A stretch of DNA of 47,657 nt from a virus, in IMG/VR virus record IMGVR_UViG_3300048592_000417, positions 1 through 47,657 of that record; one strand, 5' to 3'. Shown here piece after piece: positions 1 through 47,657 of the stretch. How positions within the stretch are numbered: the stretch's first letter is position 1; each line of letters opens with the position of its first letter. Under the pieces are notes generated by a model, which saw nothing but the letters and a program-made list of their open reading frames with translations, did no database searches and was not told the origin of the DNA. Both the position numbers and the translations under genes were made by a program.

Positions 1-127
1 AAAAAAAAAAAAAAAATATTCACAAAAACAATATAGGGGGGTATAAATGCAACTTTCTTTTTTGTGGCTTTTTGCGTAAGCCCTGCGAGGCGAGGCGAGG
101 CGAAGGCCCAAAAACGGCTTAATAAAG
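1..127. repeat. Terminal direct repeat, left copy
   Basis: Identical over 127 bases to 47531-47657. A repeat of exactly 127 bases at both contig ends is what a k=127 assembly gives for a circular molecule or a circularly permuted population, so I read it as an assembly overlap. It contains a 16-A run, one GGGGGGTAT motif and a GCGAG tandem repeat. Confidence 0.95.
85..104. repeat. Short tandem repeat, GCGAG x3 plus GCGAA
   Basis: Four 5-base units in a row, much more GC-rich than the surrounding AT-rich DNA. It lies in the non-coding control region, and the same unit is repeated in the terminal copy near 47615-47634. The function is unknown. Confidence 0.7.
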
Positions 128-391
128 CCCTCGTTTCGTTGTTGGCGTATAGCATAACATTATACGCCATCAATAAGCCCTCAAAATAGCCCTAATTGTA
201 TATAAATGGCACATAATGAACCCCCCCTCTATACCCCCCGAACCGACTCCCCGTGCAGGTGGAAAATACTCCAAGGGTGGTTACTCACAAACATATCTCA
301 AATTCAAGACGACCCCACCCCATACCCAAGGTTTTTTGAGTTTTTTAGTTTTGCTAATCCAATTTTAATTTTTTTTGAAATTTGCATTTCT
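128..391. other. Non-coding control region left of the HNH gene
   Basis: No convincing gene is visible. It is the right part of a non-coding zone of nearly 800 bases that crosses the circle junction (47160-47530 plus 1-417). It holds an inverted repeat at 143-169 and a GGGGGGTAT motif in reverse orientation at 231-239. A weak open frame at 206-406 is rejected because of poor composition and a C-rich, T-rich translation. Origin, integration or early-promoter functions are possible but unproven. Confidence 0.5.
143..169. repeat. Inverted repeat, candidate recombinase or operator site
   Basis: Perfect 9-base arms (TGGCGTATA and TATACGCCA) flank a 9-base spacer. Tyrosine recombinases act on paired inverted arms around a 6-8 base spacer, and the recombinase gene starts 650 bases away, so this is a candidate attP core or dif-like site. 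A repressor operator would look similar. Confidence 0.35.
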
Positions 392-419
392 CCCCCTATA
401 ATATAAAATAGGGGGGTAT
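392..419 (+). promoter_or_regulatory. Promoter hairpin of the HNH gene
   Basis: A TATAAT box (397-402) sits at the junction of an inverted repeat: CCCCCTAT (392-399) pairs with ATAGGGGG (408-415). The expected start of transcription is near 409, giving a leader of about 9 bases before the ATG at 418. The right arm is one copy of the GGGGGGTAT motif found four times in this region. Confidence 0.55.
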
Positions 420-765
420 GAAAGAAAAACAAAAACAATGTGCTGTGGAAGGGTGTCCTAATAATGCAAGGTATAAAGGAAAATATGTTGGTCCATTTAC
501 TATTGAAAAAAGGATATATGGGACTTATTGTGAATTTCATCATCGTTCAAAAAAGGCAAGACAACAAAAAACAATCAAATACCGATTCACAAAAGATGCT
601 CGTGAGAAATTTCCTAATAAAAAATGTCAGCGTTGTGGATGGGATAAAGCCTATTGTGATAGGCATAGGGTAATTCCTGAACTTGGATATGTAGAAGGAA
701 ATGTCCTTGTTTTGTGTCCAAATTGCCACCGTGAGGAGACTGTGGATAAAGTCGTTGACAAGTAA
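418..765 (+). CDS. HNH-type nuclease-like zinc protein
   Basis: This 115-residue protein has two cysteine/histidine clusters. The N-terminal half has CAVEGCPNNARYKG followed by CEFHH. The C-terminal half has a CQRCG knuckle, a DRHR segment, then GNVLVLCPNCHRE, which is the usual arrangement of an HNH fold: metal-binding CxxC pairs around a histidine-rich hairpin. HNH proteins cut DNA as homing, packaging or restriction enzymes, and nothing here decides between these. It stands alone just before the recombinase gene and behind its own promoter. The codon for the tail contains a TGTGGATAA 9-mer (741-749) next to the recombinase promoter. Assignment to the HNH superfamily is fairly safe, but the role is not. 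Confidence 0.7.
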   Translation: MKEKQKQCAVEGCPNNARYKGKYVGPFTIEKRIYGTYCEFHHRSKKARQQKTIKYRFTKDAREKFPNKKCQRCGWDKAYCDRHRVIPELGYVEGNVLVLCPNCHREETVDKVVDK

Positions 766-783
766 TTATGTGTCATATACTAT
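755..783 (+). promoter_or_regulatory. Promoter of the recombinase gene
   Basis: A consensus -35 TTGACA (755-760) inside the end of the HNH gene is followed by TATACT (776-781, spacer 15) or TACTAT (778-783, spacer 17). A DnaA-box-like 9-mer in reverse orientation (741-749) lies just upstream. Confidence 0.5.
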
Positions 784-816
784 ATAGGTATTACAAATAA
801 TTATTATGTCAATGAT

Positions 817-1641
817 ATGAAACTAGATAAAGCCAAAGAACTATATACAAACTACCTCGAAAGAGAGCAGGGCTACTCACCACATACAGTGAAGCTCTAT
901 AAATCAGCGATAGACGACTTTTGTGCATCTTTTAAAAAGGAAGATGTGACCAAACTTACAGAGAAGGACCTGTTGAACTACAGGGGAATTGTTGAAGCTA
1001 AAAAAGAGAGTTATAAAACAAAAAACTTGAGACTGGTTCCTATTAGGATGTTTCTTGCCTTTTTGCGTATTCGTGGAACGCAGGTTCCAGAATTTAGAGT
1101 GCTTGAATCTTTTAGGAATAGAAACGGTCACGACAAGCTAGAACTTCCTTCCGGAGATGAAATTTCACGCCTTCTAAAGTCCCAGGATGACCCACAGGCA
1201 GATTTATTCGTAAATTTGATATATGCGACAGGTTTACGTCTTGACGAGGCTCTGAAGTTAAAAACGGGCGAAGTAGAGGAAACTTTTAATATCGTTGGGA
1301 AGGGGGCAAAGGAGAGATTTGTTGTATGTCTACCAGAAATAGTCAAAATGGTTCGTGAATACGAAATTTCTCAAAATAAACCGAAGGGAGCGATGCTTTT
1401 TGACTTTTCAAGGCGAACAGCGCAGAGGTGGGTGAGTAAGAAATCACAAAAACTCGGTCTTAAAATATCCGTTCACACCTTAAGGCACTGCTATGCGACA
1501 AATTTATTGCAACGGGGGATGGATATTCGTTCGGTGCAGGAACTTTTAGGACATGCTTCTCTTGTAACAACCCAGAGATACACGCATGTGACGAACGAAC
1601 AGCTCTTGAATAAATATCGGGATGCGTTTAAGACGAAATAG
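817..1641 (+). CDS. Tyrosine recombinase (integrase or Xer-like)
   Basis: This 274-residue protein has an N-terminal SAM-like core-binding domain (about 1-95) and a C-terminal catalytic domain. The expected active-site residues are visible: Arg141 in TGLRLDEAL, Lys162 or Lys165 in GKGAKERF, His220 and Arg223 in HTLRH, His246 in LLGHAS and the nucleophile Tyr255 in QRYTHV. The family breaks and rejoins DNA through a 3'-phosphotyrosine. The length matches the short XerC/D-like class without the arm-binding domain typical of lambda-type integrases. It could integrate the phage or resolve genome multimers. No excisionase or CI-type repressor is recognisable beside it, and no tRNA attachment site is adjacent. 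The inverted repeat at 143-169 is the nearest candidate target. Confidence 0.93.
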
Positions 1642-1645
1642 GTTA

Positions 1646-1693
1646 ATATCCACACAATATTAAATTGTTATGTCTTAATTTTTTCGCTATAAT
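1646..1693 (+). promoter_or_regulatory. Packaging operon promoter with upstream box
   Basis: -35 TTGTTA (1665-1670), a 17-base spacer and -10 TATAAT (1688-1693). The ATG at 1700 follows after only 6 bases, so the transcript should start at or beside the ATG (leaderless). A one-mismatch copy of TTATCCACA (ATATCCACA, 1646-1654) lies 33 bases before the -10, the same geometry as at several other promoters here. Confidence 0.75.
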
Positions 1694-1699
1694 ATATTT

Positions 1700-2275
1700 A
1701 TGTCATCACCACATCCAAGCACCACTGACGTGGTACAAGTGGAGAATTCCGAGATGGATGAATTTGCGCAAGCAACCATTCAAGTGGAAAAAGAAATTGA
1801 AGAAAACTTCCCCTCTGCGCTCGTCAAGGTTCTCAAAAAAATTGCATACGAAGTTTCAGTGATTGGTCTCTCGGAGAGGGAGGCTTGTCTTATTGCTTCA
1901 TATCCGTATGAGGTGTTTTTGACATTAAAAAAAAATAATAAAATTATAGAACAGTTGATTGAGATGAAGGATTTGGAATATAAGCGTGGATTACTAAAAA
2001 ATATTTCAAACAAAGCAAGGACGACTGACGATAAGTTGGCACAGTGGCTTCTTGAGGCACGGTATCCGAAGGAATTTAATCGCAGGAAAGGGTCGGGTCA
2101 TGGTGGTGGGGACGGTGACGATGACGGAAATATGATTGCGATGGCGGTTGAGTTTGTTCGTAAAAATGGAGACAGGGAAAGTTTAGTGCAGGAAGAAAGT
2201 GGTCGTGCTTTTTTCATAAAGAGTAAAGGAACGGATAAAAAAATTATCACGGATATTAACCAAATATTGAAATAG
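1700..2275 (+). CDS. Small terminase subunit (predicted)
   Basis: This 191-residue protein sits 2 bases before the large terminase. An HTH-like stretch (about 50-75, GLSEREACLIASYPYE) is followed by a helical part and the segment AQWLLEARYPKEFNRR (about 113-128), which resembles the conserved WxLExxxPxEF region of phage small terminases. A Gly/Asp-rich linker (about 131-145) precedes a C-terminal tail. The known role of the family is to recognise the packaging start site and load the large subunit. The start codon is fixed by the TATAAT box 6 bases upstream. The call rests on motif and position. Confidence 0.75.
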   Translation: MSSPHPSTTDVVQVENSEMDEFAQATIQVEKEIEENFPSALVKVLKKIAYEVSVIGLSEREACLIASYPYEVFLTLKKNNKIIEQLIEMKDLEYKRGLLKNISNKARTTDDKLAQWLLEARYPKEFNRRKGSGHGGGDGDDDGNMIAMAVEFVRKNGDRESLVQEESGRAFFIKSKGTDKKIITDINQILK

Positions 2276-2277
2276 TT

Positions 2278-4845
2278 ATGGATGAGAAAACAATTCAATC
2301 ACATTTCCATGACCGAAAGTGGCGCATAAACAATTTGTATTATGTGAAAAATGAGGAGGGGAAGAAGGTTCTTTTTAGAATGAATAAAGTTCAGGAATAT
2401 TTACATGATAACTTATGGTTTTTTAATATTGTTCCAAAAGCCAGACAACTTGGTATCACGACTTTCTTTACAATACTTTATCTCGACCAGGTTCTTTTTA
2501 AGGAAAATCAGACTGCAACGATTATTGCTCACACGGAGAAAGATATGAAAAAAATCTTTCGTAATAAAATTAAATTTGCGTGGGATAATTTGCATCCGTG
2601 GCTCAAGCAGACGATTGGCGACCCGAACACAAACACAGCAAACGAACTTTCATTCCCAAATGGTTCGGTGATTTCTGTGGCGCTTTCTTCAAGGTCGGAT
2701 ACGGTGCAATTTTTACATTGCCTTCATCCTGAACAGGAAGTTGTTATGTATAACGGTTTTGTAAAAAGAATTTATGACGTGGTAGCGGGTGACTATATCC
2801 TCAACGGTAAAGGAAGTAAGTCGTTGGTAAAACATGTGTTAAAACAAAAAACAGACGAGCGTATGCTCGCTATTAAGTCATTCGGGCATTATCAACCTCT
2901 TAAGGTTACAGAAGAACACCAAGTTTTATGTAGAGAATACAAAACAGGAAAACCTGTTTGGAAAAGTGCCAAGCAGATTACATGCGGTGATTATGTTGCG
3001 TTCCCGATAACCAATCCTTCGTACAAAGGTAATTATGATTTTGCTCTTGGTAGAATGTGTGGGTTGTACCTTGCGGAAGGTTCTCTTAGGAAAACAGAGA
3101 TGACGCTATCGTTACATCGTGATGAGGTTAATACGGTTTTGGAGTGGATTGATATGTACAAAGAAGAATACAAGTCACGTCGTGTGTATTTTTCAAAAAA
3201 AAGTAAAACCGCTACAATCAGCATAAATCAGTGGAATCGTTTTGATTGGATAGTGAGTATTTTTGGTAAGGGAGAAGATAAGTATATAAACTCTCGCGTG
3301 TTTTCATATTCATCCGATTTTCTTAAGGGACTGTTGTATGGATATTTATACGGGGATGGGTGTTTTACCAATAATATGGAAATCTCTTGTGTAAGCACGA
3401 GAAGGCAAATAGTTGAGCAAATAAAAAGGCTAATAATTTCATTACGATATGGTGTACCGTCTATCCACTATACAGAGGGTGAGGTGCGATATGGTCGTAA
3501 TTGCAAGGATTCTTGGACGTTGAAATTAACAGGGGCAGGAAATTGGAAATTTAGAAAAGAATTTGCTTTATTACTTCCTGTGTATGTTTCGAAAAGTGCG
3601 GAATATCGTATCGCACATGATAGATGCCCTACAGAACGAAAGTTTTGGAGACGTGGCAAGAAAGTATATTGGTTGCAAGTTACTTCGATTAGTGAGATAG
3701 ATAAACCCGAATATGTGTATGATATTGTGTTGGATGATGAACCTCATTCATTCACCACACCATCAGGTATAGTCCACAATTGTTCCGAGTTCGGAAAGAT
3801 TTGTGCGAAGTACCCAGATAAAGCGGAGGAGATTGTGACTGGTGCCATTAACTCTGTACATGCAGGGTGTATGGTTTCGATTGAATCAACGGCAGAGGGT
3901 CGTGAAGGATATTTTTTTGAGTTTTGTGAGAAAGCTGAAAAAGCCAGAAAGGAGGGACGTGAACTTACTCCGCTTGATTTTAAGATATTCTTTTTCCCGT
4001 GGTGGATTGATGAGAGATATGTTCTTAATGGAAATTTTGCGATTGCGAGGGAGTATGTAGATTATTTCAATACACTTGAGAGTAAGCATAAAATAAAATT
4101 AACTGATGAACAAAGGAGGTGGTGGGTGAAGAAGAAAGAGTTGAATGGTGATAAAATGTTTGCAGAATATCCGTCAACTTTTGATGAGGCGTTTTCGGTC
4201 TCAACAGAGGGCGCTTATTATTCAAAGGAGATGAATCGGGTGTATCTTCAAAACCGTATTGGTCATTTTCCTCTCCGTGATGATACAGAGGTTGATACAT
4301 GGTGGGACCTTGGTATGAACGACTTTAACGTGATTTTATTTACACAGACGGTTGGACCAGCAATTTACTTTATTGATGTCTATTACAACCACGGGTATAA
4401 ACTCGGTCACTATGTTGAGGTGTTGAAAGAAAAAGGATACCGATATGGAAGACATGTTCTTCCCCATGACGTTGAGGTGAGGGATATGAGTAGTGGAAAG
4501 ACACGAAAGCAGACACTATATGACCTTGGTTTGTTTAATGTTTGTGTTTCTCCAAAATCACAACATAGGAATGATGACATTGAGCGTGTTAGAGGTTTGT
4601 TTTCTAGGTTTTATTTTGATGAAATCCATACTAAGAAACTTTACGATTCTCTGGCAAACTACAGGAAGGAATGGGACGCACGTTTAGGTGTGTTTAAGGA
4701 TTCACCTAGACATGATGAGAATAGCCATTTCGCAGATGCTGTAAGAACAGGGTGTATGGTCTGGACGGAAGAAATGCAATTTCCCAATGAATATGAAAAG
4801 GAACAGTATGAAAAAAAGGCAGACCAATCCTTTTTTGCAGACTAA
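2278..4845 (+). CDS. Large terminase (packaging ATPase-nuclease) with intein
   Basis: This 855-residue precursor gives about 501 residues after removal of a 354-residue intein. The N-terminal ATPase shows a variant Walker A (KARQLGITT, residues 54-62). The Walker B region reads VQFLH | CSEFGK, with the catalytic Glu504 just after the splice junction. The C-terminal RNase H-like nuclease has Asp677 in WWDLGMND, Asp700 in FIDVYYN and Asp820 in HFADAVR. The enzyme drives DNA into the prohead using ATP and cuts the concatemer. The intein (148-501) interrupts the ATPase active site, so no packaging motor can form before splicing. It follows the small terminase with a 2-base gap and no Shine-Dalgarno site. 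The mature length is normal for TerL. Confidence 0.95.
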   Translation: MDEKTIQSHFHDRKWRINNLYYVKNEEGKKVLFRMNKVQEYLHDNLWFFNIVPKARQLGITTFFTILYLDQVLFKENQTATIIAHTEKDMKKIFRNKIKFAWDNLHPWLKQTIGDPNTNTANELSFPNGSVISVALSSRSDTVQFLHCLHPEQEVVMYNGFVKRIYDVVAGDYILNGKGSKSLVKHVLKQKTDERMLAIKSFGHYQPLKVTEEHQVLCREYKTGKPVWKSAKQITCGDYVAFPITNPSYKGNYDFALGRMCGLYLAEGSLRKTEMTLSLHRDEVNTVLEWIDMYKEEYKSRRVYFSKKSKTATISINQWNRFDWIVSIFGKGEDKYINSRVFSYSSDFLKGLLYGYLYGDGCFTNNMEISCVSTRRQIVEQIKRLIISLRYGVPSIHYTEGEVRYGRNCKDSWTLKLTGAGNWKFRKEFALLLPVYVSKSAEYRIAHDRCPTERKFWRRGKKVYWLQVTSISEIDKPEYVYDIVLDDEPHSFTTPSGIVHNCSEFGKICAKYPDKAEEIVTGAINSVHAGCMVSIESTAEGREGYFFEFCEKAEKARKEGRELTPLDFKIFFFPWWIDERYVLNGNFAIAREYVDYFNTLESKHKIKLTDEQRRWWVKKKELNGDKMFAEYPSTFDEAFSVSTEGAYYSKEMNRVYLQNRIGHFPLRDDTEVDTWWDLGMNDFNVILFTQTVGPAIYFIDVYYNHGYKLGHYVEVLKEKGYRYGRHVLPHDVEVRDMSSGKTRKQTLYDLGLFNVCVSPKSQHRNDDIERVRGLFSRFYFDEIHTKKLYDSLANYRKEWDARLGVFKDSPRHDENSHFADAVRTGCMVWTEEMQFPNEYEKEQYEKKADQSFFAD
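2719..3780 (+). mobile_element. Intein with LAGLIDADG homing endonuclease
   Basis: This is an in-frame insertion of exactly 1062 bases (354 residues). It begins with Cys148 (CLHPEQEVV), has the block B TEEH motif (Thr211, His214) and ends in VHN followed by Cys502, the +1 nucleophile. All residues needed for splicing are therefore present. Two dodecapeptide motifs, LGRMCGLYLAEG (257-268) and LKGLLYGYLYGDG (349-361), mark a two-motif LAGLIDADG endonuclease. It is probably active for both splicing and homing. Insertion next to the catalytic glutamate of the Walker B region is a typical choice of a highly conserved target. Confidence 0.93.
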
Positions 4846-4850
4846 TTATC

Positions 4851-4898
4851 TTATCCACAGCAAGTTGTCTTTTAATTTATTATACGACTCGCTATAAT
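4851..4898 (+). promoter_or_regulatory. Portal operon promoter with TTATCCACA box
   Basis: A perfect TTATCCACA (4851-4859) lies 33 bases upstream of -10 TATAAT (4893-4898). The ATG at 4911 is 12 bases after the -10, so the leader would be about 6 bases. The sequence CGCTATAAT is shared with the small terminase promoter. A good -35 is not obvious, which fits activation by a factor at the box. Confidence 0.7.
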
Positions 4899-4910
4899 TA
4901 AATCACTATT

Positions 4911-6938
4911 ATGATACCTGGAGCAGAAGAAATTTTAAAAGGCAGTTCAAACGAGAATCCTCTACAAAAAGAAAAGAAAGAGGATTTTGATTCAGAGCGT
5001 TTATATACTCCTGACCAAAAGGAGTATTTGAGTTATCTACAAGGAAGGTTGCAGAGAGCAAAAGACCAAAAAAATCAGCCTTATGAAGAATTTGATGGTA
5101 AAAATTATTATCAGGATTATGATGAAAATGTAAAGATTGCCAACACGAGACTTCCTGAAAAGAAAAATGATGACGATGTTATTGTTTCTGCAGGAACGGT
5201 TGAATCTAAACTTGATGCGCTCCTAGCACATGTTCAAAACCTTGACCTTGGTCCAGAGGTTCTTGCTTTCGATAAAGAAAATAATCGTATCAATGAATTA
5301 GGTGTTGCTTTGAGTGACACTATATTTTTTACAGAGCAGCGTGATGGAGGAGAGATTGCAGGAGATAAAGAAAAGAAACTTTTACGACAGCGTGAACTTC
5401 TTTCACAAAATGCTGTCTTTGTTCAAGAAGAATGGTTGCGAACATTTGAGAGAAAAAAGAAACTTCAAGAGAAGTACAATGGTGAATTCAAGAATTGGAA
5501 AAAGTGGGATGAAAGTCTTGAGTTGGTTTTTGAAGGTCCTGCGAGGACACAATTGCATGGACCGAATGTTTTTCTTGGTGACATTACTGAATATTTCATG
5601 GAAAAACAGCCATACTTCTTTATTGTAATTCAACAGCATTATGACATTGCAAAAACAAAATACGGAAAATTTGAAAACTGGAAGTATGTGAAGAAGGGAA
5701 GAATTACTGATTCCATCGCAGAGGAACAGAAAACTATTTATGATAATAAGTGGCGATTAACTGAAGTAAAAGACGAGCAGGTTGAAATAATTTTATATCA
5801 AGACAAACCAAACGATGAATTCCAAATCATCATCAACGGTGTATGTATGCTTCCGATTGGTTTTCCTCTTTCGGCGGTGGCTCCTGGAGGCGAATACAAT
5901 GTTGTAAAGCAGGTCTTCAGACCAATCAGTGCAAAGTTTGCATACGGCAAACCATTTGTGAGGTTGGGTTCTGTTCGAGAAATTTCAAAACTTATTGACG
6001 AGATGTTGAAGCTCTTTGTACTTAAAACAAGAAAGAGTTATGCGCCTCCGTATATCAACACTTCTGGAAAGGTTATTTCACGCAGAGTGCTTTCAGCGGG
6101 GCGTATTTCAATGGGTATTCCTCCAGATGCGTTGCAAAAAATTGGAGATGAAGGACAGGGTGTGACGGCAAATGAATATAATATACTTAAAGAGCTTCAG
6201 GATAGGGTTGATAAATCAACTGTATCTAATCAGTTTGCAGGACAACAAGGGAAGGCAGGAACAACGGCGACTGAAGTTGTGGAGTTGCAAAGACAAGCAA
6301 GACTTACCCTTGGTCTTACTATTGCTGCCTGTGAATTTTTAGAACTCAAACTTGCATACTTGCGACTGTGGAACATTCTTGAAAATTGGTATGAACCGAT
6401 GGATACGAAAGTCATTACGATCAACGATGTTCGTAAATATGTGAATACATATCGAAACGTCACACGAGAGACCAATATTGAGGGTGAAGGACTTGGGGAA
6501 CGTCAGATTCTTCCGACTGATGAAAGTCCCGTTCCTTCACCAGAGGTAATTCGTGAAATGGAAAGAGCTGAAGAAAACAGGCGAGGAATTCCTGTAAGAA
6601 AAGTATTTTTGAATCCTGCAGGACTGAAGGTCGCAAAGATAAGATGGTATGTAGTGATTACTCCGAGAGAAAAAGAGACTTCAGCATTTTTCAAACTTCT
6701 ATTTAGAGAGCAGCTATCCGACATACTAACGATGATGCAACTTGGTTCTATGCCTAACATTGATGGACTTGAAGAACAATACTCAAAAGTCTGGAATGTA
6801 AGCAGGACAAAGTTGTTTAAAAAGGGTACACCTGACATGGCTGGGGTATCTTCTGCTTTAGGGCAGACGATACAGGGTCGCACCAACCAGGCAGGTGTAC
6901 CAGGAGGGAGTGTACCGAGTGCGATAGCTGCTGAATAG
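4911..6938 (+). CDS. Portal protein (predicted)
   Basis: This 675-residue protein lies directly after the large terminase and before a scaffold-like gene, the standard portal position. It is mostly charged and helical. Residues about 345-440 contain a conserved-looking region (ISKLIDEMLKLFVLKTRKSY, then SAGRISMGIPPDAL and GQQGKAGTTATEVVELQRQA) that resembles the wing/stem part of portals from podovirus-like phages, including the TATEV-type helix that precedes the stem. Portals form the 12-subunit ring through which DNA enters and leaves. The length suits P22- or T7-like portals. The call is based on context and pattern; no enzymatic motif is expected. Confidence 0.8.
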   Translation: MIPGAEEILKGSSNENPLQKEKKEDFDSERLYTPDQKEYLSYLQGRLQRAKDQKNQPYEEFDGKNYYQDYDENVKIANTRLPEKKNDDDVIVSAGTVESKLDALLAHVQNLDLGPEVLAFDKENNRINELGVALSDTIFFTEQRDGGEIAGDKEKKLLRQRELLSQNAVFVQEEWLRTFERKKKLQEKYNGEFKNWKKWDESLELVFEGPARTQLHGPNVFLGDITEYFMEKQPYFFIVIQQHYDIAKTKYGKFENWKYVKKGRITDSIAEEQKTIYDNKWRLTEVKDEQVEIILYQDKPNDEFQIIINGVCMLPIGFPLSAVAPGGEYNVVKQVFRPISAKFAYGKPFVRLGSVREISKLIDEMLKLFVLKTRKSYAPPYINTSGKVISRRVLSAGRISMGIPPDALQKIGDEGQGVTANEYNILKELQDRVDKSTVSNQFAGQQGKAGTTATEVVELQRQARLTLGLTIAACEFLELKLAYLRLWNILENWYEPMDTKVITINDVRKYVNTYRNVTRETNIEGEGLGERQILPTDESPVPSPEVIREMERAEENRRGIPVRKVFLNPAGLKVAKIRWYVVITPREKETSAFFKLLFREQLSDILTMMQLGSMPNIDGLEEQYSKVWNVSRTKLFKKGTPDMAGVSSALGQTIQGRTNQAGVPGGSVPSAIAAE

Positions 6939-6940
6939 AT

Positions 6941-7405
6941 ATGAAAGAGATACTAATTCGCCTTCTAGGAGGCGCAACCAAATCAGAGGTTGGAGAAATT
7001 CAATCTGATTGGAAAAATAAACTCCTCGTTAAGGATGCGGAACTTACAACGCTTCGTAGTCAGAAAGCGAAAGAGCATCCAATACTTGATGTAAATATTG
7101 GAGACCCTTCGCCGTCTGACCATGAAAAACGTAAATTGTATGTTTCTCAAGTAGCTGGGTTCCATAAGGATTATCTCGCACCCAAGCTGAAACAAATTAT
7201 TACAACATTGCGTGGTGACTTTGAAAAAGTGAATAGAAATACTTTTGGGTTACCACAACATGAATATGATTTGTACCTTAAGGGAGCAATCAATGCTTTA
7301 TGGCTTCTTGATGAATGGGGGGAAGAAATGATTAACGAACAGATTGCGTACCAACAAGGATTATCCGATGAGGAGACACAAGAATTAAAAGATAAATTAA
7401 AATAA
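6941..7405 (+). CDS. Unknown virion-module protein
   Basis: A 154-residue protein starting 2 bases after the portal stop, so certainly co-transcribed. It is helical and charged, with a tryptophan-rich segment near 122-127 (ALWLLDEWGEEM) and no metal-binding or membrane motif. I do not recognise the family. Position between portal and scaffold suggests a head-assembly role. Confidence 0.6.
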   Translation: MKEILIRLLGGATKSEVGEIQSDWKNKLLVKDAELTTLRSQKAKEHPILDVNIGDPSPSDHEKRKLYVSQVAGFHKDYLAPKLKQIITTLRGDFEKVNRNTFGLPQHEYDLYLKGAINALWLLDEWGEEMINEQIAYQQGLSDEETQELKDKLK

Positions 7406-7409
7406 CATT

Positions 7410-8063
7410 ATGGCAAAATTTTACGATGAAAATGGAAATGAAGTTGAGGCATACACAGAGGATGAGCTTAAGGCTAAAAACCAAGAAGCCATTGAGGAGT
7501 ATGTAAAACAAAATCCAGACAAGAGTGGTGAACTTACTAATGCAACCAAAGCTCTTGAGGAGGCGCAAAACAAACTCAAAGAGTATGAGGAGGCAGGTGG
7601 TGGCAATGATGCTCAAAAGAAGCGTTTGGTTCAGCAGAAGAAAGACGCAGAAACTGCTCTTGAGACATTAAAAGCTGACTTCACGAAGCAGATAAATGAA
7701 ATGAAGGAAGGTTTTATTTCTGGTTCAAAGATGAAGATTTTGGATAAACTTTCAAAAGGAGACCCAGAACTAAAGAAGAAAATTGAATTCGAGTATGACC
7801 AGTATAGTGAAGGAAAACCAGCCCCAGCAAATGAGATAGAGGTACAGCAACGACTTGAGAAAGCGTTTTTACTAGCAACAGGAAATAAACCAGCTCCTAA
7901 TTTTATGGATAATATGGGTAGCGGAGGAACTAAAGGGAATGGTTCTGGAGAGGGTACAGGTGGTGGTACTGCGCAAGAAACTGAAAATGGCAAGGCAATG
8001 CGTAAGGCGTTTGGTATTTCTGATGAAGATGCCAAAAAATATGCTCCAGAAGCACAATCTTAA
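7410..8063 (+). CDS. Scaffolding-like protein
   Basis: This 217-residue acidic protein is dominated by a long predicted coiled coil (about 45-95, heptad-rich KALEEAQNKLKEYEE and DAETALETLKADFTKQ). A Gly-rich linker (about 172-190) and a short C-terminal helix follow. Phage scaffolds typically combine a coiled coil with a C-terminal capsid-binding helix and lie between portal and capsid, as here. There is no protease motif. The scaffold call is by architecture and position. Confidence 0.65.
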   Translation: MAKFYDENGNEVEAYTEDELKAKNQEAIEEYVKQNPDKSGELTNATKALEEAQNKLKEYEEAGGGNDAQKKRLVQQKKDAETALETLKADFTKQINEMKEGFISGSKMKILDKLSKGDPELKKKIEFEYDQYSEGKPAPANEIEVQQRLEKAFLLATGNKPAPNFMDNMGSGGTKGNGSGEGTGGGTAQETENGKAMRKAFGISDEDAKKYAPEAQS

Positions 8064-8084
8064 TAAAATAACAATTAAAAATAT

Positions 8085-8693
8085 ATGAACAATGAAGAAT
8101 CAAAAACTCCGAATGTGAACATTGCTCCTGGTGTAAGTATAGGAACGGCACAAGCGCCTTCTCAAACCGCATCAAGCACTATTGCACCAGAGAAGACAAA
8201 AGCTCCTGTTAATCAGGAATCTAAAGTAGAAAAATCAAAGAAGACAGTTGAAGTTGATGCTGAAGTGTTGCAGAAACTTGTTGATACCGTTGAATCACAG
8301 AAACAAGATATTGAGGATTTGAAACAAGCGGCAGATGTCGGGCGCTTGAATAGAATTCAGGCAGCGAGAAGCCAAGGGAAACTTGTTAAAAAAGCAAAAG
8401 TTAGTACATGGGAAGGAAAGATTGTTGTTGGATGGGTTAAGGTTAAAGATGATGTTTACTTTGACGAATCTGGCAAACTCCACGAGGACCAGCAAATTAA
8501 ACTGTTTGTTCTTGGTAAAGATGGAGAGAGGGATGAAACAAGTCCAATGACATATCGTACCTTTGCACGAGTTGCGCAGAAGGTTGAAGGAGAAGTTATT
8601 AAAGAATCAAAAGACCAAGATGGTCGAGTTGAATTCACAATCATGCTGTCGGATGGTCGTGAAGTTACATTACCAATTGTATTTGTAAATTAG
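8085..8693 (+). CDS. Unknown head-module protein
   Basis: A 202-residue protein with a low-complexity Ala/Pro/Thr-rich N-terminus (1-50), a helical part (about 55-85, EVLQKLVDTVESQKQDIEDL) and a beta-rich C-terminal half (about 105-202). It resembles accessory capsid or cement proteins only in general shape. The gene lies in the head operon, 21 bases after the scaffold-like gene. Confidence 0.55.
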   Translation: MNNEESKTPNVNIAPGVSIGTAQAPSQTASSTIAPEKTKAPVNQESKVEKSKKTVEVDAEVLQKLVDTVESQKQDIEDLKQAADVGRLNRIQAARSQGKLVKKAKVSTWEGKIVVGWVKVKDDVYFDESGKLHEDQQIKLFVLGKDGERDETSPMTYRTFARVAQKVEGEVIKESKDQDGRVEFTIMLSDGREVTLPIVFVN

Positions 8694-8694
8694 T

Positions 8695-9159
8695 ATGAGT
8701 GAAACAGAAAAAACATTTTTTGTCGGTCCAAGGAAAGTATCCCACGTTGTTCTTGAGGAAATCAAAACACATGGTGGAAATGAAGTAGTAACCGTACATT
8801 ATGATGGGGGTCATAAAGAACTTATGCCAAAGAGTGCGTATGAAGCGTTAATTACAGACGCTCCAACGGACTTTAGTGTTCTTGGAAAGAAGAAAATTAG
8901 GATGATTACAAAGGAGGTTTTGGCGGTTATTGCGGAGCATGATTTAAAAGGTGATGAAATTGAGACATTGACAAACTCAATATCGAATGAGTTGTATAAT
9001 TCGTTCAATAAAGCGACACATGCACTATGGACAGGTGAAACAAATTCATTTACTCCAGGAGCAAACGCTGTGCTTGAGCGTTCACTTATTGAGGCTCACA
9101 AGATAATTGTAAATACTCCTAATGCAAAATCAGAAGCCCCAAAAAACGATAACGAGTAA
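8695..9159 (+). CDS. Unknown head-module protein
   Basis: A 154-residue protein that begins 1 base after the preceding stop. The N-terminal third looks beta-stranded (FFVGPRKVSHVVLEE, VVTVHYDGG). The rest is helical. There are no recognisable motifs. It is translated from the same operon as the portal and scaffold genes. Confidence 0.55.
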   Translation: MSETEKTFFVGPRKVSHVVLEEIKTHGGNEVVTVHYDGGHKELMPKSAYEALITDAPTDFSVLGKKKIRMITKEVLAVIAEHDLKGDEIETLTNSISNELYNSFNKATHALWTGETNSFTPGANAVLERSLIEAHKIIVNTPNAKSEAPKNDNE

Positions 9160-9337
9160 AGACCTTGGTGAATTACACCCAAAGGAAATCGAATTGATTT
9201 GGCTTATACGCCATCAATACCGATTTGGCGTTGTTGAATTACAGCTTCGTGATGGGTTGCCCCAGGATATTCTTAAGACGGTAAATCGTCATAGACTTGG
9301 GGCGAGTGAAACAAGTTATCCACAACTTAATACTTGA
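9122..9337 (+). CDS. Small conserved-looking protein overlapping the previous gene
   Basis: This 71-residue frame overlaps the preceding gene by 38 bases. Its central part (LHPKEIELIWLIRHQYRFG, then LRDGLPQDILKT) is strongly protein-like. I recall similar short phage proteins with an LIRxxYRFG and RDGLP pattern, but know no function for them. The start is uncertain because the first residues lie inside the overlap. The last codons run into the TTATCCACA box of the capsid promoter. Confidence 0.6.
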   Translation: MQNQKPQKTITSKDLGELHPKEIELIWLIRHQYRFGVVELQLRDGLPQDILKTVNRHRLGASETSYPQLNT

Positions 9338-9361
9338 TTATAGTATTTAGTTATATATAAT
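9316..9361 (+). promoter_or_regulatory. Capsid operon promoter with TTATCCACA box
   Basis: A perfect TTATCCACA (9316-9324) is followed 9 bases later by -35 TTGATT (9334-9339), a 16-base spacer and -10 TATAAT (9356-9361). The box-to-(-10) distance is 31 bases. Transcription should start near 9368 and first cross the attenuator at 9407-9455. Confidence 0.8.
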
Positions 9362-9406
9362 TAAGGTATCATCTATGGCAATTTAATACCTGTCCCACCA
9401 AAGAAA

Positions 9407-9455
9407 GGCGGACATTGAATAATCTCGAAAGGGATGTTCACGTCTGCCCTTTTTT
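9407..9455 (+). terminator. Attenuator-like terminator in the capsid leader
   Basis: GGCGGAC (9407-9413) pairs with GTCTGCC (9442-9448), with an inner hairpin ATCTC-GAAA-GGGAT (9422-9435), followed directly by a run of 6 T (9450-9455). It lies about 40 bases after the predicted start of transcription. It can therefore end the transcript as a short RNA of about 88 bases or be read through into the capsid genes. Confidence 0.65.
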
Positions 9456-9648
9456 GTTAGTTGAAGCGAGGTGGTGGCGACCATCACCTCACTTCAGCTC
9501 GCAAGGCTGATTCGTGGAATAAACCGTAGTTAAAAAATTATTGTCCGAGGTTCCGCCGTACTGGACGGATAACCTCAAGCGCAGAGACAACTGTAGTAAA
9601 CAAACAAGACAATCATCATCAATCTAGTACATAAACAAATATTATATT
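9456..9648 (+). promoter_or_regulatory. Highly structured leader of the capsid operon
   Basis: There is no open frame. Two further strong structures follow the attenuator. The first is a 17-pair hairpin with one internal mismatch (arms 9459-9476 and 9482-9499, loop GCGAC). The second has TTGTC (9541-9545) pairing with GACAA (9586-9590) outside GAGGTT (9547-9552) with AACCTC (9571-9576). Stable hairpins may protect the abundant capsid mRNA or control readthrough and translation. No known riboswitch is recognised. Confidence 0.6.
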
Positions 9649-10056
9649 ATGGCTTTTAAAAAAGTTAGAGGAAAGACAAAAGTTGAGTGGCTCGATGTCA
9701 CTGTCTCAACAGCATTTAGTAAGGATTCACTCGTTGAGTGGACATCTGGCTATATAGCACCTGCTGATGACAACGACACAGACATTGCTGGTGTCATTAT
9801 TAAAGCAATTGCTTCTACTGATGATGACTACGCAACAGCTCGACAGGTTCCTATTTTGGTTCCAGTGGAGCGTCACGTTGTTTGGGAGGCTGATACTGCT
9901 GATACGTTCGTATTGGCAACACATCAGGGTGTTGAGTGTGGTGCAGCCAATTCAACTACTGTTGACTTGGACGACACAACTAATGACGTATTCAAGGTCA
10001 TTAGCGGTTCAGGCACAAAGGTTCGTGGTTACCTTAAAGTAAACGGTGCTTACTAA
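9649..10056 (+). CDS. Capsid decoration-like protein
   Basis: This 135-residue beta-rich protein (VEWLDVTVSTAFSKDSLVEWTSGYIAPAD) lies directly before the major capsid gene. Size, position and all-beta character match small decoration or stabilisation proteins that cap the capsid lattice. No cysteine or membrane segment is present. The function is inferred from position and fold type only. Confidence 0.6.
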   Translation: MAFKKVRGKTKVEWLDVTVSTAFSKDSLVEWTSGYIAPADDNDTDIAGVIIKAIASTDDDYATARQVPILVPVERHVVWEADTADTFVLATHQGVECGAANSTTVDLDDTTNDVFKVISGSGTKVRGYLKVNGAY

Positions 10057-10089
10057 TCACATATTATTAGTTGTTAATCTTAAAAGATT

Positions 10090-11100
10090 GTGGAGTTAAA
10101 TATTAACAGTCTGTCGGATTTCGTGCGAAACGCAGAAATCATGTGGAATAAGGGTAAGGATAGTGTTCCACAGGTAATGCGTGGGTCAGGTCTCGTAAAA
10201 GAGATTCCGATTCCGATGCTCACAGGTAATACCCGTGAATTCACGGAGATTGACCTTGAGGAGTACGCTTCTCGCAAAAACGAGAGCGCACAAGCTAACC
10301 GTGCTAAGGTACAGCAAGGTTACTCAAAAGTTGGTACCCTTTACCGAATTGCAAAGGATATCGGTATTTCCTACGAAATGCGTTCACAAGGAAAGTATTT
10401 CGAGATTAAACAAAAGCTTACCAATCTTGGTAAACTTGCGCCAAACCGAATTGATCTTGACCTTGCTCACCGCATTGGTTTTGGTACCGCAACATCCTAT
10501 GTTGACCAGGATGGAGTGACTGTGGACACAACTATTGGAGACACTTTAGCTCTCTTTAGTACAGCCCACACACTTAACGGGTCTTCAACTACATTCCGAA
10601 ATCGCCTTGCGAACAATCCTCAATTGTCCCGTGGCGCATTGGAATCAATGGAGAAGATGCGTGTCGAGAACTGCTATAACCAGTTCGGTCAGAAGATGTA
10701 TATAACGGATGACATCTTGTGGACTACAGACGACCCAAATACCGTTAACACCGCTCGTGAACTTTTGCGTTCGACTTCAAACCCGACACAAAATAATAAT
10801 GGTGTAGTCAACGTATATCAGAATAAGTACCGACTTGTTCTACTCCCTCGTGTTGCCACAGACAAGGATGGTGCGCCTGATAGCACGAAGGCAAAATACT
10901 GGGGTCTTGCTTCGAGTGAATACTCAACGCTATACCTTGGTATGCACGAGGAACCGCACCTCAAGAAACCGCCTGTCGAAGGCTCAAATGCGGAGGAGTT
11001 TAGCACTGATGATTGGAACTTCGGTACAAGAGCTGGTTACATGGTTGTTACCGTGTCTGGAGCTTGGATCGGTTTTTCTTCAGGAGATGCTACAGCCTGA
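10090..11100 (+). CDS. Major capsid protein (HK97-fold, predicted)
   Basis: This 336-residue protein is encoded right after the decoration-like gene. The GTG at 10090 is the only usable standard start, because an in-frame TAA lies at 10081-10083. The segments GTLYRIAKDIGISYEMRSQ (about 84-102) and LFSTAHTLNGSSTTFRNRL (about 155-173) resemble Mu gpT-like HK97-fold capsid proteins. A basic-acidic N-terminal arm (1-60) may be the E-loop or N-arm region. No maturation protease is adjacent. Codons look well optimised, as expected for the most abundant protein. A GTG start on a capsid gene is unusual. Confidence 0.75.
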   Translation: MELNINSLSDFVRNAEIMWNKGKDSVPQVMRGSGLVKEIPIPMLTGNTREFTEIDLEEYASRKNESAQANRAKVQQGYSKVGTLYRIAKDIGISYEMRSQGKYFEIKQKLTNLGKLAPNRIDLDLAHRIGFGTATSYVDQDGVTVDTTIGDTLALFSTAHTLNGSSTTFRNRLANNPQLSRGALESMEKMRVENCYNQFGQKMYITDDILWTTDDPNTVNTARELLRSTSNPTQNNNGVVNVYQNKYRLVLLPRVATDKDGAPDSTKAKYWGLASSEYSTLYLGMHEEPHLKKPPVEGSNAEEFSTDDWNFGTRAGYMVVTVSGAWIGFSSGDATA

Positions 11101-11104
11101 TACA

Positions 11105-11207
11105 GGTGATGCGATTGCTTAATAGTCATTACAATAATTCGCGCGACGGGTTATGAGAGAGACTTGCTCTCTTTAGGACGGAGGACGGACCAATAGCGCA
11201 TCACACC
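11105..11207 (+). promoter_or_regulatory. Structured intergenic region after the capsid gene
   Basis: A long-range stem joins GTGATGCG (11106-11113) to CGCATCAC (11197-11204), ending just before the ATG at 11208. It encloses a hairpin AGAGAG (11156-11161) with CTCTCT (11167-11172). The next start codon is therefore at the foot of a closed RNA domain. It could set the ratio of capsid protein to the downstream gene. Confidence 0.5.
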
Positions 11208-12158
11208 ATGAATCACAACATTAACGTAGGATACGGACAATTGATTGCAGACCGCCTTCAAGGAAATAATGCTGGCAAGACTATCGTTGTCGGGGCATCG
11301 GCTTTGGCTCACATTGATATTTACAAGAATATCTTCCAGCCAGACGCAGATGGAAAAGTCCTGTTTGCTGCAACTGTAGATGCCGCAGTCGGTCTCTGCA
11401 CCGCAGCTTCAGGCGACACGATTTATGTCCTCCCTGGACATACTGAAACCATCACTAATACGAGCACTACGCTTGACGTGGCTGGAATCAACATCGTGTG
11501 TCTCGGTCACGGCGCAAACGCCCCTATCTTCACTTACAGCGCTGCCGAAGCAACCATCACGGTTTCTGCTGCAAACGTAACGTGGAAGGGTGGTCGTTTC
11601 GTCGGGAACTTCGATAACGTCGCAGCAGCGTTTACGCTTGGCGATTGCGCCAACTTCAAACTTGAAGGCGGCGACTTCATCGATAACTCTAGTGTTCTGC
11701 ACTTCATGTCTATCGTTGTCACGGGTGCGACCAACAACGCATGTGACGGTCTACAGGTCATTAGAAACCGATGGTGGGGTCTTGCACTCGCTCCTAACGC
11801 ATTTATCTCAATCTTGGGAGATGCGGACCGTGTAGTGATTGCGGATAACGACGTGACGATGGCGGCGACTAACGATGTTGGTCACTTCCTTACGATTACG
11901 GGGGACACCCTTCGCCACGTGCGCATAGTTCGGAATTCGCTCTTTGTGACTGGTGCGACGAACGCTTCTGTCGGCATCTTCCTTACGGGAAGCTCTACAG
12001 ACAACACTGGCATCGTTGCATACAACCTCGTCACCTCGCTCGACACCACTAGTGAGCTTATCGCCACTGCTGGTACGGGACTTGCGTTCTTCGAGAACTA
12101 CTACACGGGTACGGCGGATGCTTCTGGCAAACTCTGGCCCGCTGTGGACGCTGCGTAA
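11208..12158 (+). CDS. Right-handed beta-helix protein (tail spike or capsid fibre)
   Basis: This 316-residue protein has pectate-lyase-like repeats: GDTIYVLPGHTETIT (about 68-82), INIVCLGHGANAPIF, VTWKGGRFVG and later rungs such as VVIADNDVTM and VRIVRNSLFV at roughly 25-residue spacing. Such solenoids form trimeric spikes that bind or cut surface glycans. No clear catalytic Asp pair is identifiable, so binding is as likely as cleavage. The gene is much richer in G+C than its neighbours (many C- and G-ending codons) and is bordered by strong hairpins on both sides. That suggests a recently acquired module. Confidence 0.7.
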   Translation: MNHNINVGYGQLIADRLQGNNAGKTIVVGASALAHIDIYKNIFQPDADGKVLFAATVDAAVGLCTAASGDTIYVLPGHTETITNTSTTLDVAGINIVCLGHGANAPIFTYSAAEATITVSAANVTWKGGRFVGNFDNVAAAFTLGDCANFKLEGGDFIDNSSVLHFMSIVVTGATNNACDGLQVIRNRWWGLALAPNAFISILGDADRVVIADNDVTMAATNDVGHFLTITGDTLRHVRIVRNSLFVTGATNASVGIFLTGSSTDNTGIVAYNLVTSLDTTSELIATAGTGLAFFENYYTGTADASGKLWPAVDAA

Positions 12159-12163
12159 GCAGT

Positions 12164-12215
12164 CTCGTAGCTTCACTCTGCCTCTCCAAAAGGGAGGCGG
12201 CGATGAAGCTGGGAG
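12164..12215 (+). terminator. Strong hairpin after the beta-helix gene
   Basis: CTC (12164-12166) and AGCTTCA (12169-12175) pair with TGAAGCT (12204-12210) and GAG (12213-12215), around an inner GCCTC/GAGGC stem with an AAAA loop. Only TTT follows, so it may be a weak terminator, a processing site or a stabilising hairpin between two genes of different base composition. Confidence 0.5.
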
Positions 12216-12236
12216 TTTATAAATTAAAAAATTATT

Positions 12237-12884
12237 ATGAGGGATACTAAAGAATATACTATTTTCAACAGCGTCACTCCTGTTACTATAACCTCATCAA
12301 CGGATGCCACTCCTATTGTGATTACTGCGACAGCTCATGGTTTTGCTACAGGTGATTTGGTTTTGATTTATGGTCATACTACTAATATCGCAGCTAATGG
12401 TATTTTTAAGATTACAAGATTAACAGCAGACACATTTTCTATTCAAGATAGATATACTGGAAGTAATGTTGTGGGAAGTGGAGCGGGAGCGGGGGCCGAT
12501 GGAATTTGTGTAATTGCTCCTAAAATTATTTCAGTTCAAGATTTTAAAGCGTCTGTTTTAACTGTAATTACTTCTGGAACTGCTACTTTAACTTTAAAAG
12601 TGGCCGGTTCTTTAGGAAAAATATCAGCAGATTCTAATTTTCATGGAGATACTCCAAATTTTGGGGCTACTCAATCTGATATAAATCCTTATGATTTTGT
12701 TCAAATAGTTAATCTTCAAAGTGGAGCTTCTGTTAATGGAAATACTGGAATTGTTGTTGCGGGAACAGATATTTTAAATACTTATGAGGTAAATATAAAT
12801 TATTTGAAATATCTTACTGTTATTCCTGTTAGTTGGACGCAGGGTTCTGTGACGATTAAAATATCTTTGGGTAGTGATAATTAA
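12237..12884 (+). CDS. Beta-rich virion or fibre protein
   Basis: This 215-residue protein has an HGFATGDLVLIYGHTT segment (about 38-53). That pattern (AHGFxTGD, then G.FKIT and DTFSI) is common in phage baseplate, fibre and adhesin-like proteins. The C-terminal half is beta-stranded and ends VTIKISLGSDN. Codons are AT-rich, in sharp contrast to the gene just upstream. It has no signal peptide, unlike the next genes, and its stop abuts the start of the following gene. Confidence 0.55.
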   Translation: MRDTKEYTIFNSVTPVTITSSTDATPIVITATAHGFATGDLVLIYGHTTNIAANGIFKITRLTADTFSIQDRYTGSNVVGSGAGAGADGICVIAPKIISVQDFKASVLTVITSGTATLTLKVAGSLGKISADSNFHGDTPNFGATQSDINPYDFVQIVNLQSGASVNGNTGIVVAGTDILNTYEVNINYLKYLTVIPVSWTQGSVTIKISLGSDN

Positions 12885-15044
12885 ATGCAAAAAATTAAAT
12901 CATTTATTTATTCATTTACAATAGCTTTAGTTTTTGTAATTGGATTAAATTTAACCGCTAAAGCAGATAGAACCAGTGTTTTTACGAATGGTTTAAGTTG
13001 TGATTCATTTTCAACTAATTGTGTTGAAATTATGGATGAAAATGAAGATGGAAATTTAGCTCCAGAGTTTCAATCTGCTATAAACGCAATTCTTTGGCCA
13101 TCTGGTACTTTAACTACTCAAACAGAAGTTTATCTTATCGCTCCTCCACAAAAAGAAAGTTATAATTTAAACAGCAGTATTATAATTTGCGGAGATACCA
13201 CTCCTCCATCGGGTTCTACCGCTCCTAATTGTACTGGAACGCAAAAACTTCCTAAAATACACTTTGTGGGCAACTGGTCTGCTTTGGTTTTGGAATGCAC
13301 GCAAACACTAAGTGACGTGATCCAAAATCTTACTCCTTGTTTTAAATTTGGGGACGCTTGGGCTGATTCTGGGGATTTTGATAATAATGTAAATCTTATT
13401 TTTGATACTCCACTTAATATAAAATTCACTAAAAATTCTGATTTAAGCAACTTCCAAATGGGAATATGGTGCGATGGATGTTCAGGAGAATTAAAGGCAA
13501 CAATAAACACTGACACGAATGAAGGCGGTATTTTTGAAAACTATGTCGGCCCCGCCGCTGTTATAGCGGGCCAAAATCTAAAATCGGAAATAATGGCAAC
13601 TTCTTCCACTCTTTTTGTTTTACCCACAGTTGTTTTTGATGGTAAACAAATAGGTTCTTCTGCCTGGGTTAGAGGTAATCAAATTTCTTTAGAAGTTGGT
13701 TCTATAAATACAACAGCTCCAAGATGGGGAGAAGCTGATGGCTGTGATTATAACGGATATTCTGGCGAATGTGATAATCTTCATATTTTACCGGAAACGT
13801 ACATTACAGGATTTAGCAGTTCTCAATCGCTTTTGGAGGTTGGAAATTCGGAGGCGGTGGTGATAGACGGAACATATAATCAGACGGCCGCCTCTAATAA
13901 ACCGGCAATGGAGGCGTATATCGGCCCAAGTGCCTTAGCCTCATCTGTTAGAAATTTAGTTATAAATGGCACTTGTATAAGTTCTGGCACGTCTTTAAAC
14001 TCTTGTATTCGTTTAATTGGTACGGGGGCGGTTTCTTATATTTCAAATATAATTTTTAATGGAACTATTATCTCTAAAAATACTCAATATCATCCAGACA
14101 AAGCTGGCATTGGATGTAATACCACGACATCATTGGGCACTAAACAGAACGCTAGAATAACTCTTGGGCCAAATGCCTCAATGAGAGCAACAAGCGGGGG
14201 TTGGCCATCTCTTTTAAATGCTGTTGACGTAAATAGGCCAGGTAATGAACCTTGCGATGTCACGGCTTCTGGCGGAGAAAGCAAAACTGTAAGAATAGAA
14301 TCGCAAACACTCGGCTCGTCTTTGCCTTACTGTGTTGACTGGCAAACGGGAACATGGAGAAACTGCACGGACTCTAGGACAAAGTTTTATAAAGAAGACT
14401 GGTCTAATTGGTGGATACAGAGAGGTGAGATGACAATTCATTCTACCGCCAGCACCACATTAAGTTGCAATGTTCGTTTAATGAAAGACGGTGTTTCTCC
14501 AATGGGGACACACCGCCCGTCAAATGAATTTAATTATTATCCAAACGGCTTTTCTTTTAATGTTGGCGGGCAAGTATTAAACACCGCAGGGGCAACCACC
14601 TCTTACAATGTTTCAACAACAGCGACATCATCCACCTATGTCCAACTTCAAGTAACGGATGACTACCCTAATATAGGTTTTGGAGAGGGTTGTCTTGCCA
14701 CAGCCACGTCTACAGCTAACGGTTCCGGTTATGCCACAGCGAGTAGCACAAACGCTGTTAGACTTACTGATGATACAAAATCTTGGGTTACAAACGAACA
14801 CGCTGGCGCTCGACTTATTATTGAGGGAGGAATTGGGGCTATGTCTACTAGAAACATTGTAAGTAATACCGCCACAGTGATAACCGTGGACTCCGCCCTT
14901 CCGTGGGGCGGAACGATAGATACCATTGGCTTTAGGACTAAATACAGAATTGTTCCGGCTACAGGCTCATGTTCTTGTTCGGCGGGGCTTTTGCCTGATA
15001 TGGATTTTAAGATGGATATTTTTAGAGTTAATCAATCTATATGA
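12885..15044 (+). CDS. Large exported protein with signal peptide
   Basis: This 719-residue protein has a clear N-terminal signal peptide: a basic start, a hydrophobic core (FIYSFTIALVFVIGLNL) and an AKA-like cleavage site before DRTSVF (about residue 28). The body is rich in Thr, Ser and Asn with scattered cysteines. Sequence such as VVIDGTYNQT and ISNIIFNGTII suggests a beta-helix (about 250-420). A second beta-domain with an ATSTANGSG stretch precedes a Cys-rich end (SCSCSAG). Virion proteins are not normally secreted through Sec, so this is probably displayed on or released from the infected cell, or added outside the membrane. It lies between capsid and tail genes. Confidence 0.6.
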   Translation: MQKIKSFIYSFTIALVFVIGLNLTAKADRTSVFTNGLSCDSFSTNCVEIMDENEDGNLAPEFQSAINAILWPSGTLTTQTEVYLIAPPQKESYNLNSSIIICGDTTPPSGSTAPNCTGTQKLPKIHFVGNWSALVLECTQTLSDVIQNLTPCFKFGDAWADSGDFDNNVNLIFDTPLNIKFTKNSDLSNFQMGIWCDGCSGELKATINTDTNEGGIFENYVGPAAVIAGQNLKSEIMATSSTLFVLPTVVFDGKQIGSSAWVRGNQISLEVGSINTTAPRWGEADGCDYNGYSGECDNLHILPETYITGFSSSQSLLEVGNSEAVVIDGTYNQTAASNKPAMEAYIGPSALASSVRNLVINGTCISSGTSLNSCIRLIGTGAVSYISNIIFNGTIISKNTQYHPDKAGIGCNTTTSLGTKQNARITLGPNASMRATSGGWPSLLNAVDVNRPGNEPCDVTASGGESKTVRIESQTLGSSLPYCVDWQTGTWRNCTDSRTKFYKEDWSNWWIQRGEMTIHSTASTTLSCNVRLMKDGVSPMGTHRPSNEFNYYPNGFSFNVGGQVLNTAGATTSYNVSTTATSSTYVQLQVTDDYPNIGFGEGCLATATSTANGSGYATASSTNAVRLTDDTKSWVTNEHAGARLIIEGGIGAMSTRNIVSNTATVITVDSALPWGGTIDTIGFRTKYRIVPATGSCSCSAGLLPDMDFKMDIFRVNQSI

Positions 15045-15610
15045 ATAAAACACACCTTATCTTAATTGTCTTGGCACTTATCCTATTGGGACTTTTCCTC
15101 TTTGTGAATAAGAGTGATGCTATTAACGATCCTAACGGTAACGGAGTTTTCTTCTCAAACTTGTTTTCAATGAGTACAGATTTGAATAGCACCACAACAT
15201 CTCCTTGTTTAGTGGCTGGCCCAAGTGGGGGTTCTGTTGTAGGTTGTTTTGGAAATGGTTTTTCTCGAAATTACACCATTCTAAGGGCCGGACAGTTTCC
15301 TGGGATTATATCGTCTTTTGCTTGTTTAATTGATGCTGTTTCCGGTGCGGGTTCTGGGGATTCTATAACTTTTTCCGTAGTTGAGGGAACGCCTGGAATA
15401 GTAAATAACATTTTAGCCACTAGCACTTCTTTAACCTTTACGCAGGGAGGAACCCCAAATTTAGCGAGTAATACTATGGGCAGTTCCACCAATGTCTCCA
15501 GGCTTTTGGGGGCACCAGGTCTCGCTCTTCATGTAGCCTTAACAGATGATAACGGGAGTATTACCTCCGTTTCGGCTTCTTGTTATGTTACCGGTAAAAT
15601 AAGACAGTAA
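15041..15610 (+). CDS. Exported protein with N-terminal anchor or signal
   Basis: This 189-residue protein overlaps the preceding stop by 4 bases. The N-terminus (MNKTHLILIVLALILLGLFL) is a signal peptide or membrane anchor. The rest is a Ser/Thr/Gly-rich beta domain with three or four cysteines (CLVAG, VGCFG, FACLID, SCYV) that could form disulphides outside the membrane. There is no known family. It belongs to the same exported cassette as its neighbours. Confidence 0.6.
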   Translation: MNKTHLILIVLALILLGLFLFVNKSDAINDPNGNGVFFSNLFSMSTDLNSTTTSPCLVAGPSGGSVVGCFGNGFSRNYTILRAGQFPGIISSFACLIDAVSGAGSGDSITFSVVEGTPGIVNNILATSTSLTFTQGGTPNLASNTMGSSTNVSRLLGAPGLALHVALTDDNGSITSVSASCYVTGKIRQ

Positions 15611-15676
15611 TAAATAAATATGGAATTACAAAAACTTTTTACATTAGCACAGGGTATCCTTATTGGGCTTAAAAAA

Positions 15677-16609
15677 ATGAAATTTAATAAAATTATTTAT
15701 TCTTTTTTATTATCAATATTTATTATTTTTGGTGTGGTTTCTTTAACTAACGCTGATAGAATTATAGGATTACCGTTTTCTTTAAATGATACAAATAATT
15801 GGATACCAAGTGATTCTGCTTACACGATAGGTTCACCGTCAGACCCATTTTTAGCTGGTTATTTTACTAATTTATTTGCTTCAAGCACGTCTTTTACTAG
15901 AGCGGGAGGTGATTTAAATATGGGTGGATATTCTATTTTAAACGCCGGCTCTATTACTGGAACAACAATATCAGCCACCAGCACCACGGCGACAAGCACC
16001 ATTGCCGCCGGATTACAAATAACTGGCTCTATTCATTCAAACGCAGTGTCTCCCGCCTCATTTTTTACAGCTAATACTTCAGGGGTGAGTACGTTTAGGT
16101 TTTTGGATATGGAGGAGGCTAGTTTCAATACTATTGCTATTGATCTTAATTCTAGTTTGTCTGGAACAATGCAGTGGTTAGATTTTGGTGGGTGTCAATC
16201 TACTTGGCAGGGTGTTTCCATTGGCGCAGGAATTAGTTTTACAGAGCAGGTTTGCGACGTTGCAATTGACGCAAATGGAAATTACAGAAGCTTAAAATTA
16301 GAGGCGGCAAGAAATATAACATTAAATGCGGCGGGAACAAGCACTCCCCTGATTATACAAAGAAATGGAACTGAATCTATTGTTTTAAATAACAACGGAT
16401 ATTTAGGCATAGGAACAACAACATCTCTTACTTCAATGCTTACGGTGGCCACAAGCACAAATAATGCCACTTCAACCTTTACCCTCGGCAAACCAAACCA
16501 AAATAAAGGTTCGTGTTTGGCACTTTTTGACTCTGCTGGAACGGCCGTTTATGCGTATGTTCCAGCTGGAGGAAGCTCCTTCACGTTGTCAGCAATAAGT
16601 TGTAAGTAA
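15677..16609 (+). CDS. Exported fibre-like protein
   Basis: I prefer the internal ATG at 15677 over the earlier one at 15620, because it begins a textbook signal peptide (MKFNKIIYSFLLSIFIIFGV, cleavage after LTNA before DRIIG). The resulting 310-residue protein has GGDLNMGGYSILNAGSITG, a phage fibre-like repeat. Thr/Ser-rich ATST motifs and an LGIGTTTS segment also occur, as in surface proteins of CPR bacteria and S74-type fibres. The mature N-terminus (ADRIIG) resembles that of the 12885 protein (ADRTSV), so the two signal regions may share an origin. A cell-surface or virion-attached adhesin is likely. Confidence 0.6.
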   Translation: MKFNKIIYSFLLSIFIIFGVVSLTNADRIIGLPFSLNDTNNWIPSDSAYTIGSPSDPFLAGYFTNLFASSTSFTRAGGDLNMGGYSILNAGSITGTTISATSTTATSTIAAGLQITGSIHSNAVSPASFFTANTSGVSTFRFLDMEEASFNTIAIDLNSSLSGTMQWLDFGGCQSTWQGVSIGAGISFTEQVCDVAIDANGNYRSLKLEAARNITLNAAGTSTPLIIQRNGTESIVLNNNGYLGIGTTTSLTSMLTVATSTNNATSTFTLGKPNQNKGSCLALFDSAGTAVYAYVPAGGSSFTLSAISCK

Positions 16610-16610
16610 T

Positions 16611-16844
16611 ATGGAAACTAATGGCTACGGACAAATTCGGCAGGATATTGGAGAGCTAAAAATACTTTTGAAAAATACAGAAACGGTAGCCCGTGACCAT
16701 ATTGAGGATGACGAAAAAAAATTTAGCCATATAGATACCCGTCTTTCTTGGCTAGAAAAAATGATGTGGCTTGCTCTAGGAGGAGTGGGAGTTATCGGGT
16801 TAAGTGGAATAGCTGAGATTTTTAAAAGTCTAGTTTTAAGATAA
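16611..16844 (+). CDS. XhlA-like small membrane protein
   Basis: This 77-residue protein has an amphipathic helical or coiled-coil N-terminal part (GQIRQDIGELKILLKNTET) and one C-terminal membrane segment (WLALGGVGVIGLSGIAEIF, about 53-71). This matches the layout of phage XhlA/haemolysin-like holin partners, whose coiled coil precedes a single transmembrane helix. It is distant from the main lysis genes, so a membrane-tethering role in the exported cassette is also possible. Confidence 0.55.
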   Translation: METNGYGQIRQDIGELKILLKNTETVARDHIEDDEKKFSHIDTRLSWLEKMMWLALGGVGVIGLSGIAEIFKSLVLR

Positions 16845-17188
16845 TGTTTACTAGAAATACTAAAATGATAATGGCGGGTAAAAAAAAAGCTATTGTAACT
16901 GTTATGATATTAACTGTCTCTATTTCAGGAGGAGATTATTATTTTAATGATCGCATTAAAATAAATGGTAGGCAAATAAATGAAACATTTACCCCAAATG
17001 AATTTATAAAACTAAAAAATAAAATGGAAAATGTTTTAACAAGTGATTTTAAATCAATTCAAGATGTTTTTTCCATAGAAGATATTATAAATTATAATTG
17101 TCCTAATGGTTTTTCTGTTGGAGAAATAAATGGAGAAATTTCTGTTTCGCAAATTAAAAAATTACTCAATGGTAACTGTAAAATATGA
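16844..17188 (+). CDS. Small membrane-anchored unknown protein
   Basis: This 114-residue protein shares one base with the preceding stop (TAATG). A basic start followed by a hydrophobic stretch (about 14-29, KAIVTVMILTVSISGG) indicates a membrane anchor or signal peptide. The remainder is a helical domain with two cysteines (NCPNG, NGNCKI). AT-rich codons match the exported cassette. The function is unknown. Confidence 0.5.
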   Translation: MFTRNTKMIMAGKKKAIVTVMILTVSISGGDYYFNDRIKINGRQINETFTPNEFIKLKNKMENVLTSDFKSIQDVFSIEDIINYNCPNGFSVGEINGEISVSQIKKLLNGNCKI

Positions 17189-18363
17189 GTTTTATTTATA
17201 CAAGGTCACAACTCAAATCAGACATCAATCGAGGAATCCAAGGCAAAATTGGTATGTTGATTTCTGTTGAAGATACTGTAAACGAATCTGTCAGGAACCT
17301 ATTTTTAAAGCACGACCTTCGTTCTGCAAAAAGGCGAGCAACCCTCACCCCTGACTTATATAACGGAATTTTCGAGTACAACTGTCCCTCTGACCTTAAG
17401 GGGAATAAGATAATAGACATTCCTGCACAAGCAAAAAGGCAAGACGGTGAGTTTTTCCTAACTACCGCAGAAGAATTCCGTAGGCACAATGGCAAAGTCT
17501 CTGGTGAGATAGCTATTGACGATTACAATGTCCAACGCCTTTTGCTCATCAATTCTGCAGTAGACAGTAAGACTGTTGTTGTCGCAGAGCTTGATGGTCT
17601 TTCTTCAGGAGCCAGCGCAAACTGGGCGGTCTTTGGAGATGGAGAAAGTCTAGCGGCGGATGATGCTGATTATGTGAGAGGCGGAGGTTCTCTCAAATTT
17701 AATATTTCAAGCGCAGGAGGAACCACTGCAGGCATATCAAATGCCAACGTAAATTCGCTCGATATTTCTGACTATCTTGGAGGGACAAGCGCCTTCTTCG
17801 TTTTTGCAAGAATTACAAGCACCACAAATCTTACAAGCTACACTCTACGCTTTGGCAGTAGTGCCAGTGTATATCATGCAAAGACCGTGACCGCACAGGC
17901 TGACGGTACGGCATTTGTGACTGGATGGAATTTACTTCGATTCGACATCGAATCATTGAGTGATAGTGGCACACCAGACGATACTGCGATTACCTACTTC
18001 GCAATCTTTATGAATAAGTCGGCTGCGAAAGTCAGCGAGAGTGATTACAAATTTGATTTTCTCGTTCTGAAGAAGGGTGTCGTACACAATGTCCACTACT
18101 ACACAAAGTACGGTTGGCAGAATTCGTCAGGAACATATATTGAAAATTCAACCAACGATGCGGATTTTCTGGTGGCTGATACTGATGAATACAACCTCAT
18201 CGTTGCCGAAGGTCGAGTATTAGCAGCCCAGGAGACAGATTTGCCTCAAACCAAAATTGATGACTTGAAGAAGGATAGAGATGCGATTTTGAGCAAGTAC
18301 ATTATTGATTATCCGAGCGAGGCAAAAATCATGTCAACAGGTTATTACGATTTTATTCAATAG
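17185..18363 (+). CDS. Tail-module protein with beta-sandwich insert
   Basis: A 392-residue protein overlapping the preceding gene by 4 bases (ATGA). The N-terminal (1-120) and C-terminal (320-392) parts are helical and acidic-basic. The middle (about 135-305) looks like a carbohydrate-binding jelly roll: WAVFGDGESLAAD, GGGSLKFNIS, FVFARITSTTN and DYKFDFLVLKKG. Position directly before a P22 gp10-like gene suggests a head-to-tail adaptor carrying a glycan-binding domain. GC content returns to that of the head genes here. Confidence 0.5.
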   Translation: MSFIYTRSQLKSDINRGIQGKIGMLISVEDTVNESVRNLFLKHDLRSAKRRATLTPDLYNGIFEYNCPSDLKGNKIIDIPAQAKRQDGEFFLTTAEEFRRHNGKVSGEIAIDDYNVQRLLLINSAVDSKTVVVAELDGLSSGASANWAVFGDGESLAADDADYVRGGGSLKFNISSAGGTTAGISNANVNSLDISDYLGGTSAFFVFARITSTTNLTSYTLRFGSSASVYHAKTVTAQADGTAFVTGWNLLRFDIESLSDSGTPDDTAITYFAIFMNKSAAKVSESDYKFDFLVLKKGVVHNVHYYTKYGWQNSSGTYIENSTNDADFLVADTDEYNLIVAEGRVLAAQETDLPQTKIDDLKKDRDAILSKYIIDYPSEAKIMSTGYYDFIQ

Positions 18364-18366
18364 CGT

Positions 18367-20436
18367 ATGGCAAAAGAAGTATTACTAGATTTAGATAAGT
18401 TCAAACTAGGGTTCTACGCCCTTGAGGACACAACGAAGGCTCCCTTCGGTTCTTTGCGCATTATGAAAAATGCGATTGTGACTGACCGTGGTGGTCTAGC
18501 TCCTCGTCCTGGCGTGACCCTTCTTGGCTCTAGTAATTCTTCTGCAAAGAAGATTCGTGGCTTCTACTCGTTCAAGCGTTCATTTGGTACGAACGAAATT
18601 TTAATTAAAAACTACGATGATGAGATGGAGGGTTACTCCAAGAATCACGCAAGCGTGGGGTGGTTCAAAATCAAAGACGGCTTCACCGCAGATAAAGAAT
18701 TCGGGTATGTCTCATCACTTGTGAACACAAGCAATCAAGATTACCTCATCGGATGCAATCGCTTCGATGATTATTTCCGTTGGACTGGGGCATTGACCCA
18801 GTTGAATGGCGCTCTCTCTGGCGGAGAAACCAATGTTGTCGTTGATTCCGTTCTTGAGGACGAATCCTTCTTTTCAGGGACTGCGGACGGTACAACTTCT
18901 GCAACTACGGTGCAGGTAACAAGCGCTCCGTGGGCTGCGGACCAATGGAATACATTTTGGATTTATATTACGTCAGGAACCCATATCGGAAAGATTCGTG
19001 AAATTACTGACACCACAACTGACACACTCACTTTTGATACTCTTGGTTCTGACCCAGGGGCTTGCACCTTTGAAATCCGAAGGTTGGCTTTTCCTGAAAC
19101 TGGAACAATTATTTATAACGGAACAACTATTGCATATACCAGTCTTGTTGAATACAACAAGTTTCCAGTCACAAGCGCACATGCAGGTGCGGACAATGCA
19201 ATTGTTGCACTTGTTCCAACAACGTATGCAAGCGCTCCAAGGGGAAACAGACTTACAAACTATCTGAACCGAATTATTGTCGGTAACGTGCGTTCTGCTC
19301 TTGCTCGTGGCAGTGGTGGCGCTTTACAAGGTTACAGTGCAGGTGGAAGCGTATTTGTTTCAAAATTAAGTGACCCGTTTGATTTCGGGTTCAGCGCATC
19401 TCGGACAGCAGGAGAGGGAGATATTATCTCTGCTCCTTATGGAGGAGGTGAGTGGACGGATGTCCAACACCAAGAAGACAATGCGTATCTTTTCAAAGCC
19501 CGATATATTGAGGCACTTCAGTATTCGCAGGATACAAATGACCTCGCTGTTCGTGAGCCTTTGAAAGCTGGTATTGGAAGCATTGGAAAAACCATTAAGG
19601 GTTCTGATGATATTTACTTCATTACTGCCGACAAAAAATTTACTTCAATTGGTCGTGTCCGAGCAAAAGATTTGAAGCCACAGACTGAAAATATCGGTCA
19701 CGTTATTAAGCGATTTCTCGATAATTGCGATGTGAGTGACCTTGGTCGTGGTGCGGAATTCAAAGACAAAATTCATATTCCTCTTAAATCGAATGATTCA
19801 CAGACTGATAACGACATCATTCTGATTTACAACAAAAAAGACAGGGGCTTCTTTGAAGGTATTTGGGACCTTCCTGCCTTTGCGCTTGAGGTATTTAATG
19901 ACGAATTGTGTTATGCGGAAAGCAATGGTGCAAACGTATATAAAATGTATCAAGACCAGCACGCAGATGTTTCTGGTACAACTCGATACCCGATTCATTC
20001 AGAAGTTGCGACACACTTCTTCAATCTCACTTCTTCAAAATCCAGCTTACAAGCAATGAACGCCCTCTTTGTTGAGGGATATATCCGAGGAGGCACTTCG
20101 GTGACGTTTAGAGCGTGGAAAGACTTTGCGTCTGATGCGTTTCTTGAATTCACCTTTGCTGCTTCCGAGGAAGGTTTGTTGGATGGAGAAGCAAGTCAGG
20201 CATTCTTGGGTGGAAATCCTCTCGCAATTGACCCGATGTCAGTGACTTTCAGTGACCCCGATGCCGATGGTCGCAGGCACTTCTCGTTTAGGGTTTATTT
20301 CCCGTTTCAGTATGGCAATTTCTTCTCTGTCGGTCATACATCCAACGGGGAGGACCTTGATTACGAGATTACACGATACGGTCTCGGATTGAAGGAGGAT
20401 GTAAGTGTAGATACCAACAGGGTCAAATCAATTTAG
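18367..20436 (+). CDS. P22 gp10-like tail/DNA stabilisation protein
   Basis: This 689-residue protein begins with a segment typical of the podovirus stabilisation or tail-hub family (MKNAIVTDRGGLAPRPGVTL, about 33-52). WTGALTQLNGALSGG, RNRLTNYLNRIIVGNV-like and SAPYGGGEWTDVQ segments follow, consistent with a beta-propeller body. In P22, gp10 plugs the tail below the portal-gp4 ring. Its presence, with no tape measure, argues for a short tail. The start lies 3 bases after the preceding stop. Confidence 0.65.
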   Translation: MAKEVLLDLDKFKLGFYALEDTTKAPFGSLRIMKNAIVTDRGGLAPRPGVTLLGSSNSSAKKIRGFYSFKRSFGTNEILIKNYDDEMEGYSKNHASVGWFKIKDGFTADKEFGYVSSLVNTSNQDYLIGCNRFDDYFRWTGALTQLNGALSGGETNVVVDSVLEDESFFSGTADGTTSATTVQVTSAPWAADQWNTFWIYITSGTHIGKIREITDTTTDTLTFDTLGSDPGACTFEIRRLAFPETGTIIYNGTTIAYTSLVEYNKFPVTSAHAGADNAIVALVPTTYASAPRGNRLTNYLNRIIVGNVRSALARGSGGALQGYSAGGSVFVSKLSDPFDFGFSASRTAGEGDIISAPYGGGEWTDVQHQEDNAYLFKARYIEALQYSQDTNDLAVREPLKAGIGSIGKTIKGSDDIYFITADKKFTSIGRVRAKDLKPQTENIGHVIKRFLDNCDVSDLGRGAEFKDKIHIPLKSNDSQTDNDIILIYNKKDRGFFEGIWDLPAFALEVFNDELCYAESNGANVYKMYQDQHADVSGTTRYPIHSEVATHFFNLTSSKSSLQAMNALFVEGYIRGGTSVTFRAWKDFASDAFLEFTFAASEEGLLDGEASQAFLGGNPLAIDPMSVTFSDPDADGRRHFSFRVYFPFQYGNFFSVGHTSNGEDLDYEITRYGLGLKEDVSVDTNRVKSI

Positions 20437-20442
20437 TAGTTA

Positions 20443-20448
20443 TATAAT
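20443..20448 (+). promoter_or_regulatory. Candidate leaderless promoter of the fibre gene
   Basis: TATAAT is placed exactly 6 bases before the ATG at 20455, the same geometry as at 1688-1700 and 29257-29269. There is no clear -35 and no TTATCCACA box nearby. Transcription would start at the ATG. Confidence 0.45.
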
Positions 20449-20454
20449 ATTAAC

Positions 20455-22380
20455 ATGGCAGACATTAAACCAATCACAGTTCCAGCGAAAAGACTTGCGG
20501 AGACCATTACAGGGGCTTCGTCATCTTTCAAGTTGGACAATATCGAAGGATGGGATGGAAACGACCTGACTTCTTCTGATTTAGGTTCGGTTGCCTACGC
20601 TGCTTTCAGGAACGCAGCAGGAACTCTCCTTGAAATAATGGAGATTGACCCGACCACAATCGCAAGCGCATCCATCACTATCAGCCGCCGAGGTCTTAAA
20701 TTTACTGGAGACCTGACAACTGAAGTATCAGCAAATAAACTCACTTGGGTTAAGGGTGATACGATTGTTGAGCTTGGTACTCACTTCCCACAACTTCTTC
20801 AACATTTTGTTGACACCATCAGTGATGAAACCATTGGTGGAGTAAAAACATTCTCCTCACTTCCTGCGACTTCCGCAGGAGACCCCGTAGGAAATAACGA
20901 CCTTGCACGAAAGGCATATGTTGATGCTGCGGTGCTTGGTACTCTTACAACCATTAACGTCATTGTTCCTGGTACTGCTGGTGCAACCATTGCAGCAGGA
21001 AATCTTGTCTACTTCGATGATACCGATAATGAGTGGAAGCTTTGTGATGCTGATACCGCAACTACAGTCGAGAATGTTCTTCTTGGTATTGCACAAGGAG
21101 CAGGTACTGACGGGAACGTAATTACAGGAGGCGTTCTTCTTCAAGGTGTTGATGATAACCAAAGCGGTTTGACAGCAGGTCAGACCATGTACGCTTCAAA
21201 CACTGCAGGCGGGATTTCAAACAGCGCTGGCACTACCGAAGTGACCGTTGGTATCTCAAAAAGCACTACTGAACTTTACTTTGCTCCTCGATGGAATCAA
21301 CACATTACTGAAGACCAGCAGGATGCTCTTGTTGGTACATCGGGTACACCATCGAATTCAAATAAATATGTCACAGCAGATGATGTGTCAGCCGCCGCCG
21401 CATCAGGGAAGATAGTTCGAGCAACAGGCACAGCACTCCCAGCGCTTGATGCCTCTAATCTTACTGGAAACCCTGCTCTTGATGCTTCTAATATGACTAA
21501 TGTGGTGATACAAGAGACATTAACTGCAGATGAAGCCGTTTCACAGTATGATGTTGTTGCAATTGCTGATGGGACAGAAAGTATCACTAGGGAAGACCAG
21601 TCTGCAAATACAGGGAATAATGTAGGATGGGGGACGACTTCAGATACCAGTGACAACACTGCAGGAGATTTAGAAGGGGCTAATGTTGCTCAATCAATTC
21701 AATTTTCAAGAAATACTGCAATTAAAACTGTTGTTGTATCACTAAAAAAATCGAATTCACCTACAGATAATTTAACAATAGAAATACAAGCAGATAGTGG
21801 CGGCAATCCTTCTGGCTCTGCTCTTGCTACTTCAAATGTGGTTGATGGGTCTACTTTGACTGGAACTTATGCGGCGACCACCTTTACTTTTGCAAGTCCG
21901 TATACTGTGAATGCTTCTACAACTTACTGGCTTGTGCTTAAGCGTTCAACTGGTTCCAATGGAACAAATTATTACATTGCTCAATACAAAAAGAGTGCAA
22001 GTTATTCAGGTGGTGCAGTAAAAATAAATCTTAATAGCGGTGGGTGGACCACTCCAACCGTGGCTGGTGATTTATATTTTCAGATTACGCAACTTGCTGT
22101 CGCTGGGCGTATTTTGAAAGCAAACGCAAGCAGCGCAAATACTCGTTCAGGTCAAGTAATCGGAGTGGCAACTACGGCAATTGCCCTTGATGCGTCTGGT
22201 GTTATTCAAGTAGCAGGAGTTGCTACAATGTCAGGGCTAACTGCGGGGAAGAAATATTATTTATCTAATACTGCAGGGGCAGTTTCCACATCTGCTGGGT
22301 CACAGACTGTGAAGGTTGGACAGTCTCTATCAACTACACAAATGTTGATTCAAATACAAGAGGCTGACACTAACTTGTAA
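20455..22380 (+). CDS. Tail fibre protein with duplicated domains
   Basis: This 641-residue protein has an N-terminal attachment part (1-150, with VDTISDETIGGVKTF like other fibres). Two copies of a beta domain follow: GLTAGQTMYASNTAGGIS (about 239-256) and GLTAGKKYYLSNTAGAVS (about 599-616). Each is followed by a TEVTVGIS or QTVKVGQS strand. Between the copies lies a jelly-roll insert (about 390-540), including TIEIQADSGGNPSG and STTYWLVLKRST, resembling carbohydrate-binding anchor domains. Likely role: receptor recognition. The domain duplication with an inserted module suggests host-range evolution. Confidence 0.7.
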   Translation: MADIKPITVPAKRLAETITGASSSFKLDNIEGWDGNDLTSSDLGSVAYAAFRNAAGTLLEIMEIDPTTIASASITISRRGLKFTGDLTTEVSANKLTWVKGDTIVELGTHFPQLLQHFVDTISDETIGGVKTFSSLPATSAGDPVGNNDLARKAYVDAAVLGTLTTINVIVPGTAGATIAAGNLVYFDDTDNEWKLCDADTATTVENVLLGIAQGAGTDGNVITGGVLLQGVDDNQSGLTAGQTMYASNTAGGISNSAGTTEVTVGISKSTTELYFAPRWNQHITEDQQDALVGTSGTPSNSNKYVTADDVSAAAASGKIVRATGTALPALDASNLTGNPALDASNMTNVVIQETLTADEAVSQYDVVAIADGTESITREDQSANTGNNVGWGTTSDTSDNTAGDLEGANVAQSIQFSRNTAIKTVVVSLKKSNSPTDNLTIEIQADSGGNPSGSALATSNVVDGSTLTGTYAATTFTFASPYTVNASTTYWLVLKRSTGSNGTNYYIAQYKKSASYSGGAVKINLNSGGWTTPTVAGDLYFQITQLAVAGRILKANASSANTRSGQVIGVATTAIALDASGVIQVAGVATMSGLTAGKKYYLSNTAGAVSTSAGSQTVKVGQSLSTTQMLIQIQEADTNL

Positions 22381-22385
22381 TCATC

Positions 22386-23921
22386 ATGGCACAATTACCA
22401 TTTAACGAAAAAGGATATATCGAGACAGGTCCAGGAGGAACAGCCTTGGGTGCTTATAATACTCCTCCTACCGCTTCTCCAACACCAGAAGTCTCGGAGC
22501 CTTCTTCGGCACAGTCAAACGCAGTAAAAACATCAGCGCCGTCTGCTCCAAAAGATTCCTCTGGCTTTACTCCTTCAGGATTGTTCATCAACTCCGATGG
22601 AACAATTAACTACGAAAAAACCCTTGAGGCTGCAAAAACAAAACTTGTTGATTTGCAAAAACAAGCACAAACACTTGCTGACCAACAAAAAACAAACACA
22701 CAAGAATTTGTTTCATCTTCGGAGCCTGTAGTTCAGGAGGAAAAGAATGTAACGACAGAAGCTCGTTCTTTACTTCCTACATCCCCAGAAGACGGTGTTG
22801 AATCAGCGCAGAATGCGTCTAATCAGTATCTCTCTTTAATTGATGAGCAAATTAAAGCTCTTGAAGAAAGAAGGAAGGCAGAAGTGGCTCAAATAGAATC
22901 ACAATTTACAGGAGCAAAACAGAATCTCGAACTCGAACAAAAAAAAGAACGTGGGGCGACATCATCAACGATTGCTCGTCTTGGTGGTTATCTTGGTCCT
23001 TCTGCTTCTGCTCAAGGAGTTATGCTTAATTTGGCGCAGACACATCGAAGTGAAGTTACAACCCTTGAAGGTAAAAAAGCTGAAGCAATCAGACAGGCAA
23101 ACAATGCGATTGATGATAAACAATTTGCTCTTGCACGTCTTCGTGTTGAGGAAGTTAAAGATATTGAAAAAACAATTCACCAAAGGAAAGTTGATTTCTT
23201 TAATCAATCTCTTGACCTTATTAACGAAGAACGTCAGCAGGATAAATTTTTCAGAGAGAAAATTGAAGCAGATCTTTCAGCGTTTGGCGAGGTTGCTCTT
23301 AATGATGAGACTCTTGAGCTGGACCCAACAAGGGCTGCGCAAATTGACCAATATTATGGCGTTCCTGGATTTACGAAACAATATCTTGAAACAATAAGAA
23401 CAACTGCTAAAGCTGCGGCAGAAAAAGATAGGGTTGCCGCACAAAAAGATATGCTTGACCTGCTTGAAAAAATCCCTGCAGGTCAGAAGCTTACGTTCCC
23501 AGACGGTACAACCTACACAGGTCTTGGAAGCGCTGGAGATATTTATACAACATTACAAGTTGATGATTCTGGAATAGGAAGACTTATTGCCTATGATAAA
23601 CGAGCAGATAGGATAACCGTTACTCCTGTCGGGGCTGTTGGTAAAAGTGATTCAAGTGGTGGAAGTGGAAAAGTAGATGATGCAACCACTGATAACGTAT
23701 TGGGTGTAATGCAAATTCAACTGGAGGACGCAAAATTGGAAGACGGAACCTATGACCCTGACGCATATATTCGTGAGAGAAATCTTATGAAGGATGAGTT
23801 TCCTGGACTTGTGGAAAAAGCGGATGCTTTCTTTTTGAATCCTGCTAATGGGTTCTTTGACCTTGAGGGAATTGAAAGATTAAGAAAGAAGGGAGTTCGT
23901 GCGCCGACACCTTCGGTATAA
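22386..23921 (+). CDS. Coiled-coil internal virion protein (predicted)
   Basis: This 511-residue protein starts with a Pro/Ser/Ala-rich disordered part (1-75), followed by long Gln/Glu/Lys-rich coiled coils (about 75-110 and 150-290). A small beta region (about 360-410) and an acidic helical end follow. There is no enzymatic motif. Size, composition and position before a 1406-residue polyvalent protein match ejection proteins that leave the capsid with the DNA in podoviruses. Confidence 0.5.
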   Translation: MAQLPFNEKGYIETGPGGTALGAYNTPPTASPTPEVSEPSSAQSNAVKTSAPSAPKDSSGFTPSGLFINSDGTINYEKTLEAAKTKLVDLQKQAQTLADQQKTNTQEFVSSSEPVVQEEKNVTTEARSLLPTSPEDGVESAQNASNQYLSLIDEQIKALEERRKAEVAQIESQFTGAKQNLELEQKKERGATSSTIARLGGYLGPSASAQGVMLNLAQTHRSEVTTLEGKKAEAIRQANNAIDDKQFALARLRVEEVKDIEKTIHQRKVDFFNQSLDLINEERQQDKFFREKIEADLSAFGEVALNDETLELDPTRAAQIDQYYGVPGFTKQYLETIRTTAKAAAEKDRVAAQKDMLDLLEKIPAGQKLTFPDGTTYTGLGSAGDIYTTLQVDDSGIGRLIAYDKRADRITVTPVGAVGKSDSSGGSGKVDDATTDNVLGVMQIQLEDAKLEDGTYDPDAYIRERNLMKDEFPGLVEKADAFFLNPANGFFDLEGIERLRKKGVRAPTPSV

Positions 23922-23926
23922 AATAT

Positions 23927-26900
23927 ATGGAAGAAAAAAATCCTTACAAAGAATTAAAGCAGACACGAGAGCGCATAGCTAACAATCCCTATGCGCTTCT
24001 TAAGGGTGATGGAATAAATACTATTGGTTCCGCTCCTAGACCAAGCGAAGAAACAAATTTTGCAAGAATAAGGCGTTATCGTATTGCGGCAGATGAGGCA
24101 GCTTCTTTCGCTGAAAAGGAAAAATCCTTTAGCACTTTAGCAAAAAGAACAATTACTGGTGCGCCACGAGAGGCTTTTAATATTGCAAAGCAAGTAATTG
24201 AAGACCCAAAAGAATCTGCTAGACAAGCAGCAATGGGTCTAGCGAATGGTCTTTCTCTTGGTGCCGTCAATTATTTAGAGAGAAAAGCTTTCGTAAACGA
24301 AGCTACAAAATATGGGATGGACGAGCTACAGGCAGAACAAATGGCTCGTAAGGTTTTAATGCCCCAAGATAGCGAACTTTCAGCCATTAGAGGAGGTGCG
24401 GATTTCGCAGGTATTCTTGCCCCTTTTGCGGCTGCAGAGAATATTTTAGCAAGAGGAATCGCCTATGCTGCTCCTAATTTTATAAAGTCCCATTACGTTG
24501 TCGGACAAATGCTCACAAATATTGGAGCGTGGAACCTTGTGGGACAAATTGAAGAAACATTTAAACCAGAGGACGAAAGACATAGAGCTTTGCGTGCTGG
24601 AATTGATACCGCCCTTGGTATTGCTTTTCCTTTAGGTGGAATGGTATTTCGTGCTATTCGTCCTACAATTTTTAAGAACAGCACGAAGATGTTGCCAGTG
24701 GAAAATACTTTGGTGCGTCCAACAGAAACTGTTTCCAAGGAAAATTTAATAAAGGGCGCTAATGAAAAAATTACTGAATTAAGAGCAAAAACAACCTTGA
24801 CAGAAACAGAGCAGTCTCTTTTGACACGGCTTGAATCTAACATTGATAATGCTGATGAGCTTTATAAGATTCAGCAGTCTGGAGTTAAAAACGAAGCGCT
24901 TGGTGATTCAAGGATAGTTGTACAGGCTGCAAAAGAGGGCGATGACCCGTTGTTTGTTGCAACAAATGATTTGGATGCGCTCCAAAACTACATTAAAGGA
25001 AGTAATGAAATTATCTATAAAAAAGTTGGCTCTCTCGGTACTGACATCAGTGGTAATAAAATTCTTGCAAGGCATGAGTTTAATCCAAAGACGGGTCAGC
25101 ATTTAATTTATGCGACTGATGATGTTACCGCTTCAACACTAGCTCACGAGCTTGGTCATTATTTTGATAAAGATTTAACTAAAACTGTTTCGGGGCTTTC
25201 TCGCCTGTTACCAGATTTTGAAAAAAATCGTGAGGTAATAGAGGATACACTTGGTGCAATTGCGGTCAGAAAGCTTGGAGGAGAAGCTACAGGAAAGCAA
25301 ATTTCAGCAGAAATAAAATCTATTACAAACGCAATTATTAAAGAATCCGAATCACTTTCAGCCACTAGACTAGGTGGGGTTGCGCAAGCTACTCCTTCAG
25401 AAAGGTTTGCTGATGCAGTATCTGAAATATTGACACGAAAAGAGGCGCAGACTGAAGCCCCTGTTCTCACCCAGCTTCTTAAGGAAACACAACTTAAAAA
25501 AACACAAAAATCTCTCGGAGAGGGAATCGCAAAAGAACTTAAAAAAAGTAAGGACTTTAGCGAGACTGCTGCAATACAAAAAACAAAACAGATTGAAACA
25601 AAAGCTATGGAAACAAAGGTGGTTCCACAGAAATTTGATATTGTAATGGATAAAGAAATTGGTCGGGTTGCTATTCCTCGTGTGGGAGCGAAGGTTTCTG
25701 TAAATGGAAAGGATTTAACTATTAAAAAAATTACCACAACAAAAGATGGAGCTGTTCGACTTGCTGTTCATAATTCTGTTACAAAGAAAAGAAGTACCAT
25801 TTCACTTGATAGGATTGATAATATTGGGACATTGCAAGCCATGGTAAAAGACGTTTCTCCAAGAACTCGTGTATTGAATGTTAAACCAACGATTGAAGGA
25901 AGAATTAAAGAAGTTCCGAAACAATTAGATAGGACACCAACTGGAAGACAACCAGAAACAACTCCTATTCGTGCTGAAAAAATTACACTTGATGAGGAGA
26001 CTGAAGTATTTTTGAATACCAAGGTTTTACCAAAGGTCACGGGGAAAGAACGAATCGGGAAGAGTAATGAGGATATTCTTGAGCGTTCTCTTTCTTCAAA
26101 GATGACTGAAAAAGATTTCGACAACATTCTAAATGAACGTTTTGGAAATCTTGCGGAAGATGTCGTAAAATCAAAACGAATCATCAATGACCGTGTTCAG
26201 TCGTTGCGTGACAAGATGATAGGTAAAGATGTTGACAGACTTTCTGCTGTTGAGCTTAAGGATGTAACCATGGAATATGAAAAACTCCTTGAAACAGTGG
26301 AAGTGTTTGCTGGAATGAGAACTGAACTTTCAAATGCTTTTCGCTCACTTGGAATTGAGGTGGCTCCAGGAGAAAACGAAATTCTCCGACAGGTATTCAC
26401 AAAGATACAGCAGGTACTTGGCAAAGAGGGTGATAACTTTACATTCCTTCAGAAGGCGCTTAAGCTTCGTGAAAGCGATATTGTTGATAAATATTTCACT
26501 GTTTGGTATCCAGCGATACTCTCTGGTCCTAAAACAACGATAAGAAACGTGGTTGGTACGGGGACTAATGTGGTTACTGAAACGCTTTCTAATCTATTTA
26601 CAAAAGAGGGACGCTCCACTTTTATGGACAGAGTTCTTGGAATGGTGGGCGGTGGTAAAAAAGCGTGGGAAGATGCTGCTGCAATTCTCCGAGGAGACCA
26701 GCAGATATTGTCGAAGTTCCATGAAGGACCGCCTCTCCGCCGACCAGACTTTAAAGGTCCATTTGAGTTTCTTAATAAAGTTGAATATGTTGGTCGTTTT
26801 CTTGACGCTCAAGATGCATTCTTCTCAAGTATAGCCAAAGAGGGTGAAGTGGCAGCGCTTCGTGCAGGTAAATATACTTACGGACTTACAGATGAAGCGA

Positions 26901-28147
26901 CTATTAAGCAGTTAAATGATTCAGTTGCAAAGGCCTTTGGTCAACGCTCAACTTATAGAAATCAGTTTGATAGGACGGTAATGGGAGAACTTGGTCGCCA
27001 AGTTACTGCTCTTAAAAACAGTGAGATTGCAGGTATTAAATTTGCGTCCAACTTTATCATTCCTTTTGTTAGGACAGTTGCAAACGTAACAGACAGGAAG
27101 ATTGATTACATTCCATTCTTAAATATGTTTCGTGTGTATAAGGGGAAATCTACTCCTTTTATTCAACGTAGGGCAACTCGTATAGCCACAGATGCTGGAC
27201 TTATTGGAGCAGAAGCAGAACGTGTTTCTGATATTGTTGCAGAGCGTCTATGGCATCAACAAATGGGTAAAATGTACATGGGAATGGCTGTCACTGCGTC
27301 TATAGTGCCATTAGCAATGGCAGGAAGAATAACTGGCGCAGGACCAAAAGATAAGAATGAAAGAGACACTTTAATGCTTAAGGGTTGGAGACCTCAATCA
27401 ATCATTCTGCCAGGAGGTGTGGTTCTTCCGTATCAAAATCTTGGTCCTCTTGCTGGTGTCCTTTCTATGGCAGGGAATATTTCTGACGGTATTAAATACG
27501 GCAACGCAGACGATTCATCAATAATGGACATGCTCGGTACGGGTCTCCTTAATTTTATGCGAGGGGAAGTCGACCAGTCATATCTTGCAGGTTTTTCAGA
27601 TATATATGATTTAATTTCTCCATATTCATACAGACCAGTAAAAGACATTATTGGTGAATTTGCGCTTAATTCAATTCCAGTTCCAGCCGCATGGACACAG
27701 ACTAAAGACATCATCTTCCCAGAAAGATTTGAGGCTCGTGATTTTGATGAGAAGATACTTAATCGTGTTGGATTAACTTCAAGTCTTGAACCAAAATTAG
27801 ATGCGTTTGGTCGTCAAATGAATGCCGACTTAATCTGGGGTCTTACACCACGATTGATGAATTCAAGTGACCCAGTTCTTAACTGGATGGATGATAATAA
27901 TGTTTTTGTCGGCAAGCCAAACAGAAAACAAACAATAAAGAATAAGAGGACTGGAGAAACCAGAGAAATTACCCCAGAGGAATACACGAGATTTCTTGAA
28001 GCGACAGGGCAAAAAATATATGAACAGCTTGAAAACAGAATAAAAACTGGGGCTTTTGAGCGTTATTCTCAAGAAGAACAGGATAAAATAGTGGATAAAA
28101 TAGTTCAAGAGATTCGTCAGCGAGAAAAAGCAAAAATAAAGTTTTAA
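23927..28147 (+). CDS. Giant internal virion protein with metallopeptidase motif
   Basis: At 1406 residues this is the longest gene in the window. An early Ala-rich amphipathic region (about 80-220) may cross membranes. A zinc-peptidase signature HELGH lies at residues 407-411 within TASTLAHELGHYFDKDL. A Lys/Thr-rich linker follows (about 500-720). The C-terminal part (about 880-1250) contains NVVGTGTNVVTETLSNLF and AVTASIVPLAMAGRI, typical of large polyvalent phage proteins. I infer that it is injected with the genome and may cleave a host envelope or anti-phage protein. It follows its neighbour after 5 bases. Confidence 0.65.
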   Translation: MEEKNPYKELKQTRERIANNPYALLKGDGINTIGSAPRPSEETNFARIRRYRIAADEAASFAEKEKSFSTLAKRTITGAPREAFNIAKQVIEDPKESARQAAMGLANGLSLGAVNYLERKAFVNEATKYGMDELQAEQMARKVLMPQDSELSAIRGGADFAGILAPFAAAENILARGIAYAAPNFIKSHYVVGQMLTNIGAWNLVGQIEETFKPEDERHRALRAGIDTALGIAFPLGGMVFRAIRPTIFKNSTKMLPVENTLVRPTETVSKENLIKGANEKITELRAKTTLTETEQSLLTRLESNIDNADELYKIQQSGVKNEALGDSRIVVQAAKEGDDPLFVATNDLDALQNYIKGSNEIIYKKVGSLGTDISGNKILARHEFNPKTGQHLIYATDDVTASTLAHELGHYFDKDLTKTVSGLSRLLPDFEKNREVIEDTLGAIAVRKLGGEATGKQISAEIKSITNAIIKESESLSATRLGGVAQATPSERFADAVSEILTRKEAQTEAPVLTQLLKETQLKKTQKSLGEGIAKELKKSKDFSETAAIQKTKQIETKAMETKVVPQKFDIVMDKEIGRVAIPRVGAKVSVNGKDLTIKKITTTKDGAVRLAVHNSVTKKRSTISLDRIDNIGTLQAMVKDVSPRTRVLNVKPTIEGRIKEVPKQLDRTPTGRQPETTPIRAEKITLDEETEVFLNTKVLPKVTGKERIGKSNEDILERSLSSKMTEKDFDNILNERFGNLAEDVVKSKRIINDRVQSLRDKMIGKDVDRLSAVELKDVTMEYEKLLETVEVFAGMRTELSNAFRSLGIEVAPGENEILRQVFTKIQQVLGKEGDNFTFLQKALKLRESDIVDKYFTVWYPAILSGPKTTIRNVVGTGTNVVTETLSNLFTKEGRSTFMDRVLGMVGGGKKAWEDAAAILRGDQQILSKFHEGPPLRRPDFKGPFEFLNKVEYVGRFLDAQDAFFSSIAKEGEVAALRAGKYTYGLTDEATIKQLNDSVAKAFGQRSTYRNQFDRTVMGELGRQVTALKNSEIAGIKFASNFIIPFVRTVANVTDRKIDYIPFLNMFRVYKGKSTPFIQRRATRIATDAGLIGAEAERVSDIVAERLWHQQMGKMYMGMAVTASIVPLAMAGRITGAGPKDKNERDTLMLKGWRPQSIILPGGVVLPYQNLGPLAGVLSMAGNISDGIKYGNADDSSIMDMLGTGLLNFMRGEVDQSYLAGFSDIYDLISPYSYRPVKDIIGEFALNSIPVPAAWTQTKDIIFPERFEARDFDEKILNRVGLTSSLEPKLDAFGRQMNADLIWGLTPRLMNSSDPVLNWMDDNNVFVGKPNRKQTIKNKRTGETREITPEEYTRFLEATGQKIYEQLENRIKTGAFERYSQEEQDKIVDKIVQEIRQREKAKIKF

Positions 28148-28150
28148 TTT

Positions 28151-29230
28151 ATGGCTTCAATAAATAAATATATGAAATTCAAAGCACTCATTGTTACCAA
28201 CAGAATTAAGGTCGAATATAAAGACGACCTTGAGAAACTGAAAAAGTATATAGAGGACAGAACTCCGTTTGAGGTGGAATTTTCCTATGAGACATCTGAT
28301 TTATCTCTTGAATTTGAAAGTTTTGGTGTCCGTAAGATGCTGAACGGAAATATGGTTGATATGTGGGGTACGAAAGGGACAAAGGACAAAATTCGTGACC
28401 TTAATATTGTTCCTCCATACCTATACCACGTTGTCTTTTTTCTTTATGACCTTGAGGAAACTGGCTTTTTGAATTCTGGGAGGAGTATTGGACATTGGAC
28501 ATTTTATAATCAAATAGTTCCAGGAACTGAATTTGTTGAAGTTGCTACGACAAGGGGATGGGATAATGGAGGAGATATATTCCGTGTGTTGTCACACGAG
28601 ATTTATCATGTATGGCACTTCAGAGCAAGACGTGCAGGAATTGCCACTGAAGACACTATGGATAAATATGACAAAGAATTCGATGTCTTTGCAACTGATG
28701 GTAACAGGGAAAGAAATCTTAAGGCACTTACCCCATACTGGAGCGTTATTGCGGCACAACCATTCTTCGCACAATACATTCAGGCTCTCATAAACATTAT
28801 CAAATTACTTCAGGAAAAAATTATGGAACTATCAAAATCCTTGGAAACCGAAAAAAGTAAACAAAAAAGATTAACCCTTGAGCAATTTGCTGAAGCTATA
28901 AAGCAGTATGAAGGTTGGTTTGTCGGTTCATGTTCTTACAGGAATAATAACCCTGGAAATCTTCGATATAGTAAATACCAAATTGGTCAGGACGATGGGA
29001 ATTTCTCCATCTTCAAAACCTATGAAGACGGCTGGAAGGCTTTGATTTTTCAGCTACAAATTTCGGTGGATGGCAGGTCGAAATATTATCGTCCAGAAAT
29101 GAGCCTCATAGACTTTTTTAAGGTTTATGCTCCCTCATCCGATAATAACCATCCAGTTAAATATGCCGAATTTGTGGCTCAAAAGCTTGGTGTTTCAGCT
29201 CAATCAACCTTGAAAGAGTTATTCACATAA
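28151..29230 (+). CDS. Two-domain lysin: HExxH peptidase plus lysozyme-like domain
   Basis: This 359-residue protein has an N-terminal domain (about 10-210) with an HEIYH zinc-binding motif (His149, Glu150, His153) in VLSHEIYHVWHF, preceded by a beta-rich region. After a coiled linker (about 225-240) comes a lysozyme/transglycosylase-like domain (about 245-359). It contains Glu255 (KQYEGWF) and the characteristic RNNNPGNLRY and FKTYEDGWKAL segments. Such a pair could cut both peptide and glycan parts of peptidoglycan. It may be virion-bound (ejection-associated) or the endolysin. Its end carries the TTATTCACA box of the holin promoter. Confidence 0.7.
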   Translation: MASINKYMKFKALIVTNRIKVEYKDDLEKLKKYIEDRTPFEVEFSYETSDLSLEFESFGVRKMLNGNMVDMWGTKGTKDKIRDLNIVPPYLYHVVFFLYDLEETGFLNSGRSIGHWTFYNQIVPGTEFVEVATTRGWDNGGDIFRVLSHEIYHVWHFRARRAGIATEDTMDKYDKEFDVFATDGNRERNLKALTPYWSVIAAQPFFAQYIQALINIIKLLQEKIMELSKSLETEKSKQKRLTLEQFAEAIKQYEGWFVGSCSYRNNNPGNLRYSKYQIGQDDGNFSIFKTYEDGWKALIFQLQISVDGRSKYYRPEMSLIDFFKVYAPSSDNNHPVKYAEFVAQKLGVSAQSTLKELFT

Positions 29231-29262
29231 GCAAAGATTTATTAACAGTTTTAAGCTATAAT
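29219..29262 (+). promoter_or_regulatory. Holin promoter, leaderless, with variant box
   Basis: TTATTCACA (29219-29227, one change from TTATCCACA) lies 29 bases before -10 TATAAT (29257-29262). The ATG at 29269 follows after 6 bases, so the transcript is probably leaderless. This gives lysis genes their own late promoter. Confidence 0.6.
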
Positions 29263-29268
29263 ATAAAT

Positions 29269-29553
29269 ATGGAAGCATTATTAACCGCATTGTCACCGTT
29301 AATAGTAAGTTTATTGGCTAAGTGGCTTAAGCCAGCCAAAGCTCGTTTTCAGCTTGGTTCGGAAGGGAGCCTGCGCCGTCTTGGAGTGAGGTCACTTGTG
29401 GCTTTTCTATCCCTTGGCGCAGCCTTTGGAACTTCTCTTTTGACTGGAGCCGAAATAGATATTGTATCAATTGATACTTTTGTTCAAACCTTTGTAACAT
29501 TCTTGGGTGCGACAGGTATCTATTATTTGGCAAAGGCTAAAAGTACTGATTAG
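29269..29553 (+). CDS. Holin candidate
   Basis: This 94-residue protein has two or three hydrophobic segments: about 3-18 (ALLTALSPLIVSLLAKW), 44-60 (SLVAFLSLGAAFGTSLL) and 71-88 (FVQTFVTFLGATGIYYL). Between the first two lies a positively charged loop (KPAKARFQ, RRLGVR). Size, topology and position between two cell-wall-degrading enzymes fit a holin, which opens the membrane at lysis. No conserved holin signature is certain. Confidence 0.65.
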   Translation: MEALLTALSPLIVSLLAKWLKPAKARFQLGSEGSLRRLGVRSLVAFLSLGAAFGTSLLTGAEIDIVSIDTFVQTFVTFLGATGIYYLAKAKSTD

Positions 29554-29635
29554 GCATCCCAGACATAGGGGTTTAGTCGCTCTTTATTTGGGTGAGTTCG
29601 TCTGTTTTGTGACAAACAAACAAAACTATAGAACG

Positions 29636-29641
29636 TATAAT
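29636..29641 (+). promoter_or_regulatory. Candidate -10 box of the transglycosylase gene
   Basis: TATAAT lies 19 bases before the TTG at 29661. It is the only promoter-like element in the 107-base gap after the holin gene. No -35 or TTATCCACA box is evident. Confidence 0.4.
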
Positions 29642-29660
29642 AATAACACCATTATTAGCC

Positions 29661-30059
29661 TTGCTAGTATCTATTCCCGTAGGGATAAATTCGGAAGCAA
29701 TCACTCCAGTTACATATGAAACAGTTGTTCAGGAAGTAACGTGGACATTTGATACCCTTCTCCCTCATCTTGCAGAAAAATATAATCAAGATGAAAAACT
29801 AGCACGGAAGATTATTGAGTGTGAAAGTAGTACCAAATATGATGCAGTACACGAAAACAAAAATGAAGAAGGAGAAATGTGGTCAAGAGATTGGTCATAC
29901 TGGCAAATCAACGATTATTGGCATCTTAAAGAAGCAAAAAGGCAAAACTATGACATTGTGAACTCGTGGCAAGACAATTTGGAATATGGTTTCAAATTAC
30001 TTGCTAAAGATGGAGCAATGAAGCATTGGAAAGCCTCGTCTTATTGTTGGGATAAATAA
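29661..30059 (+). CDS. Lytic transglycosylase-like lysozyme
   Basis: This 132-residue frame starts at TTG, with no ATG available. The open frame continues upstream to a TGA near 29610 and encodes a hydrophobic IIITPLLALLVSIPVG stretch, so a non-standard earlier start would add a signal peptide. The catalytic region has KIIECESSTKYDA, with the putative catalytic Glu at ECES, and WSYWQINDYW, matching the ESxG...YGLWQIN pattern of SLT enzymes. They cleave the glycan strand of peptidoglycan. Together with the holin candidate it forms the lysis cassette. Confidence 0.7.
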   Translation: MLVSIPVGINSEAITPVTYETVVQEVTWTFDTLLPHLAEKYNQDEKLARKIIECESSTKYDAVHENKNEEGEMWSRDWSYWQINDYWHLKEAKRQNYDIVNSWQDNLEYGFKLLAKDGAMKHWKASSYCWDK

Positions 30060-30061
30060 TA

Positions 30062-30098
30062 AAAAAGGCACCTACTTATTAATATAGGTGCCTTTTTT
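30062..30098. terminator. Bidirectional terminator between convergent blocks
   Basis: GGCACCTA and TAGGTGCC form an 8-pair stem with a 10-base loop, flanked by A6 on the left and T6 on the right. It ends rightward lysis transcripts and also leftward transcripts coming through the tRNA. Confidence 0.85.
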
Positions 30099-30102
30099 AT
30101 TG

Positions 30103-30175
30103 TGACCATAGTAGGAATCGAACCTACAACCTCATTCTCCGCAGGGATGCACTCTGTCCGTTGAGCTATATGGTC
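30103..30175 (-). tRNA. tRNA-Arg (anticodon GCG)
   Basis: On the - strand GACCATA pairs with TATGGTC as a 7-pair acceptor stem, with discriminator A. GCTC/GAGT forms the D stem, and CTGCGGA is the anticodon loop (U33, anticodon GCG, G37). GTAGG-TTCGATT-CCTAC is the T arm. The anticodon stem has one C-A mismatch. The CCA end is not encoded. It should read CGC and CGU; CGT is very frequent in these genes. The gene overlaps the end of the small membrane-protein frame. Confidence 0.88.
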
Positions 30176-30297
30176 TCGTACAATACATCCCACAGACCAC
30201 TCAAACCAATATAAAGAACAGCAAAAACAACTGTTGATAAAATAACGTAAAATCCGATAAGACCTAAACTAAAAATGATTTTAAAAAATGTTTTCAT
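30166..30297 (-). CDS. 43-residue membrane peptide
   Basis: This frame starts with ATG at 30297 and ends with TAG inside the tRNA-Arg gene. The peptide begins MKTFFKIIFSLGLIGFYVIL and continues with a second hydrophobic stretch, so it is one long or two short membrane helices, ending WDVLYETI. The ATG lies one base after the predicted 3' end of a tRNA-like minihelix, with no ribosome site. Processing of that RNA could create a leaderless mRNA. Possible roles are a small holin, an exclusion peptide or a toxin-like peptide. No homologue is recognised. Confidence 0.55.
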   Translation of the reverse strand: MKTFFKIIFSLGLIGFYVILSTVVFAVLYIGLSGLWDVLYETI

Positions 30298-30298
30298 G

Positions 30299-30448
30299 TG
30301 AAATTGTGAGGAATTGAACCTCAATTACGCATCTGCCAACTTCATTATTCACTCACTGTTGGGGACGCAGAGTTGCCTCGTCAGGTACCTGTGCGTGCGG
30401 ACTTTTATTATATTCTATCTCCGCCGTATATATTGCTCCCCCAACAAT
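30299..30448 (-). ncRNA. Structured RNA: three-way junction plus tRNA-like minihelix
   Basis: The predicted RNA of about 150 bases has a long stem: 30439-30455 pairs with 30348-30364 (17 pairs with one G-U; about 10 remain if transcription starts at 30448). It closes on two adjoining helices, ACGCA/TGCGT (30365-30369 with 30392-30396) and GCGGA/TCCGC (30397-30401 with 30420-30424). Four bases after the long stem comes a 7-pair acceptor-like stem (30337-30343 with 30300-30306). It encloses 13 unpaired bases and a T-arm (30307-30323: TGAGG, TTCAATT, CCTCA). It has no D or anticodon arm. I do not recognise the family. Confidence 0.6.
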
Positions 30449-30454
30449 GAGTGA

Positions 30455-30460
30455 ATTATA
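30455..30460 (-). promoter_or_regulatory. Promoter (-10) of the structured RNA
   Basis: TATAAT on the - strand, overlapping the end of the 105-residue gene. Transcription should start near 30448 and enter the structured RNA, the membrane peptide and the tRNA before the terminator. Confidence 0.55.
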
Positions 30461-30462
30461 TA

Positions 30463-30780
30463 CTATTCTTCATCAACAGACACTTTTTTATTTTGTCTGT
30501 ACTCGATGTAGAAAGTAGGATTATTGGTTGCCTCGCCTTTTGCGATAGCTGCAGCCTTTTCATCCTTAAGTGATTGCTCATGGGCTTGAATATCTGGACC
30601 GAATGTCCAGTTATCACGCTTCTTTCTCTCAAAGTAGCCCTGCATCGCATTTACTTTTGTTTCTTCAGGAACAACCTCAAGAATGAGAGGCTTAAGGTCT
30701 TCAAGTCGTGACTTGATTTCCTTTTCTTGAATCTTTAGTTCCTCATATTCAAGGAATGCTCTTTTTTGTTCATCGTTCAT
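30463..30780 (-). CDS. Small coiled-coil protein of the recombination operon
   Basis: This 105-residue protein overlaps the nuclease gene by 4 bases (ATGA), so translation is coupled. The first 45 residues form a charged coiled coil (EYEELKIQEKEIKSRLEDLK). The rest has GYFERKKRDNWTFGPDIQ and a polar C-terminus. It resembles small Gp157-like or nuclease-partner proteins of phages in general form only. Context suggests a partner of the RecB-like nuclease and SSB-like protein. Confidence 0.55.
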   Translation of the reverse strand: MNDEQKRAFLEYEELKIQEKEIKSRLEDLKPLILEVVPEETKVNAMQGYFERKKRDNWTFGPDIQAHEQSLKDEKAAAIAKGEATNNPTFYIEYRQNKKVSVDEE

Positions 30781-31706
30781 AAGAATATTTCTTCTTTAGG
30801 TGAATAAGGGAGTAGCTTTGATACTCCATTGTTAATCCAAGCATGGATTTTACCCACATGCTTAAACGCACGAAAGGCTGCTGGTCTGTCTTGGACCCTC
30901 ACCACTTCATACTTCGCCTTGTCTTTATCGAGGCGCACGATGACTAATTCTTTCGTCCGTAAGCCAGTAAGTTCAGCAAGACCTTGCCAATAAGCAGATA
31001 TCTGCATAGCATACTCTGGTTTGTCCACACTATTCGATGTCTTCCAGTCAACTATTGATAGGACTGGTTCAACAACCTTCCCACAGTCATAACATTCCCA
31101 ATACTTTCTCCCCCCTGACCACATTTCACAAGAATGTCTGTGTTTCCCAGGCTCCTTTTCCTTAAGAAGGATGGCTAGGCAGTCAAGAGTTCCTGCGAAT
31201 TCATGTCTTGGGGATGCCACATAGATTTCAGAGGCGATTGGGATAAGACCGAAGTCGTTAATAAACATCTCTGCTGAACGTGCAATAGCCCAAAGCCGTG
31301 CATCCTCGCCAAGAATGAATTTTCGTATATCTTCTGGTTTGATGTTTGTATCAATCCAGCGCTTAAGATACCGTTCAATAGCATGATGCCCTTGCGTACC
31401 GATGTCTCCAGCGTCTTGTAATTCGTCTTCGTGGGCGAGGATAGCCGCTTTATAGTGGTCGTCTTTATTTCCAGGCGTTATAAGTTTCCAATTGCGGTCA
31501 ATATACTGAACAGCCAAGTTCGCAGCCCATCTTTTGAGCCGTGGATTTTCGAGAATACTCGTCTTTGTTGTGACAGAATCATACACTTTGTTAGTTGGTA
31601 CAAAGCGATAATGATGACCAAGATGGTCATGTTCTGGTATCACAAGAGAGGGCGGTAATTTCTCTTTAACTATTTGGCGTAATTCAGCTACTGATAATAT
31701 AGACAC
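30777..31706 (-). CDS. RecB/Cas4-like PD-(D/E)XK exonuclease
   Basis: This 309-residue protein starts at GTG. It has the catalytic core of RecB-family nucleases: His107 (QGHHAIERY), Glu160 (SEIYV), Asp175 (GTLDCL), Asp220 and Lys222 in VDWKTSN, and Gln235 (MQISAYW). An insert between the second and third motifs (about 188-210) has CEMW and CYDCG with nearby histidines and may bind zinc. These enzymes resect DNA ends with divalent metal. Together with the SSB-like gene it may form a phage recombination pair, but no annealase is seen. Confidence 0.8.
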   Translation of the reverse strand: MSILSVAELRQIVKEKLPPSLVIPEHDHLGHHYRFVPTNKVYDSVTTKTSILENPRLKRWAANLAVQYIDRNWKLITPGNKDDHYKAAILAHEDELQDAGDIGTQGHHAIERYLKRWIDTNIKPEDIRKFILGEDARLWAIARSAEMFINDFGLIPIASEIYVASPRHEFAGTLDCLAILLKEKEPGKHRHSCEMWSGGRKYWECYDCGKVVEPVLSIVDWKTSNSVDKPEYAMQISAYWQGLAELTGLRTKELVIVRLDKDKAKYEVVRVQDRPAAFRAFKHVGKIHAWINNGVSKLLPYSPKEEIFL

Positions 31707-31712
31707 AATTAG

Positions 31713-32174
31713 CTAGAAATCGTTAAGAGCAGCTTCTTCCTCTTTTTGTTTTAGCCACTCCTCATCCATTTCACCTTTGGAGTAAACTTTCTTTACCTTC
31801 ATTGGATTAAAGCCTTTCTTTTGCGCTGGCTTTTCCTCGGTAAATTTTATTGCAATAATTTGACCAAGTTTAATGTTTCGCATCTGCGAATCAATGACAA
31901 TACCTCCACCAACATTCCACACCTCATCTGCGTTAATTGAGATGGCAGGTTCGACAATTTGTTTTTTCTCGTCAGTATCATGGAATTCTCCACGTTGCGC
32001 TTTGACTTCGTACACCTTCACCATTTCATTCTCTTTTCCTGGAAGCGTACTTTGAATTTCTCTTACACTGACAAGAGTTCCTTGGATATAATCACCAATC
32101 TTGTTGAACTTCATCCATGAAGTTCGCACCTCATTATCTTCATTCATCAAGTCGTCTTTTTTTTTTGTAGACAT
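31713..32174 (-). CDS. SSB-like OB-fold protein
   Basis: This 153-residue protein has a beta-rich core (about 24-120, IGDYIQGTLVSVREIQ and YEVKAQRGEFHDT) that looks like an OB fold. A basic linker (PAQKKGFNPMKVKKV) and an acidic C-terminal tail ending LNDF follow. Bacterial and phage SSBs use such acidic, aromatic-ended tails to recruit partners. It lies 6 bases before the nuclease gene. The alternative is another single-strand binding recombination mediator. Confidence 0.6.
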   Translation of the reverse strand: MSTKKKDDLMNEDNEVRTSWMKFNKIGDYIQGTLVSVREIQSTLPGKENEMVKVYEVKAQRGEFHDTDEKKQIVEPAISINADEVWNVGGGIVIDSQMRNIKLGQIIAIKFTEEKPAQKKGFNPMKVKKVYSKGEMDEEWLKQKEEEAALNDF

Positions 32175-32239
32175 ATCTTTAATGTTTAATTGTTAATGTT
32201 AATAAACGCCTGTGACCAACCACCACAGGGAAAGAAATA

Positions 32240-32440
32240 CTACTTATTTCGTAGCATCCCTTTCTCAATAATTGTTGGCTCCCATTTTTTAGGCTTACGT
32301 TGTCTTAATCTATATACCCACGTTCTGTCAATATTCATAATTTCAGCAATATCAGTATCTCCATATCCCTTAAACGATAAAAGCCATATAAGCTCCATGC
32401 GTTCTTCTAATAAATGTAATTTTGTTGGTTCTAATTTCAT
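32240..32440 (-). CDS. Small HTH regulator
   Basis: This 66-residue protein contains a clear helix-turn-helix (about 14-50, ELIWLLSFKGYGDTDIAEIM then NIDRTWVYRLRQRKPKKW), similar to sigma-region-4-like or Mor-like small regulators. It is first in the leftward replication/recombination operon and directly next to a paired TTATCCACA element. It is thus the best phage-encoded candidate for a factor acting there. Autoregulation is likely. Confidence 0.7.
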   Translation of the reverse strand: MKLEPTKLHLLEERMELIWLLSFKGYGDTDIAEIMNIDRTWVYRLRQRKPKKWEPTIIEKGMLRNK

Positions 32441-32441
32441 T

Positions 32442-32474
32442 TTAAGTGGTTATCCACAGATAATTGCTTTCCAT
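32442..32474 (-). CDS. Ten-residue leader peptide (possible)
   Basis: An ATG lies exactly 6 bases after -10 TATACT (32481-32486), as for leaderless genes here. It opens a frame encoding MESNYLWITT and stops one base before the HTH gene. Its codons contain the second TTATCCACA box. It could be a translated leader that couples to the regulator, or chance. Confidence 0.35.
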   Translation of the reverse strand: MESNYLWITT

Positions 32475-32528
32475 AATTTAAGTATAAATGCTATTATAAT
32501 AATAAGCAACATTTATGTTGTGGATAAC
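32450..32528. promoter_or_regulatory. Divergent control region with inverted TTATCCACA boxes
   Basis: One box points right (32450-32458) and one left (32519-32527). The left-pointing box is followed by 9 bases, -35 TTGCTT (32504-32509), a 17-base spacer and -10 TATACT (32481-32486). The right-pointing box is followed by AT-rich DNA with TATTAT (32492-32497) or TATAAT (32495-32500), 33 or 36 bases away. A palindrome (CAACAT-TT-ATGTTG, 32507-32520) overlaps the left -35. The AT-rich core between two DnaA-like boxes could also be a replication origin. Confidence 0.65.
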
Positions 32529-32586
32529 CTTTCAAGAATGGTCGAGCTTGAAACGCTTGCAAGTGTAATAATATAACAAAAATATC

Positions 32587-32685
32587 ATGTCAGAAGGAAC
32601 AACAAACACTCCAGTAGAGGGTCAGCCTGTTAACGAAGGAGTTGTCGCAGATGAGGAAGCTCCTTCCGAGGAAACTGAAGCTTAA
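32587..32685 (+). CDS. 32-residue acidic peptide
   Basis: An ATG-started frame ending in TAA encodes an acidic, Pro/Gly/Glu-rich peptide (MSEGTTNTPVEG at the start, EEAPSEETEA at the end). It is the first frame after the rightward promoter and lies 46 bases before the preferred primase start. Its disordered acidic character resembles short regulatory or DNA-mimic peptides. The coding call is tentative. Confidence 0.4.
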   Translation: MSEGTTNTPVEGQPVNEGVVADEEAPSEETEA

Positions 32686-32731
32686 TTGCTTCTATATCGG
32701 GGGGACAATTGCGAGATTTGTCCCTCCTATT

Positions 32732-33778
32732 ATGGAACCAATAACAAAAGAAATATTTGAATGGCTATACAAGCGAGGAATCACAGATGATGTGATTGTT
32801 CATTCTAAATTATCATGCAATGGAGATGAACTTGTAATCCCAATTTTTGATGAACATGGAGATTTTCTCTTTAATAAATATAGAAGAAATCCTGCCTCTG
32901 TAGAAGGACCAAAATATAGATACGAAAAAGGTTCCACAACAGCTCTTTTTAATTTGCATACACTGCAATATGTACAAAATAATGAGCCTGTTTTTATTTG
33001 TGAAGGAGAGTTGGATTGCCTTTTATTAAACTCTAAAGGACAACACGCTGTTACTTCAACTGGAGGATGTGGAACATTCAAAAAAGAATGGGCTTCCCAC
33101 TTTGAAAATAAAAATGTCTTTATTGTTTTTGATAATGATGATGCTGGATATAAAGGTGCAATGAAAGCCCAAGGTATAATACCTCATGCGCAAATTGTAT
33201 TCTTGCCCGAAGACACAAACGGTAATGATATTACTGATTACTTCCAAGACCACACATTGCAGGATTTTTTCAGTCTTAAAGCTCGTTCTTATCCAATACC
33301 CCGTGAACCAAGCGGTATGCCGACAGAAAAGAAAATCATGCGCTCAATCGTAAAAAGTTTTGGAGATGCAGCCGACCAGTTGCTTGAAATAAAAAGAGAG
33401 TTTACGCAGGAAAGGAAGAATGTAAAACCAATTTTAATCATGCTTCAGTATGTCACATCACGATACGAGACATATAGTCACGCCCTTAAATCTTTTGATA
33501 GAAAATTTCCCAAAGGCGATGGGGACAATGCTTCTGTCCGTAGGGCGAAAGAGGTACCTATAACACAATTTATCAAATTTAATTACAATGGATTTGCAAA
33601 GTGCATAAGCCACAATGAACATACTCCATCAATGCGATACAATAAACCAGACTCAAAATATCCTAACACTATAAAGTGTTTTTCTTGTGGGATGATGATG
33701 GATTCTATTGATGTGTATATGCACCTCAATAATGTCGAATTTAATGAAGCTGTAAAAAGGCTTAATGAAATGATATGA
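32732..33778 (+). CDS. DNA primase, zinc domain at the C-terminus
   Basis: I prefer the ATG at 32732 (348 residues) over 32642, because the extra N-terminus is unlike primases and overlaps the acidic peptide. Residues 1-85 match the N-terminal half of the DnaG polymerase core (WLYKRGITDD, IPIFDEHGDFLFNKYRR). TOPRIM follows with Glu91 (ICEGELD) and FDNDDAG (134-140). The CHC2-type zinc finger is at the end: Cys291, His294 in CISHNEHTPSM and Cys316, Cys319 in CFSCG. In DnaG this finger is N-terminal, so the domain order is permuted. The enzyme should make RNA primers. A hairpin (GGGACAA/TTGTCCC) lies just before the start. Confidence 0.8.
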   Translation: MEPITKEIFEWLYKRGITDDVIVHSKLSCNGDELVIPIFDEHGDFLFNKYRRNPASVEGPKYRYEKGSTTALFNLHTLQYVQNNEPVFICEGELDCLLLNSKGQHAVTSTGGCGTFKKEWASHFENKNVFIVFDNDDAGYKGAMKAQGIIPHAQIVFLPEDTNGNDITDYFQDHTLQDFFSLKARSYPIPREPSGMPTEKKIMRSIVKSFGDAADQLLEIKREFTQERKNVKPILIMLQYVTSRYETYSHALKSFDRKFPKGDGDNASVRRAKEVPITQFIKFNYNGFAKCISHNEHTPSMRYNKPDSKYPNTIKCFSCGMMMDSIDVYMHLNNVEFNEAVKRLNEMI

Positions 33779-34170
33779 AGGGTATAAATCTTGCACAAAA
33801 TAATGGTATGTGGAAAGGCTCAAGAGCTGGTCTTGATGCTTTGCATTTCTGGGTTATTAAACGCCTTAAAAAACCAAAAAATTGTCCTTCTTGTAATAAG
33901 AAAAAGAAACTTGACCTTGCAAACATAAGCCAAAAATATCGCCGTTCATTGAATGATTGGGAATGGCTTTGTCGTTATTGTCACATGAAAAAAGACGGGC
34001 GACTTATTAAGTTGATACAAAGAAATAAATCACGCACTCTAAAGAAAAAAAGATGTGCTTCCTGTGGTCAATGGTTCAAGCCTTGGAGAAGTAAGGGTCG
34101 GTGCTGCTCACGTTCCTGTAGTGCATATCTTGCCAATAAAAAACGCTGGAATTATGACAGAAGAAAATAA
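33775..34170 (+). CDS. HNH-like zinc protein with C-terminal zinc ribbon
   Basis: This 131-residue protein overlaps the primase by 4 bases (ATGA). The N-terminal part has CPSCNKKKKLDLANI, then WEWLCRYCHMKKDGR, an HNH-type treble clef whose first histidine is replaced or displaced. The C-terminal part has CASCGQWFKPWR followed by CCSRSC, a module that recurs in the proteins at 37061 and 44006. It may be a structure-specific nuclease or a DNA-binding accessory of replication. Confidence 0.6.
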   Translation: MKGINLAQNNGMWKGSRAGLDALHFWVIKRLKKPKNCPSCNKKKKLDLANISQKYRRSLNDWEWLCRYCHMKKDGRLIKLIQRNKSRTLKKKRCASCGQWFKPWRSKGRCCSRSCSAYLANKKRWNYDRRK

Positions 34171-35497
34171 AAAAATTGAAATAAGACGCTTTTCTGAACT
34201 AAAAGCGGAATTCGATAAAATGCTCCTCCTTGCGGACGAGGGTATTCTTTCTTTACTGATAGATACGGTTATTGCCAATCAAATGGATTTGGACCCTGTA
34301 TGGCTTTTTATAATTGCACCTTCATCTGGCGGAAAATCAGAACTGATTACTGCTCTTAACGATATTGAGATTAGTGGTCAGAAACTGATTTATCCTATTT
34401 CTGATTTGACTACAAATACCTTCGCCTCTGGTCAACACAAAAAAGGAAAAGAAACTTCCCTTCTACACAAAATGCCTCCTGGCTCCATTATGACTTTTAA
34501 GGATTTTACCTCCATGCTTTCAAAGAATAGGGAAGCCCGTGCTGAAATTTTAGGTCAACTTCGTGAAATTTATGATAAAGAATATACAAAAAGAACAGGA
34601 ACGGGAAATGATATAACGTGGCGAGGTAAGGTTGGAGCAATTGCTGGAGCTACCGAAATTGTCTATGACTATCAAGAAGATTTTTCCGCCATGGGAGACC
34701 GTTTTATTATGTATTCAATGAAGCAACCGCCACGCCGTGACCTTCTCAATTTTGTAATGAGAAACAAAGAAGATAAAACATTTAAAAAAGAAGCAATGAG
34801 AGCGCACCTTCGTCTTGCCACCAAATCATACCTTGAATATATACTTGCAAATCTAAAAGAGGATGAAACAACCTTAAGCCCAGAAACCAAACAAGACATC
34901 ATTGAAGTGGCTGATTTTTGCACCCTTGTACGTTCGGGAGTTATTGTTGATAAAAGAAAAGGGTTGGTTGAGTTTGTCCCATCGGCTGAAATGCCAACAA
35001 GAATGATTGAACAGCTCCTTGCTATTGCTTCAGCAACTTTAGCACGCAAATGTTCGGAGCCTTTATCTGGCGGCGCTGATGCTCCTCATAATAAAGGACA
35101 ACTTACGCAACAAGAACGAGAAGTTCTCTATAAAATAGCTTTTGACAGTATTCCATTAAAACGAAGAATGGCTCTAAAGAAGCTCGCTCAATATGTCGGC
35201 GGTATTACAACCAAAGGGCTTGCGATGTCTATTAACTATCAAACCCCCGTTGTTCAGGGGTGGCTTTCACAGCTTAACGGTCTTGGTATTTGCTCCCGTG
35301 AAAACAAAGGAGGGAACCAAGGCGACCTCTGGAAATTAAATCCAAAATACAGAGACATCATGGTTAAATTTGAAAAAATCTCTGTAGAAGAAGGTTCCCT
35401 TGAAGGTGACGGGTCAGATGATGATTTCGATGAAGTAGAAGAAGCGTGGGATGCTAAAGCCCGTTCTGATATGGAGCAAGAATTTAATGATTTTTAA
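34154..35497 (+). CDS. P-loop ATPase, replicative helicase-like
   Basis: I choose the ATG at 34154 (447 residues), since the upstream extension lies wholly within the HNH gene in another frame. Walker A is APSSGGKS (55-62). MPPGSIMTFKDFTSML supplies a probable Walker B/sensor region, and TWRGKVGAIAGATEIVYDYQ resembles sensor segments of AAA+ helicases. A winged-helix-like part (about 330-400, PLKRRMALKKLAQYVGG) and an acidic tail ending EFNDF follow. The tail mimics that of the SSB-like protein. Probable role: helicase or helicase loader acting with the primase. Confidence 0.65.
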   Translation: MTEENKKIEIRRFSELKAEFDKMLLLADEGILSLLIDTVIANQMDLDPVWLFIIAPSSGGKSELITALNDIEISGQKLIYPISDLTTNTFASGQHKKGKETSLLHKMPPGSIMTFKDFTSMLSKNREARAEILGQLREIYDKEYTKRTGTGNDITWRGKVGAIAGATEIVYDYQEDFSAMGDRFIMYSMKQPPRRDLLNFVMRNKEDKTFKKEAMRAHLRLATKSYLEYILANLKEDETTLSPETKQDIIEVADFCTLVRSGVIVDKRKGLVEFVPSAEMPTRMIEQLLAIASATLARKCSEPLSGGADAPHNKGQLTQQEREVLYKIAFDSIPLKRRMALKKLAQYVGGITTKGLAMSINYQTPVVQGWLSQLNGLGICSRENKGGNQGDLWKLNPKYRDIMVKFEKISVEEGSLEGDGSDDDFDEVEEAWDAKARSDMEQEFNDF

Positions 35498-35499
35498 TT

Positions 35500-35730
35500 A
35501 TGTTGATTACTGATATAAAAATAAATAACAAGGAGATTTTTAAACTCACCGCAGTAAGATATAAAAATACAAAACCCGAAGGTTTAAATGCTTATAAGTG
35601 TATTGTTATTGATGAGGAAGGAAATGAAAAAGATTTCCTTGTAGCACATCAATATGAAGACGGCGCACTCCTTCTGGTTAAAAGAATGATTGATAAAATA
35701 TGCTCGGAAAAATTGTCACAATTCAAATGA
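35500..35730 (+). CDS. Small unknown replication-operon protein
   Basis: A 76-residue protein starting 2 bases after the ATPase stop. It is beta-stranded in the middle (AYKCIVIDEEGNEKDFLVAH) with a helical end. There are no recognised motifs, and it is translationally linked to the genes on both sides. Confidence 0.6.
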   Translation: MLITDIKINNKEIFKLTAVRYKNTKPEGLNAYKCIVIDEEGNEKDFLVAHQYEDGALLLVKRMIDKICSEKLSQFK

Positions 35731-35870
35731 AAGATGGAAACACAGAAACAGTAAGATACTTCGATTTTAGGGTCGGTGAAGATAATGGTGTTGCTGTTAT
35801 GATGTTCCAAATATCTGCAAGACATGTATACATGCTTCCTTTAGAGAAAAAAGTATATGAAACCACATAA
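35700..35870 (+). CDS. 56-residue unknown protein
   Basis: This frame overlaps the preceding gene by 31 bases and the helicase by 14. The translation (MLGKIVTIQMKDGNTETVRY at the start, ending EKKVYETT) alternates polar and hydrophobic residues like a small beta-barrel. A shorter start at 35727 (ATGA overlap) is possible. The tight nesting in the operon supports it being coding. Confidence 0.5.
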   Translation: MLGKIVTIQMKDGNTETVRYFDFRVGEDNGVAVMMFQISARHVYMLPLEKKVYETT

Positions 35871-37068
35871 ATTTCAATCACAACTAGATATAGAAAATCC
35901 CAACAAGTTCCTCCTACCTTGGCGTACTGGTACTGGTAAAACATACGGCTCAATTCTTTGGGCTGAACATGATAAACACACACTCGTTATCGTCCCCAAA
36001 CATCTCAAAGAAAAATGGAACCGTGACCTTCAGGCTCACTCTAAAACAAGATACACCATCACCACCAAAGAAACTTTCAGTCGTGACAAATGGGAGGGTT
36101 TACCTCCGTGCGACAGTATCATCGTTGACGAAGCCCACTACTTTTCAGGAATGAAAAGTGCAATGTCCAAAAACTTGCTCAAGTATATTAAAAAATACGA
36201 TATTAAACGCATTGCCCTTTTAACTGCAACACCATATCTTTCAACTCCTTGGAATATCTACCGTCTGGCAACCATTCTTGGTTACAAATGGAACTATTGG
36301 GAGTTCTCACAACGCTTCTTTTATCATGTTCAGATGGGGTCTCGTATGATTCCAATGGTCCGACCAAATATCGAAGAAGAAATTGCAGAGCTAGTTAAAA
36401 AAATAAGCTTCTCCATTGTCACTCTTGAGGACTTGGTGGGTGAAGAAAACATCCCAGACCAGATATTTAAAAAAGAGGTTTTCTCTCTTACGGCTGGTCA
36501 AAAGAAAGGTACACAGAGAATGAAGGAGAAAGAATCAAATCCTGCCGTGCGCTACAACTATATTCATCAGATTGAAAACGGAAGTTTGAAGGGTGATGAT
36601 TTTCGTGAGGATGAATTCTTTGATGCTAATAAAAATGACCGTGTGCTTGAGTACGCTGAAAACTATAAAAAGCTGGCTGTATTCTGTAGATACAATCTTC
36701 AGATTGATTTACTGGCTAAAAAGCTGAAGGAAAAAGGCAAGAAAACCATCGTCATCAATGGAAAGGTAAAAGAAAAAGACCCTCTCATTCTCGAAGCTGA
36801 ATCAGCAAAAGAGTGTGTGGTCCTTATCAATGCTCAATGTTCAGAAGGGTATCAACTACCGTCAATCGACACCATCATCTTTGCATCGTTGTCGTTTTCG
36901 TTGAAAGACTACACACAGGCAATAGGTCGATTCCTGCGTTACGATGCAATAAAAAAGAATGTGTATATACACCTAGTCAATGAAGGCACCATTGATGATG
37001 CTGTATATCAATCAATAATGCGAAAAGAAGATTTTGACATCGCTATTTATGCAAAACAACATGGATAA
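35857..37068 (+). CDS. SF2 helicase (DEAH, SNF2-like)
   Basis: This 403-residue protein carries helicase motif I (RTGTGKT, 23-29), motif II (DEAH, 91-94), motif III (TATP, 123-126) and a C-terminal RecA domain. The last includes VLINAQCSEGYQLPSIDTII and motif VI in YTQAIGRFLR. The layout resembles small phage SNF2/UvsW-like helicases that remodel branched DNA or displace proteins. It uses ATP on DNA. In the same operon as primase and resolvase, a role in recombination-dependent replication is likely. Confidence 0.85.
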   Translation: MKPHKFQSQLDIENPNKFLLPWRTGTGKTYGSILWAEHDKHTLVIVPKHLKEKWNRDLQAHSKTRYTITTKETFSRDKWEGLPPCDSIIVDEAHYFSGMKSAMSKNLLKYIKKYDIKRIALLTATPYLSTPWNIYRLATILGYKWNYWEFSQRFFYHVQMGSRMIPMVRPNIEEEIAELVKKISFSIVTLEDLVGEENIPDQIFKKEVFSLTAGQKKGTQRMKEKESNPAVRYNYIHQIENGSLKGDDFREDEFFDANKNDRVLEYAENYKKLAVFCRYNLQIDLLAKKLKEKGKKTIVINGKVKEKDPLILEAESAKECVVLINAQCSEGYQLPSIDTIIFASLSFSLKDYTQAIGRFLRYDAIKKNVYIHLVNEGTIDDAVYQSIMRKEDFDIAIYAKQHG

Positions 37069-37216
37069 ACTATGCGAACAATGTGGTGGACCAATGAAAC
37101 CTTGGAAAAGGAAGTTCTGCTCTGACCTCTGTCAAAGAAAAAGTGCTACAATAAGAGGTAATGAGAGAAAGCATTTTTCAAACGGAGTTTCTAAAATGGA
37201 TAAAGTATCAGAGTAA
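37061..37216 (+). CDS. 51-residue zinc-ribbon protein
   Basis: I take the ATG at 37061 (MDKLCEQCGGPMKPW); the frame is also open from 37034. CEQCGGPMKPWKRKFCSDLC is a CxxC...CxxxC zinc knuckle closely like the C-terminal module of the 33775 protein. It overlaps the helicase end by 8 bases and the following gene by 56 bases. It is probably a small DNA- or RNA-binding accessory. Confidence 0.55.
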   Translation: MDKLCEQCGGPMKPWKRKFCSDLCQRKSATIRGNERKHFSNGVSKMDKVSE

Positions 37217-37586
37217 ATTAAAGACTGCTGTTTTTGAATTGAAATTAACAAAGGGTATAAGCTTGCCTTTTGATGCTGTTTTACCCCACCAACTCGATTC
37301 ACTACTCAACGCCAAACATCGAAAACTGGGATACAAAATACCTGATGATAGCGTTGGCTATAAACCATTTGATTCATTTGTTGTGAGTAAGGTTCCAGCT
37401 TACATTGTGGTGCGTTTTTATAAAAGAGGAGACAAAAAGTTTTATATGATTGATGTCGATGATTGGGTGCTAGAATCCGAAAAATCTAAAAGAAAATCTA
37501 TTACTGAAGAAAGAGCTGCCGAGATAGGGTTGACTTGCCTTTTAAATAAAGAAAACGGCTGCACCAGAGGCACAGCCGAGAATTAG
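37161..37586 (+). CDS. RecU-like Holliday junction resolvase
   Basis: This 141-residue protein has a short PD-(D/E)XK-type core: VFELKLTKGISLPFDAVLPH (about 24-43) with Glu26 and Lys28. HQLDSLLNAKHRKLGYKIPD, KPFDSFVVSK and AYIVVRFYKRG follow. The order ExK, S-L-P-F, HQ, PFD and V-x-FY matches phage RecU/penicillin-binding-related-factor-like resolvases. Its likely task is resolving branched DNA before packaging. It ends the rightward replication operon. Confidence 0.7.
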   Translation: MRESIFQTEFLKWIKYQSKLKTAVFELKLTKGISLPFDAVLPHQLDSLLNAKHRKLGYKIPDDSVGYKPFDSFVVSKVPAYIVVRFYKRGDKKFYMIDVDDWVLESEKSKRKSITEERAAEIGLTCLLNKENGCTRGTAEN

Positions 37587-37612
37587 GGGACAGCTCGGAA
37601 CCATCTGTAGAA

Positions 37613-37915
37613 TCACCTCGAAGGTGTCTGTGGTTGGGAAGGTCCAGCTTGACCCCTGTTTCCATCTTTATTATACAACTTAATAGCCTTGACACAATCC
37701 TCACAAGCTTTCTTTTTGTGGATAGTGGAATTGTACGGAACAATTGTGAAATTATTTGATTTAAAGCGTGGATGAGGGGTTTTATCTGTTGCTTTTTCTT
37801 CACAGAAAAAACGTACCATTAGAGTTTGAAGTCTTTGTGGGTTTCCGTGTTCCCAATATTGTTCACGAATAATGTGCCAAATCTCGGTATTAGTTTTTCT
37901 TGCGACCTTCAGCAT
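37613..37915 (-). CDS. Small unknown protein, last gene of leftward block
   Basis: This 100-residue frame overlaps the upstream gene by 26 bases. It has EIWHIIREQYWEHGNPQRL and a CEDC pair near its basic, Gln/Pro-rich end, and could be a small zinc-binding protein. It reads convergently toward the resolvase gene. A short CACCT-TCG-AGGTG hairpin lies just at its end. Confidence 0.45.
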   Translation of the reverse strand: MLKVARKTNTEIWHIIREQYWEHGNPQRLQTLMVRFFCEEKATDKTPHPRFKSNNFTIVPYNSTIHKKKACEDCVKAIKLYNKDGNRGQAGPSQPQTPSR

Positions 37916-38243
37916 TTTTTAATTTCATTTGTTCCTCCTCGTGCATAATGCCATCTACATTAAAACGGATAGCAGCGAGGTGGTCTTCATTAAGTTCATC
38001 GTTTCCATTTTCATATTTGTTTCGAAAATATTTATCAATATGCCTCAAAAGAGAGCGTTCGTATGATTCAATAGGGATTCCTTTTTTAAAATTGCCCGTG
38101 CCATACTTTTTCTTTTTACCAGTCATATATCTGGCATAACGCTCGTGTGCGGTAAAAGAAATGGTCTCGATAAAATCAATCTTGCCGTCCTGCGAATCTC
38201 TTATTGCGCCAGTATTAAATTTTGTTATTTTTTTCTTTGACAT
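37890..38243 (-). CDS. dATP/dGTP diphosphohydrolase-like (DUF5664) protein
   Basis: I start at 38243 (117 residues, MSKKKITKFNTGAIRD). The pattern GAIRDSQDGKIDF, HERYARYMTGKKKKYGTGNF, KGIPIESYERSLLRHIDKYF and NEDHLAAIRFNVDGIMHEE matches the all-alpha family whose Glu/Asp residues bind metal and hydrolyse purine dNTPs. Some relatives serve 2-aminoadenine (Z-DNA) phages, but no PurZ is seen here. Nucleotide pool control during replication is the simplest role. Confidence 0.65.
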   Translation of the reverse strand: MSKKKITKFNTGAIRDSQDGKIDFIETISFTAHERYARYMTGKKKKYGTGNFKKGIPIESYERSLLRHIDKYFRNKYENGNDELNEDHLAAIRFNVDGIMHEEEQMKLKNAEGRKKN

Positions 38244-38427
38244 GAAGCACCCAATTTCCAGCGTAATAGAGGGAATGATGCCACACATAAATTTTTTGGT
38301 CATTCCCAAGACCAAACACTACTCCCGTGCCATCAGCAAAAGCTTGTACTATCTTAACCTCAAAATCTTTTAAAATTTCTCCGTTTCTTTCTTTTTCTAA
38401 TATTTTTTCTTCTTTATTTTTTGACAT
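38215..38427 (-). CDS. Small unknown beta protein
   Basis: This 70-residue protein overlaps the next gene by 29 bases. A Lys/Glu-rich helix (1-18) precedes an all-beta part (VKIVQAFADGTGVVFGLGN, YYAGNWVLHVKEK). There is no recognised family. It appears to be in the operon with the exonuclease, 1 base after its stop. Confidence 0.5.
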   Translation of the reverse strand: MSKNKEEKILEKERNGEILKDFEVKIVQAFADGTGVVFGLGNDQKIYVWHHSLYYAGNWVLHVKEKNNKI

Positions 38428-38428
38428 G

Positions 38429-39133
38429 TTAATTTCTGTTGTTAATCCAATAATTTAAAGTGTATAACATATTTTCATCACAATCACCTACCCTCCTAAA
38501 CCACAGCAAGTAATCGAGGTCTTTTCGTGCCACATCTTTAAAATACTCCCCCTTGTGTTTACCAAACATCCATTTCTGATACAGGATAGGCTCTGATGAT
38601 ATTTGAACCATCTCCTCTACCGTAAACACCTTAAGGAACACCTGCTCAAATAATGCCTCAAGGACAAGGACATCGGAAAGGGCATCGTGAGGGTTGATAT
38701 TCTCAAGTCCTTTGAGCTTGAAATAGTATCGCAGGTACTGGAGATTGTATTTCTCAAACTCCGCTTTTTTATCGAGCTTATAGGCAAGCTTCATCGTGCA
38801 AATATGCTGCACAGGATTGATGCCTTCACGTTGGAGGAATTTCATATCGAACGCTGCATTATGTGCGACCAAAATACTCGGCTCCTCCTCCAATTCAGCC
38901 TTAAGGAAGAGGCACATGTCACTTTGTTCAAATGGTGGTTTTTGTGCAACCATTTCGTTTGTGATGTGACAGATACTCATAGCATCAATGGATATATTTT
39001 TTGGTGGTTTGAAATATTCGACAAAGGAATTTTCAGATTGGTGAAATTTATAAGCAACCTGAATCAGGCGGTCATCATCATTGACTCCCGTTGTTTCCAC
39101 GTCAAGAAAAATTAGTTCATTTCCTTTTTTCAT
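38429..39133 (-). CDS. DnaQ-like 3'-5' exonuclease with DUF3820-like end
   Basis: This 234-residue protein has a DEDDh active site: Asp11 and Glu13 (FLDVETTG), Asp96 (HNAAFDMKF), and His149 with Asp154 (PHDALSDV). The C-terminus (about 193-225, WMFGKHKGEYFKDVARKDLD) resembles the small DUF3820 module often fused to such nucleases. It degrades single strands or proofreads. With no polymerase gene here, it may assist the host polymerase, process RNA or digest host DNA. Confidence 0.82.
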   Translation of the reverse strand: MKKGNELIFLDVETTGVNDDDRLIQVAYKFHQSENSFVEYFKPPKNISIDAMSICHITNEMVAQKPPFEQSDMCLFLKAELEEEPSILVAHNAAFDMKFLQREGINPVQHICTMKLAYKLDKKAEFEKYNLQYLRYYFKLKGLENINPHDALSDVLVLEALFEQVFLKVFTVEEMVQISSEPILYQKWMFGKHKGEYFKDVARKDLDYLLWFRRVGDCDENMLYTLNYWINNRN

Positions 39134-39196
39134 AGTCTTTAACTTACTTCAGCAACACTGGTAACGGTTGATTTATGTTTCTATTATCTTAGCCCA

Positions 39197-39210
39197 CTGA
39201 TAATTATCAG
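39197..39210. promoter_or_regulatory. Perfect 14-base palindrome before the exonuclease gene
   Basis: CTGATAATTATCAG is a perfect palindrome 64 bases upstream of the ATG at 39133, within the 107-base gap. It contains GATAAT and could be a repressor operator over a promoter. Confidence 0.4.
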
Positions 39211-39240
39211 AAACATTTGAACAAGTAAATCCTATTGGTG

Positions 39241-39555
39241 TCAATCTGCAATGGGGACGAGCCCCTCGGGTGTATATTCTTGCTGTTTTCGTAGTTCATA
39301 GACACCGTCCTTAATTTGAGCGTCTCCTGTTTTAGGACTGTGTTCTGGGTGTAGGAGAGATGTGTTTTTTGCCACCAAATAACCAAACACATACACACCG
39401 TCTTTCTTGAAATACAATTTTCCGTTATTAATACTATGGTCGTGGCCGTGTGAGCCAGTCATAAATACTTTCGTGGTTTCCTGTTTTAGGCCAGGGGGAA
39501 GTTTTGAAATTCCCCTAAGCATTACTTCACCGTGGCGATAAATTGGTAGTGTCAT
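39241..39555 (-). CDS. Small RHGDVML-type conserved protein
   Basis: This 104-residue protein contains YRHGEVMLRGISKLPPGL, then GSHGHDHSI, LLHPEHSPKTGDAQIKDGVY and QQEYTPEGLVPIAD. I recall the order (R-G-D/E-V, LP-G, GHxH, HPEH, GxYxxxxQxEYTPE) from short bacterial and phage proteins often encoded beside DUF6745 proteins. The histidine cluster could bind metal. It follows the cohesin-like gene by 1 base. The biochemical role is unknown to me. Confidence 0.55.
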   Translation of the reverse strand: MTLPIYRHGEVMLRGISKLPPGLKQETTKVFMTGSHGHDHSINNGKLYFKKDGVYVFGYLVAKNTSLLHPEHSPKTGDAQIKDGVYELRKQQEYTPEGLVPIAD

Positions 39556-39556
39556 A

Positions 39557-40081
39557 TTATTTCCCCTTAGGAGTTGTGCTACTAATTGTAAGGTCTAATC
39601 CTCGTACACTGTCCAGAATATCTCCCTCTGGCGTGGCAACATTACTGTCTGCCGTGTTTCCCTTAACGTGTCTGATGGAGAGGGTAGTATTTCCCTCTTC
39701 CAGGGCTTTGAAACGTACCGCCCCTACGGTTCCCAATCCACTAAAGGGTTCTCCACCCCCTTTAATGCCGGCAGAGAACGCCACAAAGTCTGGGCCAGGA
39801 AAACTCCCTGGGTAATCATCAAACACCGAATCTCCTACAGGAACATCCACGACCTCTAACAAGGTTGGATCATAATCTATAAAAACATCAACGCCGTAGA
39901 CTTCTTGCTTTGTTACAAGTAATACCTGAACATCAAAGACATCTTCTGGCTTAACGAGCGATGGCCCTTGTAACCAAAGAGAGGTTTCCTTCGCAGAAAT
40001 AAACTCATTGGCTATGTAATAGAACCCTGAAGAGATTATTGCTAAACCTAACGTAATACCGAGAAGTGATTTTGTTTTCAT
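39557..40081 (-). CDS. Exported cohesin-domain-like protein
   Basis: I start at 40081 (174 residues, MKTKSLLGITLGLAIISSGF), which gives a signal peptide or N-terminal anchor. Residues about 40-170 look like a cohesin-type beta sandwich: PEDVFDVQVLLVTKQEVYGV, DVFIDYDPTLLEVVDVPVGD, and FSGLGTVGAVRFKALEEGNT. Cohesins bind dockerins in cellulosomes but also occur widely in surface proteins of CPR bacteria and archaea. A phage-encoded exported cohesin suggests modification of the host surface. It lies between the DUF6745-like and RHGDVML-type genes. Confidence 0.6.
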   Translation of the reverse strand: MKTKSLLGITLGLAIISSGFYYIANEFISAKETSLWLQGPSLVKPEDVFDVQVLLVTKQEVYGVDVFIDYDPTLLEVVDVPVGDSVFDDYPGSFPGPDFVAFSAGIKGGGEPFSGLGTVGAVRFKALEEGNTTLSIRHVKGNTADSNVATPEGDILDSVRGLDLTISSTTPKGK

Positions 40082-40086
40082 GTTTA

Positions 40087-41133
40087 TTACCACTCATTAG
40101 TAAATACTACTTCCTCTAATCCAAAAGACTTTGCTTTTGCCTTTAGACAAGTATCTTCATTTGTACCTAAAAAGTACTCTCTCCCTGTAGTCGGACAGTG
40201 GCAGTTATAGTATTTCAGTGGTTCTTTTACTTCTGGCACAGTGAAAGACACAATTCTCATGGGATAGCCTCGGCCGTCGTCTGTTACTTCATCTAACACA
40301 GTAAAGTCTTGTAACTCTTTCATCTTGGCCTTATCCATAAATTGATAGGCGATACGGCGATGTTCAAGATTGTCTATAGCAAAGACTTCCTCCGCTGAAA
40401 GTGTATCGTTTACTATTTTCTCCCACCACTCTTTTTCAAACCGTACCCCGTGAAGTTTATATATTTCTGTACCATCACTAAAGGCCAAAGCTGGGCCTTC
40501 AGTTGAGTGTAGTCTTTTATTTTCATCTTGCTTGACAATGGTGGGCCTCAACATTACAAAGCAGGTTTTTTCAAATAGAAAAATATAAAAAATACCAGAG
40601 CGAAGAAACCCAACATATCTCTCCGTCGGTTCTGTTTCTTTTATAGCCCCTATTTCTTTCCAGTATTCATACCACGCACCAAACTCTGCGTCATAACAAA
40701 GCGACACATACCCCACACTGTCCCCCACACTGTCCCCCACACTGTCCCCCACACTGGCCCACACACTGGCCCGCACACTGTCCCACACACTGGCCCCCAC
40801 ACTGTCCCCCACACTGGCCTCCACACTGTCCCCCACACTGGCCCACACACTGGCCCGCACACTGTCCCACACACTGGCCCCCACACTGGCCCTCACAATG
40901 GCCCTCACACTGTCCCTCACACTGTTATTAAACTTTTCTGAAAAGTCTTTAGGCCCACTAACAAGGACTACCTCTGGTTCTTTTAGATTGCTTGCGTAAT
41001 AAAGCCACTTAACTGCACTTGTTATTTCTTCCTCGTCGTACTTTTGTTCGTATAGAGCAAGGTTTATCCACTCATCTCTCTTTTTTTCTTGAAGTGCTAC
41101 TTGTTCTTCTGTTAGTTTTTCTATTTTTTTCAT
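40087..41133 (-). CDS. DUF6745-like protein with xxSV repeats
   Basis: This 348-residue protein has a helical N-terminus (1-60). About 19 tandem four-residue units of the form xxSV follow (residues about 69-142; VRASVWASVGDSV). A tryptophan/tyrosine-rich part and LHSTEGPALAFSDGTEIYKL with HGVRF (about 214-239) come next, then a C-terminal YNCHCPTTGREYFLG domain. The pattern of repeats followed by HSxxGPAxxFxDGxxxYxxHGV recalls DUF6745 proteins. The repeats may form a solenoid. The function is unknown. It starts the three-gene leftward group with the cohesin-like protein. Confidence 0.6.
   Translation of the reverse strand: MKKIEKLTEEQVALQEKKRDEWINLALYEQKYDEEEITSAVKWLYYASNLKEPEVVLVSGPKDFSEKFNNSVRDSVRAIVRASVGASVWDSVRASVWASVGDSVEASVGDSVGASVWDSVRASVWASVGDSVGDSVGDSVGYVSLCYDAEFGAWYEYWKEIGAIKETEPTERYVGFLRSGIFYIFLFEKTCFVMLRPTIVKQDENKRLHSTEGPALAFSDGTEIYKLHGVRFEKEWWEKIVNDTLSAEEVFAIDNLEHRRIAYQFMDKAKMKELQDFTVLDEVTDDGRGYPMRIVSFTVPEVKEPLKYYNCHCPTTGREYFLGTNEDTCLKAKAKSFGLEEVVFTNEW
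40711..40930. repeat. 12-base tandem repeat inside the DUF6745-like gene
   Basis: On the + strand the unit is close to CACACTGNCCCN, repeated about 18 times and encoding xxSV on the - strand. A block of several units occurs twice, 84 bases (7 units) apart, showing higher-order duplication. Such arrays change length by slippage or recombination. Confidence 0.85.
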
Positions 41134-41218
41134 ATATTTAATTTTACTTCTTTATTTTATATTTTTGTGAATGTTTATCACAGAGTTTCCATTTGAATCA
41201 AATCTACTAGGAAAAGGA

Positions 41219-41317
41219 TTACTCATATTTTTTACATTTAGGACAATCTTCATTCCCGTAAGGACATGGGGTATGGAAGCTTGTGAATTCTCCGTTTAAA
41301 GCTCCTTTTGAAAACCT
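41219..41317 (-). pseudogene. In-frame continuation after a stop, Cys-rich
   Basis: Directly after the TAA of the 75-residue gene the same frame stays open for 32 more codons. It contains HTPCPYGNEDCPKCKKYE before its own TAA. There is no start codon for it alone. It is either the lost end of a once longer Cys-rich protein, a readthrough extension, or chance. Confidence 0.35.
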
Positions 41318-41545
41318 TTATGAAAGGTGAAGAAAGTAAAGAATTTTGTGCCATACACGTCTTAAGAACGGGATTCTTTGCGGATGCCTTTGACTAAAAA
41401 GAGGCACACCATCACCCAAAATAATAGGAGTATCATCACATGTTGAACCTATTGGATTGTAAAATTTACATTCACTATTGTGAACAACACAATACTCCAT
41501 ATAAGGTCTTCCGCTACAATGACATAATTCGTGTTCGTATTTCAT
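41318..41545 (-). CDS. Small Cys-rich unknown protein
   Basis: This 75-residue protein has CHCSGRPYMEYCVVHNSECKF and a basic, aromatic C-terminus (RVWHKILYFLHLS). It overlaps the preceding gene by 4 bases. The cysteines may bind zinc. The frame continues beyond its stop with another Cys-rich stretch, so the protein may be truncated. Confidence 0.45.
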   Translation of the reverse strand: MKYEHELCHCSGRPYMEYCVVHNSECKFYNPIGSTCDDTPIILGDGVPLFSQRHPQRIPFLRRVWHKILYFLHLS

Positions 41546-41946
41546 AGTTCGTCTTGTTTAAATACTTCTCCGCCCTTCGGCTTCACGAGCTTATAAATTA
41601 AATCGCAATATTCTTTACCATCGAGCATCGCAAAACCAATTTGCGGATGGGTCATCTTTTTAATTTCTTCAGCCCACAATTTACGATTCTTCCTGTGTGG
41701 GTCTTGTGGATATACAATTTCAATGATTTTCTTAAATTCCTCAAGAGCCACATCCTCTATAGCGTAATAGGAATTCTCTATATTTTCTGCTGTTTCCGTG
41801 ACCCACTTATAGAATTCGTCTGGCACATTTTCCAAAATGGCAGATAAATCTCCAGTATCTTTTAATACTTCCCAAATAGATTTTGGAGAAACGCCAGTCA
41901 GGATTTTGTGAAGGCGTTTGTATTCATCAAACTTTATTTTCAACAT
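41542..41946 (-). CDS. Orphan RNA ligase C-terminal domain
   Basis: This 134-residue protein matches, as I recall it, the C-terminal domain of phage T4 Rnl1-like RNA ligases: FDEYKRLHKILTGVSPKSIW, EVLKDTGDLSAILENVPDEF, and HPQIGFAMLDGKEYCDLIYK ending KLVKP. The nucleotidyltransferase domain with the KxxG lysine is absent. The upstream gene encodes an unrelated RHH-like protein in the same operon. This is either a decayed ligase or a stand-alone RNA-binding domain, perhaps a tRNA-repair or anti-defence factor. Confidence 0.55.
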   Translation of the reverse strand: MLKIKFDEYKRLHKILTGVSPKSIWEVLKDTGDLSAILENVPDEFYKWVTETAENIENSYYAIEDVALEEFKKIIEIVYPQDPHRKNRKLWAEEIKKMTHPQIGFAMLDGKEYCDLIYKLVKPKGGEVFKQDEL

Positions 41947-42407
41947 TATTCTTTACCTACATTACCTACAGTCTCATAGTTAACTTTTCCCTCATTCTGA
42001 AGCACTTTTATTTCTTCTTTTGATGGAAAATACTGCTTATCAATGTGGCTTTGATTTAGTGTATCGAGAGGAACTTCCTGCTGGTATCTGTTTTTACGAT
42101 TGTAAGTAAAATACAAGCAGTAAAGCGACCCATTCTTCTCAACAGTTTTACCACCCAACTTATCACACAGACCCTTCATTTTGTCTGTGTCGTTAGTCTT
42201 TTTAATTTCAGAAGCATGAGGTACCTCTGAACGAATCTTTTTTGCCACGACATAATCTTTAAAGACATTGCCGTGCATTTCAATCACCGCCTGTTGCACC
42301 ACAGAAGCGATTGAGGGATAGCCTTTCGATGCCATGATTTCTTCAATCATTTCACGATGACGATTTGTGAATCCAATTGGTGTTTGTTTTGTTTTTTCTC
42401 TAGCCAT
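41946..42407 (-). CDS. RHH-like DNA-binding protein
   Basis: This 153-residue protein has a ribbon-helix-helix-like N-terminus (about 8-45, TPIGFTNRHREMIEEIMASK, then YPSIASVVQQAVIEMHGNVF). A basic middle and a polar C-terminal part with two cysteines (LCDKLG, LYCLYF) follow. RHH proteins are small repressors. It shares one base with the RNA-ligase-domain gene, so the two are co-translated. Confidence 0.55.
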   Translation of the reverse strand: MAREKTKQTPIGFTNRHREMIEEIMASKGYPSIASVVQQAVIEMHGNVFKDYVVAKKIRSEVPHASEIKKTNDTDKMKGLCDKLGGKTVEKNGSLYCLYFTYNRKNRYQQEVPLDTLNQSHIDKQYFPSKEEIKVLQNEGKVNYETVGNVGKE

Positions 42408-42438
42408 AATATTTCATTATTTTGTCTCCATATCAATT

Positions 42439-42615
42439 TTAATAACTAATCATTAAGACTTGTGCCAATGGAATTACGACTGTTGTTCCATCAGTAAGAT
42501 GGAGCATTGCGGTGTTGTTTTCATAAGTGAAGTAAGGACGCTTGGTGCATACATACGTTCCTTTTTCTCCATTAACGAAATCCACCTGTACATTTACTTC
42601 GTTTTGCATATTCAT
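42439..42615 (-). CDS. 58-residue unknown early protein
   Basis: The frame starts at 42615 or, more likely, at the second ATG 42609 (MQNEVNVQVDFVNGEKG). The latter lies 8 bases after -10 TATAGT, giving a leaderless message. The translation is beta-rich (GTYVCTKRPYFTYENNTAML, VVIPLAQVLMIS). It has its own TTATCCACA-type promoter, which supports that it is real. The function is unknown. Confidence 0.6.
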   Translation of the reverse strand: MNMQNEVNVQVDFVNGEKGTYVCTKRPYFTYENNTAMLHLTDGTTVVIPLAQVLMISY

Positions 42616-42617
42616 AT

Positions 42618-42664
42618 ACTATATCAGTATTAACTTAATTCGCAACATTTATGTTGTGGATAAC
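42618..42664 (-). promoter_or_regulatory. Promoter with TTATCCACA box and palindrome
   Basis: On the - strand the order is TTATCCACA (42655-42663), 9 bases, -35 TTGCGA (42640-42645), a 16-base spacer, and -10 TATAGT (42618-42623). Box to -10 is 31 bases. The 23 bases 42642-42664 are identical to 32506-32528, including the CAACAT-TT-ATGTTG palindrome. The two promoters are therefore copies of one regulatory element. Confidence 0.75.
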
Positions 42665-42677
42665 TTTGTAATTTCCC

Positions 42678-42776
42678 TTATTCCAACCCAACAGAGTAGA
42701 CCTCACATGGCTTTACTCCGCCATTTGCAACGACTTTTTCAGTTTTCTTTTTTTTACATTTTATACATTTTTTCAT
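42678..42776 (-). CDS. 32-residue CxxC peptide
   Basis: ATG at 42776, TAA at 42678. The peptide begins MKKCIKCKKKKTEKVV and ends PCEVYSVGLE, with a CxxC pair and a third cysteine. A GGAATAAGGG motif (42782-42799) lies just upstream, possibly acting as a ribosome site. The stop codon itself lies in a second copy of that motif. It is tentatively a tiny zinc-binding peptide. Confidence 0.4.
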   Translation of the reverse strand: MKKCIKCKKKKTEKVVANGGVKPCEVYSVGLE

Positions 42777-42824
42777 AAGTTTTTTCCCTTATTCCAAAAT
42801 GTCGCCGTGCATCCCATAAAGAAA

Positions 42825-42872
42825 ACAAAAAAGCCGTCAAACACTACGCCACTCTAGCAATGGCTTTTTTGT
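42825..42872. terminator. Terminator hairpin, early leftward region
   Basis: An 11-pair stem joins 42825-42835 and 42862-42872 (ACAAAAAAGCC with GGCTTTTTTGT), with a 26-base loop and T-rich 3' side in both directions. It ends transcripts from the gene at 42937-43149. Confidence 0.65.
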
Positions 42873-42889
42873 TTGTCGGCTCTTTGTTG

Positions 42890-42915
42890 CCTTAAGCGTT
42901 GTTATCGGCTTAAGG
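42890..42915. repeat. CCTTAAGC hairpin
   Basis: CCTTAAGC (42890-42897) pairs with GCTTAAGG (42908-42915). It is one of three CTTAAG-containing hairpins between early genes, with 43737-43761 and 45674-45693. They may be RNA processing sites or protein binding sites. Confidence 0.5.
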
Positions 42916-42936
42916 GATAGAAAAGCGATTTTCTAT

Positions 42937-43149
42937 TTACTGCTTTTTTCCACAAGTAGTGCATATCACCTCTTTGTAGTTTTCTTGCCACCTCTCAATC
43001 CGTTGTTTACATTCTGTACAACTGGTCAAAAGGTAATACCAATCACCACTTTGCAACCTCTTAAGGATTGCTGTAGCGTTTCTTTGTATTGTGTTGTCAT
43101 CTTTAAAATAAGATAACAACTGCCCTAGCGTAATTTGTGTGTAGTCCAT
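42937..43149 (-). CDS. Small zinc-ribbon protein
   Basis: I start at 43149 (70 residues, MDYTQITLGQLL); the frame is also open from 43161. The C-terminal half has CTECKQRIERW and CTTCGKKQ, a CxxC-CxxC zinc ribbon. The N-terminal half is helical (LLSYFKDDNTIQRN). It is a likely nucleic-acid-binding or anti-host early protein. Its function is not recognised. Confidence 0.5.
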   Translation of the reverse strand: MDYTQITLGQLLSYFKDDNTIQRNATAILKRLQSGDWYYLLTSCTECKQRIERWQENYKEVICTTCGKKQ

Positions 43150-43150
43150 A

Positions 43151-43669
43151 CTAATTTTCAATTATATACTTTGATAAGTCTTCATCTTCCCATTCTTTCG
43201 GTAGATTTTGTTTAATTGCTTCAAGTTCGTAAAAACCAAAACAACTGTCCACCTCATCACCTTTCTCATCAAGTAATTGAAAACCGTATTCAATACCGTT
43301 GTTGTAATACTCTACATACTGATACACATCTTCAAGCATTTCTTCTCGTGTTCGTGTTTCTCCTTTCTCTTTGTATATCCTTATCCTTCCACTTGTGTAC
43401 CCTTGCCCCCAAGCAATAGGATAACCCTTGTCCTCAAAGTAAACATCACCACCATAACCAATCCTGACATTAAAGACATAGCCTTTATTTCCAGTCGTGG
43501 ATTGTTTTGCTTCTTCTGTGTTATAGATACTTTTTGTATCGTCAACATAGATTGAGCAATTAACTCCTAAATTGTTAGTGATGAAACTTCGCAAAGTATC
43601 CTCAATATATTCCTTGTGTATAGACAATTGTGGTACTTCAACAACTTTTTTGATTGTTTTCATAAGCAT
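43151..43669 (-). CDS. Unknown acidic early protein
   Basis: This 172-residue protein has a beta-rich middle (GYVFNVRIGYGGDVYFEDKG, RIRIYKEKGETRT) and an acidic helical end (LPKEWEDEDLSKYI). I recognise no family. The next gene starts at its end. Acidic early proteins of this size can act as DNA mimics, but nothing here proves it. Confidence 0.5.
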   Translation of the reverse strand: MLMKTIKKVVEVPQLSIHKEYIEDTLRSFITNNLGVNCSIYVDDTKSIYNTEEAKQSTTGNKGYVFNVRIGYGGDVYFEDKGYPIAWGQGYTSGRIRIYKEKGETRTREEMLEDVYQYVEYYNNGIEYGFQLLDEKGDEVDSCFGFYELEAIKQNLPKEWEDEDLSKYIIEN

Positions 43670-43736
43670 TTTTATTTAATTTTCAATGTACACCACCACT
43701 AGAAAGCAGTGTTAGGCGTTTCTTAACCGCCCTATA

Positions 43737-43761
43737 GTGTGCTTAAGTGCTTTAAGCACAC
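43737..43761. repeat. GTGTGCTTAA hairpin
   Basis: Perfect 10-base arms (43737-43746 and 43752-43761) with a 5-base loop in the 108-base gap between two leftward genes. It is the second of the three CTTAAG hairpins. Confidence 0.55.
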
Positions 43762-43777
43762 AAAGGATTGTCAAACA

Positions 43778-43954
43778 TTATTTTTTACATTTCACACACT
43801 CCCATTTTTCATCACCAAGATACTCAACATCACTGTCTTCAACTAAAGCACCACAATTCATACATTCAACCTCCTCACCACCTTGATATAAATGTATATC
43901 AATATCTTCTCCTTTGTCTGTTGTGAAAGTCCAATCAAATGTTTCAAAATTCAT
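43778..43954 (-). CDS. Small zinc-ribbon protein
   Basis: I start at 43954 (58 residues, MNFETFDWTFTTDKGED). The C-terminal half has ECMNCGALVED and WECVKCKK, a CxxC...CxxC zinc ribbon. The N-terminal half is acidic and beta-like. There is no recognised family. It is one of several zinc-ribbon miniproteins in this early region. Confidence 0.5.
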   Translation of the reverse strand: MNFETFDWTFTTDKGEDIDIHLYQGGEEVECMNCGALVEDSDVEYLGDEKWECVKCKK

Positions 43955-44005
43955 CAGCTCTTGCAAGTCCTGATAATTGCCTCAATAAGTTTTGTTCTCA
44001 TAAAT

Positions 44006-44482
44006 TTATTTGTTATCTTTTTTAATAAAGCTTTGTTGTTTCAACCTTTTCATCGTTTGTTCGCTTCTTTTATATTTTCCAATTCCTTTTTGTCCTTTCT
44101 TAAAGTGAAACTTTTTCCCAACTTTAAGATTTTTCACTGTGTTATTTTCAAACACATAGTCCGCTTTCTTTTTCCTCAAGTCTTTTGGTAATTGTCCTCG
44201 CTTCACATCAAAGCCGTATTTTTCCCTATACTCTCGTGCTGTCATTTTGTGCATCTGCACAATATGGCTTCCAACTTGCCTGTGTTCTTCACCGCATACT
44301 AGGCATTGTATTTTCTCGCCTTTTACTTTGCTTGACCTATAGTTCCGTTGCCATTCGTTGTACTTTTCTCGTGTCCTTGCAACATAATCGGCGTTACGGC
44401 ACACATCGGAGCAATACTTTTTATTGTTTGCTCTTGCACCTCGTTCAACTTCACCGCCACACCTTAAGCATTTCTTTATCAT
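44006..44482 (-). CDS. MucR/Ros-like zinc regulator with N-terminal knuckle
   Basis: This 158-residue protein has an N-terminal zinc knuckle (CLRCGGEVERG, KKYCSDVC). A Ros/MucR-like finger follows (about 59-105): CLVCGEEHRQVGSHIVQMHK and MTAREYREKYGFDV. The C-terminus is very basic. Ros/MucR proteins bind AT-rich operators. It may control the many early promoters nearby. Confidence 0.65.
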   Translation of the reverse strand: MIKKCLRCGGEVERGARANNKKYCSDVCRNADYVARTREKYNEWQRNYRSSKVKGEKIQCLVCGEEHRQVGSHIVQMHKMTAREYREKYGFDVKRGQLPKDLRKKKADYVFENNTVKNLKVGKKFHFKKGQKGIGKYKRSEQTMKRLKQQSFIKKDNK

Positions 44483-44503
44483 CTGTTGTTTATTGCTTTC
44501 ATT

Positions 44504-44734
44504 TTATTGCAAGTTATAAATGTCTTGAAAAGTGTCGGAGTAGTCATCATAATTCCACTTTCCGTCTTCTTCCTTATAAGCGTGTTTCACAATCGCCACC
44601 GCAATATGCGTGTGAAAAATATCAAGCTTATTATCTCTTATGTAGTCATCGGCTTCCTCAAGCGTTTCAAACAATTCTCGCTCAATGTTGTTGCCCCATA
44701 CTACAAAGAATACTCTTTTTGTTTCATCTTTCAT
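44504..44734 (-). CDS. Small unknown early protein
   Basis: This 76-residue protein starts TKRVFFVVWGNNIERELFET after its first residues and contains ALD-type helix EEADDYIRDNKLD followed by IAVAIVKHAY. It has a compact alpha/beta pattern and an acidic C-terminus (YDDYSDTFQDIY). Family unknown. Confidence 0.5.
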   Translation of the reverse strand: MKDETKRVFFVVWGNNIERELFETLEEADDYIRDNKLDIFHTHIAVAIVKHAYKEEDGKWNYDDYSDTFQDIYNLQ

Positions 44735-44738
44735 ATCA

Positions 44739-45065
44739 TTATTTTTTTAATACTGGTAATTGTGCCTCAAACTTTTCAATTGCATCAGCAATATTTAATA
44801 TTACATCCGCAAGTTCATCATAATCATCGTAATTTCCTGCGTCATAATCCCAAATGATTGTCTTTCCAATTCTTTCGCTGTGATATTCAATCTGTGTCCA
44901 ATAGTCATTATCACCCTCTCTTAAGTAGTAATTGAAAGGCAAGTCAAGTGATTGCACAATGTAATTGAAAAGCCTCTCTGTTTGCTCATCATAAGTCAAG
45001 TCAAAGTCGCCTCCATTTTCAACAACTGCCTGATTTATGATTTCTAATATTTTTTGCTTGTTCAT
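44739..45065 (-). CDS. Small acidic early protein
   Basis: This 108-residue acidic protein is rich in Asp and Tyr (IIWDYDAGNYDDYDELADVI, about 70-89). It lies 4 bases before the next gene in a run of similar small genes. Strong negative charge would suit a DNA-mimic or inhibitor role, but no family is recognised. Confidence 0.5.
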   Translation of the reverse strand: MNKQKILEIINQAVVENGGDFDLTYDEQTERLFNYIVQSLDLPFNYYLREGDNDYWTQIEYHSERIGKTIIWDYDAGNYDDYDELADVILNIADAIEKFEAQLPVLKK

Positions 45066-45069
45066 ATCA

Positions 45070-45450
45070 TTATTCTAATTCACTAATAAACTCGCTAAAC
45101 TCCTCTTGCAATTCTTCTTCTTGCTCGTCATACCACTTTTTACTTTCCTCATCAGAAAACTCCCAATCAATTTCATAATCGTTTGCAATATCATCAACAA
45201 TCCACCACTTTTTAACTGCAACTGTTTTGTCTTCAGAAACTTCAATCTCGTAAGTTTTTGTTTTACGATTGTAATGCGTTTCTTCATTAAACACCTCAAA
45301 CTTTTCACTTGACGCTGGCTTCTTTTCATTCATCACCTTATCTGCGTCAACAAGGTATTTCCCAAGATTTTTTGCATACCCAACAGTCTTTCCTTCACAT
45401 AGGATTTCATCGTTAGGCATCACCAACACTTGTAGATATTTTATTTCCAT
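45070..45450 (-). CDS. Acidic early protein
   Basis: I start at 45450 (126 residues, MEIKYLQVLVMPNDEI). The longer frame to 45543 encodes FWNKGKY twice and is really the duplicated GGAATAAGGG motif. The protein has a beta N-terminus, then DDIANDYEIDWEFSDEESKK and a Glu-rich tail (YDEQEEELQEEFSEF). The function is unknown; it is another highly acidic early product. Confidence 0.5.
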   Translation of the reverse strand: MEIKYLQVLVMPNDEILCEGKTVGYAKNLGKYLVDADKVMNEKKPASSEKFEVFNEETHYNRKTKTYEIEVSEDKTVAVKKWWIVDDIANDYEIDWEFSDEESKKWYDEQEEELQEEFSEFISELE

Positions 45451-45490
45451 ACATTTCATAATTATCACTAATAATATTGACTGCTTAATA

Positions 45491-45541
45491 TATTTTCCCT
45501 TATTCCAAAACTGTTTTGCATATTTTCCCTTATTCCAAAAC
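45491..45541 (-). promoter_or_regulatory. Duplicated GGAATAAGGG element
   Basis: Two near-identical 21-base units, 30 bases apart (45491-45511 and 45521-45541), read TTTTGGAATAAGGGAAAA on the - strand. Further copies lie at 42782-42799 and 42672-42686, all on the same strand and upstream of early genes. The 30-base period is close to three helical turns, as for paired protein sites. TTGACA (45605-45610 on the - strand) lies upstream. Confidence 0.6.
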
Positions 45542-45619
45542 AATTTTTGGTATCCTATGAAAAACTGACAAAATTGTGTTATTTTTTGCGTGTTTTTTTG
45601 CCTTTTGTCAAGATAACAA

Positions 45620-45655
45620 AAAAAAGCACTAATCGCTAGTAGATTGTGCTTTTTT
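45620..45655. terminator. Bidirectional terminator
   Basis: AAAAAAGCAC (45620-45629) pairs with GTGCTTTTTT (45646-45655), with AATC/GATT extending the stem inward. The T-run follows in either direction. It separates the 236-residue gene from the next leftward unit. Confidence 0.75.
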
Positions 45656-45673
45656 ATGTGTTCCTGTTTCGTG

Positions 45674-45693
45674 CTTAAGGCTCAAGCCTCAAG
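45674..45693. repeat. CTTAAGGCT hairpin
   Basis: CTT-A-AGGCT pairs with AGCCT-C-AAG around a very short loop, just downstream (leftward) of the 236-residue gene. It is the third CTTAAG hairpin of the early region. Confidence 0.4.
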
Positions 45694-45730
45694 GAAGAAA
45701 AGAAAGAAACAAAAAAGGAAAATTCGCTTT

Positions 45731-46441
45731 TTATTTCTGCAACCCTTTTAGATGTCTTTTTATTGTGTCATCACTTGCAAGGCTGTCGCTCAATTCTACG
45801 CCTCTATATGCAAGGCGTACGCCATAATCAAGCAATGCTCTCGCAACACTCTCGCAATTTTCAGCGTGTCGCCCTTGCTCTATATATGCGTTGTAGTTTT
45901 TGCGTAAACTCTCGGCAAGTTCTAACGGCACGCCCTTGCCTAACCTCATAAAGGTATCAAGCAAATGTGGAGCCAAGTCCATCCCCCCGCCTGTCATACC
46001 AACCGCCCAAGCATCAAGCTCGCTGTCATATAATAAGCAAGTATTGCTCGCCACCTTGTAGCGGTCTTCATTCTCAAAACTGACAAAGCTCGGAAAGTAT
46101 CGCAAGGTGTTGATCATCGGCACCTGATAGCGTTCCTCGTGGCTCACGCTGTCAATCCATTCTTCATATAATGCCCCGTGTCCTCCGCTATTGCTCGGCT
46201 CGTGGTCTATCCATTCTTTAATTTCTTGTAGCGACTGCGGAAAGGTATCAGCAAAGCTCTCGGCGGTCTTCTTTTCGTCCTCCGTTGCCTTTATGCTGTA
46301 GTTTTGCACAAAGTCTAGGAAGTTCTCAAAGTCCTCCGTCAATTCAAAGCCCTCCATACCGTTATCGTATTCGCTCGGCACTCGCTCATTATTTAGCGTT
46401 ATATCGCAAGTGATAAACACATTTTTATCGTGTTTGTTCAT
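45731..46441 (-). CDS. Unknown 236-residue early protein
   Basis: This is the largest gene of the far early region. It is acidic at the N-terminus (SEYDNGMEGFELTEDFENFL), with WAVGMTGGGMDLAPHLLDTF (about 145-165) and a helical end (GVRLAYRGVELSDSLASDD). Its base composition is more GC-rich (frequent CTC, GCT, CGG patterns) than its neighbours, suggesting separate origin. It has no metal, membrane or nucleotide motif, and I recognise no family. Confidence 0.6.
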   Translation of the reverse strand: MNKHDKNVFITCDITLNNERVPSEYDNGMEGFELTEDFENFLDFVQNYSIKATEDEKKTAESFADTFPQSLQEIKEWIDHEPSNSGGHGALYEEWIDSVSHEERYQVPMINTLRYFPSFVSFENEDRYKVASNTCLLYDSELDAWAVGMTGGGMDLAPHLLDTFMRLGKGVPLELAESLRKNYNAYIEQGRHAENCESVARALLDYGVRLAYRGVELSDSLASDDTIKRHLKGLQK

Positions 46442-46448
46442 AGGTTTT

Positions 46449-46559
46449 TTATATTAAGCTGTCAATGTGCTTGCTCGCACTAGCAACAATGCAAGCGTGG
46501 AAAGCGTCAAGCCCTCCGTCCTGCCTCCATTCTTTAAAATGGGAGCAGTGTCGGAAAGT
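46449..46559 (-). pseudogene. Open protein-like stretch without start codon
   Basis: Between two stops lies a 36-codon frame with no ATG, GTG or TTG. It encodes FRHCSHFKEWRQDGGLDAFH and continues ACIVASASKHIDSLI. It looks like the end of a protein whose beginning is lost or frameshifted. The small gene just upstream (46564-46698) ends in another frame. Confidence 0.3.
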
Positions 46560-46563
46560 TCAA

Positions 46564-46698
46564 CTATATAAGCCCTGCGAGCCTCAAACACTCCGTCAAT
46601 GCCTCAAAATGCGAGCGTCCTCGTGCAATATATCCGCCTGACCCGTTCTGATTTTTCATTGTGGCGTAATATATACCTGCGATGTTGTATATAATCAT
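46564..46698 (-). CDS. 44-residue unknown peptide
   Basis: ATG at 46698, TAG at 46564, starting 5 bases after the next upstream gene. The peptide (MIIYNIAGIYYATMKNQNGS, then GGYIARGRSHFEALTECLRL) has a normal protein-like pattern of hydrophobic and charged residues. It may be the first part of a gene that continued into 46449-46559 before a frameshift. Confidence 0.45.
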   Translation of the reverse strand: MIIYNIAGIYYATMKNQNGSGGYIARGRSHFEALTECLRLAGLI

Positions 46699-46703
46699 AT
46701 TTT

Positions 46704-46889
46704 TTATCTATTTTTTAATATATCTATAATTCTTAAAAAACAAATTGCCCGTGCCATTTGTGGGTATTCTCTTGATAATATTTCAATAAGTGTTTCAACA
46801 TCAAAAGCATTTTTTACTTTCTGGCGAGTATCTTCGTTGATACTATAAACATCTAGCATTGCACTTTTTATTTTTTCTAGTGTAGTCAT
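46704..46889 (-). CDS. Small helical early protein
   Basis: This 61-residue, all-helical protein (MTTLEKIKSAMLDVYSINED, later FDVETLIEILSREYP) has a -10 TATAAA 2 bases before its start and a TAACTTAATACTAATA repeat (46897-46912) overlapping it. A regulator or inhibitor role is possible. Family unknown. Confidence 0.5.
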   Translation of the reverse strand: MTTLEKIKSAMLDVYSINEDTRQKVKNAFDVETLIEILSREYPQMARAICFLRIIDILKNR

Positions 46890-46896
46890 AATTTTA

Positions 46897-46912
46897 TAAC
46901 TTAATACTAATA
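46897..46912. repeat. 16-base operator-like repeat, copy 1
   Basis: TAACTTAATACTAATA occurs exactly here and at 47172-47187, each overlapping the promoter of a leftward gene. Related AACTTAATACT stretches occur at 9323-9333 and, as ACTTAATACT, at 47249-47258. It is possibly a repressor site. Confidence 0.5.
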
Positions 46913-46919
46913 TAATAAA

Positions 46920-47159
46920 TTATTCTGTCAAGTGTGTTGCTGGTGGATAATTCAATCGCTTATATTCTGCTTGTGGCTGTAATACAAGAATAGAAAGAGA
47001 AAGCAAAGCCCATAAAATAGGCAAGATAACTAAAGCTATACAAAAAGGCTTGCCCCATTCCTGCCAAGCGTTCTTGATTGCTTTTTGTCTTCGCCCTGCT
47101 CTTAATTGTTGAGAAAGGTTTTTATATTGTGGCTTCCTCATCGTGTAAAATTGGCTCAT
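46920..47159 (-). CDS. Small single-pass membrane protein
   Basis: This 79-residue protein has a basic N-terminal half (about 8-30), then a membrane helix (FCIALVILPILWALLSLSIL, about 40-59) and an outside tail. It is the first leftward gene from the control region. Promoter: TTGTCA, 17 bases, TAATAT, ATG about 8 bases later. Early membrane proteins of this size can act in superinfection exclusion. Confidence 0.55.
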   Translation of the reverse strand: MSQFYTMRKPQYKNLSQQLRAGRRQKAIKNAWQEWGKPFCIALVILPILWALLSLSILVLQPQAEYKRLNYPPATHLTE

Positions 47160-47530
47160 ATTGTTATATATTAACTTAATACTAATAAATTGACAAAATA
47201 ACTTTTTTGTATTTAATTGTTGATTTTGTCATTTTTAATTTGATATTGACTTAATACTTATCAAGCTATTAACTCAATACTATCTCAATATAATGTTAGT
47301 GTATATATAGTATTGTGGATAACTTGTTGATTTTAGGTAATAGAACACATTTTGCCTTTTGTTGTCAAGTTTAGGTCTATATTTTAAGCCGTTTTTTAAG
47401 CATTAAAAGGCTTGTTATTTATACCCCCCGTGATTGCCTTTTGTGAAAAAATTTTTTTTTTGCTTTATATTTCATACTTATTTCCTGCCGTTCCTGACCG
47501 CTTCCGCTTCTGGCTTACTTTTAAAAAATA
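47160..47530. other. Non-coding control region, left part
   Basis: No gene is visible. The region holds the promoter of the membrane protein gene, operator-like repeats (47172-47187, related 47249-47258) and a leftward TTATCCACA box (47314-47322) with a weak -10 TAGTAT 31 bases on. It also has a GGGGGGTAT motif (reverse, 47421-47429) and long A and T runs. With bases 1-417 it forms the divergent early control region and is the other origin candidate. Confidence 0.5.
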
Positions 47531-47657
47531 AAAAAAAAAAAAAAAATATTCACAAAAACAATATAGGGGGGTATAAATGCAACTTTCTTTTTTGTGGCTT
47601 TTTGCGTAAGCCCTGCGAGGCGAGGCGAGGCGAAGGCCCAAAAACGGCTTAATAAAG
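47531..47657. repeat. Terminal direct repeat, right copy
   Basis: Exact copy of 1-127. See the left copy for reasoning: it closes the circle and should be counted once. Confidence 0.95.

Follow-up and report, generated by a model that had tools for sequence, protein, structure and literature searches.

The gene at positions 32732-33778 (+) of virus record IMGVR_UViG_3300048592_000417 (IMG/VR), analysed here over its whole 47,657 nucleotides (referred to as the window), encodes a primase with a permuted domain order. In textbook TOPRIM primases such as DnaG, T7 gp4, and T4 gp61 the zinc finger precedes the catalytic half, and the position of the finger and the length of its linker are thought to affect start-site choice and primer length. 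Judged by its sequence, the window gene is a member of the TOPRIM primase superfamily in which the TOPRIM domain is followed by the CHC2 finger, and it is not a DnaG. This order is a heritable, real redesign and not the outcome of chance or error, because full-length relatives with the same order are encoded by 25 viral loci. Based on the domain order, the conserved acids and zinc ligands, a confident structural model, and a conserved gene pairing, we consider it likely that the protein is a DnaG/T7-class TOPRIM primase with a C-terminally tethered finger, acting in a primase-helicase pair with an adjacent MCM-like ATPase.

Domain order and predicted fold of the primase

The primase gene is single and intact, with a frame that stays open from the ATG at 32732 to the TGA at 33778 and a product of 348 aa. 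Pfam places Toprim_2 at residues 88-167 (E=5.9e-9) and the CHC2 finger PF01807 at residues 286-347 (E=1.5e-8), both above the cut-off, which bears out an earlier note on this DNA that had put TOPRIM first and the finger last; the two halves are also matched separately by PHROGs primase families. From the N-terminus, all on the plus strand, the protein comprises a reduced RNA-polymerase-domain (RPD) N-lobe (approximately residues 1-80; 32732-32971) with the invariant KYRR (49-52) and K61, the TOPRIM catalytic domain (residues 88-167; 32993-33232), and a two-helix hairpin (residues 200-255; 33329-33496) joining TOPRIM to the finger. These are followed by a low-confidence, presumably flexible linker (residues 258-264; 33503-33523) and the CHC2 zinc ribbon (residues 286-347/348; 33587-33775). 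The catalytic acids of the TOPRIM domain are E91, D134, and D136, which are invariant in 22 sequences, and the zinc ligands of the ribbon are C291, H294, C316, and C319. The earlier note had E91 and all four ligands correctly numbered, while the FDNDDAG motif containing D134 and D136 occupies residues 133-139 rather than 134-140, a shift of one residue.

A second CHC2 finger upstream in frame, which the same note had named as contrary evidence, was looked for and is absent, PF01807 having one match in the whole 47.7 kb record. The finger ends the protein, and no Pfam match to a DnaB-binding C-terminal domain was obtained within it. The NCBIfam dnaG score (TIGR01391) of 65.8 bits falls below the cut-off of 283.6, and where a canonical DnaG has a zinc domain before the RPD, the window protein has its finger (286-347) after TOPRIM (88-167). 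The catalytic fold is TOPRIM and not the AEP fold of PrimPol/AEP enzymes.

Structure prediction, one of the checks that had been suggested, gave a confident AlphaFold2 (AF2) model similar to DnaG and T7 gp4 (22-sequence alignment; pLDDT 92.9, pTM 0.74), in which residues 258-264 are the sole low-confidence stretch and in which, at this pTM of 0.74, the position of the finger relative to the active site is not fixed. A Foldseek search of this model against the PDB returned Aquifex DnaG (2au3) as the top match together with DnaG cores, T7 gp4, and Twinkle, and the zinc domain 1d0q further down the list. Three features of the TOPRIM primase superfamily are found in the protein: a TOPRIM domain with the catalytic Glu and DxD, a preceding RPD N-lobe with basic template-binding residues (AF2, Foldseek, KYRR, and K61), and a CHC2-type zinc ribbon (PF01807 and the structural match to 1d0q). 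TOPRIM domains also occur in topoisomerases, OLD nucleases, and RNase M5, and RNase M5 and small TOPRIM proteins do appear lower in the Foldseek list, so that the TOPRIM half might in principle be some other TOPRIM enzyme, such as a nuclease or a regulator, in which a CHC2 finger is present by coincidence. This is very improbable, however: every one of the best matches is a primase, the protein has both the RPD N-lobe with KYRR and a primase-type finger, and its gene lies among replication genes.

A viral family with the same order

Scanning viral contigs by exact peptide pattern with the primase alone yielded no relatives, a result attributed to the limits of such patterns. The family was reached through the neighboring ATPase: a DNA pattern for its motif KDFT-18-EIYD retrieved 33 viral stretches, 27 of which encode true ATPase relatives, and four of these records hold full-length permuted primases of 41-45% identity, two of them carrying the same protein. 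An alignment of these full-length relatives was then used to find the 25 IMG/VR loci, which represent 21 distinct proteins that are 27-45% identical. At each of the 25 loci the profiles place TOPRIM ahead of CHC2, in proteins of 305-360 aa. In the 22 distinct aligned proteins K49, Y50, R51, R52, K61, E91, E93, D95, D134, D136, C291, C316, and C319 do not vary, and 21 of the proteins retain H294. The linker between TOPRIM and the finger falls into a long class of 86-98 residues and a short class of 33-63 residues. The permutation relative to DnaG and T7-type primases that the earlier note had pointed out is hence a conserved family trait. It had also raised the concern of an assembly or frameshift error joining two genes, and the existence of finger-only genes (see below) does make a false fusion conceivable; its probability is now negligible, since the same unbroken order recurs in contigs that are independent and divergent, with open frames in all 25 and sequence that can be aligned through the junction.

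Outside this set, no match covering at least 80% of the window primase was found among 50,697 phage and 72,556 plasmid records, and no clear full-length match was present among the 50 matches listed for BFVD. A scan of bacterial genomes by two short peptide patterns returned matches with the canonical order or with the finger alone, none with the permuted order. Two phages that apparently spanned both halves, Helicobacter phage PtB92G and Enterococcus phage Efs 1-1-1, proved to encode ordinary primases with an N-terminal finger, the latter probably a host DnaG.

The enzyme can be compared with several known systems. With bacterial DnaG it shares the RPD N-lobe, the TOPRIM domain with Glu and DxD, and the CHC2 zinc ribbon, but the finger of DnaG is N-terminal whereas that of the window primase is C-terminal, with no DnaB-binding domain found. 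Enzymes of the T7 gp4, T4 gp61, and Twinkle type likewise have a compact RPD fold, a replicative ATPase partner, and a mobile finger on a linker (PMC10359460), although their finger is N-terminal and their partner helicase is of the RecA fold and moves 5′-to-3′, in contrast to the MCM-like AAA+ ATPase encoded by a separate gene in the window. The catalytic domain also comes first in human PrimPol and UL52-type enzymes, followed by a C-terminal CHC2 finger that is essential for priming in PrimPol (PMC4027207); their AEP catalytic fold is unrelated to TOPRIM, and the likeness is one of architecture only. In jumbo phages a split zinc ribbon and DnaG TOPRIM have uncoupled the ribbon from its N-terminal place (PMC7824862), but as two proteins and not as one polypeptide with the finger last. 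The InversePrim family similarly has its accessory primase domain at the other flank of the catalytic domain, yet belongs to the AEP superfamily and carries PriCT-1, where the window protein has TOPRIM and CHC2 (PMC5862659). Precedents therefore exist for a split zinc ribbon (PMC7824862) and, among AEP primases, for an accessory domain in inverted position (PMC5862659), whereas no description of the TOPRIM-then-CHC2 order was found in the open-access literature, within which it appears to be new.

The MCM-like ATPase and its other partners

An exact 127-base direct terminal repeat (1-127 and 47531-47657) indicates that the record is probably the complete genome, circular or terminally redundant, of a tailed phage that is probably temperate, the latter call being based on an integrase at 817-1641. 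Elsewhere in the genome, the large terminase gene (2278-4845) is divided into two terminase-like parts by an intein (Pfam Intein_splicing, 181-501), a tRNA-Arg (anticodon gcg; 30102-30175, -) lies between the structural and replication genes, and adjacent genes encode a cohesin-domain protein (39557-40093, -) and a DUF6745 protein (40087-41133, -).

The primase gene does overlap the next ORF, an HNH-like/zinc ORF at 33775-34170 (+), by the four bases ATGA (33775-33778), as had been noted. The accompanying suggestion that the finger might be coupled to this ORF is unsupported: its HNH likeness is weak (PF01844 E=0.13; PHROG HNH E=0.008), and its lack of conservation speaks against coupling, the ORF being absent in the relatives and probably an insertion. 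In the relatives the gene adjacent to the primase encodes instead an MCM-like AAA+ ATPase, which in the window comes just after the HNH-like ORF (34154-35497, +; 447 aa). This ATPase is encoded beside or close behind the permuted primase at 24 of the 25 loci, frequently with the same four-base ATGA overlap (for example L074, L075, L078, L080-L085, L087, and L093).

The ATPase model (pLDDT 88.5) matches MCM2-7, archaeal MCM, RavA, and BchI in Foldseek at 10-14% identity, and profile comparison identifies a winged helix in its C-terminal part, with matches to winged-helix regulators at about residues 300-400. The product has the AAA+ core of the MCM/BchI clade and the C-terminal winged helix expected of an MCM-like helicase, and from these sequence and model comparisons it is a probable replicative helicase. 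Helicase activity is not assured, because the Walker-B-like KDFT has an invariant Asp (D117) with no Glu following, so the canonical Asp-Glu pair is missing. Pentatricopeptide-repeat matches of the ATPase profile were set aside, as no matching stretch passes on its own.

Relatives of this ATPase are also fused to or lie beside other primases, namely RepB_primase (L006), DUF3854 (L007), PriCT-1 and AEP-TOTE proteins (L034, L012), and Prim-Pol (L179). The phylum of L103 (Patescibacteria, Candidatus Buchananbacteria) was scanned: the ATPase occurs in 11 of 380 Patescibacteria genomes (E <= 1e-15) and in 12 of 374 genomes of one Patescibacteria class (E <= 1e-40), and in none of 395 Bacteroidota (E <= 1e-15) or 299 Bacillota genomes (E <= 1e-40). 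No permuted primase was seen at the ATPase loci examined in these searches, in which Patescibacteria were the only one of the three phyla to yield the ATPase. There, zinc-TOPRIM-ATPase arrangements with canonical order occur (L155, L158, L159, L160, and L184). Four of them (L155, L158, L160, and L184) are single polypeptides with an N-terminal zinc domain, TOPRIM, and the MCM-like ATPase, a layout like that of T7 gp4 with another helicase fold; they resemble the window system in their related TOPRIM and shared ATPase family, but differ in the N-terminal finger and the inclusion of the ATPase in the same chain. In L177 a small finger gene precedes a TOPRIM-ATPase gene, and in L157, L164, and L178 a finger-only protein precedes the ATPase. 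Small CHC2-like proteins that have lost most cysteines lie directly upstream of two further TOPRIM-ATPase fusions (L156:392-670 and L161:3069-3392), and another small protein recurs upstream of the Patescibacteria ATPase (L165:3718-3948, DUF5659 in Pfam; similar-looking L164:6895-7164, L178:11021-11275, and L179:7969-8238).

Finger-only proteins with a C-terminal finger and no detected TOPRIM are also encoded by five phages of the ATPase set and by MW202577, the latter without the ATPase. Stand-alone CHC2 proteins of this kind were recorded in L060-L064, L164, L178, and L002, with the ATPase adjoining in all but L002, and no TOPRIM was found alongside them in the viral records searched. Those beside the ATPase share the helical-then-CHC2 layout of the C-terminal part of the window primase, whose hairpin resembles their N-terminal part. 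These cases count against the primase-helicase reading, since a finger kept with the ATPase may serve the ATPase too. The CHC2 domain might then act mainly in origin or single-stranded DNA recognition or in helicase loading, with TOPRIM a fused accessory primase and the finger not the template-selecting part; that the helical hairpin goes with the finger and not with TOPRIM would fit. We regard this as unlikely, given that the finger acts in initiation in T7, T4, and PrimPol primases (PMC10359460, PMC4027207) and that the ligands are kept in 21 of 22 fused proteins; moreover, some of the contigs are incomplete, and a TOPRIM gene could lie outside them.

Priming, origin of the order, and implications

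The finger of the T4 and T7 primases recognizes the start site and keeps hold of the primer 5′ end, and the T4 linker may work like a measuring tape (PMC10359460). By analogy, priming by the permuted enzyme most likely proceeds as in these primases, with the tether on the other side and possibly between subunits. Carried on a linker of 33-98 residues, the finger would engage the start site of the template together with the 5′ end of the primer. It would present the template to the TOPRIM site either in cis or across subunits, as the T7 and T4 primases do. That the permutation alters how the finger reaches the template is a plausible prediction. MCM-like and related helicases of SCCmec elements move 3′-to-5′ (PMC7581432). 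A more elaborate proposal, which we hold tentatively and would not call probable, is a hybrid primosome in phages that probably infect Patescibacteria. It would couple a bacterial-type TOPRIM primase, bearing its finger at the C-terminus, to an MCM-like, possibly 3′-to-5′, AAA+ helicase, and its reversed tether would change the geometry in which start sites are selected, primer length is set, and hand-off takes place.

As to origin, the permuted TOPRIM halves form one cluster (support 93/94) when three long branches are left out, and two changes appear in the tree with these included. ATPase trees unite the permuted and finger-only phages in one clade (97/91; 92/94 in a second tree), with the finger-only Patescibacteria elements falling outside it. 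Most simply, a finger protein that was already a neighbor of the ATPase probably gained a TOPRIM half at its front. This ancestral protein would have had a helical N-terminus and a C-terminal CHC2, so that the finger stayed in place, and TOPRIM would later have been lost in some lineages. The change may have run in the opposite direction, by loss rather than fusion, and the ATPase trees do not decide between the two.

A conserved natural family with the finger on the other end offers a ready test of whether domain order and tether point matter, and the range of linkers among its members would allow primer length to be compared from one member to the next. A bacterial-type primase is paired here with an MCM-like ATPase, and zinc-TOPRIM, finger-only, and AEP partners replace one another around a single ATPase family. 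Both observations point to the swapping of replication modules among phages and mobile elements, those of Patescibacteria apparently among them. If this ATPase also moves 3′-to-5′, primase and helicase would work on different strands, unlike DnaG and DnaB.
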